In this document: positions 1 through 64,000 of the stretch, in pieces
How positions within the stretch are numbered: position 1 is the stretch's first letter
How the letters are laid out: the number at the start of each line of letters is the position of its first letter
Made by a program: the position numbers and the translations under genes
DNA from: Solimonas flava DSM 18980
GTDB lineage: Bacteria; Pseudomonadota; Gammaproteobacteria; Nevskiales; Nevskiaceae
Assembly (NCBI RefSeq): GCF_000426685.1
Contig: NZ_AUFV01000002.1
Coordinates: 124,001 to 188,000 of the forward strand
Direction of reading: 5' to 3'
Length of the DNA: 64,000 nt
Notes under the pieces: model-generated
What the model was told of the DNA's origin: nothing
Database searches by the model: none
What the model saw: the letters and a program-made list of their open reading frames with translations, nothing else

Positions 1-143
1 ATCCATGGAAAAACCACCCACGACGCTTCGGCGGCGCGGGGATATAGTGACGGGCGCCGCGCAGCGCGCGGCATATCCATTATCTCACGTGCATCCGCCG
101 GCGCCGGGACTTCGTCCACGGCGCGGCGCAGGAGTTTTCGAGC

Positions 144-1526
144 ATGAAGCTGCTACGCGCGCTGGCGCTGCCGGCGCTGTGGGTCTTGTCGCTGCCGTCG
201 TTCGCCGCCGATGCGGTCGTGACGCGGCTGCAAGACAAGATCGCGCAGGACCCTTATCCGGAATACCTGGCGAGCACGCTCGTCAACGAGGTCGGTCCGC
301 GCTTTGCCGGCTCGGACGGCTATGAACACGCCGTGGTCTGGGCGCTGCAGAAGCTCGACGCCGCCGGCCTCAAGAACGTGCACGCCGAGCCGGTGATCCT
401 GCCGCGCTGGGTGCGCGGCGCCACCAGCGTCGAGCTGGTGACCTCCGGCGTCGACAGCCTGCCGCTGAACGCGGTCGCGCTCGGCGGCAGCGTCGGCACC
501 GACAACTACGGCATCGAGGCCGACGTCGTGCGTGTCGAGTCGCTCGAACAGCTCCAGCAGCTGACGGTCGCGCAGGTGCGCGGGCGCGTCGTCTTCATCG
601 ACTACCGCATGCCGCGCACGCGCGACGGCTCCGGTTACGGGCAGGGCTATCCGGTGCGCGCCTTCGGGCCGGCCGAGGCCGGGCGCCGCGGCGCCGCGGC
701 GATCCTGATCCGCTCGCTCAGCACCGCCGGCGACGATGCGCCGCATACCGGTGCGACGCAGTACGGCGACGCGCCGAAGATTCCGGCGCTGGCGCTGTCG
801 CCGCAGGCGGCCGACCGCCTGTCGGCAGTGGTGCGCGCCGGTGGCGCGACCGTGCGTATCAAGCTGTTCACGCGCGAACTCGGCGCCGTCTACAGCTCGC
901 AGGTCGTCGCCGAGGTCCCGGGCAAGACCGACGAGGTCGTGCTGCTCGGCGCGCATCTCGATTCCTGGGACATCACGCCGGGTGCCGACGACGACGCGGC
1001 CGGCGTGGCGATCGTCACCGGTGCGGCGCGGGCGATCATGAAGTACGGCAAGAAGCCGCTGCGCACGATCCGCATCGTGCTGTACGCCAACGAGGAGTTC
1101 GGCGTTTCCGGCGGTCGCGCCTATGCCGAGGCGCACGCTGCCGAGCTGGATCGGCATGTGCTGGCGATGGAATCGGACGTCGGTTCGGCGCCGGTCTGGC
1201 GCGTCGGCAGCAAGCTGCCGGAGCAGGCCGAGCCGTTCCGCAGCGCGCTGCTCGCCGCGCTCGCGCCGCTCGGCGTGGCGGACGGTCCGCGCGACGACGG
1301 CGGCGGCACCGACATCGGGCCGCTGGTGCGCGCCGGCGTGCCGGCGCTGGCGCCGCTGCAGGACACCTCGCGCTACTTCGACGTCCATCACGCGGCGACC
1401 GACACGCTCGATCATCTCGATCGCGCCGGCCTGCGCCAGAACGTCGCCGTTTATGCGACGGCGGCGTGGATGGCGGCGAACTGGCCGGGGCCGCTCGGTC
1501 GTCTGCCGGCGGGCGAGGGGCACTGA
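144..1526 (+). CDS. Secreted M28-family zinc metallopeptidase
   Basis: 460 residues. It starts with a cleavable-looking signal peptide (about residues 1-22, ending SFAADA) after an AGGAG ribosome site. A PA-type insert occupies roughly residues 110-230, and the M28 catalytic domain follows. Visible metal-site motifs are GAHLDSWD (His near 271), GADDDAAG, the catalytic NEEFG pair, MESDVGSAP and the late DVHHAATDTLD histidine. The family comprises co-catalytic zinc exopeptidases or carboxypeptidases acting on peptides outside the cytoplasm; the substrate cannot be read from sequence. The gene stands alone upstream of the convergent feo operon. Family assignment is firm, specificity is not. Confidence 0.9.
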   Translation: MKLLRALALPALWVLSLPSFAADAVVTRLQDKIAQDPYPEYLASTLVNEVGPRFAGSDGYEHAVVWALQKLDAAGLKNVHAEPVILPRWVRGATSVELVTSGVDSLPLNAVALGGSVGTDNYGIEADVVRVESLEQLQQLTVAQVRGRVVFIDYRMPRTRDGSGYGQGYPVRAFGPAEAGRRGAAAILIRSLSTAGDDAPHTGATQYGDAPKIPALALSPQAADRLSAVVRAGGATVRIKLFTRELGAVYSSQVVAEVPGKTDEVVLLGAHLDSWDITPGADDDAAGVAIVTGAARAIMKYGKKPLRTIRIVLYANEEFGVSGGRAYAEAHAAELDRHVLAMESDVGSAPVWRVGSKLPEQAEPFRSALLAALAPLGVADGPRDDGGGTDIGPLVRAGVPALAPLQDTSRYFDVHHAATDTLDHLDRAGLRQNVAVYATAAWMAANWPGPLGRLPAGEGH

Positions 1527-1706
1527 AAAACCCGTCACCGCGAGGCCGCGCTGCGGCGGCGGCGATCCAGAGACGCCAGTTGCGTCGTGCGCCGCGGGAT
1601 GGCTTCGTCGCCTACGGCGCCTGGCCATGACGAGGCATGCGCTTTTCAGAGGTTCCCCAGTTCGCCGCGAACCGTTTCGCGCGGCGCTGCGCTGCCGGTG
1701 GCCGCC

Positions 1707-1903
1707 TCAGCGGTGGAAGCGGATCGGCTGCTCGGCCTTCTTCGGCGTCGACGCGTCGCAGCAGCTGCCGCCGCTGCAGCCGTCGCAGCCCGGCCCCTTG
1801 GCGCCGCCGCGGCGCAGCTTCGGCACGAAGCGCGACGCTAGGTTCCAGGCGGCGTAGCCGACGACGCTGCCGACGACCAGGATCTCGAAGACGTGGTAGG
1901 CGT

Positions 1904-1907
<4 letters not shown>
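1707..1907 (-). CDS. Small FeoB-associated Cys-rich membrane protein
   Basis: 66 residues. An N-terminal hydrophobic helix (about residues 5-25) is followed by a basic stretch and a cysteine cluster (CDGCSGGSCC, about 41-50). The start codon overlaps the feoB stop as ATGA, which implies translational coupling. Small proteins of this build (one helix plus clustered Cys) are commonly encoded directly after feoB and are thought to assist the ferrous-iron transporter at the inner membrane. The exact role is unproven. Confidence 0.8.
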
Positions 1908-3745
<1,838 letters not shown>

Positions 3746-3791
3746 GCCGCCTCCTGCACGGCGCTGCTGCGCGCCGCTTCGGCGCGGCGCA

Positions 3792-4075
3792 GCGCGAAGC
3801 GCCCGGTATGTATGGCCGCCGATCGGGGGTTCCGAAGGCACGGGCCCCGGTCCAGGCTGCAGGCTTTGCCCCAGATGCGCAGCGCGTGCGGAAAGCCTGG
3901 CTGGTTCATGCTGCCTCCCGCACGACGCGCGGCGCGGCGCGAAGCGCCCGGTATGTATGGCCGCCGATCGGGGGGTCCGAAGGACGTGGGCCCCGGTCCG
4001 GGCTGCAGGCTTTGCCCCAGGTGCGCAGCGCGTGCGGAAAGCCTGGCTGGTTCATGCTGCCTCCCGCACGACGCG
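3792..4075. repeat. Two tandem ~145-bp repeats between feoA and feoB
   Basis: Two near-identical units (about 3792-3929 and 3937-4075) lie between the feoB start and the feoA end. Each contains GTATGTATGGCCGCCGATCG, a GGGCCCCGGTCC block and GGAAAGCCTGGCTGGTTCAT. Codons from the feoA 3' end also appear a second time at 3771-3800, so the duplication took in part of feoA. They push feoB about 300 bp away from feoA, an unusual spacing for this pair. Parts of the unit may be a dispersed genomic repeat. Confidence 0.85.
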
Positions 4076-4294
4076 GATGCGCGCCGCTTCGGCGCGGCGC
4101 AGCGCGAAGCGCGTATAGCCAATCTGCACGAGCAGCGGATCGTGCTGCACCGGGCCGTGCGCGACGATGCGCACCGGCTCGCCGTCGACGAAACCGAGGT
4201 CGCGCAGGCGGCGCGCGATCGGATCGGCGGGGCCGGCGTCTTCGACCGCGGCGACCGTGGCGGCAACGTTCTGCGGAAGCTCGGAAAGGCGCAT
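4052..4294 (-). CDS. feoA: FeoA accessory protein
   Basis: 80 residues with the typical SH3-like FeoA fold: N-terminal MRLSELP, central RRLRDLGFVDGEPVRIVAHGP and a C-terminal IGYTRFALRRAEA strand. FeoA is a small cytoplasmic partner of FeoB. The gene starts the leftward feo operon about 30 bp downstream of a Fur-box-like sequence. Its last codons have been copied into the repeats that separate it from feoB. Confidence 0.93.
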   Translation of the reverse strand: MRLSELPQNVAATVAAVEDAGPADPIARRLRDLGFVDGEPVRIVAHGPVQHDPLLVQIGYTRFALRRAEAARIRVVREAA

Positions 4295-4320
4295 CGCGAC
4301 GAAACCCGGAATCAGGCGTA

Positions 4321-4339
4321 GATAAGAATCGTTATCATA
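4321..4339 (-). promoter_or_regulatory. Fur box upstream of feoA
   Basis: GATAAGAATCGTTATCAT is close to the 19-bp Fur consensus (GATAATGATAATCATTATC) and sits just upstream of the feoA start at 4294. This predicts iron-repressed transcription of feoA-feoB. The regulator is inferred from the motif only. Confidence 0.75.
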
Positions 4340-4381
4340 TCACGCCGGCATCGGTCCGGCGCGATGGGTCTGGCGGCCCGC

Positions 4382-6787
4382 TCACAAGTCGACGATCAGA
4401 TTGGCCGACAGCACGCGACCGCGGTCGGCGCGCGCCGCCGCGTAGTTGCCGGGGGCCAAGGGCTCGTCCAGAACCTGATCGACCCACTTCTCCTGCGTGA
4501 GATTGCGGGCCGCGAGACTCAGCGTCCAGGCGCCATCCTGCGCGCCGAGCACGACGCGCGCATTGATCTCGGTCGTGGCGGCTTGCAGCTTGACCGGGGC
4601 AAGGTCGACATCGACGTAGCGCTGGCCGCGGTAGAGCACGTCGAGCGCGACCGTCATCAGCGTGCCGCCGGGGCCCAGCGTGGTGAACGAGGGGATCGCC
4701 GCCGCCGTCCACTTCGGCGCGTTCGACAGCGTCCTGCCGCTCAGATCCTGGGTGGTCTGGCTCGACGTTGCCGGCGCCGGCGCGTCCGGGTAGTGCGTAT
4801 AGATGGCATCGGCGTAGCCGGCCGAGCCGTAGAAGGCGACGCCGGGCAGCGGCGTCAGCCAGTGCAGCTCGACCTCGCCGCCGCGCGAGCGGGCGCTGGC
4901 GGCATTGAGGAACACCGGCGCGGCGGCGCCGCTGCCGCTGCTGAAGGTCGAGACCTGCAGGTTGTCGAAGTCGGTGTTGAACAGGGCGGCGCTGATGCGC
5001 ATCGAACCCTGCAGCAGCCGCGCCTTGGTGCCGAGTTCGACGCTGGTCGCGCGTTCCGGTTCGAATTCGAGATTCCTGTCGTTGAGCGGCAGGGCGTTGA
5101 AGCCGCCGCTCTTGTAGCCGCGCGTCCAGCTCAGGTAGACGTTGGTGTCGGGCTGCGGTTGCCACTTGAGGCCGGCCTTGGGCGAGAACTCGTTCTCGCT
5201 GCGGTTGCGTCGGCTGTCGTGGTCCTGCTGGTCCGCGACCAGCGGAATCAGCGCGCCTTCGGCGGTGCTCGTGAAGTGGCCGTCCTTGTGCTCGCGGCCG
5301 ATGCGGCCGCCGAGGATCACCGCCCAGTGGTCGATGACGAAATACTCCATCTGCCCGAACAGTGCCGCCGTGCTGGTGCGCTGGTCCAGCGTCACGGTCG
5401 CCGCCTGGCGCGCGCCGATCAGCGGACGCAGCGCCGGTTCGAGCAGATCGGCGAGGCGGCCGACCGGAATCGCCAGCCGCGTCAGCGGCACGCCGCCGAG
5501 TCGCAGCAGCGCGTTGCCGTTCGGATTGCCGGCCTGCGCCGCCGTCAGGTAGGCGAGGGCGGCGCCGAGGTCTTCGAGCTGGAACAGGTCGTTGGCGTCG
5601 AAGGTGGCGTCGTAGTAGTAGGCGCCGAGCACGAAGTCGATGCCGTTGCCGAAGCCGGCGATGCTGTCGTCGTGACCGGCGAGGCGGATCTCCTGGCTGT
5701 ACTGGTTGAACGGCGCCGGCGCGCTGAGCGTGTCGCGGATCACCGGCACCGGCGAGAAATCGCCGTCGATGTCGCGCGCTTTCAGGACCTCGCGACCCCA
5801 GGCGCTGACCGAACTCAGCGTCAGGCTGCTGATGTCCCAGAGGCCGTCGAGCCGGTAGTCGACGCTCAGGTTGGCGCCGGCGAACTCGGTGTCGCCGCGC
5901 GAGGGTACGTTCGCCGAATTGTGGAAGTCGAGCCGGTCCTCGAAGTCGGGGTCGTAGTGCTGCATCAGCACGCGCATCGGCGCAGACACGTGCGTCAGCT
6001 GGAAATTGTTGGCGTTGAGGCTCTGCTCGGAATAGAAGCCGCCGGCGTCGATGCGCAGCGGACCGCCGTCGTAACGCAGGCGCAGGCGCAGGGTGTCCTG
6101 GTCGACGTTGACCTCGGGGCGGTCGAGATCGGTGTTCGTCAGCGCACCGTCGTCGCGCTGGAAGTTGCCGACCAGACGCGCCGACCAGCCGTCGCCGAGC
6201 GCGACGTTGAGCATCGGCCGCACGGCGTGGCTGCCGCCGTCGTCGGCGAACAGCTCGCCGCCGATGCCGAAGCGGTCGGCCGGCGCGCGCGTGACGAGAT
6301 TGAAGACGCCGGCGGTGCTGTTCTTGCCGAACAGCGTGCCCTGCGGGCCGCGCAGCACTTCCATGCGCTGCACGTCGCTGAAGAACACCGACAGGAAGTT
6401 CGAGCGGCCGTAGAACACGCCGTCGACCACGGTGCCGACCGAAGGCTCGAAGCCGGCGTTGGTCGACAGCGTGCCGAAACCGCGGATGAAGAAGTCGCCG
6501 CCGGTCGGCGAGATCGACAGGGTGACGTTGCCGACGTAGCTCTGCAGGTCCTGGAAGCTGGTCGCGCCGCTTTGCTGGATCAGCTCGCCGTCGATCGTGC
6601 CGACCGAGGCCGGCACCTGTTCGACCGACTGCGCGAACTTCTGCGCGGTGACGATGATTTCCGGCAGCGTTTCCGGCAGTGCGCCGTCATCGGCATGCGC
6701 GGTGGTGGCGCCCAGCGCGGCCGCACCGCCGGCGAGCAGCAGCCCCAGACCGACGACGCCCCGGGTCCGGCGATGCAAACCGGCCAT
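4382..6787 (-). CDS. TonB-dependent outer-membrane receptor
   Basis: 801 residues. Features in order: signal peptide (about 1-32, ending TAHA), a TonB-box-like segment (PEIIVTAQK), a plug domain with the conserved RGF and EVLRGPQGTLFGKNSTAGVFNLVTR motif, then a long 22-strand-type barrel. The last residues are IVDL, so the usual terminal aromatic residue is missing. This layout resembles the large receptor group of Nevskiales and sphingomonads, whose ligands are mostly unknown. The gene precedes feoA on the same strand, but a Fur box and a gap separate them, so co-transcription is unlikely. Confidence 0.9.
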   Translation of the reverse strand: MAGLHRRTRGVVGLGLLLAGGAAALGATTAHADDGALPETLPEIIVTAQKFAQSVEQVPASVGTIDGELIQQSGATSFQDLQSYVGNVTLSISPTGGDFFIRGFGTLSTNAGFEPSVGTVVDGVFYGRSNFLSVFFSDVQRMEVLRGPQGTLFGKNSTAGVFNLVTRAPADRFGIGGELFADDGGSHAVRPMLNVALGDGWSARLVGNFQRDDGALTNTDLDRPEVNVDQDTLRLRLRYDGGPLRIDAGGFYSEQSLNANNFQLTHVSAPMRVLMQHYDPDFEDRLDFHNSANVPSRGDTEFAGANLSVDYRLDGLWDISSLTLSSVSAWGREVLKARDIDGDFSPVPVIRDTLSAPAPFNQYSQEIRLAGHDDSIAGFGNGIDFVLGAYYYDATFDANDLFQLEDLGAALAYLTAAQAGNPNGNALLRLGGVPLTRLAIPVGRLADLLEPALRPLIGARQAATVTLDQRTSTAALFGQMEYFVIDHWAVILGGRIGREHKDGHFTSTAEGALIPLVADQQDHDSRRNRSENEFSPKAGLKWQPQPDTNVYLSWTRGYKSGGFNALPLNDRNLEFEPERATSVELGTKARLLQGSMRISAALFNTDFDNLQVSTFSSGSGAAAPVFLNAASARSRGGEVELHWLTPLPGVAFYGSAGYADAIYTHYPDAPAPATSSQTTQDLSGRTLSNAPKWTAAAIPSFTTLGPGGTLMTVALDVLYRGQRYVDVDLAPVKLQAATTEINARVVLGAQDGAWTLSLAARNLTQEKWVDQVLDEPLAPGNYAAARADRGRVLSANLIVDL

Positions 6788-6862
6788 GGATTTCCCCTTC
6801 TTCGTTGTTCTTGTCGGCCGATTTTACCGCTCGGCTGCGCGCCGCTCCTGGGCGGCGATGCC

Positions 6863-6894
6863 GCAGCGGGCTGGCGCGAGGGCCAGCCCGCTGC
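6863..6894 (-). terminator. Hairpin downstream of clpB
   Basis: A perfect 13-bp stem (6863-6875 with 6882-6894) with a 6-nt loop begins just past the clpB stop codon. No clear T tract follows, so termination efficiency is uncertain. Confidence 0.6.
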
Positions 6895-6899
6895 TGCGT

Positions 6900-9497
<2,598 letters not shown>

Positions 9498-9544
9498 CGG
9501 TGGGTGTCCTTGGCCAATGTGGTACGTGAGTTGCGTTGCTTTCC

Positions 9545-9572
9545 AAGTGCGGTCGGCGTCCCCCGTTTCAAG
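9545..9572 (-). promoter_or_regulatory. Sigma-32-like promoter of clpB
   Basis: Reading leftward, CTTGAAA (9566-9572) is followed after 13 bp by CCGCACTT (9545-9552). This resembles the heat-shock sigma consensus CTTGAAA-N13/14-CCCCATNT. Its place about 50 bp before clpB fits. The -10 match is partial. Confidence 0.5.
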
Positions 9573-9749
9573 CGCGCCGGCAACGGCCGCGGCCGAGGTG
9601 CCGCCGTCTGCAAGGCTAGCTCAGGAATCCAGGCTAAGTCCCTGACCAAAAAGGCTTGCGCGAAGCCGCTTCGGCGATATATGGTCCCGATGTTGTCATC
9701 TTCCCGCGGTTCAATGGCGTCGATGCGCCAAGACTCGCATACGGACCCG

Positions 9750-10313
9750 ATGGAAAACATTCCGGCCATCCTCAAGGTGGATTCCGGTGGCCAACCGGTT
9801 TCCTGGATACATTGGCATACGGCCGTCACCCTCTATGCCCGCGACCGCGTGCGCTGGGAGGCGGGGGCCGAGCGCTTCCTGATCCGGGGCGGGGTCAGCG
9901 CGCTGACGGGCCTGCGCTCGCAGGTCGAGATCGGCTCGATCATTGCCGTCGCCGACCGTTCCAAGTGCCATGCGCGTGGTGTGCCGCTGCTGACCAACCG
10001 CACGCTGTTCCAGCGCGACCACAATCTCTGTCTGTATTGCGGCCGGCAGTTTCCGGCGCACCTGCTGACGCGCGACCACGTGGTGCCGGCCTCGCGCGGT
10101 GGCGCTTCGGCCTGGGAGAACTGCGTGACGGCCTGCCGGCAATGCAACCAGCGCAAGGACGACCGCACGCCCGAGGAGGCCAGCATGCGCCTGCTCGCGG
10201 TGCCGTACACCCCGAACCTCGCCGAGTATCTGATCCTGTCGAACCGGCGGATCCTGGCCGACCAGATGGAGTTCCTGCTGGCCCATGCCGGCAGACGGCG
10301 TGAACGGCATTAG
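9750..10313 (+). CDS. HNH endonuclease-family protein
   Basis: 187 residues from the ATG at 9750; earlier in-frame ATGs at 9714 and 9723 are possible. The C-terminal half is an HNH domain: two CxxC knuckles (CLYC and CRQC) flank TRDHVVPASRGG and WENCVTAC, with the metal-binding ...CNQRKDDRTPEEA ending. The N-terminal WIHWHTAVTLYARDRV region is typical of a widespread gammaproteobacterial chromosomal family. Such proteins are predicted metal-dependent nucleases; the cellular role is unknown. The gene is divergent from clpB. Confidence 0.8.
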   Translation: MENIPAILKVDSGGQPVSWIHWHTAVTLYARDRVRWEAGAERFLIRGGVSALTGLRSQVEIGSIIAVADRSKCHARGVPLLTNRTLFQRDHNLCLYCGRQFPAHLLTRDHVVPASRGGASAWENCVTACRQCNQRKDDRTPEEASMRLLAVPYTPNLAEYLILSNRRILADQMEFLLAHAGRRRERH

Positions 10314-10460
10314 CCGGCCGATGCGCGGCGGGCCTGGCGTCAAAAAACAGGCGCTGGAACCCTGCGCGCCGGGATGCCCCACGCTACACTGTGACGCAGT
10401 TCGCAGCGCGGCAATTTTGCCGGCGCTGCCCGAGCCGACCCTCGTATCCGATCCAGCCTG

Positions 10461-12692
10461 ATGAGCGCCACGAGTTTCGCCAATGCGCGTTCGCCGGACG
10501 CGGCCGCTGCCGCCACACCCGGCAACCCGATCGTTTCGGCCCTGCACGACATGGCCGTCTCGGTGCTCGGCGAGCAGCTGCAGGCGATGTTCGAGAAGGC
10601 CGACGACATCCTCTTCGACTCGGCCGAGAAGGCGCGTTCCAGCGACGAGCAGCGCCTGTACCTGGACACCATGCGCATCGTGCGCGTGCAGCGCGCGCAG
10701 ATCATCAAGGCTTTCCGGCAGTCGTTGCAGGATGCGCTGTCGCGCATCGGCGTCGAAGCCGAAGATCTGAAGGCGGGCGCCGATCTCGACGACATGTCGC
10801 AGTGGTCGCTGCAGGACGGCGATCAGCTCGAAGAGCGCATCGCCGTCTCCAACATGGAGAGCAAAGCCACCTCGCTGCATGCGCACGAGCTGGTCGAACT
10901 GCAGCGGCGCATGGCGCGGCTTGCCGACATGACCGGCGGCGCGCTCGCCTCCGATGCGATGTCGCCGGCCCGGATCATCCGCGCCTTCCAGAGCTCGGTG
11001 CAGAACCTGCAGGTCGATTTTCCGATCAAGCTGGTCATCTACAAGCTGTTCGACCGCGTCGTCGTCGGCCGCCTGTCCGAAGTGTTCATGCACGCCAATC
11101 AGTTGCTGGCGGGGCACGGGGTCGAGCCCAAGGAAGGCGCGACGCCCGATCTGCGCCGCGTGCGTCCGGGGCCGCCGCCGCTCGGCCCGGGCGCCGCCCC
11201 GGCGTTTGGCGGGAGCATGGCCGAGGCCGGCGCCGCGCCGCCGGGCTGGGCTTCGGGCGTCGACGCCCAGCGCTTCTCGCAGTTCATGGGCGTGTCCACG
11301 CCGGGCATGCCCGCCTATGGCGGCGGTGCTTTCGGGGCGCCGTCCCCCGGCGCCGTGCCGCCGGCCCTGCCGGGCGCGATGGCAGCCGGCTATCCGGCGA
11401 GCTGGCCGGCCTATGGTCCGGCCGCCTACGCCGGCGCCGGCGGCGCCGCGCAAAGCTACAGCGACGCCTGGCTGGCGCATGACATCAGCCATATCCTGCA
11501 AAGCTACGCGAGCGGCCAGCAGCCGCAGACGCCGGCCTGGCTGCCGCCGCAGAACATCGGTCTGGTGGCGCGCATGTTCGACGGCTACTACAACGATCCG
11601 CGCCTGCCGGAGGCGATGAAGCCGCTGCTCGCGCGACTGCAGCTGCCGGTGATGAAGGCGGCGCTCGCCGATCCGCAGTTCTTTTCCAGTCCGACGCACC
11701 CGGCGCGGCGTGCCACCAACGATCTCTACGAGCTGGCGCTGCAGGTCGGCGCCGGCGGTGCCGCGGTGCCCGAGCAGATCGTCGGCGAACTGCAGGGGCT
11801 GGTCGACGAGATCGCGCGCAGCTTCCAGCTCGATCCGGCGCGGCTACGCAGCCAGCCGTCGCGCGCCGTCGACGAGCCGACCGCCGACCGCTTCCTGCGC
11901 CAGCAGGACGAAACCCAGCAGAGCCGCAACCGCCAGCAGATCGAGCGCGTGCGCCGCATCGTCGCGCACGAGCTGAAGATGCGCGTCGGCGAGCGCGTGC
12001 TGCCGACCGGCGCGATGCGTCTGATGCTGTCCGGCTTCGCGCCGCGTCTGTGCGTCGACTACATCCGCGACGGCGTCGAAGGCGCCGCCTGGGTGACGAC
12101 GATGGATCTCGTCGATCGCGTCCTCCACAGCCTGCGGCCGGACGCCCGGCCGCCGGAAGCGCGCGTCGAGGAAGAAGCCGAGCTGGTCGCGGCCGTGACC
12201 CATCGCCTCGCCGATGTCGGCTTCGCCAAGGAAAAGCTCGAAGAACTGATCGCCGGCCTGATGCAGGCCTACCTCGATCGCAATGTGGAAGGCGCCCTGG
12301 CCGAGCTCGAAGCCGGCAGCGCCGAGTTCGCGGTCGAGGAGGCGGGCGCGGGTCTGACGCCGGAGCAGGAGCTGCAGGGCCTGCTGTCGATCGTGCTGGT
12401 GCCGGGCGGCTGGTTCACGCTGCTGGACGCGGCCGCGCAGACCAAGCACTGGGTGCGCGTGCGCGCCTATTACCCGACGCAGCAGAGCGTGCTGCTCGGG
12501 CACTACATGGAAGAGCGCTTCCTGAACCTGCGCAGCAGCGTGTTCGCCTCGGAGCTGGCGGCAGGGCGCATCGCCGCCATCGATCCGGCGCCGGAGCTGC
12601 AGGCCGCGATCGCCCGCATTGCGGTGCTGCCGTTCGAGCGCGAGCCGCTGCTGGCGCTGAGCTGGGTCCAGTCGACGACCTCCGTCGTCTGA
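10461..12692 (+). CDS. DUF1631-family protein
   Basis: 743 residues, mostly helical, cytoplasmic, with no signal peptide. The N-terminal LGEQLQAMFEKADDILFDSAEKA region and later PVMKAALADPQFFSSPTHPARRATNDL segment are characteristic of DUF1631 proteins. A low-complexity Gly/Pro/Ala linker spans about residues 235-335. Family function is not established. LOG-family and PA3496-like genes follow. Confidence 0.8.
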   Translation: MSATSFANARSPDAAAAATPGNPIVSALHDMAVSVLGEQLQAMFEKADDILFDSAEKARSSDEQRLYLDTMRIVRVQRAQIIKAFRQSLQDALSRIGVEAEDLKAGADLDDMSQWSLQDGDQLEERIAVSNMESKATSLHAHELVELQRRMARLADMTGGALASDAMSPARIIRAFQSSVQNLQVDFPIKLVIYKLFDRVVVGRLSEVFMHANQLLAGHGVEPKEGATPDLRRVRPGPPPLGPGAAPAFGGSMAEAGAAPPGWASGVDAQRFSQFMGVSTPGMPAYGGGAFGAPSPGAVPPALPGAMAAGYPASWPAYGPAAYAGAGGAAQSYSDAWLAHDISHILQSYASGQQPQTPAWLPPQNIGLVARMFDGYYNDPRLPEAMKPLLARLQLPVMKAALADPQFFSSPTHPARRATNDLYELALQVGAGGAAVPEQIVGELQGLVDEIARSFQLDPARLRSQPSRAVDEPTADRFLRQQDETQQSRNRQQIERVRRIVAHELKMRVGERVLPTGAMRLMLSGFAPRLCVDYIRDGVEGAAWVTTMDLVDRVLHSLRPDARPPEARVEEEAELVAAVTHRLADVGFAKEKLEELIAGLMQAYLDRNVEGALAELEAGSAEFAVEEAGAGLTPEQELQGLLSIVLVPGGWFTLLDAAAQTKHWVRVRAYYPTQQSVLLGHYMEERFLNLRSSVFASELAAGRIAAIDPAPELQAAIARIAVLPFEREPLLALSWVQSTTSVV

Positions 12693-12735
12693 GCGAATCT
12701 CCCGCGTCCCCGCCGTCCTGCGCCGAGGAGAGCCC

Positions 12736-13455
12736 GTGCGCCCGCTGAAAGCCTACAAGAACAACGAATTCCTGATGAGCGAGGAAGCGCGCGGCGTGCG
12801 CATCCTCTGCGAGTACCTCGAGCCGGACCTGCGCTTTCGCAAGACCGGCGTGCACAACACCGTCGCCTTCTTCGGCTCGGCGCGCCTGAAGCCCGGCGTC
12901 GGCCCCGACGGTCGCGACTGGTACATGGAAGTGGCCCGCCTGGCCGAGCGCCTCGCCGCCTGGACGATGGCCCAGCACACGCTGCAGGAGCGCTTCTACA
13001 TCTGCACCGGCGGCGGCCCCGGCGTCATGGAGGCCGCGCATACCGGCGGCGCCCGTGTCGACGCGCACCTCAACGTCGGCCTCAACATCTCGCTGCCGTT
13101 CGAGCAGCATCTGAATCCGTACGTGGACGTGGAGCGCGCGTTCCAGTTCCACTACTTCTTCATGCGCAAGTTCTGGCTGGTGAAGCTGGCGCGCGGGGCG
13201 GTGTTCTTCCCGGGCGGCTTCGGCACGCTCGACGAACTCTTCGAACTGCTGACGCTGACGCAGACCGGCAAGGTCTCGCGGCTGCCGATCATTCTCTACG
13301 GGCGGGCGTTCTGGGAGGGCTTGATCGACTTCGGCAGTCTCGCCGAGCGCGGCCTGATCTCCCCGGACGATCTCGATCTGTTCCGCTATTGCGACGACGT
13401 CGACAGCGCGTTCGCGATCCTGCGCGACGAGCTGCGGCCGCATCCGGCGGACTGA
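12736..13455 (+). CDS. LOG-family (TIGR00730) Rossmann-fold protein
   Basis: 239 residues with the two LOG signatures: GGGPGVMEAAHTGG and PGGFGTLDELFELLTLTQTGK. The second carries the Arg/Thr/Glu-type active-site region used by cytokinin-nucleoside 5'-monophosphate phosphoribohydrolases. In bacteria, relatives hydrolyse nucleoside monophosphates to base and ribose 5-phosphate, so substrate specificity is open. The gene starts 43 bp after the DUF1631 gene, probably in the same transcript. Confidence 0.85.
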   Translation: MRPLKAYKNNEFLMSEEARGVRILCEYLEPDLRFRKTGVHNTVAFFGSARLKPGVGPDGRDWYMEVARLAERLAAWTMAQHTLQERFYICTGGGPGVMEAAHTGGARVDAHLNVGLNISLPFEQHLNPYVDVERAFQFHYFFMRKFWLVKLARGAVFFPGGFGTLDELFELLTLTQTGKVSRLPIILYGRAFWEGLIDFGSLAERGLISPDDLDLFRYCDDVDSAFAILRDELRPHPAD

Positions 13456-13468
13456 GGCGGCCGGCGCT

Positions 13469-13711
13469 TCAGCGCCGCCGTGGCCTGTCGTCGATGTCGA
13501 AGTCGATTTCGTCGGCGATCAGGCGGCGCAGGCGGCGCTCTTCCTGCAGTTTCTCGACGTCGCGCCAGTCGCGCGACTTGAGCGGCGAAGCGGCCGTCGG
13601 CGCATCGGCAGGGAGCGCCTCGTCCTCAAGCGTCTCGCTTTCGTCGACGAACTCGTCATAGCTCTTGCTGGCGTCGCTCTGTGCAGCTTGCTTCTTCGGC
13701 TTGCGCGGCAT
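13469..13711 (-). CDS. PA3496-family small protein
   Basis: 80 residues. It is highly charged with a Lys-rich start, an acidic middle and the conserved end KSRDWRDVEKLQEERRLRRLIADEIDFD, which marks the PA3496 family (described as a putative envelope-integrity protein). It has no membrane segment. It is convergent with the LOG-family gene. Function is not settled. Confidence 0.75.
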   Translation of the reverse strand: MPRKPKKQAAQSDASKSYDEFVDESETLEDEALPADAPTAASPLKSRDWRDVEKLQEERRLRRLIADEIDFDIDDRPRRR

Positions 13712-13888
13712 ACCTGTCTCGGCACTGAGCCTGAGGAATAATGAATCACTTGGCGCGCGTTTTTATCAGGCTTTTTTTGCGCCGAAAAGGGGTAGCAGGG
13801 CGCCTTTGAAAATCAAAGCCTTGAGCCGATCGGCGCGGCCCCGGCGGCGGACGCTGCGCAAACCGATGCGAGGAGCGGCGAACGGATC

Positions 13889-14302
13889 ATGCACCAGCAA
13901 GTACTCGAAATCGAAGGGCGCGGGCGCGGTTTTACCGACGTGAGCGATGCGGTGCAGCGCGTGGTCGCCGCCAGCGGCGTGCGCACCGGTCTGTGCCATC
14001 TGTTCCTGCAGCACACCTCGGCCTCGCTGTGCCTGACCGAGAACGCCGCGCCGGACGTCCGTGCCGATCTTGAGTCCTGGGCGCAGATGCTGGCGCCGGA
14101 CGGCGAGCGCCGCTACCGCCACGACGACGAGGGGCCCGACGACATGCCGGCGCATATCCGCAGCCTGATCGCCGGCGTCGAGCTGACCGTGCCGATCGGC
14201 GCCGGCCGCCTGCTGCTCGGGACCTGGCAGGGTCTCTACCTCTGGGAGCACCGCCGGTATCCGCTGCGCCGGCGGATCGTGGTGACGATCCACGGCGCCT
14301 GA
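13889..14302 (+). CDS. yjbQ: YjbQ/UPF0047 family protein
   Basis: 137 residues covering the whole UPF0047 fold, with LFLQHTSASLCLTENA, the DDMPAHIRSLIAG motif and LLLGTWQGLYLWEHRR at the end. Members form trimers and show weak thiamine-phosphate synthase activity; the true role is unclear. It is the last chromosomal gene before the tRNA-Ala locus used by the island. Confidence 0.9.
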   Translation: MHQQVLEIEGRGRGFTDVSDAVQRVVAASGVRTGLCHLFLQHTSASLCLTENAAPDVRADLESWAQMLAPDGERRYRHDDEGPDDMPAHIRSLIAGVELTVPIGAGRLLLGTWQGLYLWEHRRYPLRRRIVVTIHGA

Positions 14303-14332
14303 AGGCGCGGCGGCGGAAATTTCATCCGGACA

Positions 14333-14361
14333 CTGGTGTTTTGGGCCGCGATCAGTAGAAT
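14333..14361 (+). promoter_or_regulatory. Probable promoter of the disrupted tRNA-Ala
   Basis: TAGAAT (14356-14361) lies 14 bp before the tRNA 5' half, with a weak -35 (CTGGTG) 17 bp upstream. It would read through the broken 5' half toward the complete tRNA-Ala at 14551. Confidence 0.45.
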
Positions 14362-14375
14362 ACGCGTCCTCGTGT

Positions 14376-14413
14376 GGGGCGGTAGCTCAGCTGGGAGAGC
14401 GTCGCGTTCGCAA
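14376..14413 (+). pseudogene. 5' half of the original tRNA-Ala(CGC), split by the island
   Basis: GGGGCGG acceptor strand, TA, the D arm (GCTC-AGCTGGGA-GAGC) and the anticodon arm up to TTCGCAA are intact, then the sequence departs from tRNA. The matching 3' half is at 56510-56557. Joined at the shared GCGTTCGCAA, the two give a full cloverleaf with acceptor GGGGCGG/CCGCTCC, including the G3-U70 pair that identifies tRNA-Ala. Confidence 0.9.
14404..14413 (+). repeat. Left attachment core (attL)
   Basis: GCGTTCGCAA, anticodon loop plus part of the stem of the disrupted tRNA-Ala. Identical copies lie at 14579-14588 (inside the complete tRNA-Ala) and 56510-56519 (right end). Confidence 0.8.
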
Positions 14414-14550
14414 CGAAAAGTGCGAACTTTTCACCCCCCGAATCAGACTGATTGTTCGGTCTCGCGAGTCCAGCAAGATAGACGTAAGATGTAGTGGCAC
14501 CTTCTGACGGCAGCAGTACACCATCAGAAGTGATGTAAGTTGTTGTTTGT

Positions 14551-14626
<76 letters not shown>

Positions 14627-14703
14627 CTTCAAGCTCATATAACCTCAGCAGAGGGGCGGCTTGAAGGGGTTCCCACAAAGGAAAAAACAACGATTTAGGA
14701 CAG

Positions 14704-14723
14704 TGGTTGCAATTTTGGTTGCA
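14704..14723. repeat. 20-bp end repeat, left copy (likely integrase arm site)
   Basis: TGGTTGCAATTTTGGTTGCA occurs here and again at 56374-56393, near the other end of the island. It is itself two TGGTTGCA octamers separated by ATTT. In the excised circle both copies would flank the joined attachment site, the layout expected for integrase arm-binding sites. Confidence 0.65.
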
Positions 14724-14760
14724 AGGACACTGTCCGGCATGGCCGGACGTTGGAGGCCAT

Positions 14761-16155
14761 GTGGCGATTCACAAGCGAAAGCGCAAAAGCGGCGCGCGTT
14801 ACACCGCCGTTATCCGAGTTGTAGGCCAGCCCACCGAGTCCCAAACCTTCGACAGCCTCAAGCAGGCTGAGCGATGGCATAACTCGCGCCTGGAGCAGAT
14901 CGCGAACGGCAGCAAGGTGCTGGAAAGCCGTGCCCGCACTGCGACGTTGAACGACATCCTGCCGCGATATGCGGAGCAGGTTGCCGCGCATCGCGGCAAG
15001 ACGGTTGCCTGCGGTGTTTCCGAATTGGCAGCGCTCGGACGCCTTTCTGAATCATTCCTGGGCGAAATGCGTGTCGTGGCGATTGATGCCAGCCATGTCG
15101 AAACCTGGCTGGACCAATTCCGAAAGATGGAGAAGCCGGGCGGTGGGCGCTACAAGGAATCCTCGATCAGGCGGAGTCTGGATACGTTCGCCGCCGTCCT
15201 GAACTTCGCCGCCACTGACTTGGGCCTTCACAGGTTCCAGAATCCGTGCCGGTTCATCTCCCCCTCTAAGCGTCCCAAGGGCGCGGACCCACGCGAGCGC
15301 AACCTACGTGAGGGCGAGTTCGAGGAGTTCGAGCGACAGCTGGCGCTCTTTCAGGGCGGATGCTTCGCGGACACCTATCGCTTTCTACTGTTCTCTGGGA
15401 TGCGCCGTACCGAAGCCTTCTTACTTCAAGAGTCATGGGTCAATTGGGAAGACTGCACGATCGCTTTTCCTATCACCAAGACCGGGGCTGAGACGCGAGC
15501 CCTCGCACCTCCGGCGATGGCGTTGCTTCGCCGACTGAAAGTGGGCGAAGACGGGAGGTACTTCAAGTTTCTTCCCGATCGGGTGACCAAGGTCAACGCC
15601 ATTTTGTCGCGACGCACTTCCATCATGATCGCGGCGCGCAGGCTCGACGGCGGGCGATTCGCTGGGGCGATCCAGCTGTTCCTGCTTCTGCCCCGGCTGA
15701 AGAACATCGAGGAACTCCTGACGCTGCGTGCCGACGCGACGGATTGGGGTGCCTGCGTCATCAAGTTCGACAATCCGAGGGGCACCACGCTTCGTAGAAG
15801 GCGAGTTTCGTACGAGGCACTTGAACTGGTGCGGATACTGACGCGGCCTGATCAGAAATCCCTTTTCGACTTCACTGCTGATGAACTGAAGGCCGCGATG
15901 GAGAAATGCCAATGGCATGCCCGCTCAATCGGCACCTTCTCACCTCATATCCTCCGTGCTGCCTTCACGACAGCACTACTTGAAGGCGGTGTGCCGCAGG
16001 CGGTGGTGGGGAAGTTCACCGGCCACCGCGACGCTCGGTCGATTCAGAGATATACCCGGGTCACCTCTCCCAAAGCGGCAAAGATGTTTGGCGCAATGGC
16101 GAAGAAAGGTCTGGACGCGCTGCTGGGCAAAGAAATGCAGACGGTCGTCAGCTAA
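14761..16155 (+). CDS. int: Tyrosine-recombinase integrase
   Basis: 464 residues from the GTG at 14761, chosen because GGAGG lies 4 bp upstream; a TTG at 14707 would run through the repeat. Catalytic residues are visible: Arg I in FSGMRRTEAF, the HxxR box PHILRAAFTT, GHRD and the nucleophile in QRYTRV. The distance between Arg I and the HxxR box is unusually long. The extra segment (LFLLLPRLKNIEELLTLRAD... to EALELVRIL) looks like a second, degenerate copy of the Arg I block. It sits beside the attachment site and should catalyse integration into the tRNA-Ala anticodon loop. Confidence 0.9.
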   Translation: MAIHKRKRKSGARYTAVIRVVGQPTESQTFDSLKQAERWHNSRLEQIANGSKVLESRARTATLNDILPRYAEQVAAHRGKTVACGVSELAALGRLSESFLGEMRVVAIDASHVETWLDQFRKMEKPGGGRYKESSIRRSLDTFAAVLNFAATDLGLHRFQNPCRFISPSKRPKGADPRERNLREGEFEEFERQLALFQGGCFADTYRFLLFSGMRRTEAFLLQESWVNWEDCTIAFPITKTGAETRALAPPAMALLRRLKVGEDGRYFKFLPDRVTKVNAILSRRTSIMIAARRLDGGRFAGAIQLFLLLPRLKNIEELLTLRADATDWGACVIKFDNPRGTTLRRRRVSYEALELVRILTRPDQKSLFDFTADELKAAMEKCQWHARSIGTFSPHILRAAFTTALLEGGVPQAVVGKFTGHRDARSIQRYTRVTSPKAAKMFGAMAKKGLDALLGKEMQTVVS

Positions 16156-16227
16156 TGAGCTATCTGGCTGGCGGTGTATGACGCTGCCAGCGATTGCATT
16201 GATCACGATTGATTGCACTAACGTTGA

Positions 16228-16275
16228 AAAGCGATACAGCCGATCTTGAGGTGGGCTGTATCGCTTTCAGTTTTT
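16228..16275 (+). terminator. Terminator after the integrase gene
   Basis: AAAGCGATACAGCC (16228-16241) pairs perfectly with GGCTGTATCGCTTT (16254-16267) and is followed by TTTTT. It can stop integrase transcripts and, in reverse, those from the opposite gene. Confidence 0.85.
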
Positions 16276-16321
16276 CTTTGCCATCAAGGAGGCGCCGCTA
16301 AGGGGCGCCGGCGGCGATCAA

Positions 16322-16912
16322 TCAGTTCTCGTCGATCCCAATAGCCGTTTCGTTTTCAGCAGTCTCGGCTGCATTGTCCCTGGCCCAGACGATCTGCTCG
16401 CGAAGAAGTGAGTACAACTCGCGCTCGGCAGCTGGCTCCTGATCAATGAGCGCCTCAAAGAGGATGCCACCGATATCGGCGAGTTCCTCACGAGTGGCCT
16501 CCATTTTTCGAGCAGACCAGTCGGCATCCACAAAAAACTGCTTGACCTGATCATAGACACGATCTTGAAGCATCGACGTTGCGACATCGACCTGTTCTTC
16601 ACTGAGGTTGAGCCAGCCATCTTCAGCATCAAAGAACGCACCCACCGGGTAGTCGAGTGGAAAACTGAGTGCGAGTGAGCAGCGCTGCGATCGCGAGCCA
16701 AGCAATTGCACCACGATTCGCGGAATTTCGTGCGCCAGCCCAATAGGCATCGCATCGTCGTAGCAAGAAAAGCTCTTCACAGGAATCAGTGCGAGTGCTC
16801 CGTCACGCATCATCATCGGCGCCATTAGTGGTGGAGCGTAAGGAAAGCTGTCTTGCGCCATGCGCAAAGCCAGAGTGGAGCGAATACTTGATGCGAGTGT
16901 TGCGATTTCCAT
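16322..16912 (-). CDS. Hypothetical protein
   Basis: 196 residues from the ATG at 16912, which has AAGGA 8 bp upstream; a longer frame to 17023 exists. No signal peptide, membrane segment or known domain is recognised. The C-terminal half is acidic and helical (about EEQVDVATSMLQDRV onward) and the chain ends in an acidic tail. The local DNA is much less GC-rich than the chromosome, consistent with recent acquisition. It is convergent with the integrase gene. Confidence 0.5.
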   Translation of the reverse strand: MEIATLASSIRSTLALRMAQDSFPYAPPLMAPMMMRDGALALIPVKSFSCYDDAMPIGLAHEIPRIVVQLLGSRSQRCSLALSFPLDYPVGAFFDAEDGWLNLSEEQVDVATSMLQDRVYDQVKQFFVDADWSARKMEATREELADIGGILFEALIDQEPAAERELYSLLREQIVWARDNAAETAENETAIGIDEN

Positions 16913-17023
16913 GGACATCATCCTTGAGAAATAGATCGGTAAGGGATTCGATTTTTCACTCAAGAGTGGCGATGAAAAGTCGAGGTCCATGGGTATCAAT
17001 ATCCATCTAACCATCGCGGTCAA

Positions 17024-17350
17024 GCTTGTTTTTGGTTAAAAGAGTCGAAAGGGAGGGGGTCAGGAAGTTGATTAAAAACCCCGTAAATTCCGACAAAATC
17101 CTCGGACTTTTCTAATTCGGGGCGCGTCAAACGAGGGGTGAGTCTGTAGCGACTCGTTGACAGGCGTGCGCGCTGGTTTTTCTAAGAAACGCGCTAGGCA
17201 GACAATGGTCTGGTTCCTAAATGTCGAATTTCGATGAACCGTGCTCTGTGCGTGACTGTGCCGTCGTACTTTGTGGATCGCGAGCCTTGATCAAGTTCGT
17301 GCCCGCGAGCAGTCCAAAATCCTTCGGCGTGTCCGAAGCGATGGATGCAG
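17024..17350. other. Gene-free gap
   Basis: No ribosome-site-supported open frame, tRNA or clear repeat was seen. It separates the hypothetical gene from the strong terminator hairpin that closes the next region. Confidence 0.4.
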
Positions 17351-17396
17351 AAAACCCCCTCCCGCCCATGCCGAAGCACGAGCGGGAGGGGTTTTC
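17351..17396 (-). terminator. Strong hairpin terminator, usable in both directions
   Basis: AAAACCCCCTCCCGC (17351-17365) pairs with GCGGGAGGGGTTTT with only one bulged C. Reading leftward the stem ends in TTTT, so it is well placed to end the candidate minus-strand RNA that lies to its right. Confidence 0.75.
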
Positions 17397-18418
17397 GAGA
17401 ACAACAACAGCTCCTTCACTGTCCTGATAATTGCATTCACTGACCTTCGATCATTCGGCCGTCAAGCCGAACAATCGTTGCAGCACCTTTCCAATGTCGC
17501 TCGTCCGCCCGTCAAGGCATGGAGCTAGCGACAGCCCGCCAAGGCCGTCGCCTGTACCGCTGACCCGTTTACACGGGGTACACGTCGTCGGAGGCGTCAG
17601 CCTCCCTGCGCTTGCGCGCAGTGGGGTCACTTCCCCGAGCGTTTCGTCGCCTGTGCCACCTGCGTTGCCCTTTCGGGGGCTGTCGTCCTTTCGGGACAAC
17701 AGCTCGGCCATTCGGCCGCGCTTCGGCACCCATCTCCCCACCCGGTACAACGCGCTGGTGCCTTCCAGCGCATCGGGGTCGGGGTTTCGGTAGTTAGACG
17801 TGGGCTCTGTTCTCTCTGATCAGTACGCTGTCTGCTCGGTCGTGGTTTGCGCCATCGCGCTCAGCCCTTGCGGGCCTTTCGTCGGTACGAAGCTCCGAAG
17901 CTGACTCGACTACTTCCATCACCACAATTCCTTCACTGCAGATTCGCATCCCCCTGCGGGGACTAGCAGCACTTGATCTACCCGGAAGACGTTGAGGATC
18001 AATACCTCTTCGCCCTATCACCATCCGCTCCACCCGTTACGGCTCGCAGACCTCAACATCGAGGTCCACGTCCGAGTCCGCGTCGTCTCTGCCTTACGGC
18101 ATGGCCACGCTGCATCGTTTCCGATGCAAAGGCTTCTGGAACCGGGCACCGACCGCGCATCCCTTTCGGGGTAGCGCAACCGGGGCGGGAGTTACACCCG
18201 CTTTGCCTACGCCCGCCACACTCGCCATTTCCTACGAGGGGCAGTGTCCTACCCGCACAACTTCGTTCTTCTCAGAACGTTGAGATAGATGAGCGGGACT
18301 ACTCCGACGAACCGTCGGGATTACTCCGCCACACCCCCTCAATGCACGCAGCAAGCGAGTTTCCCGGCACTGCGCGCTAACGACTTCCCCATTGGCGTGG
18401 GGTCCTGCTCGACGACGT

Positions 18419-18759
18419 GGTGTTGGCGCACCCCGATGCCTCCATGCCGGATGGGCTGGAAATCAGCGTCTGTACAGTGTGTGGACGTCGATTTCCCTTG
18501 AAGTTCGGGCTGCGTCGGCGTTGTCACCCTGTGATACCTCCGGATTCCGGAAGCATCGGGGTGCGCCAACACCTCGGCGCTAACCAGACAGTGTTCGGCG
18601 CCGGTACATCGCCTCTCCGGCGAGGCCTGCCGAATCGGCAATCGCGAACCACACACTGTACGGGCCGCTATTTCTCGCCCTCCTTGGATGCCATCCGCAG
18701 TCGCAAGGCGGTACGCCGACCCAGCATCGGCTGGGTCGGCGTACCGCCTCCGAACACTG
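18419..18759. repeat. Interlocked inverted repeats
   Basis: Three long-range inverted pairs overlap in order A-B-A'-C-B'-C'. A is 21 bp perfect (18419-18439 with 18553-18573), B is 13 bp (18472-18484 with 18649-18661), and C is 10 bp (18589-18598 with 18750-18759). A/B and B/C cross each other, so they cannot all form in one simple nested fold. They suggest a pseudoknotted RNA or alternative folds. Confidence 0.75.
18707..18748. repeat. Perfect 19-bp hairpin
   Basis: GGCGGTACGCCGACCCAGC (18707-18725), a 4-nt loop, and its exact complement (18730-18748). It is the strongest simple hairpin in the region, about 90 bp upstream of the next gene and near the presumed 5' end of the candidate RNA. 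There is no T tract, so it is not an obvious terminator. Confidence 0.85.
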
Positions 18760-18834
18760 TGGTGAATAGGAGCTTCTATTAGTTCGTCGCTGGAACAGAG
18801 AAGCGAATTCACGCAATCAAGGAGTTAGACCGCG

Positions 18835-19788
18835 ATGAAAGCGATCGCCACCGATGCCGATTTTCTGATCCCGCAGCACCGCGCTGCCGCCATGTCGTAT
18901 CTGCAGACCCTGGCTGCCACCGGCTATCACTATTGGAATACCGGCTCCGTTCACTATGAGAAGGCCGCCGGGTTTCTGGCCAAGATGAGGGCGTTGTATC
19001 CGATCGACCTGAGCCCCGGCCAGCGGGCCGTCGCTCAGGCCAAGGGTCGCGCCAATGCCTATCTCGTGATGTTTCCGGATGGATCAAAAACCGGCTACAT
19101 CCAGTGGTTTCTCGTGGCCACGCGCGGGCGGCATGCCGTCGATCCACTGACCGGCGAACTGCTCACCGATCAGCCGTTCGCTGACCTGATCCACCAGCGA
19201 GAGAAGATGAAGGATGGCCATCGCATCCCGCTGACCTGGCTGGGCCATTACCGCCTCGTGCAACACCAGCCGGTCCGCGATCCGCGCAAGAAGAAGAGCC
19301 AGAAGCGTGTCTGGACTTGGCGCCTGACCGTCGAAACCTATCGCCAATGGCAGCTTCGACTGGAGCAGGCCGCGAGAATCGGCAACACCGCGCTACGCAA
19401 GGAGATCGAGCCGCTGTTGCGCAGCCCGATGTTCTCCGGCGTCCGCGACGACATCGCCCAACTCGCCGCGCTGGCCGAGGCCGCATTCCGCAAGCAGCAC
19501 AAGTCCGCGGCGTATGTCTCGCCGCTGCCAGCCATGCTGCCGTACATGCCCCGGGTCACCGTGTACCGCGACGGAACACTGTTCTCGCTGGTGGAACAAC
19601 TCCGGCAGCAAGACGCCGACGACAAGGCCCGAGCGATGGCAGCGTCGAGGGCACTTCTGGCCGGAGCTGAACCCCGAATGCAATTCACTCAATCGATGTT
19701 TATGGAGATATCCAATGGCTCTTCTGAAGAAGAAGGTGGTTCTGGTGCCGTACAAGGTCACGCTGCAGGTCGATCAGGCTCTGCATGA
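18835..19788 (+). CDS. Hypothetical protein of mobile-element type
   Basis: 317 residues starting at an ATG with AAGGAG upstream. No domain is recognised with confidence. It has a conserved-looking core (ANAYLVMFPDGSKTGYIQWFLVATRG... AVDPLTGELL), a basic stretch (RDPRKKKSQKRVW) and an acidic, Gly-rich tail. No HUH, Walker or RT motif is visible. It is the first and longest gene of a run of small unknown genes, and lies directly beside the candidate structured RNA, divergent from it. A nucleic-acid-linked role is possible but only inferred from the basic character and context. Confidence 0.6.
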   Translation: MKAIATDADFLIPQHRAAAMSYLQTLAATGYHYWNTGSVHYEKAAGFLAKMRALYPIDLSPGQRAVAQAKGRANAYLVMFPDGSKTGYIQWFLVATRGRHAVDPLTGELLTDQPFADLIHQREKMKDGHRIPLTWLGHYRLVQHQPVRDPRKKKSQKRVWTWRLTVETYRQWQLRLEQAARIGNTALRKEIEPLLRSPMFSGVRDDIAQLAALAEAAFRKQHKSAAYVSPLPAMLPYMPRVTVYRDGTLFSLVEQLRQQDADDKARAMAASRALLAGAEPRMQFTQSMFMEISNGSSEEEGGSGAVQGHAAGRSGSA

Positions 19789-19924
19789 CCGCATGCTCAA
19801 GCTCGAAAAGCTCGCGGCCCAGTACGGTTACGAATTTGATGTGAGCGCTGGACTCGTCGATTCGTTGGTTATGCAGGTGGCCCGTGCCGAGAACCTGTTG
19901 CGCGACAACGGAGCGTCGGCTTAG
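19715..19924 (+). CDS. Small hypothetical protein
   Basis: 69 residues. GGAGA lies 6 bp before the ATG, and the gene overlaps the end of the previous one by 74 bp in another frame. The sequence is a basic start (MALLKKKVVLVPYKV) followed by amphipathic helices (DQALHDRMLKLEKLAAQYGYEF), which could dimerise or bind DNA. No family is recognised. Confidence 0.6.
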   Translation: MALLKKKVVLVPYKVTLQVDQALHDRMLKLEKLAAQYGYEFDVSAGLVDSLVMQVARAENLLRDNGASA

Positions 19925-19965
19925 CCGACGCTCCATCCTATTCACGCGAAATCTGGAGACACCCA

Positions 19966-20283
19966 ATGAACCAGTTCAACGCCGATTTCCCCAATCCGTA
20001 TGCCTTCGATCCGGGCGAAGAGAAGCCTGTCGGCGGCTTCCGCGAAGTGAAGCGCCGCAACGGCGCCGTGTCATATCGCGCGCACTTCACGTACAAGAAG
20101 ACGCGCTATTCAGTGACCTTCCGCACGGACCGCGAAGCCAAGAATTTTCTGGAGTGGGCCGCGCATTTCACCCACTGGGAGGTCCCGTACAAGAAGCGCC
20201 TGAAGCAGTGGGTGGATGACTTTCGCGACGAGTCGGGTTGCCCCGATCTTGAAGGCTGGTATTTCGGTACACAGCCTGCTTGA
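19966..20283 (+). CDS. Small hypothetical protein
   Basis: 105 residues, soluble, rich in aromatic and basic residues. The centre (VKRRNGAVSYRAHFTYKKTRYSVTFRTDREAKNFLEWAAHF) reads as two or three beta strands plus a helix, like the N-terminal AP2/DNA-arm domain of integrases. This resemblance is by eye only. It is third in the small-gene run with short gaps, likely co-transcribed. Confidence 0.6.
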   Translation: MNQFNADFPNPYAFDPGEEKPVGGFREVKRRNGAVSYRAHFTYKKTRYSVTFRTDREAKNFLEWAAHFTHWEVPYKKRLKQWVDDFRDESGCPDLEGWYFGTQPA

Positions 20284-20412
20284 TGGCGACGAGCAGCCCC
20301 TGCCTGGGCTTCCGGGCAGGGGCTTGCGCTCGCTTCAATGGCAACTATTCCCACGGCTGCGAATCTGAGCATGACGCAATCACGCTTGGTCTTCGGAGCA
20401 AAGGGGGATGCC

Positions 20413-20715
20413 ATGAACGACAGTCAGCACACGCCATCGGCACAGGAGGTCGAGCGTGCCATCAAGTGTCTTGAGAAATACGAGAAGGCCGCGAACCCGC
20501 TGGCACTGGCGAGCATCGTGACCTGTCTTGCAGGGCCGGTGCTGCTGTCAGGCTCCGAGTTTCTGGCTGCGTTTCCAGATCTAGTTCCGGTTCTGTACAT
20601 CGTGATGCTGGTGGCCTGGCTCAACGGATACACGATCCTGATCGCTCGCCATCATGCGCTGCACGCACGCCGCTTACTGTCAAAGGCGCAAGCCACATCA
20701 AACCCGCTTCTATAG
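20413..20715 (+). CDS. Small membrane protein
   Basis: 100 residues from the ATG at 20413, which follows AAGGGGG; a longer frame begins at 20338. Two hydrophobic segments (about residues 33-50 and 57-78) suggest two inner-membrane helices with a short soluble N-terminus and a basic His-rich C-terminus. Function unknown. Confidence 0.55.
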   Translation: MNDSQHTPSAQEVERAIKCLEKYEKAANPLALASIVTCLAGPVLLSGSEFLAAFPDLVPVLYIVMLVAWLNGYTILIARHHALHARRLLSKAQATSNPLL

Positions 20716-20968
20716 TCGCGCTGCCGCTGGCACAGCTCTCGTGTCATACGGCAAAGTGTAGGGAGCGCGGGCACGCTCATTCGCGCGTTCCACACGAACG
20801 CTGGCTGGCATCAAGTGCCGTCCGACGCCTCGCGGCTACGCCACGAGCCGACGGCGCCGCCAATAGCGGCGCGCTCCGCGTCGATACTTGACCCCAGCCT
20901 CCCACGGGCCTCCCGGCCGCCGTTGACATCTCGCGCCACCTTCCGCGCGAGAGCCATCCGGAGGCCTC

Positions 20969-21142
20969 ATGAAGCTATTTCAGATTCTTGTATCCGCACT
21001 GCGATTGGCTGTTCGCCTGTTTCGGCGCCCGATCGTGATCGTCGTTTACCGCCCAGCCATCGTACAGCGGTTTCGGAGCTTTTCACCTGTCCGGCTGACG
21101 GCGGCGGAGGCGGCTCGCTATGGCCAACTCTCTCTTCTTTAG
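20969..21142 (+). CDS. Very small hydrophobic/basic protein
   Basis: 57 residues preceded by a perfect GGAGG 4 bp before the ATG. The N-terminus (MKLFQILVSALRLAVRLFRRPIVIVVYRP) alternates hydrophobic and arginine residues and could form an amphipathic membrane-associated helix. There is no recognisable family. The rest of the 20716-21196 stretch shows no other gene. Confidence 0.4.
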   Translation: MKLFQILVSALRLAVRLFRRPIVIVVYRPAIVQRFRSFSPVRLTAAEAARYGQLSLL

Positions 21143-21196
21143 TTTGTGCCGATGCCGCGTTCTCGCCACATCGGTCACGTCGCCGGAGACATTGCA

Positions 21197-21769
21197 GTGA
21201 GCCGGCGCTGGATCGCGATGGGCTTGGCTCTGTTCTTTGGCGTGCTTGGCCTTCAGTGGTTTTACCTGGGACGATTCCGCCGCGGATTTCTTTATGTCGG
21301 CCTCGGGCTCTTCGGCATCTCGCTCTATGTCGGCGTGATCGATGCGATCCGATGGATTCGGCTGTCCGACATCGAATTCGAGCGCCGATATGGCCGCGGT
21401 CGGTACACCGAGCGCCGGCGACATCAACGTCTCTACACTGTACAGAAGGATCATTTCCTCAGACTGGACTATCGCGATGTCGATCGACTGCGCAGGGAGT
21501 GGAAGGTTGACGTATACGACCCCGCATACGGAACACCCCGCGCCGAGTCCGAACGGTGGTCAGACGAAGCACCGGTGATCAATCCTGCCACCGGCCTGCT
21601 GATGCTCGGCGGTATCGGGGGCATCGATGCCGGCGGACACTTCTACGGAACCGGATTCGAGCAGGACGATCTGAGTCACTGGCATCGTGACGATGACGCA
21701 TTCGGCCGGAACGCGGACGATACGCATCGCGGCATAGACGACAGTCCGTTCAAGCCCTGGGAACCCTGA
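21197..21769 (+). CDS. TM2-domain membrane protein
   Basis: 190 residues from a GTG at 21197, chosen because GGAGAC lies 6 bp upstream (upstream starts at 21146 and 21152 lack a ribosome site). Residues 6-50 form a TM2-type hairpin: two helices around FFGVLGLQWFYLGRFRRGFLYVGLGLF, then the usual DAIRWIRLSD. The C-terminal 120 residues are soluble, acidic and unrelated to anything I know, with a Gly-rich patch (LLMLGGIGGIDAGGHF). Membrane location is clear, role unknown. Confidence 0.7.
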   Translation: MSRRWIAMGLALFFGVLGLQWFYLGRFRRGFLYVGLGLFGISLYVGVIDAIRWIRLSDIEFERRYGRGRYTERRRHQRLYTVQKDHFLRLDYRDVDRLRREWKVDVYDPAYGTPRAESERWSDEAPVINPATGLLMLGGIGGIDAGGHFYGTGFEQDDLSHWHRDDDAFGRNADDTHRGIDDSPFKPWEP

Positions 21770-21783
21770 TCAGGAGGCATGGT

Positions 21784-22335
21784 ATGACCCTGCTGAGTAC
21801 GCGCCTTACCACGCTAGACGGCCTGGGCGATCAGATTCTGGACTTCCGCGAGCTGCCGCGCCCTCATGTCGCGCTGCAGATTGGACTACATCCTGTAGCG
21901 CCGATCATTGATCGCATCCGGACCACAGCCGAGCCCGCGGGCATGACAGTGGTAGCCGCCGATCTCAGTGGCGTGGATGCTGAAGATGTACTGTGGAAAA
22001 TCGGAACTGCATTGTTCGCGGTGGTCGATGGTGAGCCACCTGTCCGGCCAACGACCGATCATCCGGCACTTGCCTTCAAGCGCCTATTCAATGCCGTCGT
22101 CGGGTACTCGGACGACGACTTCGTCCTGATCGTCGGCCCGATCGACCACCTCGAAGCGGTGCCCGACAAGGCCGACAACATCTACGGCGCGCTGCGCGCC
22201 GCCGTTGTCGAATTCGAACGCCGCGTTCAGCTCATTGTTCTGGTCCGCGCCGACATCATCCGCAAGCAGGTTTTCTGGCTGGATCGCCCAATGATGGAGT
22301 TCGCGAGCTTCCTCGATCTTCGTGTGACCGGTTGA
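21784..22335 (+). CDS. Hypothetical protein, ATPase-like fragment
   Basis: 183 residues with GGAGG before the ATG, 14 bp after the TM2 gene. The segment DDFVLIVGPIDHLEAVPDKADNIYGAL resembles a Walker B strand followed by a helix, and VQLIVLVRADIIRKQVFWL resembles a sensor strand of KAP/AAA-type NTPases. There is no P-loop, so nucleotide binding is doubtful. Probably made with the TM2 protein. Confidence 0.55.
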   Translation: MTLLSTRLTTLDGLGDQILDFRELPRPHVALQIGLHPVAPIIDRIRTTAEPAGMTVVAADLSGVDAEDVLWKIGTALFAVVDGEPPVRPTTDHPALAFKRLFNAVVGYSDDDFVLIVGPIDHLEAVPDKADNIYGALRAAVVEFERRVQLIVLVRADIIRKQVFWLDRPMMEFASFLDLRVTG

Positions 22336-22343
22336 TTTAACGC

Positions 22344-23309
22344 TCAGCCGCCGCACATCGGACGGGCCATCGATTTGAACGTTCTTGGCGTCAGGATGGG
22401 CGTGATCATGCTGCCGGTCCAGAGCTTCTGAAGCTCTGCGCTTCTGGATAGGTTATCTGCCACATCTTCTGAAAATTGGATTGGATTCGTTCTGAGCAGA
22501 TTACGATCCGGCAACTGATCGGCCGTGAGTGCGCGCTCCTGAGAGCGCCCGCGATCGATATTGTTGAATGAAGTGACGGGAACGCCGACAGACGCGCAGT
22601 ACTGCGCCAGCTTGAGTGCATCGGCCCGTTCCGCCTGATCGATCTGGGCCGTCCTTTGCCGCGCTTGAGCCCATGCTTGGGCTTCGACGCGATATATCGG
22701 CGGAGCGCCGGGCACACCAGCGCATGTCTCACGCTTGAACGCTTGGTCTGAAAGTGTTTTGTAATCGAGATTGGCCAAAGCCGAGCAGGCTTGGGCATTG
22801 CCATGCGTGGCATCGAAGATCAGAGATTGCTTCAGGCTGTCCTGGAATGAATTGATGCTGTCGGTGTTCCACTGGAACAAGGGGAACGGCACGAAGTTCC
22901 GCCGCGCGATGGCACCTGTCAGCACCGGGTCATTCTGTGCCACTGCCAGCAGGTCCTTTTCCCACGGCGTGCGCTCGACGTTCGACGGCGGCCGTCCCGG
23001 ACCGCGTAGCAACAGCAAGTAGACGCCCGCGGCCGTGTACCCCCGCTCATCGAGGGACATCGCGCTCAATACGCGTCTCATCTCCTGATCCGCCGATGCC
23101 TGATCCGCGCGCAAGCTCGCGCCCGCGCGAAACTGCAGCAGCGCCGCGAGGTAGTCGAGTTTCTGGTCAAAGTTCAGATGGTGATAGTTCTCGTCTGGTG
23201 GCGTCGGCAGCGCAGCCTGAACCGGGACCGGCGCTTTGACCGGGGCACCTGCACCGCATGCAGCAAGCAAGATCGAGAGAAGAAGAGAAGCGGCGCAGTA
23301 CAGACGCAA
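22344..23309 (-). CDS. Predicted lipoprotein of unknown function
   Basis: 321 residues from the TTG at 23309, which has GGGGG 5-6 bp upstream; the open frame continues to 23489 but that would bury the signal peptide. The N-terminus MRLYCAASLLLSILLAAC is a clear lipoprotein signal with lipobox LAAC. The rest is soluble and helical with no domain recognised. It is convergent with the preceding gene and divergent from an XRE regulator; a shared operator lies between them. Confidence 0.6.
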   Translation of the reverse strand: MRLYCAASLLLSILLAACGAGAPVKAPVPVQAALPTPPDENYHHLNFDQKLDYLAALLQFRAGASLRADQASADQEMRRVLSAMSLDERGYTAAGVYLLLLRGPGRPPSNVERTPWEKDLLAVAQNDPVLTGAIARRNFVPFPLFQWNTDSINSFQDSLKQSLIFDATHGNAQACSALANLDYKTLSDQAFKRETCAGVPGAPPIYRVEAQAWAQARQRTAQIDQAERADALKLAQYCASVGVPVTSFNNIDRGRSQERALTADQLPDRNLLRTNPIQFSEDVADNLSRSAELQKLWTGSMITPILTPRTFKSMARPMCGG

Positions 23310-23391
23310 TGGGCACCCCCAATCGAGACGAGACAAAGCCGGTTCACACGAGTGCGAAAGAGGGGTCGGAAATGACGCCAATCCGCATAAT

Positions 23392-23407
23392 GAATAGTAA
23401 ACTATTC
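23392..23407. promoter_or_regulatory. Palindromic operator between divergent genes
   Basis: GAATAGT-AA-ACTATTC is a perfect 7-2-7 palindrome in an AT-rich stretch between the lipoprotein and XRE genes. It is a probable binding site for the adjacent HTH protein. Confidence 0.55.
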
Positions 23408-23445
23408 TAAATGAACTGTTATATATGTGGATAGGATGGTTTTGC

Positions 23446-23751
23446 ATGCGGGACGCTTCCCGCATGCCAAAAAAGAGCAGCGACTCCAAAATTCGTGAGG
23501 TTGTGGCTGAGAACGTCCGCTATGCCCGGGCTATGCGCCGCTGGAGCCAAGAACAGTTGGCGGAGCTGGCTGGGCTGCATCGGACCGGGATTGGCGCACT
23601 CGAACGAGCGGAGGCCGCCGCGACTGTCGATTCGGTGGCAGCGCTCGCAAAAGCCATAGGGGTACCCGCCCACGTATTGCTGATGCCGCTGCGCGACGCT
23701 CAGCCTCTCATCCTGCAGACACTGGAAAGTGGGCCGAAGCGGTCGCGTTAG
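23446..23751 (+). CDS. XRE-family helix-turn-helix regulator
   Basis: About 101 residues from the ATG at 23446 (alternatives at 23425 and 23464). A Cro/C1-type HTH spans the middle: VAENVRYARAMRRWSQEQLAELAGLHRTGIGALERAEAAATVDSVAALAKAIGV. It probably represses itself and the divergent lipoprotein gene through the palindrome at 23392-23407. Such regulators are common on mobile elements. Confidence 0.8.
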   Translation: MRDASRMPKKSSDSKIREVVAENVRYARAMRRWSQEQLAELAGLHRTGIGALERAEAAATVDSVAALAKAIGVPAHVLLMPLRDAQPLILQTLESGPKRSR

Positions 23752-23811
23752 GTGCGGCTGTCGGCGGTAAGCGGCGCCTCGACAAATATTTGACGAAGTA
23801 CGACCTGACCG

Positions 23812-24081
23812 ATGCAGAGATTTGGCTCTTCCATTACACCGGCAATTGCGCAAAACAATTTTCGGGGTACTGCTGACCGCAAACCGTTGGGTCGCATTGT
23901 GGGCGGCGTGCAGCTCGCCTTTTTCGGTCTTCTGTTCGTCACGCTGTTGCTCTCGCTGTGGCCGAGCTTCTGGACCGAACCCTTACAGACGGTCAAGCCG
24001 TTCATAGCGTTGATCGTGCTGCTCTTATCATGCGTTGTAATTTACTGGCTCTATGTCAAGCCATGGCTTGTGCAGCGGTAG
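23812..24081 (+). CDS. Small two-helix membrane protein
   Basis: 89 residues with two strongly hydrophobic segments (about 33-54 and 63-82) separated by a short loop containing Trp and Pro. No good ribosome site was found, so the start is uncertain. No family recognised. Confidence 0.4.
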   Translation: MQRFGSSITPAIAQNNFRGTADRKPLGRIVGGVQLAFFGLLFVTLLLSLWPSFWTEPLQTVKPFIALIVLLLSCVVIYWLYVKPWLVQR

Positions 24082-24117
24082 TTGTTCAAGAAAACGAAGT
24101 TTGGTCCTGCCTGATAA

Positions 24118-24341
24118 GCCTGTTGCTATCCGTTCCGCTCAATTAATGCGGAACAGTCTATTACGCTCGACGAGCAGCAGACCGTGCTTGTCGGAATGAA
24201 CGAGGCAGGAAAGACGGTCTTCTTAAAGGCTTTGGAAAAGTCTGCGGATGCGCCGGGGCAACAAAGTTTGATCCCGTTGAGGATTACCCGCGCAAAGAAT
24301 TGCCCGCATACGCTCGCTCCAATGGCGCTTTGCCGTCATGA
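24118..24341 (+). pseudogene. Remnant of an AAA/OLD-like ATPase
   Basis: One frame reads INAEQSITLDEQQTVLVGMNEAGKTVFLKALEK, an N-terminal strand and P-loop (GMNEAGKT) of an AAA-type ATPase. The next frame continues KFDPVEDYPRKELPAYAR, typical sequence following that P-loop. A frameshift near 24260 and a stop at 24341 leave only a stub. It marks debris at the join between the unknown block and the copper block. Confidence 0.6.
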
Positions 24342-24446
24342 GCGCGACGTTCGCGAAGGACCCTCTGCAGCGCTTGGATGAAGCGCTGCCGGCGCAAATC
24401 GCGATTCCCTATGGGGAAGTTCACTGAACCTTTTTCGTGGCCCAGT

Positions 24447-24638
24447 TCACGTTGCGGGATAGTCAGCGTCCGCCAGCGCCCGTCTGATCGCAGTTTCGTC
24501 AGCCTGCGATTCAACTTTGACCCGCTTGGTCGCCAAATCGATCGACACCTTTGCGCCCGGGTCCTGACTTTGGATGGCGCGCGTGACGGACTGCACGCAA
24601 TGATTGCAGTTCATGTCCTTCACTTCGAACTCATACAT
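24447..24638 (-). CDS. copZ: CopZ-like copper chaperone
   Basis: 63 residues, a single heavy-metal-associated domain with the copper-binding MNCNHC motif. It is a cytoplasmic carrier that hands Cu(I) to the CopA ATPase. It is transcribed divergently from copA, and both have a matching CueR-type promoter in the gap. Confidence 0.9.
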   Translation of the reverse strand: MYEFEVKDMNCNHCVQSVTRAIQSQDPGAKVSIDLATKRVKVESQADETAIRRALADADYPAT

Positions 24639-24673
24639 CGTGATGCTCCTGTGGTCAGCTGGATCGTGAAATA

Positions 24674-24704
24674 AGCTTGGGCCCTACCATCGTGGAAAGG
24701 TCAA
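24674..24704 (-). promoter_or_regulatory. CueR-type promoter of copZ
   Basis: Leftward: -35 TTGACC (24699-24704), a 19-bp spacer, -10 CAAGCT (24674-24679). The over-long spacer holding a dyad (CCTTTCC...GGTAGGG) is the hallmark of MerR-family activation. Confidence 0.7.
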
Positions 24705-24730
24705 GCTGCCAAGGCAATGAGCGTCGATTC

Positions 24731-24761
24731 TTGACCTTCCCATGGGGGGAACCATCAGGCT
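24731..24761 (+). promoter_or_regulatory. CueR-type promoter of copA
   Basis: TTGACC (24731-24736), a 19-bp spacer with the dyad CCTTCCCATGGGGGGAA, then CAGGCT (24756-24761). It has the same layout as the copZ promoter and the one at 34174. It predicts copper induction by the CueR-like protein encoded two genes downstream. Confidence 0.75.
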
Positions 24762-24788
24762 GCAACCTCTGCAACACCGAGAGCCGTC

Positions 24789-26978
24789 ATGGACAGCCCT
24801 TCGCCGCTAACGACCACTGATCTTCTGATCGAAGGCATGACCTGCGCATCCTGCGTCCGTCGGGTCGAAAAGGCGTTGAATGCCGTGCCCGGCGTCATCG
24901 AAGCGCAGGTCAATTTGGCGACCGAGCGTGCCACGATCCTGCACCAAGAGGGCGTCAGCGACGCACCGCTGGCCGCCGCCATCGAAAAGGCCGGCTACAA
25001 GCGTGGTGCCCCGATGCCTGCAACAACGGCATCAAGAAGCCTGCCCGAGTGGTGGCCGGTCGCGCTGGCTGCGCTGCTGTCGGCACCGCTGGCGCTGCCG
25101 ATGCTCGGCAGTCTGATCAACGAACACCTCATGCTGCCCGGATGGCCGCAATGGGTTCTGGCCACGCCGGTTCAGTTCTGGCTCGGCGCGCGATTCTATC
25201 GCGCCGGCTGGAAGTCCCTGCTCGCCAAGACGGGCAGCATGGATCTGCTAGTGGCCATCGGTACTTCGGCCGCATACGGCTTGTCTGTCGTCACGCTTCT
25301 GCGCGATAGCAGTGGCATGCCGCATCTGTACTTTGAGGCCTCGGCCGTCGTCATCACGCTGGTGCTCCTCGGTAAATGGCTAGAGAACCGCGCCAAACGC
25401 CAAACCACGGCTGCGATTCGCGCGCTTCAGTCCTTACGCCCCGAAGTCGCGCGTGTCCGTCGTGATGGCATCGAATGCGATGTGCCGGCAGCAATGGTCC
25501 GGGTTGGTGACTTTGTGGTCGTACGCCCCGGCGAGCGGATTGCGGTCGATGGTGAGGTCGTCGAAGGAGTCAGCCATGTCGACGAATCGCTGATTACTGG
25601 CGAGAGCCTTCCCGTCACCAAGGAAGTCGGCGCACAGGTCACCGGCGGCGCGGTCAACGGCGAAGGGGTGCTGCTACTGCGTACGCTTGCCGTTGGCGCC
25701 GAAAGCACGCTGGCCCGGATCATCCGCCTGGTCGAAACCGCGCAGGGAAAGAAGGCGCCGATCCAGCGCCTTGTCGACCGCGTCACTGCGGTGTTCATTC
25801 CGGTCGTCTTGGGCATTGCAGTGCTGACGCTGCTCGGCTGGGGATTCTTCACTGGTGACTGGAGCACCGCGGTGCTCAATGCCGTCGCCGTACTCGTGAT
25901 TGCTTGCCCATGTGCCTTGGGCTTGGCCACACCAGCAGCGATCATGGCGGGTACCGGTATCGCCGCCAAGCACGGCATCCTGATCAAAGATGCCGAAGCG
26001 CTGGAAATCGCACACCGCGTCGATACGGTTGCGTTCGACAAGACGGGCACGCTGACTGCGGGACATCCGCAACTGGTGTCGATCCACCCGCTGGCGGGTG
26101 CGGAGTCGGATGTCCTGAAACTGGTCGCAGCGATTCAGTCGAACAGCGAGCATCCACTTGCGCGTGCGGCGCTGTCTTCCGCGCAGCAAGCCTCGATCAC
26201 CTCCGTGGTGGCGACTGATGTTCGGGTACTGCCGGGACGCGGTATTGCGGCAGCCGTCGATGGTCGGTTGTACGAACTCGGCAGCACGCGCCTCATGCAG
26301 GAGCATGGTGTGGATATGCAGAGGCTCGACGGTCCACGCGCTGAGCTTGAGAGAGAAGGACGCACGCTATCGTGGTTGGCGGAAGCAGGATCATCGCCTC
26401 ACCTGATCGGCCTGCTCGCGTTCAGTGATGCACCGAAACCCAGTGCAAGTACCGCAATCGCGCGACTTCGTGATCAGCACATCACGACGGTGATGATCAC
26501 CGGCGACCTCGAAGCCGCGGCCCGTACCGTGGCGCAGGAACTCGGCATCGAGCAGGTTCGCGCCGAAGTGTTGCCTGCCGACAAGGTGGACGTCGTATCG
26601 ACTCTGCGCAGCGAAGGCAGAGTCGTGGCAATGGTTGGCGATGGCATCAACGATGCACCGGCACTGGCCGCGGCCGACGTGGGCATTGCGATGTCGACCG
26701 GCACCGATGTTGCGATGCAGGCTGCTGGCATCACCCTGATGCGGGGTGATCCGGCACTGGTTGCCGACGCCCTCGACATCTCTCGGAGGACGTATCACAA
26801 AATTCGCCAGAATCTGTTCTGGGCTTTCGTATACAACGCGGCAGGCATTCCGCTCGCCGCCTTCGGGCTGCTGTCGCCGGTTGTTGCCGGCGCGGCTATG
26901 GCACTGAGTAGCGTCAGCGTGCTTGCCAATGCCTTGTTGCTGATGCGCTGGACGCCGCGCCGCGTCAGCAATTCTTGA
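24789..26978 (+). CDS. copA: Copper-exporting P1B-type ATPase CopA
   Basis: 729 residues. One N-terminal HMA domain (GMTCASC) is followed by eight membrane helices with the Cu(I) motif CPC at 373-375 (in [13 protein letters not shown]), the phosphorylation site DKTGT (Asp 417), and [12 protein letters not shown] near the hinge. [10 protein letters not shown] points to Cu(I)/Ag(I) rather than Zn. It pumps cytoplasmic copper to the periplasm. It is the first gene of a copper-induced unit followed at once by cueR. Confidence 0.95.
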
Positions 26979-26994
26979 TCAAACGGAGTTCACA

Positions 26995-27480
26995 ATGGCA
27001 TCGACAACGAAGCGACGCTCGCGCCCGACGCTGGAACTGGCTGATGCGCGCCATGCGGGTTACTTCAACATCGGGCAGGCCGCCGAAGCGACCGGTGTAT
27101 CCGCAAAGATGATCCGACACTATGAGTCGATCGGACTGATGCCGGTGGCAGACCGCACGTTCTCGAACTATCGCATCTATAGCGACAACGACATCCACAC
27201 GCTGCGCTTCATCAAGCGGGCACGGACGCTCGGGTTCTCGATGAAGCAGATCGAGGCCCTGCTTGGGCTATGGCAGGAGCGTCGTCGCAGCAGCGCACAG
27301 GTCAAGAAGCTTGCACTGCAGCATGTCGCCGAACTGGAACAGCGGATTGCCGAAATGCAGGCCATGCGCGACACATTGCAGGGACTGGCGACACGTTGCC
27401 ACGGCGATGATCGACCGGACTGCCCGATTCTCGAAGACCTTTCAGGCGCTGGCGGTAGCTGCTGCGCGAAAGGTCATTGA
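26995..27480 (+). CDS. cueR: CueR-like MerR-family copper regulator
   Basis: 161 residues. A MerR winged helix (FNIGQAAEATGVSAKMIRHYESIGLMP) is followed by a dimerisation helix and a metal loop with CHGDDRPDC, the two cysteines that bind Cu(I) in CueR. The tail adds GGSCCAKGH. About 20 extra residues precede the HTH. It likely activates copA, copZ and the operon at 34290, all of which have 19-bp-spacer promoters. Confidence 0.9.
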   Translation: MASTTKRRSRPTLELADARHAGYFNIGQAAEATGVSAKMIRHYESIGLMPVADRTFSNYRIYSDNDIHTLRFIKRARTLGFSMKQIEALLGLWQERRRSSAQVKKLALQHVAELEQRIAEMQAMRDTLQGLATRCHGDDRPDCPILEDLSGAGGSCCAKGH

Positions 27481-27503
27481 ACTTCCGCCATCTCCAGAGT
27501 CTA

Positions 27504-27932
27504 ATGCTCGTCATGCGTCGTTTTTCCGCCCATATCGCGTTGCTGCTGATCTGGTGCATCGGGTTCCAGCCCGTTGCGCAGGCTATGGGCATGCACGGTG
27601 TGCTCTCTGGCAAGGCGAAGACGGCAGCGCAGGTGATGGCACTCAGTGACGTAGGCCCGCATGAGATGCACGCGATGCACGGCATGCACGGGCAGAAATG
27701 CCATATGGAGAAGTCGGCCGCCACGAAGGCTCAGGCGCCAACCGCGTCGAGCTGTCAGTGCGGCGGCCACTGCGTGATGCCGGGCTGTGTGGGTACGGTT
27801 GCCGCTATCGCACCGATGACGTTCACCCGTGCCTTCGATCGCTTCACCGATTCTTATGCTGTTGCCGAGGTTCCAGTGCGCCCGCTCGCGGCGCATGGCC
27901 TCGATCTGATTCGTCCCCCCAGTAAGTCCTGA
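27504..27932 (+). CDS. Periplasmic Met/His/Cys-rich copper-binding protein
   Basis: 142 residues from 27504 (a TTG at 27477 overlapping the cueR stop is another possibility). A hydrophobic signal-like N-terminus is followed by MHAMHGMHGQKCHM and SCQCGGHCVMPGC. The composition and place resemble CopL/DUF2946-like copper-tolerance proteins. A role in periplasmic copper binding is inferred. Confidence 0.7.
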   Translation: MLVMRRFSAHIALLLIWCIGFQPVAQAMGMHGVLSGKAKTAAQVMALSDVGPHEMHAMHGMHGQKCHMEKSAATKAQAPTASSCQCGGHCVMPGCVGTVAAIAPMTFTRAFDRFTDSYAVAEVPVRPLAAHGLDLIRPPSKS

Positions 27933-28039
27933 AATAAAGCCGCGGTCGCGGCGCAGGTTCTGCCTGCGCGCGACTGTCCGCTGTCGCCGGCGCGATCTGC
28001 GTTGCGCGGCATTTTTCAGGGCTTTCTGGGAGATTCCTC

Positions 28040-29947
28040 GTGGTTCCCCGACATTTTCTGTTTCCTGTATCCCTGATTTTTCTGGGGATAGCAGGCTGTG
28101 CGAGCGTACCTGCTGATGGTGGACGTGGCGATGTTCTTCGCCTCACCGCGGAGCACGGCCGTGCCCCCCCTCACATCGCCGACGCCAACAGCTTCACTTC
28201 ACAGGCACTGAGCGCTCCGCTGACGGCGGACACAGCAGTGCAATTGGCACTGATCAACAACCCTAACCTGCGCAAACAGACCGCGGCTCTCGGATTCGCA
28301 GCCGCTGATCTGTATGACGCCGGGCGGTTGGCCAATCCGACGTTCTCGCTGACGCGACTGGCCGGCGATTCGAGCGCGGGCGCGAACGTGCCGCAGCTGA
28401 CGCTCGGTATCGCCTTCAACTTCGTCAATCTGCTGTTCCTTCCTGCGAACAGCCGCTTCGCCCGCGACCAGTTCGAGGCGACGAAGCTCGATGTTAGCGC
28501 CGCTACGCTCGATCTCGCGGCCGAGGTCGAGACGGCGTGGTACGAAGCAGTGGGCGCCGAACAGCTCGCGCAAATGCGCGAGGCCGCGGCCAAAGCCCAG
28601 CGGGCCTCGGCCGATCTCGCAAAACGTTACTTCGACGCCGGCAACATCAACGCGCGCGAACTGGCGATGGAGCGCGCATCGGCCAGCCAAGCGGTATTGG
28701 CTTCACTATCTGCGCGGGCCGCCGCTGTCGAGGCGCACAGCACGCTGAATCGCCTGATGGGTCTGCCGGCAGCGCAATCGAGCTGGACGCTCGATGCCCG
28801 TCTCGCCGAGCCATTGCCCCAAGAGGACGACGTGCAAGCCCTGCAGCGTCTGGCGCTCGACAGCCGCCTCGATGTCGCGGCGCTACGGCGTCGGTCGCAG
28901 GCGATTGCGTCGCGCTTCGGACTGACGCGCCACACGCGCTTCATCAACAGCGTCGAAATCGGTGTCGAACGCGAGCGTGACTTCGACGGCGCCCTCGATG
29001 TCGGTCCGACCCTCTCGCTGGAACTGCCGCTGTTCAACTGGGGCGGCGGCCGCGTGGCCGCTGCGCAGGCCGCACTCGACCAAGCCGAGGCGGAACTTGA
29101 CGGTCGCGTGCTCGACGTGTCGAACGACGTGGCACGCGAGGCAGCCAAGGTGCAGGCGCTGCGGCAGCTCGCGCAGGAGTATCGCGATGTGCTGGTTCCG
29201 CAGCGTGAAGCTGTCGCCGCCCGCATGCAGGAAGAGCAGAACTACATGCTGATCGGCGTCTTCGAAGTGCTCGCGGCCAAGCAGCAGGAGTATGAGGCTT
29301 ACGCCGGCTACATCGATGCGGTCCGCAGCTACTGGGCCAGCCGCAGCGCACTGGCGCGCGCGGTCGGTCGACGCCTGCCGAGCAGCGAGCAGGCGGCGGA
29401 AGCGACGATCGATGCGAGCCAGATTGTGGCGCCGAAGCGCAGTGGCATGGATCACAGCATGCACTCAATGAGCGGCATGGATCACGCGCAACACGGAGGC
29501 AGTCCGAAGCCATCCAGCGATCCGCATGCAGGACATGCGATGCCAAACATGACGCCACCCTCGTCCGGCATGGAAGGCATGGAAGGCATGGAAGGCATGG
29601 AAGGCATGGAAGGCATGGAAGGCATGGAAGGCATGGATCACGGTGCGATGCCGATGGAGGGCATGGATCACTCGCAGCACAAGATGCCTTCATCAGCGCC
29701 CGCGGCCGATCCACACGCAGGGCATTCGATGCCCGGCATGCACCACGCGATGCCCGATGTCGCCCCGGGCGGTGAGCCACCCGAAGCTTGCAAGCAAGCC
29801 ACCGTACACCCGGACGACACTGTTAATCGGGCCTTGACGCAGAAGTGTGGTGAAACGCCCTCTGCCGATCCGCATGCGGGTCACGCAGCGATGCCCCTGG
29901 CCCCTGACACATCGCCCCCTGCAAAGGAGCCCTCCCATGAGCACTGA
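28040..29947 (+). CDS. TolC-family outer-membrane factor with Met/His-rich tail
   Basis: 635 residues from a GTG after GGGAG. A lipoprotein-like start (LIFLGIAGC) leads into two OEP repeats (about 60-460) typical of RND outer-membrane channels (CusC/CzcC type). The last ~170 residues are an extension unlike usual TolC proteins: repeated MDH, DPHAGH, SMPGMHH and a run of seven Gly-Met-Glu units. This tail should bind copper on the cell surface or in the periplasm. No RND pump gene is adjacent; the next CusBA genes lie 6 kb away with their own CusC. Confidence 0.85.
   Translation: MVPRHFLFPVSLIFLGIAGCASVPADGGRGDVLRLTAEHGRAPPHIADANSFTSQALSAPLTADTAVQLALINNPNLRKQTAALGFAAADLYDAGRLANPTFSLTRLAGDSSAGANVPQLTLGIAFNFVNLLFLPANSRFARDQFEATKLDVSAATLDLAAEVETAWYEAVGAEQLAQMREAAAKAQRASADLAKRYFDAGNINARELAMERASASQAVLASLSARAAAVEAHSTLNRLMGLPAAQSSWTLDARLAEPLPQEDDVQALQRLALDSRLDVAALRRRSQAIASRFGLTRHTRFINSVEIGVERERDFDGALDVGPTLSLELPLFNWGGGRVAAAQAALDQAEAELDGRVLDVSNDVAREAAKVQALRQLAQEYRDVLVPQREAVAARMQEEQNYMLIGVFEVLAAKQQEYEAYAGYIDAVRSYWASRSALARAVGRRLPSSEQAAEATIDASQIVAPKRSGMDHSMHSMSGMDHAQHGGSPKPSSDPHAGHAMPNMTPPSSGMEGMEGMEGMEGMEGMEGMEGMDHGAMPMEGMDHSQHKMPSSAPAADPHAGHSMPGMHHAMPDVAPGGEPPEACKQATVHPDDTVNRALTQKCGETPSADPHAGHAAMPLAPDTSPPAKEPSHEH
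29567..29638 (+). repeat. 9-bp tandem repeat coding Gly-Met-Glu
   Basis: Seven perfect copies of GGCATGGAA (from 29567) followed by one GGCATGGAT. Because the unit is 9 bp, slippage would change the number of methionines without breaking the frame. Confidence 0.97.
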
Positions 29948-29993
29948 ATTTCACAACCGCGGCGACCGTTGCCGCATCAACCGGAGTACCCCG

Positions 29994-30293
29994 ATGAACA
30001 AGACCCTTCGCCTCGTTTCGATCGTTGCCCTCGGCGCGTTTGCGCAACTCGCCAGCGCACACGATCCGGCCGAACACGCCAAGGAAGCTGCCGCCAAGAA
30101 CGCTGCGCCGGACTGCGCCGCTATGAACAATATGGATAGCTCGAAGATGGACATGAACGATCCGGTCATGAAGGCGATGATGGCGAAGTGCGGCGGTATG
30201 AACCATGACGACATGCAGGGCATGGACCATTCGAAGATGGACATGAAGTCCATGAAGATGCCGGCCAAGCCGGATGCACACGGGGACCACTGA
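29994..30293 (+). CDS. Small periplasmic Met-rich copper-binding protein
   Basis: 99 residues with a classic signal peptide (MNKTLRLVSIVALGAFAQLASA). The mature part is full of Met, Asp and His (MNNMDSSKMDMNDPVMKAMMAKCGGMNHDDM). GGAG sits 8 bp before the ATG. Its last base overlaps the first base of the oxidase gene. A copper buffer or carrier for the oxidase is likely. Confidence 0.8.
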   Translation: MNKTLRLVSIVALGAFAQLASAHDPAEHAKEAAAKNAAPDCAAMNNMDSSKMDMNDPVMKAMMAKCGGMNHDDMQGMDHSKMDMKSMKMPAKPDAHGDH

Positions 30294-31735
30294 TGACCTC
30301 AAGACGCGATCTGCTGCAAGCGCTCGCGATGGGCGGCGCCGGCCTTCTGGCCGGCGTCTCCTCCGGCGCGCGTGCCCAGCATGAAGGCCACGACATGTCT
30401 GGCATGGACATGGGCGACATGAAAAAACCGATGCCGCCCGCAGCGGGATTGGTGCCCCCCAAGGCGTTGCAGCGACACCCGCAGGGCTATCTGCCAGTGC
30501 GTACGCTCAACGGATGGACGCTGCCGTACAAGCTCAACGGCGGCGTCAAGGAATTTCATCTGGTTGCCGAGGAGATCGAGCACGAGTTCGCGCCGGGCTG
30601 TCGCGCGAAGTGCTGGGGTTACAACGGCACGACGCCGGGACCGACGATCGAGGCTGTCGACGGCGATCGCGTCCGCATCTTCGTCACCAATCGCCTCGGC
30701 GAATACACGACAGTCCATTGGCACGGCATCGATCTGCCCAACGGCTATGACGGCGTCGGCGGACTCAACCAGCCGCACATCAAACCCGGCGAAACCTACG
30801 TCTACGAGTTCACGCTCAAGCAGCACGGCACGCACATGTATCACCCGCATGCCGACGAGATGACGCAGATGGCGTTTGGGATGATGGGCTTGTTCATCAT
30901 CCATCCGCGTGAAGTCGAGGATGTGCCGATCGATCGCGACTATGCCTTCCTGCTGCATAACTGGGCGTTGCATCCGGGCACGTATCGGCCGGACCCCAGT
31001 GTTATGCAGGACTTCGATCTGTGGACGTTCAACAGCAAGGTGTTTCCGGCGATCGATCACCTCGTCGCGCGCACCGGTGAACGCATCCGCATCCGCATCG
31101 GTAATCTGTCGATGTGGAATCACCCGATCCACCTGCACAGCAATCCATTCTGGGTGACCGGATCGGATGGCGGCCGCTGGCCACGCGCGCAGTGGCGACG
31201 CGAGGTCACCGAAATCGTCGGCGTCGGCCAGATGCGTGACTTCGAGTTCGAGGCCACCGAACCCGGCGACTGGGCTCTGCACTGTCACATGGCCCATCAC
31301 ACGATGAACGCGATGGGTCACGGCATCCCCAATCCGGCCGGCGTCGATCAGAGCGGCGTTCAGGACGATATCCGCAAGCATCTGCCCGGTTACATGGCGA
31401 TGGGGCGCTACGGCATGTCCGAACACGGTGAGCATCTGAAGATGGGCGTGCCGGGTCCGGTCAATACGCTGCCGATGATGGCCGGTGATGGACAGTTCGG
31501 ACCGATCGAGATGGGCGGCATGTTCACCGTCGTGAAGGTTCGCAACGATCTCGCCGCCGGGGATTACCGCGACCCGGGCTGGTATCAGTTTCCGAAGGGA
31601 ACCGTGGCACGTCGCGTCAGTGCCGATCCGGACTTCGGCAGTCCGCCACGCCGTCATCCCTATGGGAGCACTTCGCCGGCACCGGTGATGCAGCCGGAGA
31701 TGCCGGCGATGGATCATTCCAAGCACGGTGGATAA
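30293..31735 (+). CDS. Periplasmic multicopper oxidase
   Basis: 480 residues. A Tat-type start (TSRRDLLQALAMGGAGLLAG) and a Met-rich stretch (HDMSGMDMGDMKK) precede the cupredoxin domains. All copper-site motifs are present: HWHG and HPH (type 2/3), HPIHLH, and HCHMAHH with the type 1 Cys-His and a Met nearby. It is shorter than plasmid CopA oxidases (about 600). It probably oxidises Cu(I) to less toxic Cu(II) in the periplasm. Confidence 0.92.
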   Translation: MTSRRDLLQALAMGGAGLLAGVSSGARAQHEGHDMSGMDMGDMKKPMPPAAGLVPPKALQRHPQGYLPVRTLNGWTLPYKLNGGVKEFHLVAEEIEHEFAPGCRAKCWGYNGTTPGPTIEAVDGDRVRIFVTNRLGEYTTVHWHGIDLPNGYDGVGGLNQPHIKPGETYVYEFTLKQHGTHMYHPHADEMTQMAFGMMGLFIIHPREVEDVPIDRDYAFLLHNWALHPGTYRPDPSVMQDFDLWTFNSKVFPAIDHLVARTGERIRIRIGNLSMWNHPIHLHSNPFWVTGSDGGRWPRAQWRREVTEIVGVGQMRDFEFEATEPGDWALHCHMAHHTMNAMGHGIPNPAGVDQSGVQDDIRKHLPGYMAMGRYGMSEHGEHLKMGVPGPVNTLPMMAGDGQFGPIEMGGMFTVVKVRNDLAAGDYRDPGWYQFPKGTVARRVSADPDFGSPPRRHPYGSTSPAPVMQPEMPAMDHSKHGG

Positions 31736-31747
31736 GGGAGCCGTTTC

Positions 31748-32359
31748 ATGAAGACACTGAAAGCGATCGTCGTCCTTGGGGTGCTCGGAGGCCTGAGTGC
31801 GCTCGGCGTTCTCTACTCGGGCTGGTATCCGATGGGCGCCGACGTACCGCACAACCGTTTGACGTACTGGGCATTGGAGACCTTACGGGAGCGCTCAATC
31901 GCGCGCGCGATACGCGACATCAAGGTGCCGCCACTTGATGAGCCGCAGATGCTGCTCGCGGGCGGTGCTGACTACAACGACATGTGCACGGGTTGTCACC
32001 TGAGGCCGGGCCAGACCGAGTCAGAGTTCACGCTCGGCCTGTACCCGCAGCCGCCGAATCTGGCACTCAACGCTGAAGGTCACGGCCATGCGCACGGCGA
32101 CGCCGACGATACGGCGGCCGGTGCGGCACGCCAGTTCTGGATCATCAAGCACGGCATCAAAGCTAGCGGCATGGCAGCGTTCGGCAAGACTCATGACGAC
32201 GCCCGCATCTGGGCGATGGTTGCGTTCCTCCAAAAGCTGCCGACGCTCAACGAGGTGCAGTACCAGATTCTGACGGCGCGCTCACCGTCCGATCCCGGAC
32301 ATGACGATCACGAAGCGGCCGAAACGACCCCGCAAGCGGAGAACACCCATGCGCACTGA
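31748..32359 (+). CDS. Membrane-anchored c-type cytochrome
   Basis: 203 residues. An N-terminal hydrophobic anchor or uncleaved signal (about 7-25) is followed by a single haem c site CTGCH and a distal Met-containing region. The tail is acidic and His-containing. It sits 13 bp after the multicopper oxidase and may take electrons from it. That partnership is inferred from operon position. Confidence 0.85.
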   Translation: MKTLKAIVVLGVLGGLSALGVLYSGWYPMGADVPHNRLTYWALETLRERSIARAIRDIKVPPLDEPQMLLAGGADYNDMCTGCHLRPGQTESEFTLGLYPQPPNLALNAEGHGHAHGDADDTAAGAARQFWIIKHGIKASGMAAFGKTHDDARIWAMVAFLQKLPTLNEVQYQILTARSPSDPGHDDHEAAETTPQAENTHAH

Positions 32360-32834
32360 ATGGCGATTCAATCTGGTTCTCGCACTCGCGGTGCTGCTTG
32401 CCGCCTGCGGGCGACAGACGCCGGCAGGGCCTCAATACAGCATCGAAGTCTGGAAAAGCCCGACCTGCAGCTGCTGCAAGAAGTGGGTTGAGTATCTGCA
32501 GCGCGAAGGCTTCAAGGTGACGGTTCACGAAGAGCCGGCGATGAATCCGCTCAAGGCCAAGCTCGGAGTGCCCGAGGCCGTCGCCTCCTGCCACACCGGT
32601 TTGGTCAACGGCTATGTCATCGAAGGTCATGTGCCGGCAGAAGACATCCGCAAGCTGCTCGTCGAGAAACCCAAAACGCAAGGGCTCTCGGCGCCGGGCA
32701 TGCCGATCGGTTCGCCGGGCATGGAGGTCGATGGCCAGCAAGAGCCGTACGAAACCGTTCTCTTCAATGCCGATGGAACGACCAAGACGTTTGCCGAGCA
32801 TGGCGGTCGACCGGCGGTACCAACGAAGCCGTGA
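32349..32834 (+). CDS. DUF411 lipoprotein (copper-related)
   Basis: 161 residues from the ATG at 32349, overlapping the cytochrome gene by 11 bp with GGAG upstream. Lipobox LLAAC. The DUF411 core shows VWKSPTCSCCKKWVEYL, ASCHTGLVNGYVIEGHVPAEDI and a Met/Pro-rich end. DUF411 proteins are found in copper and silver resistance operons and are thought to be periplasmic metal-binding proteins. A second DUF411 gene lies at 43147. Confidence 0.85.
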   Translation: MRTEWRFNLVLALAVLLAACGRQTPAGPQYSIEVWKSPTCSCCKKWVEYLQREGFKVTVHEEPAMNPLKAKLGVPEAVASCHTGLVNGYVIEGHVPAEDIRKLLVEKPKTQGLSAPGMPIGSPGMEVDGQQEPYETVLFNADGTTKTFAEHGGRPAVPTKP

Positions 32835-34126
32835 ACGCACTTCGTCACGCATCCTGGATGCAGCCGCTCCTTGAACAGTGGCGCCGCGATCCTGGTGGCA
32901 CCTACTTGGGCTGGTTCCTGTGGGAAGAACGGCTCAAGAATTTTCGCTCGATCCGTCGTGGCGTCGAAACCGTCGTCGAAGAGATCGAAGCCGATCGCTT
33001 CGGCAATGTCTACAAGGGCTCAACGCTCGAAACAGTCGTCGGATCGATTGCGGAGCAGCGGCAGATTTTCAAAGGCGCGGACCATGCATTTCTGTGGAAG
33101 CCGAAACTGCGCATCCCCGACATCTATGAGGATCGCGCCAACCAGCAGATATTCGGTCGCTTTCTCGACGCCTGTGCGTGTTGCCATCACGAAGCCGCGG
33201 TGCTCAGCGCGATTCGCCAGCTCGATGAGGCCAAGATCAAAGGGCTTGGGCCGGCAGCGGCAAACCTGCTCTATTTCCTGCATCCGACGCTGGTGCCGCC
33301 ATTCAATACGGCGATCGTGCGCGGCTACAACCGTGTTACCGGCGCGAAAGTGAAGCTGGGTCGTTGGGACGAATACCTTGCGATGAGGCAGGGCATGCTC
33401 GAACTCAACGCCGCCTATCGAACGCAGCTGTCGAACGATCTCGGAGCGATCGCAGGCTTCCTGTTCGACGTTGGCTCCGATCGCTATCCGCTGCCGGTGG
33501 ACTCAGCGGATGATGATGCGCTGCTGCATTGGCAGGCCGATCTCGCACGCGTTCGCGAAGAAGGGGCGCGCGAACTGAAGGCGCTGAATCAGGCACGCGA
33601 AGCCGATTTGACGCATACGCAGATTCAGGGCTGGCTGCGCGACCTTGGACGTGCGCTCGGTTTTCGCGTCTGGATCGCCAGCAATGATCGCGGTCGCGGC
33701 TACGAAGGCGGCCGGCTTGGTGATGGTTGTCTCGACAGCCTGCCGATGCCGATCGTCAATTGCGGCGCCGAGGACACCATCCGACTGATCGATGTGCTGT
33801 GGCTGGTGCCAGATCAGGATGTCGTCGCGGCTGCCTTTGAAGTCGAGCATAGCACCAGCATTTACTCGGGCATCGTGCGCATGCTCGATCTTGCGCTGGG
33901 CTTGCCCGATCACCTCGCCGGTGCGTACTTCCTCGTGGCGCCGGACAACCGTGAGGACGCCGTGCGCATGCAGTTTGCGCGGCCGGCGTTCAGCCGAGTC
34001 TCCGAACTCGACCTGCGTTTCTTGCCATACGACGCTTTGCGCGAGAATCGCCTTGCGATGGCGCGCTTCGGCAGCGGCTTGAAGGCGGTTCAGGCGATCG
34101 CCAAACCGCTCCGGGGATTGTCGTGA
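32831..34126 (+). CDS. Nuclease-like protein translationally coupled to the copper operon
   Basis: 431 residues from a GTG overlapping the DUF411 stop (GTGA). No signal peptide, so cytoplasmic. A middle segment, KGLGPAAANLLYFLHPTLVPPFNTAIVRGY, resembles a helix-hairpin-helix DNA-binding motif. The C-terminal half, with GDGCLDSLPMP, IRLIDVLWL and AAFEVEHSTSIYSGIVRMLDLA, looks like a PD-(D/E)xK nuclease core (Asp, then ExE). This type occurs beside restriction and defence genes; its presence at the end of a copper operon is odd. Catalytic activity is not shown by sequence alone. Confidence 0.6.
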   Translation: MNALRHASWMQPLLEQWRRDPGGTYLGWFLWEERLKNFRSIRRGVETVVEEIEADRFGNVYKGSTLETVVGSIAEQRQIFKGADHAFLWKPKLRIPDIYEDRANQQIFGRFLDACACCHHEAAVLSAIRQLDEAKIKGLGPAAANLLYFLHPTLVPPFNTAIVRGYNRVTGAKVKLGRWDEYLAMRQGMLELNAAYRTQLSNDLGAIAGFLFDVGSDRYPLPVDSADDDALLHWQADLARVREEGARELKALNQAREADLTHTQIQGWLRDLGRALGFRVWIASNDRGRGYEGGRLGDGCLDSLPMPIVNCGAEDTIRLIDVLWLVPDQDVVAAAFEVEHSTSIYSGIVRMLDLALGLPDHLAGAYFLVAPDNREDAVRMQFARPAFSRVSELDLRFLPYDALRENRLAMARFGSGLKAVQAIAKPLRGLS

Positions 34127-34173
34127 ATGCCCCGTATCGACAACGGCCGAGCGTGCCGCATATCGGGGATGGC

Positions 34174-34204
34174 TTGACTTTCCCCCCATGGGAAGGCGCA
34201 GCCT
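34174..34204 (+). promoter_or_regulatory. CueR-type promoter of the second copper operon
   Basis: TTGACT (34174-34179), a 19-bp spacer with CTTTCCCCCCATGGGAAGG, then CAGCCT (34199-34204). It matches the copA and copZ promoters in spacer length and -10 type, so CueR should induce the genes from 34290 onward. Confidence 0.7.
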
Positions 34205-34289
34205 ACTTGGTACGGAATTCATCGAACGTTCTGACATTAACGATGGCCTTCTAAACCGATCGTCGCGCTTATCCCTACCTGTCCTCTCA

Positions 34290-34694
34290 ATGCTTCGTCA
34301 CTTGCTCGTGCTGCTGTTCATCGTCGCGAACCTGAGCGGTCAGGTCAGCGTGGCGTATGCCTGCGCGATGGGGGGCGGCGCACCGAAAGTGATGCGACAT
34401 TGCTGCTGCAAGAAACCCGAAGTTCGGGCGGACTGTGATAAGGGCGCAATGGGCAAAGGTTGTTGCCAGACCGTCATTGATGTCTCGCCGGGTCCCGGCA
34501 ATCAGGTCGGGCATGTGCAGGCCGAGTCCAAGCTGCCGGACCTGACGCCACAACTTCTGTCACCAGCGTTACTGCCGGCGTTGCTGTCGCTGGTACTCGA
34601 ACCGGCTATTCCCGCTGAATTCCGGGAGGCGCAGCGAGGCTCTGCGCGCTATGGAACCGATCTCTATCTGCGTACGCAGAGACTGAGACTTTAA
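34290..34694 (+). CDS. Exported Cys-rich protein of the Cus-like operon
   Basis: 134 residues from the ATG at 34290; the open frame begins upstream at 34188 inside the promoter. It has a signal peptide (MLRHLLVLLFIVANLSGQVSVAYA), then a cysteine-rich part (HCCCKKPEVRADC, GKGCC) and a second hydrophobic stretch near the C-terminus (about 88-105). It resembles small metal-operon proteins with no assigned function. It is the first gene after the CueR-type promoter. Confidence 0.7.
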   Translation: MLRHLLVLLFIVANLSGQVSVAYACAMGGGAPKVMRHCCCKKPEVRADCDKGAMGKGCCQTVIDVSPGPGNQVGHVQAESKLPDLTPQLLSPALLPALLSLVLEPAIPAEFREAQRGSARYGTDLYLRTQRLRL

Positions 34695-34786
34695 AACCCG
34701 CGTTTCGATCGGGGCGCCATGCCCCGCCTGTGGTTCGTCTGGCACTTCGCCAGCGCATCTACTCCCGTCGAAATACGAGGTGTCCC

Positions 34787-35068
34787 ATGTCCAGCTTCCG
34801 TCTGTCGCGTGCCTTTGCCGGCACGCTCTTGCTTGTCTCCAGTGCACTGTCCTTTCAAGCCCAGGCACGCCCCAGCGATCCACTGTGGCATCCGCTCGCC
34901 AGCGTTCCGGCGAGTTCTGAAAAAACCTGTGGGCCCATCGTGAAACCGGCTTGGTTCGGTCCACGTGGTGGCGGTGTCGTCGTCGGCAATGAGGGGGCTT
35001 GCCCGAAGCCGAGCCATGTCATCGACCATTGGGTCGGACCGCGTGGCAACGTACCGGTCTACCGCTAA
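34787..35068 (+). CDS. Small exported protein
   Basis: 93 residues with GAGGTG before the ATG and a signal peptide ending FQAQA. The mature part is short, Gly/Pro-rich and has two cysteines (KTCGPI, GACPKP) that could form a disulfide. Unknown function; it sits between the Cys-rich protein and the CusC homologue. Confidence 0.6.
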   Translation: MSSFRLSRAFAGTLLLVSSALSFQAQARPSDPLWHPLASVPASSEKTCGPIVKPAWFGPRGGGVVVGNEGACPKPSHVIDHWVGPRGNVPVYR

Positions 35069-35123
35069 CGCAAGGCTTGCGCGGCGCGGCATTTGCCGCG
35101 CCGCGCACCGCAGGGAGAGACAC

Positions 35124-36383
35124 ATGTTGGACTCACATCCGAGGCGATTCTGGTTCGCTTCCCTACTGACCATCGTGAGCACCGCGTATGCAGACGATTC
35201 CGCCCTCGTGCTGGATTTGCCTGCGGCGCAGATGCTGGCCATCACTCAACAACCGATGCTCGAAGCGCAGGTTGCAGCGATAAAAGCCGCGCGCGACGCA
35301 GCCGTCGCCGCTGCACAGCTTCCCGATCCGAAGCTAACCGGCGGAGTGTCGTCCTGGCCGATCGACGGACCTGATCGCTACTCGCTGCGGCGCGACGACT
35401 TCACAATGATCAACGTCGGCATCGAACAAGAGTTTCCGCTGGCCAGCAAGCGGCGCTTGCAGGGTGAGCGCGGCGAGCATGAAGCCGAGCTGGCTGAGCA
35501 AATGCTGTATGGAAGCCGCCTTGCTGTCGAACGCGATGCGGCGCTGGCGTGGATTGACGTGTGGCGGCAGGAACGCGCACTGGAACTGACCCGCGCTTCG
35601 TTGCGTGAAGCCGAGTTGCAGGCCAAAGCCACCGAGATCGCCTACACCACGTCGCGCGCTACACAAACCGACGTGTTGTCGGCTCGGATAACAGCCGGTC
35701 TGTTGCACGACGAGCTTGCCGCGCTGGAAGACGAGAGTCAGCTTGCGCGCAGCAAACTGTCGCGGTGGATCGGTGCCGCCGCTGCGCAGCGGCCATTATC
35801 TGATGATCTTCCGGCATGGGCGCCGCCACCGGCATTGCCGGATGCCGTGGCGCGGCTGCGCACGCATCCGCACCTCAACACAGAAGCGAAGCGTCTGGCG
35901 ATCGCCGAGGATGAGGTGGCACTGGCCCGGCAGGCTTATAAGCCGGACTGGCGTGCGGGCCTTGCCTACGGCTACCGGCCGGACTTCTCCGATTACGTCA
36001 GCGTCAATGTTGCGATCGATCTGCCGGTGTTCACGAGCAATCGGCAGGACCGAAATCTCGGAGCCAAGCTTGCGGAACAAACCCAAGCCGAGCAGTCGCG
36101 TGAGGACATGTTCCGACAGGAGGAGGCTGACTTGCGGCTCAACTGGCTTGGCTGGCAGCGCCTGCAGACACGTATCGAGCAGTTCGATCGTGAAATTCTG
36201 CCGCAGAGCCAGCAGCGCATCAATGCGGCTTTGGCCTCCTGGCAGGTTGGTCAAGGCACGCTCGCTGCGGTCATCGATGCGCGACGCATGGCCTTGGACA
36301 ACGGGATGAAACGCCTCGAACTCATGACCGCGGCCGCTCGCTATCGGGTGGCCTTGCAGTATTTCGCCGGAGACTCACCGTGA
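35124..36383 (+). CDS. CusC/CzcC-like outer-membrane efflux protein
   Basis: 419 residues from 35124 after GGGAGAG. Signal peptide, then two OEP domains with long coiled helices (residues about 40-210 and 230-410), LPDPKLTGGVSSWPI, the usual start of the metal-efflux subfamily, and EQEFPLASKRRLQGE. It forms the outer-membrane channel of the tripartite pump with the next two genes, which overlap head to tail. Confidence 0.9.
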   Translation: MLDSHPRRFWFASLLTIVSTAYADDSALVLDLPAAQMLAITQQPMLEAQVAAIKAARDAAVAAAQLPDPKLTGGVSSWPIDGPDRYSLRRDDFTMINVGIEQEFPLASKRRLQGERGEHEAELAEQMLYGSRLAVERDAALAWIDVWRQERALELTRASLREAELQAKATEIAYTTSRATQTDVLSARITAGLLHDELAALEDESQLARSKLSRWIGAAAAQRPLSDDLPAWAPPPALPDAVARLRTHPHLNTEAKRLAIAEDEVALARQAYKPDWRAGLAYGYRPDFSDYVSVNVAIDLPVFTSNRQDRNLGAKLAEQTQAEQSREDMFRQEEADLRLNWLGWQRLQTRIEQFDREILPQSQQRINAALASWQVGQGTLAAVIDARRMALDNGMKRLELMTAAARYRVALQYFAGDSP

Positions 36384-37774
36384 AGAACATTCTCGTGATC
36401 ACAGCCGTCGCGCTGTTCAGCGCCGGAGCCGGCGCCTGGATGACCCAGCATCGCATGACCGGCTCTGCACCGGATACCTCGATGAAGCCGTCGAGCGATG
36501 GTCATGCCCAGCCGCATGCGCTTGTCCGGATGACCGATGCGCAGGGCAAGCCATATTACACCTGCCCGATGCATCCGCAGGTCCGTCAGGACAAGCCCGG
36601 CAATTGTCCTATCTGCGGCATGAAGCTGGTCGAGCGCGTGGATGCGCCGGCAGCGCCCGCTTCACAGGAGCGTCGCATCCTGTACTGGTACGACCCGATG
36701 ATGCCGGATCAGCACTTCAAGGGTCCGGGCAAATCACCGATGAACATGGACTTGATCCCGAAGTACGCAGACGCTTCACCAGAGCGCAGTACCGGCGTCG
36801 TGGTTTCGATCGACCCGCGCATGGCGCAGAACCTCGGCATGCGCACCGCCACCGTGACGCGCAACGCAACCGGACAAGGCTTTAGCGCAGTAGGCAGTGT
36901 CGAGATCGACGAGACGCGGATCGTTGCCGTCGAAGCACGCGCGGCCGGCTGGGTCGAGGCGCTCGATGTGCGTGCTGTCGGGGAAACGGTGCATCGCGGT
37001 CAGCGACTTGCAGCACTCTATGCGCCGGAGATTCTGACTGCGCAGAAGGAGCTGCAGCTGGCGCGTCAAAGCGGAGACACCGCGCTAATTGATGGTGCGA
37101 TGACCCGTCTTAAGCTACTAGGCGTTCCGGGCTCGGGAAGCGGCAACACGTCGCAGCGCGTTGCCATCATCGCCCCGAGCGCCGGCGTCGTCACTGAACT
37201 GATGGTGCGTGAAGGCGCGCAACTCGCGCCCGGTACACCGCTGATGAAACTCGCTGATCTGTCGCGCGTCTGGATCGTTGTACAGATTCCCGAGACGCAA
37301 GCTGCAGCGATCAAGCTTGGCAGCCGTGTCGAAGCCCGTCTGCGCGGCCTTCCGGATCGCCACTTCTCGGGAACGGTCGACTACATCTATCCAACACTCG
37401 ATGTCTCGACACGCACGCTGCGTGCGCGACTGGGCTTCGACAACGCTGATGGTGCGCTCAAACCCGGCATGTATGCCGATGTGAGTGTCGCGGGTTCAGG
37501 TCGGAGCGATGTGTTGCTTGTCCCCAGCGAAGCAGTCATTCGCACCGGCACTCGCAATGTAGTCCTCCTTGCCGAGGATGCTGGGCGTTATCGGCCCGTC
37601 GCAGTGCAGTTGGGCGCCGAGCGCGGCAACCAGATCGAAGTGCTCGCGGGACTCGCTGATGGTGATCATGTCGTGGTTTCCGGCCAGTTCCTGATTGACT
37701 CGGAAGCCAGCTTGCTCGGTGCCTACAACCGCATGGGTGCCAGTTCGACAGCGAATGTGGAGCCTGCACCGTGA
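36380..37774 (+). CDS. cusB: CusB-like periplasmic adaptor
   Basis: 464 residues. GTG start overlapping the previous stop (GTGA). After a signal anchor comes a heavy-metal-binding domain [24 protein letters not shown], then [12 protein letters not shown], both copper/silver-type CusB features with Met and Cys ligands. The membrane-fusion core (hairpin, lipoyl and beta-barrel) follows. It collects periplasmic Cu(I)/Ag(I) and links pump to channel. Confidence 0.93.
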
Positions 37775-40700
37775 TCGCACGACTCATTCACTGGTCCGTC
37801 CATAACCGCTTTCTCGTGCTGCTCGGTGCTGTCCTGCTGACGGCGGCTGGTCTGTATTCACTCAGTCGCACGCCGCTCGATGCATTGCCGGACCTTTCGG
37901 ATACGCAGGTCATCGTGCGCACTGTCTATCCGGGGCAGGCGCCGCAAGTCGTCGAGGATCAAGTGACGTATCCGCTCACCACGACGCTGCTGTCCGTGCC
38001 CCACGCGAAGACGGTGCGCGGCTACTCGCTGTTCGGTGAATCGTTCGTCTATGTGCTCTTCGACGACAACGTCGATCTGTACTGGGCTCGCTCGCGCGTT
38101 CTGGAATACCTGTCTCAGGTGCAGGGCCGACTGCCGGCGCCGGCGCGATCGGCGCTGGGACCAGACGCGACCGGGGTCGGCTGGATTTATGAATACGCGC
38201 TTGTCGATCGAACAGGGAAGACGGATATCGCGCAGCTGCGTGCGCTACAAGACTGGTTTCTCAAGTACGAGTTGAAGACCGTCGAGAACGTCGCCGAGGT
38301 GGCGACGGTCGGCGGCTTCAATCGACAGTACCAGATCGTGCTCGACCCAGATCGGCTGCGCGCCTATCGCCTGAGTCTCGATACAGTCATGGCTGCCGTA
38401 CAGGCAGCGAATGGTGAAGCGGGCGGCTCCGTGCTGGAACTCGCAGAAGCGGAGTACATGGTGCGCGCCCGCGGCTACCTGAAATCGCTCGACGATTTTC
38501 GCGTGATTCCGGTTGGTCTCGGCGACAACGGCACACCGATCCTGCTGCGCGATGTCGCCACGGTGCAGATCGGTCCGGAGACCCGACGAGGGATTGCCGA
38601 ACTGGATGGTGAAGGCGAAGTGGTCGGCGGGGTCATCGTGCTGCGCTCGGGCGCCAACGCGCGTTCGACCATCGATGCGGTGAAAACGAAGCTCGCCATT
38701 CTCAAGGCCAGCCTGCCGGAAGGTGTCGAGATCGTCGAGACCTATGACCGTTCGGCGCTGATCGATCGAGCCGTCGACAACCTCTCGCATAAGTTGCTCG
38801 AAGAGTTTTTGGTCGTCGCAGTCGTCTGCGCACTGTTCCTCTGGCATCTGCGTTCGGCGCTGGTGGCGATCATCACGCTGCCGATCGGCATCCTGTCAGC
38901 CTTCATCGTCATGCACACGCAGGGCATCAACGCCAACATCATGTCGCTCGGCGGCATCGCGATCGCGATCGGCGCGATGGTCGATGCCGCTGTCGTGATG
39001 ATCGAGAATGCGCACAAGAAGCTCGAAGCGTACCGACATACGAATGCTGGTTCTGATCCGAAAGGCACTACGCGACTACGGCTGATGGCCGAGGCTGCAG
39101 CGGAGGTCGGGCCGGCGCTTTTCTTCTCGTTACTGATCATCACGCTGAGCTTCGTGCCGGTGTTCACGCTGGAGGCACAGGAAGGGCGATTGTTCGCGCC
39201 GCTGGCCTATACCAAGACCTACGCCATGGCCGCGGCGGCGGGTCTGTCTGTGACTCTGATTCCGGTGCTGATGGTGGCGTTCATTCGCGGGCGGATCGTC
39301 GATGAGACGGTAAATCCGCTGAACCGCATGCTGATCGCGCTCTATCGTCCGCTGATCGACAAGGTTCTGACCTTTCCTAAGGCGACCTTGGCGCTGGCCG
39401 TTGCTATGGCACTGGCGACCGCGTGGCCGGCGATGCGCCTCGGCAGCGAATTCATGCCGCCGCTCGACGAGGGCGATCTGCTGTACATGCCGACCGCCCT
39501 GCCGGGCCTCGCGGTCGGAAAAGCGGCGGAAGTGCTGCAGCAGACCGATCGTATCCTCAAGACATTTCCTGAAGTCGAGCGTGTGTTCGGCAAGATCGGT
39601 CGCGCCGAGTCTGCGACCGATCCGGCTCCGCTGGAGATGGTCGAAACCACCGTGCGCCTGAAGCCGAAGTCGCAGTGGCGCGATGGCATGACCACCGAGC
39701 GGCTGATCGCCGACATGGATGCCGCACTGAAGATTCCGGGCATGGGCAACGTTTGGGTACAGCCAATCCGCAATCGCATCGACATGCTCGCAACCGGCAT
39801 CAAGTCTCCGGTCGGCATCAAGATCGCGGGGCCGGACCTGAATGTGATCCAGCGCATCGGCAACGAGATCGAAGCGGTCGTCAAACGGGTTCCAGGCACA
39901 GTGTCGGCCTTCTCAGAGCGCGTTTCGGGCGGGCGCTACATTGAAGTCGTACCCGATCGCATCGCTGCCGCACGTCACGGCCTGAGCATTGCCGAGGTCC
40001 AGCGCGTCGTCAGTCTTGCGATCGGCGGTGAGAACATCGGTGAGACTGTCGAGGGCCTGCAGCGTTTTCCGATCAATCTGCGCTATCCCCGCGAACTGCG
40101 TGATTCGCTGCAGAAGCTGCGTGATCTACCGATCGTGACGGCACGTGGCGAAACCCTGACGCTCGGCAGCATTGCCAGCATTGCGATCACCGACGGGCCG
40201 CCAATGATCAAATCGGAGAACGCGCGCCCCAACGGCTGGATTTACGTCGATATCCGCGGTCGCGACCTGGGTGGCTACGTGGCTGATGCCAAGCAGGCGG
40301 TCGCTGCGCAAGTGAAGCTGCCGCCGGGCTATTCGGTCTCGTGGTCGGGACAGTTCGAATATCTGGAGCGTGCGACCCAGCGATTGAAGATCGTCGTGCC
40401 GTTCACGCTCGCCATCATTTTCCTGCTGCTGTATCTCACGTTCCGCAGCATCCGTTCCGCAGCGCTGATTATGACGACCCTGCCGTTCGCACTGATCGGC
40501 GGATTTTGGCTGATCTATGTGCTGGGCCATCACTTGTCGGTGGCCTCTGGCGTCGGCTTCATTGCCTTGTCTGGCGTGGCGGCGGAGTTCGGCGTGGTGA
40601 TGCTGATCTATCTCGATAACGCCATCCGCGAGCGTCGTGAAAAAGGGCATATGCAGTCAGAGGCCGATCTTCGCGAAGCGCTGGTCGAAGGTGCCGTGTT

Positions 40701-40908
40701 GCGCGTACGTCCGAAGGCGATGACGGTTGCCGTCATCATCGCTGGCCTCGTGCCCTTGTTCATCGGCGCCGGCACTGGCAGCGAGGTCATGCAGCGGATC
40801 GCTGCGCCCATGGTTGGCGGCATGATTACGGCGCCGCTACTGTCGATGTTCGTGATTCCGGCGGCTTACCTATTGATTCACCGCCGCATGTTTCGAGCTG
40901 CACCATGA
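37771..40908 (+). CDS. cusA: CusA-like heavy-metal RND pump
   Basis: 1045 residues, full length, GTG start overlapping the adaptor stop. Twelve membrane helices and two large periplasmic loops are evident. Typical RND signatures: [17 protein letters not shown] near the start, [19 protein letters not shown] in helix 4, and [14 protein letters not shown]. It is a proton-driven antiporter. The CusB partner with Met/Cys sites favours Cu/Ag over Zn. Confidence 0.94.
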
Positions 40909-41155
40909 CCGCCCTACCGCGTGCTTCGAACATGCCGGTCATCGCGCAGCGGGAGCATAGCCGTCGACCGGAAGCACTTGACCTTGAAGTCGCTATAGGG
41001 TGTTCAATCAGATCAAGCCCGGCATGTCACCGCGTTTACTTGTTGCTCCGATGCAGTCTGGAGCCTCACGGATCGCATTACCGCGTGACGGCAATGAATT
41101 ACTTGAAGAAGCGCGTGCAGCCAACGACGTCAGCCGTTCCCCGTAAGGACTCTCC

Positions 41156-43060
41156 GTGACCTTGATGCTTCGCTATGTAGTGCTCGCGCTGCTGTGGCCA
41201 CTGGCCGCAGCAGCGGCTGATGATGTCGATGTGAAGACGACCTGGCGCTTGCTTGATTACGTGTCCGTGGACTACCGCGGCGCTGTCGCTGCTGGTGTTG
41301 TGACGCGTGCCGAGGAGTACGCCGAGATGACGGACTTCGCGGCGACGATTCAACGCAACATTGAAGCCCTGCCGGCCGGCGCTGGTCGCAATGCGCTGCT
41401 GTCAGGCGCCACGCAGCTCCGGAACGCTATCGCTAAGCGTGACGATGCCGACCGGGTTGCCACGCTGGCACGCGATCTGGCCGGGCAGCTGTTGGCGGCA
41501 TATCCGATCTCGTTGTCACCGAAACAGCCGCCAGATCTGGCTCTCGGGCGGCAGCTGTATGCCGAGCACTGCGCCGGCTGCCATGGTGCCAGCGGCCACG
41601 GCGATGGTCCTCTGGCCACGCAGCTCGAACCCAGACCGGTGGCTTTCAGCGACGCCACCCGCGCTCGCGAGCGCAGCCTTTTTGCCCTCTATCAGGTCGT
41701 CACGCAGGGGCTGGACGGAACGGCCATGCCCAGCTTCGCGCAGCTCACAGATGCCGATCGCTGGGCGCTGGTGTTCACCGCTGGTCAGTTCGCCTATCCG
41801 GCGACAGACGCAGGCAAGGCGCTCTGGAACGGCGATGCCGCACTACGGAGACTGCTCCCTGACATGGACGCCCTGACGACGCTGACGCCAGCTGCGCTGG
41901 CCAGCACGATTGGGGCCGAGCGCGCTGGTGCGTTGACAGCCTATCTGCGTCGGCATCCGGAAGCAGTCGTGCTCTCCGATAGTGGGGTGCTGCGGCTGGC
42001 ACACGAGCGCTTGGCTGCATCTTTGCTTGCCTACCGCGAGGGTGACACTGCGGAGGCCTCGCGCTTGGCCGTGTCGGCCTATCTCGATGGTTTCGAGCCG
42101 GTCGAGCCGCAGCTCTCCGCGCGTGACGCTGGCTTGCTACGGAAGATCGAAGGTGAAATGACAGCCTTGCGATCAAAAATTGGCGCGGGTGTCAGCGCCG
42201 ATGACATGGCGATCCAGATCGAGACGCTGCAGCGGTCTCTGGACGCAGCTGAAACTGCCTTGGGGACGCAATCGGGTGCTGCCTCGTCGTTCGCCGGTGC
42301 GTTCACCATCCTCCTGCGTGAGGGGCTGGAGGCCCTGCTGATCGTTGTAGCTATGATCGCGTTCCTGCGCAAAGCCCAGCGCACGGAAGCGCTGCCGTAT
42401 GTCCACGCCGGCACGCTGGTCGCACTGGCTGGCGGCGTGGCCACTTGGGCAGTTGCGACTTATCTTGTTGCCATCAGTGGTGCCAGTCGAGAACTGACCG
42501 AGGGCACGGCCGCATTATTCGCCGCTACGGTGCTGCTGTTTGTCGGTATCTGGATGCATGGCAAGAGCCAAGCCGGCGCTTGGCAGCAGTACATCAAGGA
42601 AAAGGTCAGTGCGGCGCTATCTCGTCGCTCCGGCTGGGTTTTGTTCACACTGGCTTTCGTGGTGGTTTACCGGGAGGTCTTCGAGACCATTCTGTTCTAT
42701 GTCGCACTTTGGACGCAGGGCAATCATCAAGCGGTGCTGTCTGGCGCCGGTGCCGCAGTTCTGGCGCTTGCCGCGTTTACTTGGTTGCTACTGCGCGCCT
42801 CCAAGCGCTTGCCGATCGGTCTGTTCTTCTCCATCAGCGCTGTTCTGATGGCAGTCCTGGCCGTCGTGTTGACCGGTAAGGGCATCGCGGCGCTGCAGGA
42901 AGCCAATATATTGTCATCGCGGTTACTGAACCTGCCGCGGCTGGAGCTTCTGGGCGTGTATCCGACGCTGCAAGGCGTATTGGCGCAGGCTGCCTGCCTT
43001 GCCATCCTTGGCGCTGGCTTTCTATACAACCGTAACGCAGGCCGCAAAAAACTCGCATGA
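41156..43060 (+). CDS. Cytochrome c-FTR1 iron permease fusion
   Basis: 634 residues. Signal peptide, then a soluble part with a haem c site CAGCH (139-143), a helical linker, and a C-terminal FTR1 permease with seven helices and both iron motifs REGLE (388-392) and REVFE (506-510). FTR1 permeases move Fe(III) after oxidation; the fused cytochrome may pass electrons during uptake. It lies 250 bp after cusA. With the upstream multicopper oxidase, the island may couple copper oxidation with iron uptake. Confidence 0.88.
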   Translation: MTLMLRYVVLALLWPLAAAAADDVDVKTTWRLLDYVSVDYRGAVAAGVVTRAEEYAEMTDFAATIQRNIEALPAGAGRNALLSGATQLRNAIAKRDDADRVATLARDLAGQLLAAYPISLSPKQPPDLALGRQLYAEHCAGCHGASGHGDGPLATQLEPRPVAFSDATRARERSLFALYQVVTQGLDGTAMPSFAQLTDADRWALVFTAGQFAYPATDAGKALWNGDAALRRLLPDMDALTTLTPAALASTIGAERAGALTAYLRRHPEAVVLSDSGVLRLAHERLAASLLAYREGDTAEASRLAVSAYLDGFEPVEPQLSARDAGLLRKIEGEMTALRSKIGAGVSADDMAIQIETLQRSLDAAETALGTQSGAASSFAGAFTILLREGLEALLIVVAMIAFLRKAQRTEALPYVHAGTLVALAGGVATWAVATYLVAISGASRELTEGTAALFAATVLLFVGIWMHGKSQAGAWQQYIKEKVSAALSRRSGWVLFTLAFVVVYREVFETILFYVALWTQGNHQAVLSGAGAAVLALAAFTWLLLRASKRLPIGLFFSISAVLMAVLAVVLTGKGIAALQEANILSSRLLNLPRLELLGVYPTLQGVLAQAACLAILGAGFLYNRNAGRKKLA

Positions 43061-43146
43061 CGGCCGATCGAGCAATGTCAGCGCGGACACATCGGTGAGC
43101 GTGTGTGCAGTCTTTGAGTGGACAAAAGACCGCGCATCTTCAGCGC

Positions 43147-43680
43147 TCACCAACGTCTTGAATCTCCGCTGTCCCGGAGCAGCAGCACTGCGGAGTTTTC
43201 CTCGTCCTGAGAACCGGAGGCATGGCGGGTGACGTCGGCTTCGAGGGCGACACCTACCGCTGCCGGCCTTTGAGAGGCTAGACGCTGCAACATGCTTGCG
43301 GAAACATGGCCCTCTATGAAATAGGCCAAATACTTTCCGACATGGCATCCAGTGAACTGCTCCGGGGTATGCAGGGACCGGCGTATCGGATGCAGCGTCT
43401 CCGGTTCGAATTGCTCGACGACAAAGCCGGCTTCCTCTAATTGCCGAATCCACCGGCCAACGCAGGCACAGTCGTGGGTCCGGTAGACGGCGATCTGGCG
43501 TTCTGCCGGCACTGGGAAAATTCGATCCCATTGCAATGCAACACCGGCGATCATGGCGGTCATCAATGCGAATGCACAGATCAGCTTCAGCCGGAGGACC
43601 AATTGCCGTTGAGTACGATTGTGCTCGGCCTGCTGATCCCGGCGAGGCTTTGACGCACGTCGATCGGAACGTCGGCTCAC
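43147..43680 (-). CDS. DUF411-like membrane-anchored protein
   Basis: About 177 residues from a GTG at 43680; the frame is open up to 43746 and the start is unsure. One hydrophobic segment (LKLICAFALMTAMIAGVAL) is followed by the DUF411 core: VYRTHDCACVGRWIRQLEEAGF, GCHVGKYLAYFIEGHVS and ASQRPAAVGVAL. Ending a leftward Zn/Cd-type operon, it is the second DUF411 protein on the island and probably binds metal in the periplasm. Confidence 0.75.
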   Translation of the reverse strand: MSRRSDRRASKPRRDQQAEHNRTQRQLVLRLKLICAFALMTAMIAGVALQWDRIFPVPAERQIAVYRTHDCACVGRWIRQLEEAGFVVEQFEPETLHPIRRSLHTPEQFTGCHVGKYLAYFIEGHVSASMLQRLASQRPAAVGVALEADVTRHASGSQDEENSAVLLLRDSGDSRRW

Positions 43681-43711
43681 GATTGCTTCGGCTTGAACGC
43701 AATGTTGCCCA

Positions 43712-45904
43712 TCAGGAACGCTCTTGGCGAAGCAGGCGCAGCCCATTGGCGACTACCAGCAGGCTCGCACCCATGTCGGCAAACACCGCCATCCACATCG
43801 TCGCGCTGCCGAAAATCGCCATCAGCAGAAATACCGTCTTGATGCCCAGTGCGAGGCTGATGTTCTGCCAGAGCACGGAATGGGTTTTGCGCGAAAGACG
43901 AACCGCCTCCGGGATGCGCCGCAGATCGTCGTTCATGATGACGACGTCGGCAGCTTCCATCGCCGTATCGGTGCCGGCGGCGCCCATCGCGATGCCGATA
44001 TCGGCCTTGGCCAAGGCTGGAGCGTCGTTGATCCCGTCGCCGGTCATGGCCGTTGCGCCGTAGCGTTGTTGGAGCGCTTCGATAGCGCTGAGCTTATCTT
44101 CGGGGAGCAGATTCCCACGCGCATCGGCGATGCCGGCGGCTTCTGCAATCGTGCGCGCCGTTGCCGGATTGTCACCGGTCAGCATCACCGGCGTGATGCC
44201 CAGCTCTTTTAGCTCAGAGATGGCCGCGCGTGAACTTTCCTTGATCGTATCGGCAACGGCGAAAAGCGCGAGCACTTGAGACTCCGATGCCAGCAACGTA
44301 ACCGTGCGTCCTTGGTTCTCGTGTGCTTCAAGCTGCGCTTCGAGTTCCGGACTGCAGAGTCCGCGTTCTTCGATCAAGCGATGATTGCCGAGAACGTAGC
44401 TTGCCCCGTCTATGTTGCCCTGTACGCCACGTCCGGCAAGCGCGGTGAAATCACGTACGGAACCCGGCTTCATCTGGAGCCCTTCGGCGATTGCCTTCGA
44501 TACCGGATGATCGGAACGTGCGGCCAAGCTCGCCGCCAGCATCAGGCGTGATGCCTCATCCGCCTTGCTGAAGCCTGCAAACTCCACCAGCTTCGGCTTG
44601 CCCTCGGTAATGGTGCCGGTTTTATCGAGTGCAATCGCCTTGAGCTTGCGTGCTTCCTCCAGATAGGTGCCGCCCTTGATCAGAATGCCGCTGCGTGCCG
44701 CGCGCGCCAGTGCGCTGACGACCGTGACCGGCGTGGAAATCACTAACGCGCAGGGACACGCAATGACCAGCAGCACCAGCGCCTTGTAGAGCGCCTGCAT
44801 CCAGCTCCAGCCCATCAGGAAGGGCATGGCCAGTGCAACGGCGAGCGCCAAGACGAATACGGCTGGGGTGTAGATCGCGGCGAAGCGATCGACGAAGCGT
44901 TGCGTTGGCGCACGTGAGCCTTGCGCCTGCTCGACAGCGTGGATGATGCGTGCCAGCGTCGTGTTGCTGGCTGCGGCCGTCACGCGGAATTCGAGTTCGG
45001 CGGTCTGGTTAATCGTGCCAGCGAAGACGGCATCACCGATGGTCTTGTCGACGGGAATGCTTTCGCCGGTCACTGGTGCCTGATCGATCGCGCTCATGCC
45101 GGCGGTGACCACGCCATCAAGCGCAACGCGCTCACCGGGTCGGATGCGGACGATGGCATCAAGAGGGACTTCGGCCGCCGGTACGGCTTTCCAGCTACCG
45201 TCCGGCTGGCGTATCTCGGCCTGCTCGGGCGCCAGCGCCATCAGGCTTTGGATAGCGTTGCGAGCGCGATCGAGCGAGCGAGCCTCGATTAACTCAGCGA
45301 TGGCGTAGAGCGCCATCACCATTGCCGCCTCCGGCCACTGACCAATCGCGAAGGCGCCGGTCACGGCGACGCTCATCAATGCGTTGATGTTCAGGCGCCC
45401 TCGAAGCAGCGAGCTGAATCCTTTCTTGTAGGTGTCCAGACCGGCGAGCCAGATCGCTGCGGCAGCCAATGCCATCTCGACCCCTTTTCCCACCACGCTG
45501 TCGCCACCCAGGAAGAAGGCAAGGCCCTCTGCCACGGTGGCGAGCAGCAAGGCGACGACGAGGCGTGGGAGCCCGCCAGGCGCCGCTTCTGCATCGCGAG
45601 AATCGCGACCGGAATCAGTGCTGCTTCCCGGCGGCGCGACAGGCTGCGGTTCAAAACCTGCGCGCCGGATCGCCGCCAGCGCTTCGGCGATAACCGATTC
45701 AGGCGCCGTCATGGCCAGCGTGCGGGTGCCAAGTTGAAACCGCAGCGCTTGAATGCCCGAAATCGACTCAAGTGCGCGCCGTATCTCAGCCTCCTCCGAG
45801 GCGCAGTCCATGGTCGGGATGCGAAACACCGTTGCGTTGCCCGGCACAACTTCTTGCGAAGATTCGGTCGTGCAGTTCTTGCACGTATCAGTTGAATGGT
45901 CCAT
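43712..45904 (-). CDS. Zn/Cd/Pb-exporting P1B-type ATPase
   Basis: 730 residues from the ATG at 45904; a longer frame reaches 46072 but the start MDHSTDTCKNC fits. One N-terminal HMA-like domain with the MDCASEE variant is followed by membrane helices with CPCALVISTPV, diagnostic of Zn(II)/Cd(II)/Pb(II) transport. DKTGTITEGKP and [21 protein letters not shown] are intact. A Cys-rich lead (CKNC) may capture metal. It works with the CzcCBA pump encoded upstream in the same operon. Confidence 0.93.
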   Translation of the reverse strand: MDHSTDTCKNCTTESSQEVVPGNATVFRIPTMDCASEEAEIRRALESISGIQALRFQLGTRTLAMTAPESVIAEALAAIRRAGFEPQPVAPPGSSTDSGRDSRDAEAAPGGLPRLVVALLLATVAEGLAFFLGGDSVVGKGVEMALAAAAIWLAGLDTYKKGFSSLLRGRLNINALMSVAVTGAFAIGQWPEAAMVMALYAIAELIEARSLDRARNAIQSLMALAPEQAEIRQPDGSWKAVPAAEVPLDAIVRIRPGERVALDGVVTAGMSAIDQAPVTGESIPVDKTIGDAVFAGTINQTAELEFRVTAAASNTTLARIIHAVEQAQGSRAPTQRFVDRFAAIYTPAVFVLALAVALAMPFLMGWSWMQALYKALVLLVIACPCALVISTPVTVVSALARAARSGILIKGGTYLEEARKLKAIALDKTGTITEGKPKLVEFAGFSKADEASRLMLAASLAARSDHPVSKAIAEGLQMKPGSVRDFTALAGRGVQGNIDGASYVLGNHRLIEERGLCSPELEAQLEAHENQGRTVTLLASESQVLALFAVADTIKESSRAAISELKELGITPVMLTGDNPATARTIAEAAGIADARGNLLPEDKLSAIEALQQRYGATAMTGDGINDAPALAKADIGIAMGAAGTDTAMEAADVVIMNDDLRRIPEAVRLSRKTHSVLWQNISLALGIKTVFLLMAIFGSATMWMAVFADMGASLLVVANGLRLLRQERS

Positions 45905-45980
45905 TGAATATTCCGACCAGAAACCGTGAATAACGAGAAGACGCTCGTAGCAAGCAACGCGCGAAGGAAGACGGCAGCAG

Positions 45981-46319
45981 CTAAGGCGCGAGGTCTGACG
46001 GCCCGCCGATCGGCAATGCCTGCTCGACCGGGCTGACGTAGATGTATCCACAGACGTGCGCATGATGGCCAACGCGACCGACCGTCCGGATGATCGACGT
46101 CACCGCGTCTACTTCCTCATCCTCGACGACCAACGAGAGCCGCACCTCGGAAATCACCAAGCCTCCGGCGTCTGCGGTGTAGTCCCGTTCGTTTTCGGTG
46201 ATGGGTTTGAGCATGCCCCTGACATCCTGCAGCGTCAGGTTGCGGTAGCCGGCATCCGCCAGCGCTTGAACCACGTCTGCAGCGCGGACGTGGTGGATAA
46301 ATGCCTTGACCAGTTTCAT
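45981..46319 (-). CDS. P-II-like protein of metal RND operons
   Basis: 112 residues with a ferredoxin-like P-II fold: MKLVKAFIHHVRAADVVQALADAGYRNLTLQDVRG, a T-loop-like centre and VGRVGHHAHVCGYIYVSPVEQA. P-II-like proteins of this group are encoded next to CzcA/CusA pumps and are thought to sense metal or bicarbonate/nucleotide status. The His/Cys pattern near the C-terminus could bind metal. It lies 58 bp after czcA. Confidence 0.85.
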   Translation of the reverse strand: MKLVKAFIHHVRAADVVQALADAGYRNLTLQDVRGMLKPITENERDYTADAGGLVISEVRLSLVVEDEEVDAVTSIIRTVGRVGHHAHVCGYIYVSPVEQALPIGGPSDLAP

Positions 46320-46377
46320 GGTGAAACCTCCTTGAAAGAAGGCGGCGGCGCCAAGCGCCGCCGTAATTTGAGAGGGC

Positions 46378-50519
<4,142 letters not shown>

Positions 50520-50534
50520 GGTTCGGAATCTCGA

Positions 50535-51818
50535 TTAGGGGTTCGTGCCAATAAGTGGAGCGTTCGTCAGCCTCTCGATTTCGGCACGCAGCACGTGGGC
50601 ATCAGCCGCGGTTTCGATGAGGGTGCCCTGCAGGGCAAGGAACTCACGTTGCGCATCGACCAGTTCGAGGTAGCTGTAGCGCCCACGCTGGTAGGCATAT
50701 TCGGTTTCCTTCAGCGCTTCCTCGGTTCGCGGCACGATGTCGCGAGACAGCGTCTCGGCCTCGGCGACGGTGCGGACGAGTTGGCGATGCAGCTCATAGA
50801 GCGTCGCTTCCGCCTTTACCTGCGCAACGCGGCGTTCGGCATCGACCAGCTCGCGATTGGCTTTGGCCTCGGCCACGAAGCTTTCTGCGCGACGGCCGCT
50901 GAACAGTGGAACCGACAGCGAGGCGACGAAGGCCTCATCCTTCGTGGCTTCCAGACGCCGGATGCCGGCGCCAAACGTGACATCGGGCCGGCGCTGGCTC
51001 ACGGCAAGCCGAAGCTCGGCGTCACGTAAGCGGGCCTCGGAGGCAAACCGCAGCAGATCGGGATTCGACGACAGGCGCGCGACGAGCGTGGAGAACTCGC
51101 CGGGGTCTGGCAGCGTAAATAGGTTCGCCTGGACGTCGCCGATGACGCGACCGGCGATCATCGGCTGTGAGTCACCCCATGTCGCGGAGAGCTGCTTGCG
51201 TGCGCTGTCGAGTTCGGCGACGGCACGTCGTTCGTCGAGACGCGTTCGATCAAGCGCAATGCGCGCGCGGTCGAATTCGGCATGCGGCGACTTGGCCGCC
51301 TTGACGCGCATTTCCGATCCCTCGACCGTTTTCTGCGCCAGTTCGACGGCGCTACGGGCAAGCCGCAGCTGTTCCTGCCCGGCCGCCACAGCGATGAACC
51401 GGCGCGTGACCTCGGCCAGAACGTCGAGCTGGCGCGCTTGGCGCTCGATATCCAGCGAACCGCGCCCGGCCTGCGCCGCGCCCAAGCGCGCATCGCGCTT
51501 ACCGCCTAGCTCAATGACCTGAGACAGCGCGAAAGTGTATTCGGCAGCATCGGTGCCTTTCGTCTCTCCCGAACCGAAGATGTTTTCGGCACCAAGAGAA
51601 ACTTCCGGCGCGGGACGCAGCCCAGCCTGTTGGCTGCGTGCATCCTGCGCCTTGAACGCAAACGAAAAGGTCTGCAACTCGGGATTGCCGGCCAGCGCGG
51701 CATCGATCGCCTGACGCAAGGTGAGCGCCTGCGTAGGCTCTGCCGCCTGAGCGGAGAACATCGTGAACAGCAAAAGCATCGAACACGCGCGCAATGCGCG
51801 TGCGGGGTAAAGCCTCAT
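50535..51818 (-). CDS. czcC: CzcC-like outer-membrane channel
   Basis: 427 residues from the ATG at 51818, which has GGGAGG 5 bp upstream; the open frame starts at 51875. Signal peptide ending SAQA, then two OEP repeats with PAPEVSLGAENIFGSGETKG, a typical CzcC start. Channel of the Czc pump, 15 bp upstream of czcB. Confidence 0.9.
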   Translation of the reverse strand: MRLYPARALRACSMLLLFTMFSAQAAEPTQALTLRQAIDAALAGNPELQTFSFAFKAQDARSQQAGLRPAPEVSLGAENIFGSGETKGTDAAEYTFALSQVIELGGKRDARLGAAQAGRGSLDIERQARQLDVLAEVTRRFIAVAAGQEQLRLARSAVELAQKTVEGSEMRVKAAKSPHAEFDRARIALDRTRLDERRAVAELDSARKQLSATWGDSQPMIAGRVIGDVQANLFTLPDPGEFSTLVARLSSNPDLLRFASEARLRDAELRLAVSQRRPDVTFGAGIRRLEATKDEAFVASLSVPLFSGRRAESFVAEAKANRELVDAERRVAQVKAEATLYELHRQLVRTVAEAETLSRDIVPRTEEALKETEYAYQRGRYSYLELVDAQREFLALQGTLIETAADAHVLRAEIERLTNAPLIGTNP

Positions 51819-51907
51819 GGAAACCTCCCGTCGGCACCGCGCTTGGAATGGCGGCGCCTGAATGGAGCCGCGCACCAGCAGCAGTGCGACGGCGAACGCT
51901 TAGGGAA

Positions 51908-52303
51908 TCAGCGGGAGGTAAGAGGCGGCGGGCCGCGCAGCGGCGGCAGCAGAACGCGCGACGCGGACGGAGCAACCGGCGTCGAGGAGGGCGGAGTGAG
52001 GCGAATTGGCGTCCGCAGCAATGCCCAGAGCAGGAGTGCGGCGAGCAGTACAGGCGGAAAATCGAAGCCGGGCTGACTCGCCTTGAATAGCGCTTCATCC
52101 GACAGGGAAACGTCCTGATCCTGATGCGGGGCTGACACACCCGGTTCACTGCCGTGATGGATGCCGATGTCCAGCAGATGGATGCTGGCGGGCGGCTCAT
52201 TGCCGTCAAAGCACAGGTGCAGATGAGCCCCTTCCACACGCAGCAGCAGCAGGACGCAGAGAAGCGTCAGCAGCCACGATTGGAGGCGGGGATCACGGAT
52301 CAT
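51908..52303 (-). CDS. CzcI-like small periplasmic protein
   Basis: 131 residues. Hydrophobic N-terminus (SWLLTLLCVLLLLRV) followed by HLHLCFDGNEPPASIHLLDIGIHH, rich in His and likely metal-binding, then a second hydrophobic segment (about 86-97) and a Pro/Arg-rich end. Small His-rich genes of this sort lead czc operons (CzcI type). It is the first gene after the MerR-type promoter. Confidence 0.7.
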   Translation of the reverse strand: MIRDPRLQSWLLTLLCVLLLLRVEGAHLHLCFDGNEPPASIHLLDIGIHHGSEPGVSAPHQDQDVSLSDEALFKASQPGFDFPPVLLAALLLWALLRTPIRLTPPSSTPVAPSASRVLLPPLRGPPPLTSR

Positions 52304-52361
52304 GTCGGCAAGGCTATCAGATCAGTATGAACTCGTACCCATAAGGGCTGGGCGTGCGCGG

Positions 52362-52392
52362 ATTAAACACCCTGTAGTAACTTCAGGGTCAA
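52362..52392 (-). promoter_or_regulatory. MerR-type (CadR/PbrR-like) promoter of the czc operon
   Basis: Leftward: -35 TTGACC (52387-52392), a 19-bp spacer, -10 TTTAAT (52362-52367). The dyad ACCCTGTAGTAACTTCAGGGT (52369-52389; outer six bases perfectly paired) matches CadR/PbrR operators. It should drive the whole leftward operon to 43147 and control the divergent regulator. Confidence 0.8.
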
Positions 52393-52411
52393 GCGCTACT
52401 GGGAACCCCTC

Positions 52412-52867
52412 ATGACCACTCTGAAAATCGGCGAACTGGCTCAGGCACTGGAAGTCCCCGTGGAGACCGTCCGGTATTACGAGCGTGAGCAACTGCTGCA
52501 AAAGCCAGCCCGCACTGGCGGCAACTATCGACTCTACACGCCGCAGGATCGGGAGCGGCTTGAATTCATCCTGCATTGCCGAGCGCTGGACATGACGCTT
52601 CAGGAAATCCGCCACCTGCTGAAGTTGCGGGACGATCCCGAACACGGTTGCGAAGAGGTCAATGCCCTTCTGGATGCGCACATCGAACATGTCGCAGACC
52701 GCATGCGAGTGTTGCGCCGACTGCAATCGGAGCTAAAGGCAATTCGAGCCCGCTGCGATACGCCGACTACAACCAAAGACTGTGGCGTACTCCGAGAGCT
52801 GTCAGCCGCGTCACCTACGCGGTCCACCTCGAAAAGTCACGTTGGGCGAACGCGCTGTGCGAACTGA
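52412..52867 (+). CDS. CadR/PbrR-like MerR-family metal regulator
   Basis: 151 residues. MerR winged helix (LKIGELAQALEVPVETVRYYEREQLLQKPART), dimerisation helix with a Cys (EFILHCRALDMTLQEIRHLL) and EHGCEEVN, then RCDTPTTTKDCGVL. Cysteines at these three places fit Cd(II)/Pb(II)-responsive CadR/PbrR proteins. It reads away from the operon it controls. Confidence 0.88.
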   Translation: MTTLKIGELAQALEVPVETVRYYEREQLLQKPARTGGNYRLYTPQDRERLEFILHCRALDMTLQEIRHLLKLRDDPEHGCEEVNALLDAHIEHVADRMRVLRRLQSELKAIRARCDTPTTTKDCGVLRELSAASPTRSTSKSHVGRTRCAN

Positions 52868-52949
52868 AAAGAGCGCTTGAGTGCGTTGTGGGTTCAACCG
52901 CGCAAGCAGCTGCTAGAAGCTGCGCAGCTTCTATGGCAATGGGGTGCAG

Positions 52950-53321
52950 TTAGCTTGGCATTGGCTGCGCAACCCGCTGGCAATACGCACCACCCTGGGG
53001 CGGCAGGGTCAGCGAGCCCGCCGATTCACGGCCGAAGTGGGCGAGCAAGCCAAATGCATCGGCCTCTGGAACACCTGCGTCATTCGACAGCAGCGTGCGC
53101 AGCCCTTCTTCCGGAAGCAGGTTGTCGAAATACCACTGCACCGGCCGCTGGCTGGACCCGTCGCGATGAAGCAAGCTTCGCCGCGAAAGCGCGGGCGATA
53201 GATCGAACGCCTCGCCGCTGGCTTGCCATTCCGGGGCGTACTCAAACTCCCAGATGTCATCCTGTTCGCGTAGCTGGCCGACCCTATGGCCGCCCGCGAA
53301 AACTTCGAGGGCGCGCGCCAT
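52950..53321 (-). pseudogene. Truncated hipA toxin gene
   Basis: Only the N-terminal domain of a HipA kinase remains (123 residues; the normal length is about 430). It begins LEVFAGGHRVGQLREQDD and includes WYFDNLLPEEGLRTLLSNDAGV, then ends in unrelated sequence. All kinase residues are missing, so it cannot phosphorylate. Its start overlaps the end of hipB. Confidence 0.75.
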
Positions 53322-53608
53322 CAGCGCTTGTTCTCGCGCACGGAAGCTGTACCCGACTTGGCATCTTCCTGCCGCAGGCGGTTCAATACGGCTTCTACGT
53401 TATCGGGTACGTCTGCAGCCAGCCGAATCCCTAGTTCATCGAGCAGGCGAAGGACGTGGCCGATCTGTGCTGTTTCCTTGCCGCGTTCGACATGGCGCAC
53501 GAACACGGGACCCGCCGTCGGCAAGTCGTCCATGCGGATTTTTCCCGCTTTCCGCGCGGCGCGGATCAGCAGACCCAGATCTTGTGTATTGGTAATGGGA
53601 ACGCGCAT
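53321..53608 (-). CDS. hipB: HipB-like antitoxin/regulator
   Basis: 95 residues from the ATG at 53608. The frame is open to 53698, but that would place two operator palindromes inside the coding sequence, so the later start is preferred. HTH of XRE type: DLGLLIRAARKAGKIRMDDL, PTAGPVFVRHVERGKETAQIGHVLRLLDELGI. It still has its operators although its partner toxin is broken. Confidence 0.75.
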   Translation of the reverse strand: MRVPITNTQDLGLLIRAARKAGKIRMDDLPTAGPVFVRHVERGKETAQIGHVLRLLDELGIRLAADVPDNVEAVLNRLRQEDAKSGTASVRENKR

Positions 53609-53683
53609 AAAATCGATCACCTCTGATCGATTTTTGGCGCGCACGACACGCCTGTCAATAAAATCGATTCGCTCGAATCGATT
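53609..53683 (-). promoter_or_regulatory. Two HipB operator palindromes
   Basis: A perfect 11-4-11 palindrome (53609-53634, AAAATCGATCA half-site) and a perfect 10-2-10 palindrome (53662-53683, AATCGATTCG half-site) share the core ATCGAT. Their centres are about 51 bp apart, roughly five helical turns, which suits cooperative repressor binding just upstream of hipB. Confidence 0.7.
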
Positions 53684-53802
53684 GGCCTTCGTGCTCATGA
53701 GTATCGGCCGGAACGGAGGTCAATGATCGATCCGTCGGTTCGCCGTTTTTTGGCGAGCCGTCGGGCGGTCGTTGATCTCCGAGACGGTCAAAATAGCCTC
53801 GC

Positions 53803-53950
53803 CTCGGGAGCTGGGCAAATGGCCCAGCTCCCGAGCCTCACGGCGGCGAGTGTGGGGTGTGGGGCAAAGCCCCACGGTTTTGTTGGACTGGCAGGGGCAT
53901 CCGCGATGCGGTAGCCCCTGCTGCTAGAGCAGTCTGTAGGACTGCTCTAG
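53803..53950. repeat. Four strong hairpins in a row
   Basis: (1) 14-bp perfect stem 53803-53816/53822-53835; (2) GTGGGGC-AAA-GCCCCAC at 53859-53875; (3) GCAGGGGC/GCCCCTGC at 53891-53898/53914-53921 enclosing CCGC/GCGG; (4) 11-bp perfect stem 53924-53934/53940-53950. They lie next to the iterons. IncQ origins carry single-strand initiation hairpins beside iterons, so these may be priming sites; stacked terminators are the alternative. Confidence 0.8.
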
Positions 53951-53963
53951 ATGTTCTGAAGCG

Positions 53964-54047
53964 CCGGGCGGCTGCGGCACGCATCCGGGCGGGTACAGAA
54001 CAGTCCGGGCGGATATGGAATGAGGTCGGGCGTCAACGGAACGCCGT
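53964..54047. repeat. Four iteron-like repeats (candidate oriV)
   Basis: The core CCGGGCGG begins at 53964, 53985 and 54005, with a variant (TCGGGCGT) at 54026, a spacing of 21, 20 and 21 bp. The rest of each unit follows NTRYGGAAYG loosely. Units about two helical turns apart, directly beside a RepC-type initiator gene, are what an iteron origin looks like. Confidence 0.7.
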
Positions 54048-54066
54048 GCCGTGAATCATATGGCCC

Positions 54067-54840
54067 TTAGTCTCCGGGACTGAAATCCACTAAGTTGATT
54101 CGATCCGAGAGGAGCGAGATGCCAAGTCGCGCGAGACCATCGGCGTCCCGGCGCAATTCATAGCGACGTTTTCTCAACGTTGCATCAGCCTGGGCGCCGC
54201 AGACAGCTTCAATCACAGTATCGATGTACCAACCTCCGGTTGGTTGCCGTTGCCGATGATGGGTGAGCAGCCATCGTGCAACCGCTTGTCCAATCCCTGT
54301 TGAGAGCCGCGCCACAAGGCCGGGGTCGTAGTACCGCCGGATGTCCTTGTCGAGGAATTCTTGAACGACTCGCCCCAGCTGAATCGTCCACCGAACTCGG
54401 CATTCACCGGCGAGAGCGCCGGTCAGGATTTCCCCATCAACGCGGTACCTTGCGATATCGTTGATGATGCCTCCAAGCGCTTGAACTCTTGGAGTGTAAA
54501 TCTCCACGACAGCTTCTCGTAATTCTGTTGCCAATTGCCACATCTGCTGATGGCTGTAGCGATCCGAAAGTACCCGCCGCAGCTGCGACGCATCGACATC
54601 AATGACGTGAGCTTCGATCTCCTTCGTTTGGGGATTCCTATGCGGCTTTGCATGCCGCAAGATGCCTTCATAGAGGTCGGCATGTCGTTGTCCCAATCGG
54701 CCGGAAACGATCAGGCGGCCATGCTCAGTTTCGATGGTGGCTTTGTTGAGACGCTGAGGCCGGATGGTGGCTTGGAACATCCGCACTCTGGCCGGCACTG
54801 CCGTGGTCGTCGGATTCCGTTCGCGCAGCGCTGCCATCAA
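54067..54840 (-). CDS. RepC-like replication initiator
   Basis: 257 residues. The architecture resembles IncQ RepC: an N-terminal beta/helix part (ETEHGRLIVSGRLGQRHADLYEGIL), a middle helical region and a C-terminal winged helix with ATLRKRRYELRRDADGLARLGI, close in pattern to the RepC MRKRRQRVREAL region. It is expected to bind the adjacent iterons and open the origin. It overlaps the helicase gene by 4 bp. Confidence 0.7.
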   Translation of the reverse strand: MMAALRERNPTTTAVPARVRMFQATIRPQRLNKATIETEHGRLIVSGRLGQRHADLYEGILRHAKPHRNPQTKEIEAHVIDVDASQLRRVLSDRYSHQQMWQLATELREAVVEIYTPRVQALGGIINDIARYRVDGEILTGALAGECRVRWTIQLGRVVQEFLDKDIRRYYDPGLVARLSTGIGQAVARWLLTHHRQRQPTGGWYIDTVIEAVCGAQADATLRKRRYELRRDADGLARLGISLLSDRINLVDFSPGD

Positions 54841-55748
54841 GTGCCTCGTGATGCGGTGCGATACTTTTCCGATCGCATGGCAATGTCGAGGGCGGACGGC
54901 TCTCTGCCGCTGTGATGCTTAACCCGTCGTTTTCCTGAGCTTGCTTTCAGCTGCAGGTTTGGATCAGGTAGTAAGACCCCGCCCGGATGCCGGCGCAGCC
55001 ATTTTTCAGCGGTTGGCGCGCCATAGTTCACTTTCGAAAGCCCGAACTTTACGAAGTGCCCGCGTTGCTCAGGATCAACGTCGAGTTCCTTTGCAGTCTC
55101 TGCGGTCATTCCGATCAGATAGGCCTGCCATCGGATGTTATCGGTCAAAACTGACGCACCGCGGCTGGCCTGCTGCTGATCGCCATGTCCGTTCAGGGCT
55201 GCGGCCTTGGCAGCGTGATGCAGAAAGATGATCGTGCAGCCGGACTCGGCTGCGATGGCTTCAAGTCTGGCAACAACTTCCGCCATCTCCCCTGAGTGAT
55301 TTTCATCGGCACGGTGGAATCGCCGCAGCGTGTCGATCACCAACAGGCGACGGCCATCAGCAACCTTGCGAATCTCGCTGCGCCAGTGGTCATCATTCAG
55401 GTCGGGCATCGTCCCAACAAGCGGATGAATCGAAATCCGTTCGCGGGCCATTTCGTACTGCTCCGCAGTCAGATGCGACTTGAGTGCGTGCAGTCGATGT
55501 TGAATCGCGATGTCCGGGTCTTCCGCCGGCATATATGTGACCGGTCCCGTACCCCATTCGCCGCCGAGCCCAATCAAATCGTTCGCGCTGGCGACCAACA
55601 GCAACAGCTGCAGGATCAGCATCGACTTGCCCATGCCACCCGGAGAAACAAGAGCCCCGACTGTTCCAGCCAGCAGGCCTGGCAGCACGTAGTCGAGGGG
55701 TGGCGGTGATTCATCCCAATCTGGCCACTGCAGTGAGCGAAGCGTCAT
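54837..55748 (-). CDS. repA: RepA-type hexameric replicative helicase
   Basis: 303 residues from 55748; an upstream ATG at 55802 is possible and neither has a strong ribosome site. Walker A SPGGMGKSM, Walker B LLVIDTLRRFHRADENHSG, then FLHHAAKAA and RGASVLTDNIRWQ, all typical of RSF1010 RepA helicases. It unwinds the origin for plasmid-type replication. It is second in the leftward HTH-helicase-initiator operon. Confidence 0.85.
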   Translation of the reverse strand: MTLRSLQWPDWDESPPPLDYVLPGLLAGTVGALVSPGGMGKSMLILQLLLLVASANDLIGLGGEWGTGPVTYMPAEDPDIAIQHRLHALKSHLTAEQYEMARERISIHPLVGTMPDLNDDHWRSEIRKVADGRRLLVIDTLRRFHRADENHSGEMAEVVARLEAIAAESGCTIIFLHHAAKAAALNGHGDQQQASRGASVLTDNIRWQAYLIGMTAETAKELDVDPEQRGHFVKFGLSKVNYGAPTAEKWLRRHPGGVLLPDPNLQLKASSGKRRVKHHSGREPSALDIAMRSEKYRTASRGT

Positions 55749-55764
55749 GGCGTGCCCAATCTGC

Positions 55765-56154
55765 TTACTTGGCCACAGCTTTTCGCCCTTTGGCGAAAGC
55801 ATGTGCTATCCGTTCTTTTGACCGGCCTGCGTGCGGTTTCTCTTCGGCGCGCGGCTGGTTTCCCGGTTCGACCGGATCGGCTGGCTGCTGATTGAGAGAA
55901 AGTTGAACGCGTTCTTCGATCTCGACCAGATAGCGGCGCAGGCTATCGACATGAACCTGGAGCCGTCCGCGGTTGCCGCCCATCTTCACTACTGCGAACG
56001 CAAGCGGTGCGGGGGAGCGCGGATGCGCGCGATTTCTAATCGTCTGTGGTGCGAGTCCCACGAGATGGGCGACTGCCCCGACGGGGACGAACGCTCGCCC
56101 CGCCGCGATTTCGGCAAGAAGAGCAAGAGATGTGGGAGTTGGCGGCGACTGCAT
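55765..56154 (-). CDS. HTH protein of the replication operon
   Basis: 129 residues. The N-terminal half carries a helix-turn-helix-like unit (GRAFVPVGAVAHLVGLAPQTIRNRAHPRS) as in AlpA/excisionase-type or RepF-like repressors. A Pro/Arg/Glu-rich linker and basic tail follow. It leads the replication operon and lies closest to the right end, so it may repress replication or act as excisionase. Confidence 0.6.
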   Translation of the reverse strand: MQSPPTPTSLALLAEIAAGRAFVPVGAVAHLVGLAPQTIRNRAHPRSPAPLAFAVVKMGGNRGRLQVHVDSLRRYLVEIEERVQLSLNQQPADPVEPGNQPRAEEKPHAGRSKERIAHAFAKGRKAVAK

Positions 56155-56509
56155 ATAGGCACCTGACAGTGATCCCCGACGTGCGGGAAGAGGCGTTGTC
56201 TTTCACTGTCCTGTGCCGCTGCTCACTGAGCCGCGACGCCCTCAATCTGCCATAGCTCCCGTTGCTATACAACTCGATTGTTCCGGGACTTGCGGCTCAC
56301 TGTGAGATAACGACTTTCTCTTCCTGGCCGCCCTGAAATTACCGGCGCTCCCGGTTGTCCTGCGCATCCCGAATGGTTGCAATTTTGGTTGCAGGATCGT
56401 TGCTCAAACACGGGATGGGCGGTACCATAGGGACGTAGCAATCACTCCTAAGTCTTTGTTTTATTGTCGGAGTGAGGCTGAACGATTATGTTCTGGTAAG
56501 ACGTGGAAA
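56155..56509. other. Right-end noncoding region of the island
   Basis: No gene is supported. It holds the second copy of the 20-bp end repeat (56374-56393) and leads into the attachment core at 56510. The promoter of the replication operon should also lie here. Confidence 0.6.
56374..56393. repeat. 20-bp end repeat, right copy
   Basis: Identical to 14704-14723 and in the same orientation. It lies 117 bp inside the right attachment core. Likely integrase arm-binding site. Confidence 0.65.
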
Positions 56510-56557
56510 GCGTTCGCAATGCGAAGGTCGAGGGTTCGATCCCCTTCCGCTCCACCA
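56510..56557 (+). pseudogene. 3' half of the original tRNA-Ala(CGC), with attR core
   Basis: Begins with the 10-bp core GCGTTCGCAA (56510-56519), then the rest of the anticodon stem, the T arm GAGGG-TTCGATC-CCCTT, acceptor strand CCGCTCC and CCA. The acceptor pairs with the 5' half at 14376, not with the complete copy at 14551, proving the split. Upstream sequence is not tRNA. Confidence 0.9.
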
Positions 56558-56565
56558 CTCGAATG

Positions 56566-56596
56566 AAAAAGCCGCTGCTCGTCAGCGGCTTTTTTT
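56566..56596 (+). terminator. Old tRNA-Ala terminator
   Basis: GCCGCTG-CTCGT-CAGCGGC followed by seven T, directly after the tRNA 3' half. It now lies 42 kb from the promoter it belonged to. Confidence 0.9.
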
Positions 56597-56659
56597 GTGG
56601 TCCGAGCGAACCGCGGCGGGCCTCGCCGATTCGCATGGCCGCGATGCGGGCCGCCGCCG

Positions 56660-57250
56660 CTAGGTGTCGCGCAGTTCCTGCAGGGCGCGCTCGACGGCGG
56701 CGAGCCGCTGCAACGGATCCGGCAGTTCCAGCAGTGCCTGCTGGCGTTCCGGCACGATCGGCAGCACCTCGGCGAGGCGGTAGGCGACCCAGTCGGCATC
56801 GTCGAGGCGCTGCGGCTGCGGGAAGCGTTCGGCGCCGAGATCCTCGATCAGCTTCAGCAGCAGCGAGCCGAGGGGCGCCTGCGCTTTCGGCAGCGGCGTC
56901 GGCGCGGGCGGATCGCGCAGTTCGACGTCGGCGACGATCAATCCGTCCTGCTGCGTGCGCCGGTCGACGATGCGGAACGGCGAGACGCCCTGGGCGACGA
57001 TCGTGAACAGGCCGGGCGAGGGCACCTGCCATTCGGCGATGCGTGCCGTGCAGCCGATTTCGCAGGGGATCGCCGGACGGCCGACCTCGAAGCCGGCGCG
57101 GATCAGCGCGACGCCGAACGGCGCATCGTCGCGCAGGCAGGCCTTGGTCATGTCGACGTAGCGCGGCTCGAAGATGCGCAGCGGCAGGCGGCCATCCGGA
57201 TAGAGCACGGTGCCCAGCGGGAAGATCGGGATCTGCAGCGTCGTCGTCAT
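56660..57250 (-). CDS. LON-substrate-binding-domain protein
   Basis: 196 residues, covering the N-terminal (substrate-binding) domain of Lon alone: LQIPIFPLGTVLYPDGRLPLRIFEPRYVDM, FGVALI and CEIGCTARI are typical. No ATPase or protease part. Stand-alone proteins like this (YcaO-unrelated, often annotated as peptidase S16 LON-domain protein) have no defined role. ATG at 57250 follows GGAGAAC. Divergent from tex. Confidence 0.88.
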   Translation of the reverse strand: MTTTLQIPIFPLGTVLYPDGRLPLRIFEPRYVDMTKACLRDDAPFGVALIRAGFEVGRPAIPCEIGCTARIAEWQVPSPGLFTIVAQGVSPFRIVDRRTQQDGLIVADVELRDPPAPTPLPKAQAPLGSLLLKLIEDLGAERFPQPQRLDDADWVAYRLAEVLPIVPERQQALLELPDPLQRLAAVERALQELRDT

Positions 57251-57345
57251 GGCACGCGTCGTTCTCCGGGCTGCCATCATCGCACCGCGGCGCGGCACTG
57301 CAAGCCGGCGTGTCCGCTGGCGGACCGATGCGATCGGCCCGGCGT

Positions 57346-57375
57346 TTGAGCCGCCCGGCGCCCGGTGGGTAGAAT
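57346..57375 (+). promoter_or_regulatory. Possible sigma-70 promoter of tex
   Basis: TTGAGC (57346-57351), an 18-bp spacer, TAGAAT (57370-57375), about 200 bp before tex. No other feature is seen in the 57251-57579 divergent gap. Confidence 0.4.
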
Positions 57376-57579
57376 CCGGCGGCGACGCGGCCCCGCGTCC
57401 ACAAAAGAACGAACGACCGCCGATCGAGGAATCCCGGCGGACGCGGGCGACGAGGCCCCGTCCACCATCAGTGACCGACGCCTGCCGCCGCGACGCGGCC
57501 CATCGAAACCTTTTCCCGCCCCGGTGCCGCTGCCGGCCGCCACGTGCGTCCCGCCCCCGCGCCGCCACGAATGCCCTTC

Positions 57580-59919
57580 ATGTCCATCCAAGACCGCATT
57601 GCCCTGAAGATCGCCGGCGAGATCGCCGCCCAGCCGCGCCAGGTCGCCGCCGCCGTCGAACTGCTCGACGAGGGCGCGACCGTGCCGTTCATCGCCCGCT
57701 ACCGCAAGGAAGCGACCGGCGGCCTCGACGATACGCAGCTGCGCCTGCTCGAGGAGCGGCTGGCCTATCTGCGCGAGCTGGAGGCGCGGCGGCAGACGGT
57801 GCTGGAATCGATTCGCGCGCAGGGCAAGTTGAGCGAGGAGCTGGAGGGCAAGATCGCCGCGATCGAAACCAAGGCCGAGCTCGAAGATCTCTATCTGCCG
57901 TACAAGCCCAAGCGCCGCACGCGCGCCGAGATCGCGCGCGAGAAGGGGCTCGGGCCGCTGGCCGACGCGCTGTTCGACGATCGTGCGCTGGTCCCCGAGC
58001 AGGCCGCCGCCGCCTATCTCGGCGAGCAGGTGCCGGACGTGAAGAGCGCCCTCGACGGCGCGCGCGACATCCTGATGGAGCGCTTCGCCGAGAACGCCGA
58101 ACTGCTCGGGCGGCTGCGTCAGTACCTGAAGGACCATGCGCAGCTGCGCGCGCGGGTCGTCGACGGCAAGCAGGAGGCCGGCGCCAAGTTCTCCGACTAC
58201 TTCGATCATCGCGAGCGCTGGGCCAGCGTGCCGAGCCATCGCGCGCTGGCGATGCTGCGCGGCCGCAACGAGGAAGTGCTGATGCTGGAGATCGAGATCG
58301 ACGCCGACGACGCGTCGCCGGTCAAGCCGGCCGAGAAGATGGTCGCCGAAGCCTTTGGCATTCCGCTGCAGGGCGTTGCCGCGGACGCCTGGCTGCTGGA
58401 GGTCGCGCGCTGGACCTGGCGTGTGAAGCTGCAGTTCTCGCTGTCGCTCGATCTGATGATGGACATGCGCGAGCGCGCCGAGGAGGAGGCGATTCGCGTG
58501 TTCGCGCGCAACCTCAAGGATCTGCTGCTGGCGGCGCCGGCCGGTTCGCGGTCGACGATGGGCCTCGATCCCGGCATTCGCACCGGCGTCAAGGTCGCCG
58601 TCGTCGACGGCACCGGCAAGCTCGTCGAGACGGCCACGGTCTATCCGTTCCAGCCGCGCAACGATGTGCGCGGCGCACAGGCCGAGTTGGCGAAGCTGAT
58701 CGCCCGACACCAGGTCGAGCTGATCGCGATCGGCAACGGTACCGCCTCGCGCGAGACCGACAAGCTGGTGTCCGAACTGCTCGCGGCGCTGCCGGCGCCA
58801 AAGCCGATCAAGATCGTCGTCAGCGAGGCCGGCGCCTCGGTCTACTCCGCGTCGGCGACCGCGGCGGCCGAGTTCCCCGATCTCGATGTCTCGCTGCGTG
58901 GCGCGGTGTCGATCGCGCGCCGCCTGCAGGATCCGCTCGCCGAGCTGGTGAAGATCGAGCCCAAGTCGATCGGCGTCGGCCAGTACCAGCACGATGTCGA
59001 CCAGCATCGGCTCGCCAAGGCGCTCGATGCCGTCGTCGAGGATGCGGTCAACGCGGTCGGCGTCGATCTCAATACCGCATCGGCTTCATTGCTCGCGCGC
59101 GTCTCCGGTCTGGGCGCTTCGCTCGCCGAGGCGGTCGTCCAGCATCGCAACCAGGTCGGGCCGTTCCGGACGCGCAAGGCCCTGCTCGAGGTCGCCCGGC
59201 TCGGGCCGAAGACCTTCGAACAGTGCGCCGGCTTCCTGCGCATCCGCGACGGCGACGAGCCGCTCGATGCCTCGGCCGTGCACCCGGAGGCCTACGAAGT
59301 CGCCGCGCGGATCGTCGCCGCCTGCGGTCGCGACGTGCGTACGCTGATGGGCGACAGTAAGGCGCTCAAGGCGCTGGACCCGCGCGTGTTCGCCGACGAC
59401 AAGTTCGGCCTGCCGACGGTGCGCGACATCATCGGCGAGCTGGAGAAGCCCGGTCGCGATCCGCGTCCCGGCTTCAAGACCGCGAGCTTCCTCGACGACG
59501 TGCACGAGATCGCCGACCTCAAGCCGGGCATGGTGCTCGAAGGCACGGTGACCAACGTCGCCGCGTTCGGTGCCTTCGTCGACATCGGCGTGCACCAGGA
59601 CGGGCTCGTGCACGTTTCGCAGCTCGCCGACCGCTTCGTCAAGGACCCGCACGAGGTAGTGAAGGCCGGCGACGTCGTCAAGGTGCGCGTCGTCGACGTC
59701 GACGCCAAACGCAAGCGCATCGCGCTGTCGATGAAGAAAGATGACGGCAGCGCTGCGCGTCAGCCCGGTCCGCGCGGCGACGCGCCGCGCGGCCGCGACC
59801 GTGGTCAGAACGATGGGCGCAATGCGCGCGGCGGCAACAGCCGTCCGCCGCAGGCGGCCGCCAAGCCGCAGCAGGGTTCGCTTGGCGCCGCGCTGCTGGA
59901 AGCGATGAAGCGCAAATAA
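57580..59919 (+). CDS. tex: Tex RNA-binding transcription accessory protein
   Basis: 779 residues from the ATG at 57580 (another at 57571). Features in order: N-terminal helical Tex region ([21 protein letters not shown]), YqgF-like domain ([20 protein letters not shown]), helix-hairpin-helix pair ([19 protein letters not shown]), and a C-terminal S1 domain ([33 protein letters not shown]). A basic Arg/Gly tail ends the protein. It binds nucleic acid in the cytoplasm and influences transcription. Confidence 0.96.
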
Positions 59920-59983
59920 ACGCGGGGTAGATGCTTCCGTGCGCCGGCGCGGGCGCGGCGGCACTTTACTTCCGCGATCTTAA

Positions 59984-60000
59984 GTAACAATATTTGTTAC
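59984..60000 (+). promoter_or_regulatory. Palindromic operator touching the Rrf2 start codon
   Basis: GTAACAA-TAT-TTGTTAC is a perfect 7-3-7 palindrome ending one base before the ATG at 60001. It is the likely self-binding site of the Rrf2 protein. There is no room for a ribosome site between it and the start codon other than within the palindrome. Confidence 0.7.
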
Positions 60001-60456
60001 ATGAAAAAGGACAGCCGACTTTCGTCGATCCTGCACGTGCTTCTGCACATGGCGCACAGCGATCGGTCGATGACATCCGAAGAGCTCGCCACTTTTCTGC
60101 AGACCCATCCGGTGGTCGTCCGGCGCACGATGTCCGGCTTGCGCGAGCTCGGCTATGTGCGCGCGACCAAAGGCCATGGCGGCGGCTGGATGCTTTGCGC
60201 GAACTGGCAGACCGTGACGTTGCGCGATATCTACGACGCCGTCGGTTGCCCGCCGGTTTTCGCGCTCGGCCATCGGCTCGAAGAGCCGCAGTGTCTGGTC
60301 GAGCAGGCCGTCAACGAAGCGCTGGACGACGCGTTCCGCGAGGCCGAGGCCCTGCTGATCGGGCGGCTGGCGCACGTCACGCTCGCCGATCTGGCGGCCG
60401 ACTTCAGCCGGCGCTGCCGACAGCGTCCGCAACGGAGGATCGCGCATGGCCATTGA
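60001..60456 (+). CDS. Rrf2-family transcriptional regulator
   Basis: 151 residues. The N-terminal winged helix (SSILHVLLHMAHSDRSMTSEELATFLQTHPVVVRRTMSGLRELGYVRATKGHGGGW) is standard Rrf2. Cysteines at 66, 83 and 98 do not match the close-spaced IscR/NsrR cluster set, so an iron-sulfur cluster is doubtful; YwnA-like, thiol or other sensing is possible. It overlaps the flavoprotein gene by 11 bp and probably controls it. Confidence 0.88.
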   Translation: MKKDSRLSSILHVLLHMAHSDRSMTSEELATFLQTHPVVVRRTMSGLRELGYVRATKGHGGGWMLCANWQTVTLRDIYDAVGCPPVFALGHRLEEPQCLVEQAVNEALDDAFREAEALLIGRLAHVTLADLAADFSRRCRQRPQRRIAHGH

Positions 60457-61345
60457 GCCGGCATACGAGGTGATCGTCGTCGGGGGCAGCTACGCCGGAC
60501 TCTCGGCGGCGCTGCAGTTGGCACGTGCCCGCCGGCGCGTACTGGTGATCGATGGCGGTATCCGGCGCAATCGATTTGCACCGACTTCGCACGGCTTCCT
60601 CGGACAGGACGGACGCGCGCCGGGCGATATCGTGGCGGATGGCCGGGCGCAGCTGCTTGCTTATCCGAATGTGCATTGGCATGACGGCGAAGTACAGGAT
60701 GCGCTTCGCGACAGTGAAGGCTTCATCGTGTCGTGCGGCGATGGATTTCGCGCGAGCGGCGCGCGGCTCATCCTGGCGACCGGTGTGCGTGACGAACTGC
60801 CGGCGGTGGACGGCCTGGCCGAACGCTGGGGGCGCTCGGTATTCCACTGCCCGTACTGCCACGGCTATGAACTGCACGAAGGGCGAATCGGGGTGATCGC
60901 CGTCGGCGCGCTGTCGATGCATCACGCACTGATGCTGCCGGACTGGGGACGGGTGACGTTCTTCGTCAACGGCAGCTTCGAGCCGGACGATGCGCAGCGC
61001 GCGGCGCTGACGGCACGCGGTGTGAGCCTCGAGGGGCGCGGCATCGCGTGCGTGAGCGAGGTGGCGACGGTCGTGCTCGCCGACGGAAGCCGATGCGTGC
61101 TTGACGGCCTGTTCGTGGCGAGCCGCCTGCGCATGGCCAGCGCGTTGGCCGAATGGCTCGGCTGCGACTTCGACGAAGGTCCTCTGGGGAGGACGATTCG
61201 CACCGACGCGACGAAGAGGACGACGGTGCGGGGCGTGCTCGCTTGCGGTGACGCGGCGCGCATGGCGGGCAGCATTGCGCTCGCCGTCGGTGACGGCACG
61301 ATGGCCGGCGTGTCGGCGCATCAATCGCTGATGTTCGGATGGTGA
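60446..61345 (+). CDS. Thioredoxin-reductase-like flavoprotein
   Basis: 299 residues. FAD site VIVVGGSYAGLSAALQLARA, redox-active CPYC in FHCPYCHGYEL and the second FAD motif GVLACGDAARMAGSIALAVGDG. The middle NADPH-binding part lacks a clear GxGxxA/G motif (GVIAVGALSMHHAL), so its electron donor may differ. It is coupled to the Rrf2 gene, an arrangement common in thiol-stress responses. Confidence 0.88.
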   Translation: MAIEPAYEVIVVGGSYAGLSAALQLARARRRVLVIDGGIRRNRFAPTSHGFLGQDGRAPGDIVADGRAQLLAYPNVHWHDGEVQDALRDSEGFIVSCGDGFRASGARLILATGVRDELPAVDGLAERWGRSVFHCPYCHGYELHEGRIGVIAVGALSMHHALMLPDWGRVTFFVNGSFEPDDAQRAALTARGVSLEGRGIACVSEVATVVLADGSRCVLDGLFVASRLRMASALAEWLGCDFDEGPLGRTIRTDATKRTTVRGVLACGDAARMAGSIALAVGDGTMAGVSAHQSLMFGW

Positions 61346-61594
61346 GAAACCGGGCGCCGGCAGTTTCCGGATGGCCGCGGCGTCATTGCCGATGACGGCT
61401 GCGCGTCGATATCGCCCGGAGGCCGCTGCGGAGCCGAGGCGCCCGGGCGGCACGTCGCGGTTCGCCGCCGCCGTGCCCGCGGCGTGACGGCGGTCGATTG
61501 ATCTGCGGGTCGGATCGCCCGGTGCGTGCCGACTTCGGTCGCGAGTGCCCCCGCGGGCGGTGAACCGCCGCGCCGGCGCGAATGCCGCGGCGCC

Positions 61595-63733
61595 CTATTC
61601 CTTCCAGCTGATACCGAAGCCCGCGAGCACCGCAAAACCCGGCCCCGGTTCGTAGTAGCGGCCGTTGCCGTCGTTGACGATCACCGAGCCGACGTAGTCG
61701 CGGTCGAACAGGTTGTCGAGCTGGACGAAGGTACGCAGGCGCAGCGCCGGCAGATCGAAGACGTAGCCGCCGTCGAGTCCGACGATTGCGTACGAGGGCG
61801 CGGATTCGCTGTTGCGGTCGTCGACGGCGACGCGGCTCAGGTAGCGCGCGTCGAGGCCGGCGTGCCAGCCGCGCTCGCCGCCCCAGCCGAGGCGCGCGTA
61901 GAGATTCGATTCCGGAATGCCGGGAATGCGCGCGCCGGCCGGGATGGTCGTGTTGAGCGCGGTGCACGGTGTGCCGGAGCAGGCCTGGTAGTCCTCGCGC
62001 ACGCGCGCGTTCAGCAGCGTGTAGGCGAGGTCCAAGCGCCAGCGCCCGGCGAAGCGGCTCGACAGTTGCGCCTCGGCGCCCTGGCGTCGCGTGCGGCCGG
62101 CGTTGCCGTAGGCGGTGCGGCCGCCGCTGTTGCTGAGCACGACCAGCTCGTCCTTCGTTTCGGTGTCGAACACCGCAAGCTGCGCCTGCGTTTGCGCGCC
62201 GAGCTTGAACTTGGCGCCGAGTTCGGCGTTGTCGCTGCGCGCGGGCTTGAGCGCGAAGTTGAGTCCGGCCTCGGCGGGCGTCGTCGCCTGCTCGATCGGA
62301 CGGTAGGCGAGCTCGGCGAAGGTCGGCGTCTCGAAGCCGCGGCCGTACGAGCCGTACAGATGCACGCGCTCGCTGGCACGGAACAGCAGTCCGGCGACCG
62401 GCGTGACCGCCGCATAGTCCTTGCTGCCGCTGTCGTCCGGATTGCCGCTGGCGATGTAGCGGTCTTCGGACTTGAAGGCGACGCGGCTGTTGCGCAGGCC
62501 GGCGCTGACGTCCCAGCGTTCGGCGAAGCGCCAGTTCGCCTGCAGGTATTGATCGAAGTTCCAGACCGTGTTGATCTCGTTGCGGCGCAGGCGGCCTTTC
62601 ACGCCGAGCTCGCTGCCGACGAAGTTCTCGTAACCCTGGCGATGCTGGCGCAGATCGTCCCAGGCGAGGCCGGCGACCAGCGTCCACGGCCGTTCGGGGC
62701 TGCCGCCGCGCCAGCGCCAGCGGGCCTCGGCGCCGCCGTAGTCGGTCGACAGATCGACCACGCCGCCGGCGTGTCCGGCGTTGTTCGTCTGCGTCGCGGC
62801 CGGGATCGCCAGGAACTGCTCGACGCCGCGGCCGCCGGCGTAGGCCATTAGCTCCAGGCTCTGCGCGTCGCTGAAACGGTGTTCCCAGATCGTGCCGCCC
62901 TGCGTCTGGTCGACGTGCTTGCGCGTGTCGTACTGCAGCGCCTGCGGCGCCGCCTGCGCCGGGTTCTGCTCGAACTGGGCGCGCGTCAGGCCGAGCGGAT
63001 CGAGCGCTTCGGGCGAAGCGAAGGCATTGAGCACGAGCGTGACGCGGTCGCGTTCGCTGGCGTGCAGATTCAGCTTGCCGTTGAACGAGCGGCGCTCGGC
63101 GGCGCTGTGGTCGCGAAAGCCTTCGGTTTCGAAGTTCGAGAACGCGAGGTTGTAGTCGGCGGCGCCGAACGTGCCGTTGGCGCCGAGGCTTTCGCGATAG
63201 CTGTCGAAGCTGCCGCCGGCGAAGCCGCCGTAGACGGTCGGCGTGCCGCCGTCGGCGGTGAACAGCTGGATGACGCCGCCGGATGAGTTGCCGTACAGCG
63301 CCGAGAACGGGCCGCGCAGCACCTCGACGCGGCCGGCGCTGGCGAGGTTGAAGTGCGAGATCTGGCCCTGGCCGTCCGGCTGCGTCGCCGGAATGCCGTC
63401 GACATAGAGCCGCACGCCGCGGATGCCGAACGCCGAGCGCGTTCCGAAACCGCGGATCGACAGCTGCGTGTCCTGCGCGTAGTTCTGGCGATCGCGCGCG
63501 AGCAGGCCGGGAATGTCGGCGAGTCCTTCCGACAGATTGACCGCGAGCGTGTCGTCGCGGAAACGGCGGCCGTCGATGACGTCGATCGAGGCCGGCACGT
63601 CGAAGGCGGCCAGCGGCGCGCGCGTCGCGGTGACGACCACGGTTTCGACGTCGCCGGCTTCGGGGGCGGCGGTCGCGTCGAGGCTGCAGGCCAGCGCCAG
63701 CGCGCCGGCCGTCAGGCCGGAAGCAATACGCAT
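61595..63733 (-). CDS. TonB-dependent outer-membrane receptor
   Basis: 712 residues from the ATG at 63733; the frame extends to 63850 but the signal peptide (MRIASGLTAGALALACSLDATAA) begins here. TonB box-like VETVVVTATR, plug with SIRGFGTRSAFGIRGVRLYVDGIPATQPDGQG and VEVLRGPFSALYGNSSGGVIQLFT, then a full barrel. It resembles FecA/IutA-type or copper-type (OprC) receptors in size. Ends SWKE without the usual terminal aromatic. Ligand unknown. Confidence 0.9.
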   Translation of the reverse strand: MRIASGLTAGALALACSLDATAAPEAGDVETVVVTATRAPLAAFDVPASIDVIDGRRFRDDTLAVNLSEGLADIPGLLARDRQNYAQDTQLSIRGFGTRSAFGIRGVRLYVDGIPATQPDGQGQISHFNLASAGRVEVLRGPFSALYGNSSGGVIQLFTADGGTPTVYGGFAGGSFDSYRESLGANGTFGAADYNLAFSNFETEGFRDHSAAERRSFNGKLNLHASERDRVTLVLNAFASPEALDPLGLTRAQFEQNPAQAAPQALQYDTRKHVDQTQGGTIWEHRFSDAQSLELMAYAGGRGVEQFLAIPAATQTNNAGHAGGVVDLSTDYGGAEARWRWRGGSPERPWTLVAGLAWDDLRQHRQGYENFVGSELGVKGRLRRNEINTVWNFDQYLQANWRFAERWDVSAGLRNSRVAFKSEDRYIASGNPDDSGSKDYAAVTPVAGLLFRASERVHLYGSYGRGFETPTFAELAYRPIEQATTPAEAGLNFALKPARSDNAELGAKFKLGAQTQAQLAVFDTETKDELVVLSNSGGRTAYGNAGRTRRQGAEAQLSSRFAGRWRLDLAYTLLNARVREDYQACSGTPCTALNTTIPAGARIPGIPESNLYARLGWGGERGWHAGLDARYLSRVAVDDRNSESAPSYAIVGLDGGYVFDLPALRLRTFVQLDNLFDRDYVGSVIVNDGNGRYYEPGPGFAVLAGFGISWKE

Positions 63734-63856
63734 CACGAGAAAATCCTCCGCTGCGCACGCGCCGGGCCGGCGGTCCGCTGGTTCTTGTGTTCGGAGCGGT
63801 CGATTCTCGGTGCGCGGCGCCGCTGCCGCAAGCCGTGCGCCCCGGCGCACGGCGGG

Positions 63857-64000
63857 TTATTCGCCTTCCGGGCGGTGCACGCGCTTGTCGCGCAGCGTCT
63901 GCTTGCCGCGTTCGAGACGCTTGAGCAGCGCCGGGCCGAGTGCGAGTGCGGTGCCGACCGCGAGCACGTCGAGGATCGCCAGATGGGCGATGCGCGAGAT
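63857..64000 (-). CDS. RpiR/HexR-like regulator, C-terminal end only
   Basis: 47 codons before a TAA at 63857, running off the window. The sequence ISRIAHLAILDVLAVGTALALGP...LERGKQTLRDKRV matches the end of SIS-domain RpiR-family sugar-phosphate regulators. The DNA-binding part lies outside the window. Confidence 0.6.
   Translation of the reverse strand: MSRIAHLAILDVLAVGTALALGPALLKRLERGKQTLRDKRVHRPEGE

Follow-up and report, generated by a model that had tools for sequence, protein, structure and literature searches.

A divergent candidate circularly permuted group II ribozyme beside an acpG homologue on a genomic island of Solimonas flava

The question raised by positions 17351-18790 of the window (the whole 64,000-nt stretch of DNA that was analysed) is what a hairpin-rich region without a supported gene may encode. 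The open reading frames listed at 17023-18835, of up to 157 aa, overlap one another on both strands and are putative genes at most. The region lies on an island of about 42 kb as judged by G+C (14551-57404), which adjoins tRNA-Ala (14551) and carries a tyrosine integrase, two P-type metal ATPases, RND efflux genes, MerR regulators and an AAA (DnaB-like) protein; a scan of 30 ORFs gave no relaxase or T4SS family. A preliminary description had proposed that the minus strand of a mobile island encodes a large structured RNA, possibly a new orphan of the GOLLD, ROOL, OLE or HEARO kind. The first part of this proposal is supported by strand-specific GNRA loops, both in the region and across 31 loci, and we refer to the predicted minus-strand RNA at 17351-18790 as the window RNA. 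The second part is not supported, as none of these families was matched in Rfam and as the layout and the AcpG neighbour are those of a circularly permuted (CP) group II RNA. With a probability of roughly 0.8, we consider that the minus strand of 17351-18790 encodes a CP group II ribozyme, divergent from its partner gene acpG and belonging to a lineage outside the described consensus. The computed basis is the family-wide strand-specific structure, the shape of domains 5 and 6 (D5 and D6), the site motifs in two sequences and the AcpG neighbour.

We counted GNRA loops closed by at least three Watson-Crick pairs on both strands of 17351-18790. There were 10 on the minus strand and 0 on the plus strand, and none of 1000 dinucleotide shuffles reached 10 (mean 1.22, maximum 7). 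The preliminary description, which had reported at least seven such loops and hairpins in close succession, therefore gave too low a count of the loops and is borne out on the hairpins by these loops and by the fold z-scores. Over 17200-18900, 200-nt fold windows had mostly negative minus-strand z-scores, the lowest being -7.2 (18401-18600), with unremarkable values at 17801-18000 (+0.4), 17901-18100 (-1.7) and 18301-18500 (-1.3); plus-strand values were also low in places (to -5.7). Flanking fold windows ranged mostly from +1.3 to -2, with exceptions at 16101-16400 and 20201-20400, and in sliding folds the structure was mostly concentrated, with interruptions, in about 17200-18900. Upstream of the acpG homologue at 31 loci, we counted 76 GNRA loops on the minus strand versus 8 on the plus strand, in spans of 1.5 kb or less that include three loci of 114-754 nt only and some near-duplicates; the downstream control gave 8 versus 2. 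Two finer claims held in part. The stem at 17679-17703 does have a G-U pair on the minus strand only, but its loop is drawn as CGAAA, with five bases, and is no clean GNRA. The hairpin of the leftward terminator that was said to close the region is present, but taken by itself it is weak evidence, because shuffles yield on average 2.0 terminator-like sites per region, as many as the 2 observed. A search of 17000-19000 for sigma-70-like promoters found none.

At curated thresholds, the Rfam search that the preliminary description had suggested gave no match in the region. GOLLD, ROOL, OLE and HEARO, which the window RNA resembles in being large and structured, and some of which also occur in mobile elements, were absent. 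The sole low-E match was to RF00029 (group II intron D5-D6), at 18279-18379 on the minus strand with 36.2 bits, below the curated cut-off of 40. The window site was absent from the results of a genome-wide RF00029 search, and the same model gave no match at E 5 to L013, the relative described below.

According to the parts of the class description used here (Roth et al. 2021, PMC8637638), CP group II RNAs ("T-large") begin with D5-D6, have internal and reversed splice sites (GGGCG and NU), P1 and P2 hairpins and a P2-D2 pseudoknot, contain a linker of 15-86 nt in an RNA of about 900 nt, and give branched and circular products in vitro. AcpG, a protein of about 260 aa, is associated with them on Thermus pTT8 and elsewhere, frequently but not obligatorily (same parts of PMC8637638). 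The predicted domain map of the window RNA can be seen in Table 1. As far as those parts describe the class, the window RNA is like it in the order P1-P2-D5-D6-linker-5' site-EBS1, in the bulged A of D6, in a linker stem-loop whose 20 nt lie inside the published range, in P hairpin loops complementary to 3' hairpin loops, in the divergent AcpG gene alongside and in its location on a mobile element. Measured against the same parts, it differs in its 5' site (GUGCG, not GGGCG) and 3' site (AC, not NU), in a D5 with a longer lower stem, GAAA loop and CGC triad, and in a length of about 1.1-1.4 kb versus about 900 nt, and it falls below the class model. With canonical group II introns (RF00029) it shares a 34-nt D5, GUGYG and AY sites and a branch A eighth from the 3' end; unlike in those introns, its domains are permuted, its splice sites are internal and reversed, and no intron-encoded protein was found. 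A CGC triad is also found in IIC introns, the Oceanobacillus iheyensis intron among them. Among the matches listed by an open-access literature search, judged at the level of those listings, there was no GUGCG-type lineage and no other work on the window RNA.

Table 1 Features of the predicted window RNA and its surroundings. Positions are those of the window.
Feature	Position	Strand	Basis or remark
Tyrosine integrase	14707-16155		On the island
Predicted CP group II-type RNA, P1 to terminator	17356-18432	minus	GNRA asymmetry, fold z-scores, domain map
Leftward intrinsic terminator	17356-17391	minus	16 pairs, then GTTTTC
3' hairpin, loop with UUGACG	17457-17468	minus	
3' element with UUGACG	17507-17518	minus	
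D2-like hairpin	17528-17552	minus	Loop UUGGCG, complementary to P1/P2 loops
EBS1-like hairpin	17883-17897	minus	AGCUUCGU (17887-17894) pairs with IBS1 over 8 bp, one of them G-U
Predicted 5' splice site GUGCG (GUGYG type)	18254-18258	minus	Conserved in L013 as GUGCGGGUGGGACAG
Linker between splice sites, 20 nt	18259-18278	minus	GAGA-loop hairpin; predicted excised RNA circle
IBS1	within 18259-18278	minus	Last 8 nt of linker
Predicted 3' splice site ..CAAC	after 18279	minus	D6 fold
D6	18280-18342	minus	Predicted branch-point A bulged at 18286; D5-D6 segment folds of window and L013
D5, 34 nt	18344-18377	minus	RF00029 match at 18279-18379 and fold
P2 hairpin	18387-18402	minus	CGCCAA within loop; fold; 2 of 4 pairs changed on both sides in L013
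P1 hairpin	18419-18432	minus	Loop CGCCAA; fold; identical in L013
acpG homologue ORF317, divergent from the RNA	18835-19788	plus	hhalign to pTT8 protein
69-aa ORF overlapping the end of acpG	19715-19924	plus	Similar-looking small ORFs after acpG in L013 and L030 (by eye)

Transcription may begin upstream of 18432, towards 18790. The D5 has a 9-bp lower stem, a 2-nt bulge and an upper arm of two pairs, a C-C mismatch, two pairs and a GAAA loop; its triad position reads CGC with a G-U pair, and five pairs lead to the UU bulge, the fifth being C-A in L013. The CGC triad is not unique to this lineage, since L098 (G744), which holds a class-type RNA (GGGCG), also reads CGC by eye. From D1-D4, the elements placed are the D2-like hairpin and the EBS1-like loop, the latter being the sole sign of D1. 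An IBS1 partner of the EBS1 kind is also present in 75 of 2000 shuffles, and the pairing taken alone could have arisen by chance; the homologous site in L013 forms 5 bp with its own IBS1, and a second such site exists in L013. The motif UUGRCG occurs three times in the last 400 nt of both the window RNA and the L013 RNA (1/500 and 0/500 shuffles, respectively). Many window-RNA features were sought after the CP group II class was suspected. Among 33 class members, a CCAA hairpin loop lies within 110 nt before D5 in 27, versus 8.8 expected from shuffles. A downstream TTGG loop is found in 30 of the 33, a count that is uninformative because 26.9 are expected. A 20-bp palindrome (18705-18749) in the interval from acpG to P1 could be regulatory, as could an inverted repeat (18412-18441/18551-18580) that has P1 inside one arm.

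At full length, the DNA of the window RNA was found only in the host and in one congener (G039, 100% identical). In G028, of the host's family, the partial DNA matches are those of L013, and two others (G023 and G068) were weak; two distinct sequences of the lineage are known, those of the window and L013. When D5-D6 segments were folded apart, the two agreed in D5 shape, and each had one bulged A in D6; in the fold of a longer stretch, the window keeps its D5-D6 fold and the D6 of L013 pairs otherwise. We compared 51 window pairs in P1, P2, D5, D6 and the linker with L013: 28 were the same, 4 had one-side changes, 11 had both-side changes and 8 were broken, some of the breaks being due to misalignment of the linker hairpin. 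Within D5 there were three both-side changes, one one-side change and one broken pair. Both sequences have GUGCG at the 5' site and AC at the 3' site, and the linker has 20 nt in the window versus 28 nt in L013. Plasmid DNA searches gave no further members of the lineage, and a plasmid search with the L013 protein gave 9 records, all with less than 60% identity. In the genome sample of the host's taxonomic class, DNA searches gave short weak matches only, in G162, G296 and G273, and lineage motifs were absent from these three and from G023 and G068. In G273, the locus L018 shows an AcpG-like match of 56 residues (E 1e-4), and the search there with the class model R1 was negative. In viral contigs, a 16-base P1 pattern gave 33 stretches, about the chance number by a rough estimate, none of them with both D5 and the 5' site. 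The congener G039 carries a separate group II intron D5-D6 (L099) with 41.9 bits, above the Rfam cut-off.

The class model R1 was built from a D5-D6 alignment of 33 class members, excluding the window and L013, in which 19 of 23 pairs show both-side changes. It finds the pTT8 RNA, divergent from its AcpG gene, at 30.3 bits. At the window site it gave 10.2 bits (E 0.025 over the 2 kb of 16900-18900), the best value there, with the next place at 7.0; over the whole 64-kb window the site was unreported, and a chance place at 3536-3612 scored 12.7 bits (E 0.57). Apart from the window, that search covered 18 loci, of which R1 missed L013, L065, L066, L068 and L077. The class D1 blocks gave no collinear match in the window, and we therefore make no claim of the similarity that the EBS1 region shows to the class by eye. 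The window was also missed by a nucleotide profile built from 36 class RNAs, which is uninformative because Thermus members scored poorly as well (L039 with E 0.13, L096 with E 4.9).

The neighbouring gene product, ORF317, was aligned to the Thermus pTT8 AcpG by hhalign with 97.5% probability and E 6.8e-12. The pTT8 protein (TTHC007) was taken as record TTH_RS11295, of 259 aa, matched by plasmid, place and size, the old tag being absent. In the tree, AcpG from the window groups with that from L013 in one clade (100/99), which falls within the family but on a long branch of unsure placement. No Pfam, PHROG or NCBIfam family was found for the window ORF317, and 15 of its relatives gave two weak stray matches to Pfam; its AlphaFold model (pLDDT 85) had no match in the PDB or BFVD at E 0.001.

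Homologues of ORF317/AcpG were found in 10 of 85 genomes of the host's order, in 8 of 369 of its class and in 2 of 398 of its phylum (the host included in the latter two), as well as in 13 plasmid records; neither AcpG nor the class motif was found in phages and viral contigs. Many relatives' RNAs have in common a 20-nt motif that contains GGGCG. Most of the relatives found fit the class of Roth et al., as judged by the GGGCG motif, the D5-D6 alignment and the pTT8 match by R1. In genome contigs, the class motif occurs in 28 stretches; 23 of them, or 24 with L094 taken as a circle, have acpG within 2.3 kb in the orientation expected, an association that is not wholly independent because four of the 28 (L070, L073, L081 and L091) were already known loci. 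As for the exceptions, the stretches of L068 and L080 lack the gene, that of L087 is too short to judge, and L077 has no gene at the expected place. Within the host's order, class RNA is present in 9 genomes under stricter filters; seven genomes have both AcpG and class RNA (in G062 on different contigs), and G044 and G017 have class RNA without AcpG, the latter as a weak 49-nt match. The AcpG genomes without class RNA are the host (G000), G039 and G028, and all three carry window-lineage RNA. All 10 AcpG genomes of the order therefore have one RNA or the other, which suggests that the two RNA types can replace each other next to AcpG; the plasmids L065 and L066 from elsewhere, with AcpG but no class RNA found, speak against this.

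We prefer the CP group II reading because the layout and the AcpG neighbour match the class of Roth et al., and because of the RF00029 D5-D6 match (E 4.5e-5), the D5/D6 shape shared with L013 and the UUGRCG trio. The window RNA lies outside the described class by consensus, while its layout, P1/P2 loops and partner gene suggest that it works in the manner of a class member. If so, the P1/P2 loops (CGCCAA) would kiss the 3' hairpin loops (UUGGCG/UUGACG), so that D5-D6, from the 5' part of the RNA, would come to lie on D1-D4, from its 3' part. The A bulged out of D6 (18286) would attack the 5' splice site before GUGCG (18258), and the freed linker end, held by IBS1-EBS1 pairing, would attack the 3' splice site after 18279. 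The predicted products are a 20-nt RNA circle (18259-18278) and a T-shaped branched RNA; for the window RNA, we infer both chemistry and products from Roth et al. 2021. The likeliest function, which we put forward tentatively and with rather less than even confidence, is a branched RNA-AcpG particle that may serve the maintenance or spread of the mobile element. More broadly, we infer a ribozyme-protein unit serving mobile elements. The window RNA thus reads as a divergent lineage of a known kind, and it leaves the purpose of CP group II RNAs unexplained. These are among the few large natural ribozymes, and a lineage whose splice sites and D5 are canonical would both tie them closer to ordinary group II introns and test which of their features are essential.

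The window lineage could also have arisen from a canonical group II intron by a separate natural permutation, or could represent an early form with canonical splice sites still in place, which we regard as possible although rather unlikely. If true, the permuted layout beside acpG would have been selected more than once, or an ancestral state would have been preserved. The stricter version, in which a canonical (IIC-like) group II intron was circularly permuted in nature a second time, independently, and came to lie beside acpG, seems improbable to us. Although D5 and the two splice sites resemble canonical group II introns more than the class, and the class R1 model and D1 blocks fail to match, the window RNA shares traits described by Roth et al. 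as unique to the permuted class (P1/P2 hairpins, linker stem-loop and AcpG partner), its P1/P2 loops hold a CCAA complementary to the 3' loops, and the AcpG proteins of the window and L013 lie inside the family, though on the unsure long branch. Decay into a non-catalytic CP group II RNA, kept as an RNA scaffold or by drift, would account for the C-C mismatch in the upper arm of D5 in both sequences. However, most changes between the window and L013 keep pairing in D5 and at the base of D6, and L013 retains the D5 bulge, the GAAA loop, the branch A and the 5' site, so that we assign decay a small probability.

A large structured RNA that has no relation to group II introns and resembles them by chance would be compatible with the sub-threshold Rfam score, with the weak R1 score that a chance place exceeds and with D1-D4 being without demonstrated homology. 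We nevertheless find it very improbable, given that D5, D6, both splice sites and an EBS1-like loop stand in the expected order and adjoin an AcpG gene. The idea that the region is a DNA element (a replication or transfer origin) and not an RNA was prompted by plasmid neighbours, and the palindromes, the several relatives on plasmids and a coupling-protein (T4CP) gene near the CP RNA in at least 7 of 48 loci, in short stretches, speak for it. It receives almost no credence from us, as GNRA loops confined largely to one strand in the 31 loci would have no reason in a DNA element; an oriT or replication origin was dropped for this asymmetry and for coupling-protein genes near only those 7 loci.

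The T4CP loci are L041, L042, L061, L062, L063, L086 and L093, with six of the genes on the RNA's strand; five plasmids among them are typed non-mobilizable, and three of the seven loci are near-identical Paraburkholderia plasmids. On Acetobacteraceae plasmids (L065 and L066), AcpG is present and no class RNA was found by R1 or motif; this AcpG is longer (388 aa), and the loci may carry another diverged RNA. Conversely, L080 and G044 hold class CP RNA with no AcpG gene found, in an 8-kb stretch for L080 and in the genome at E 0.001 for G044. On the Pandoraea plasmid pPO70-4 (L063, 3039-4555), D5-D6 appears to be split, with two partial R1 matches flanking an IS256 transposase gene. In L054 (41-2864), two CRISPR-repeat runs about 1.4 kb apart lie upstream of acpG beside the CP RNA.
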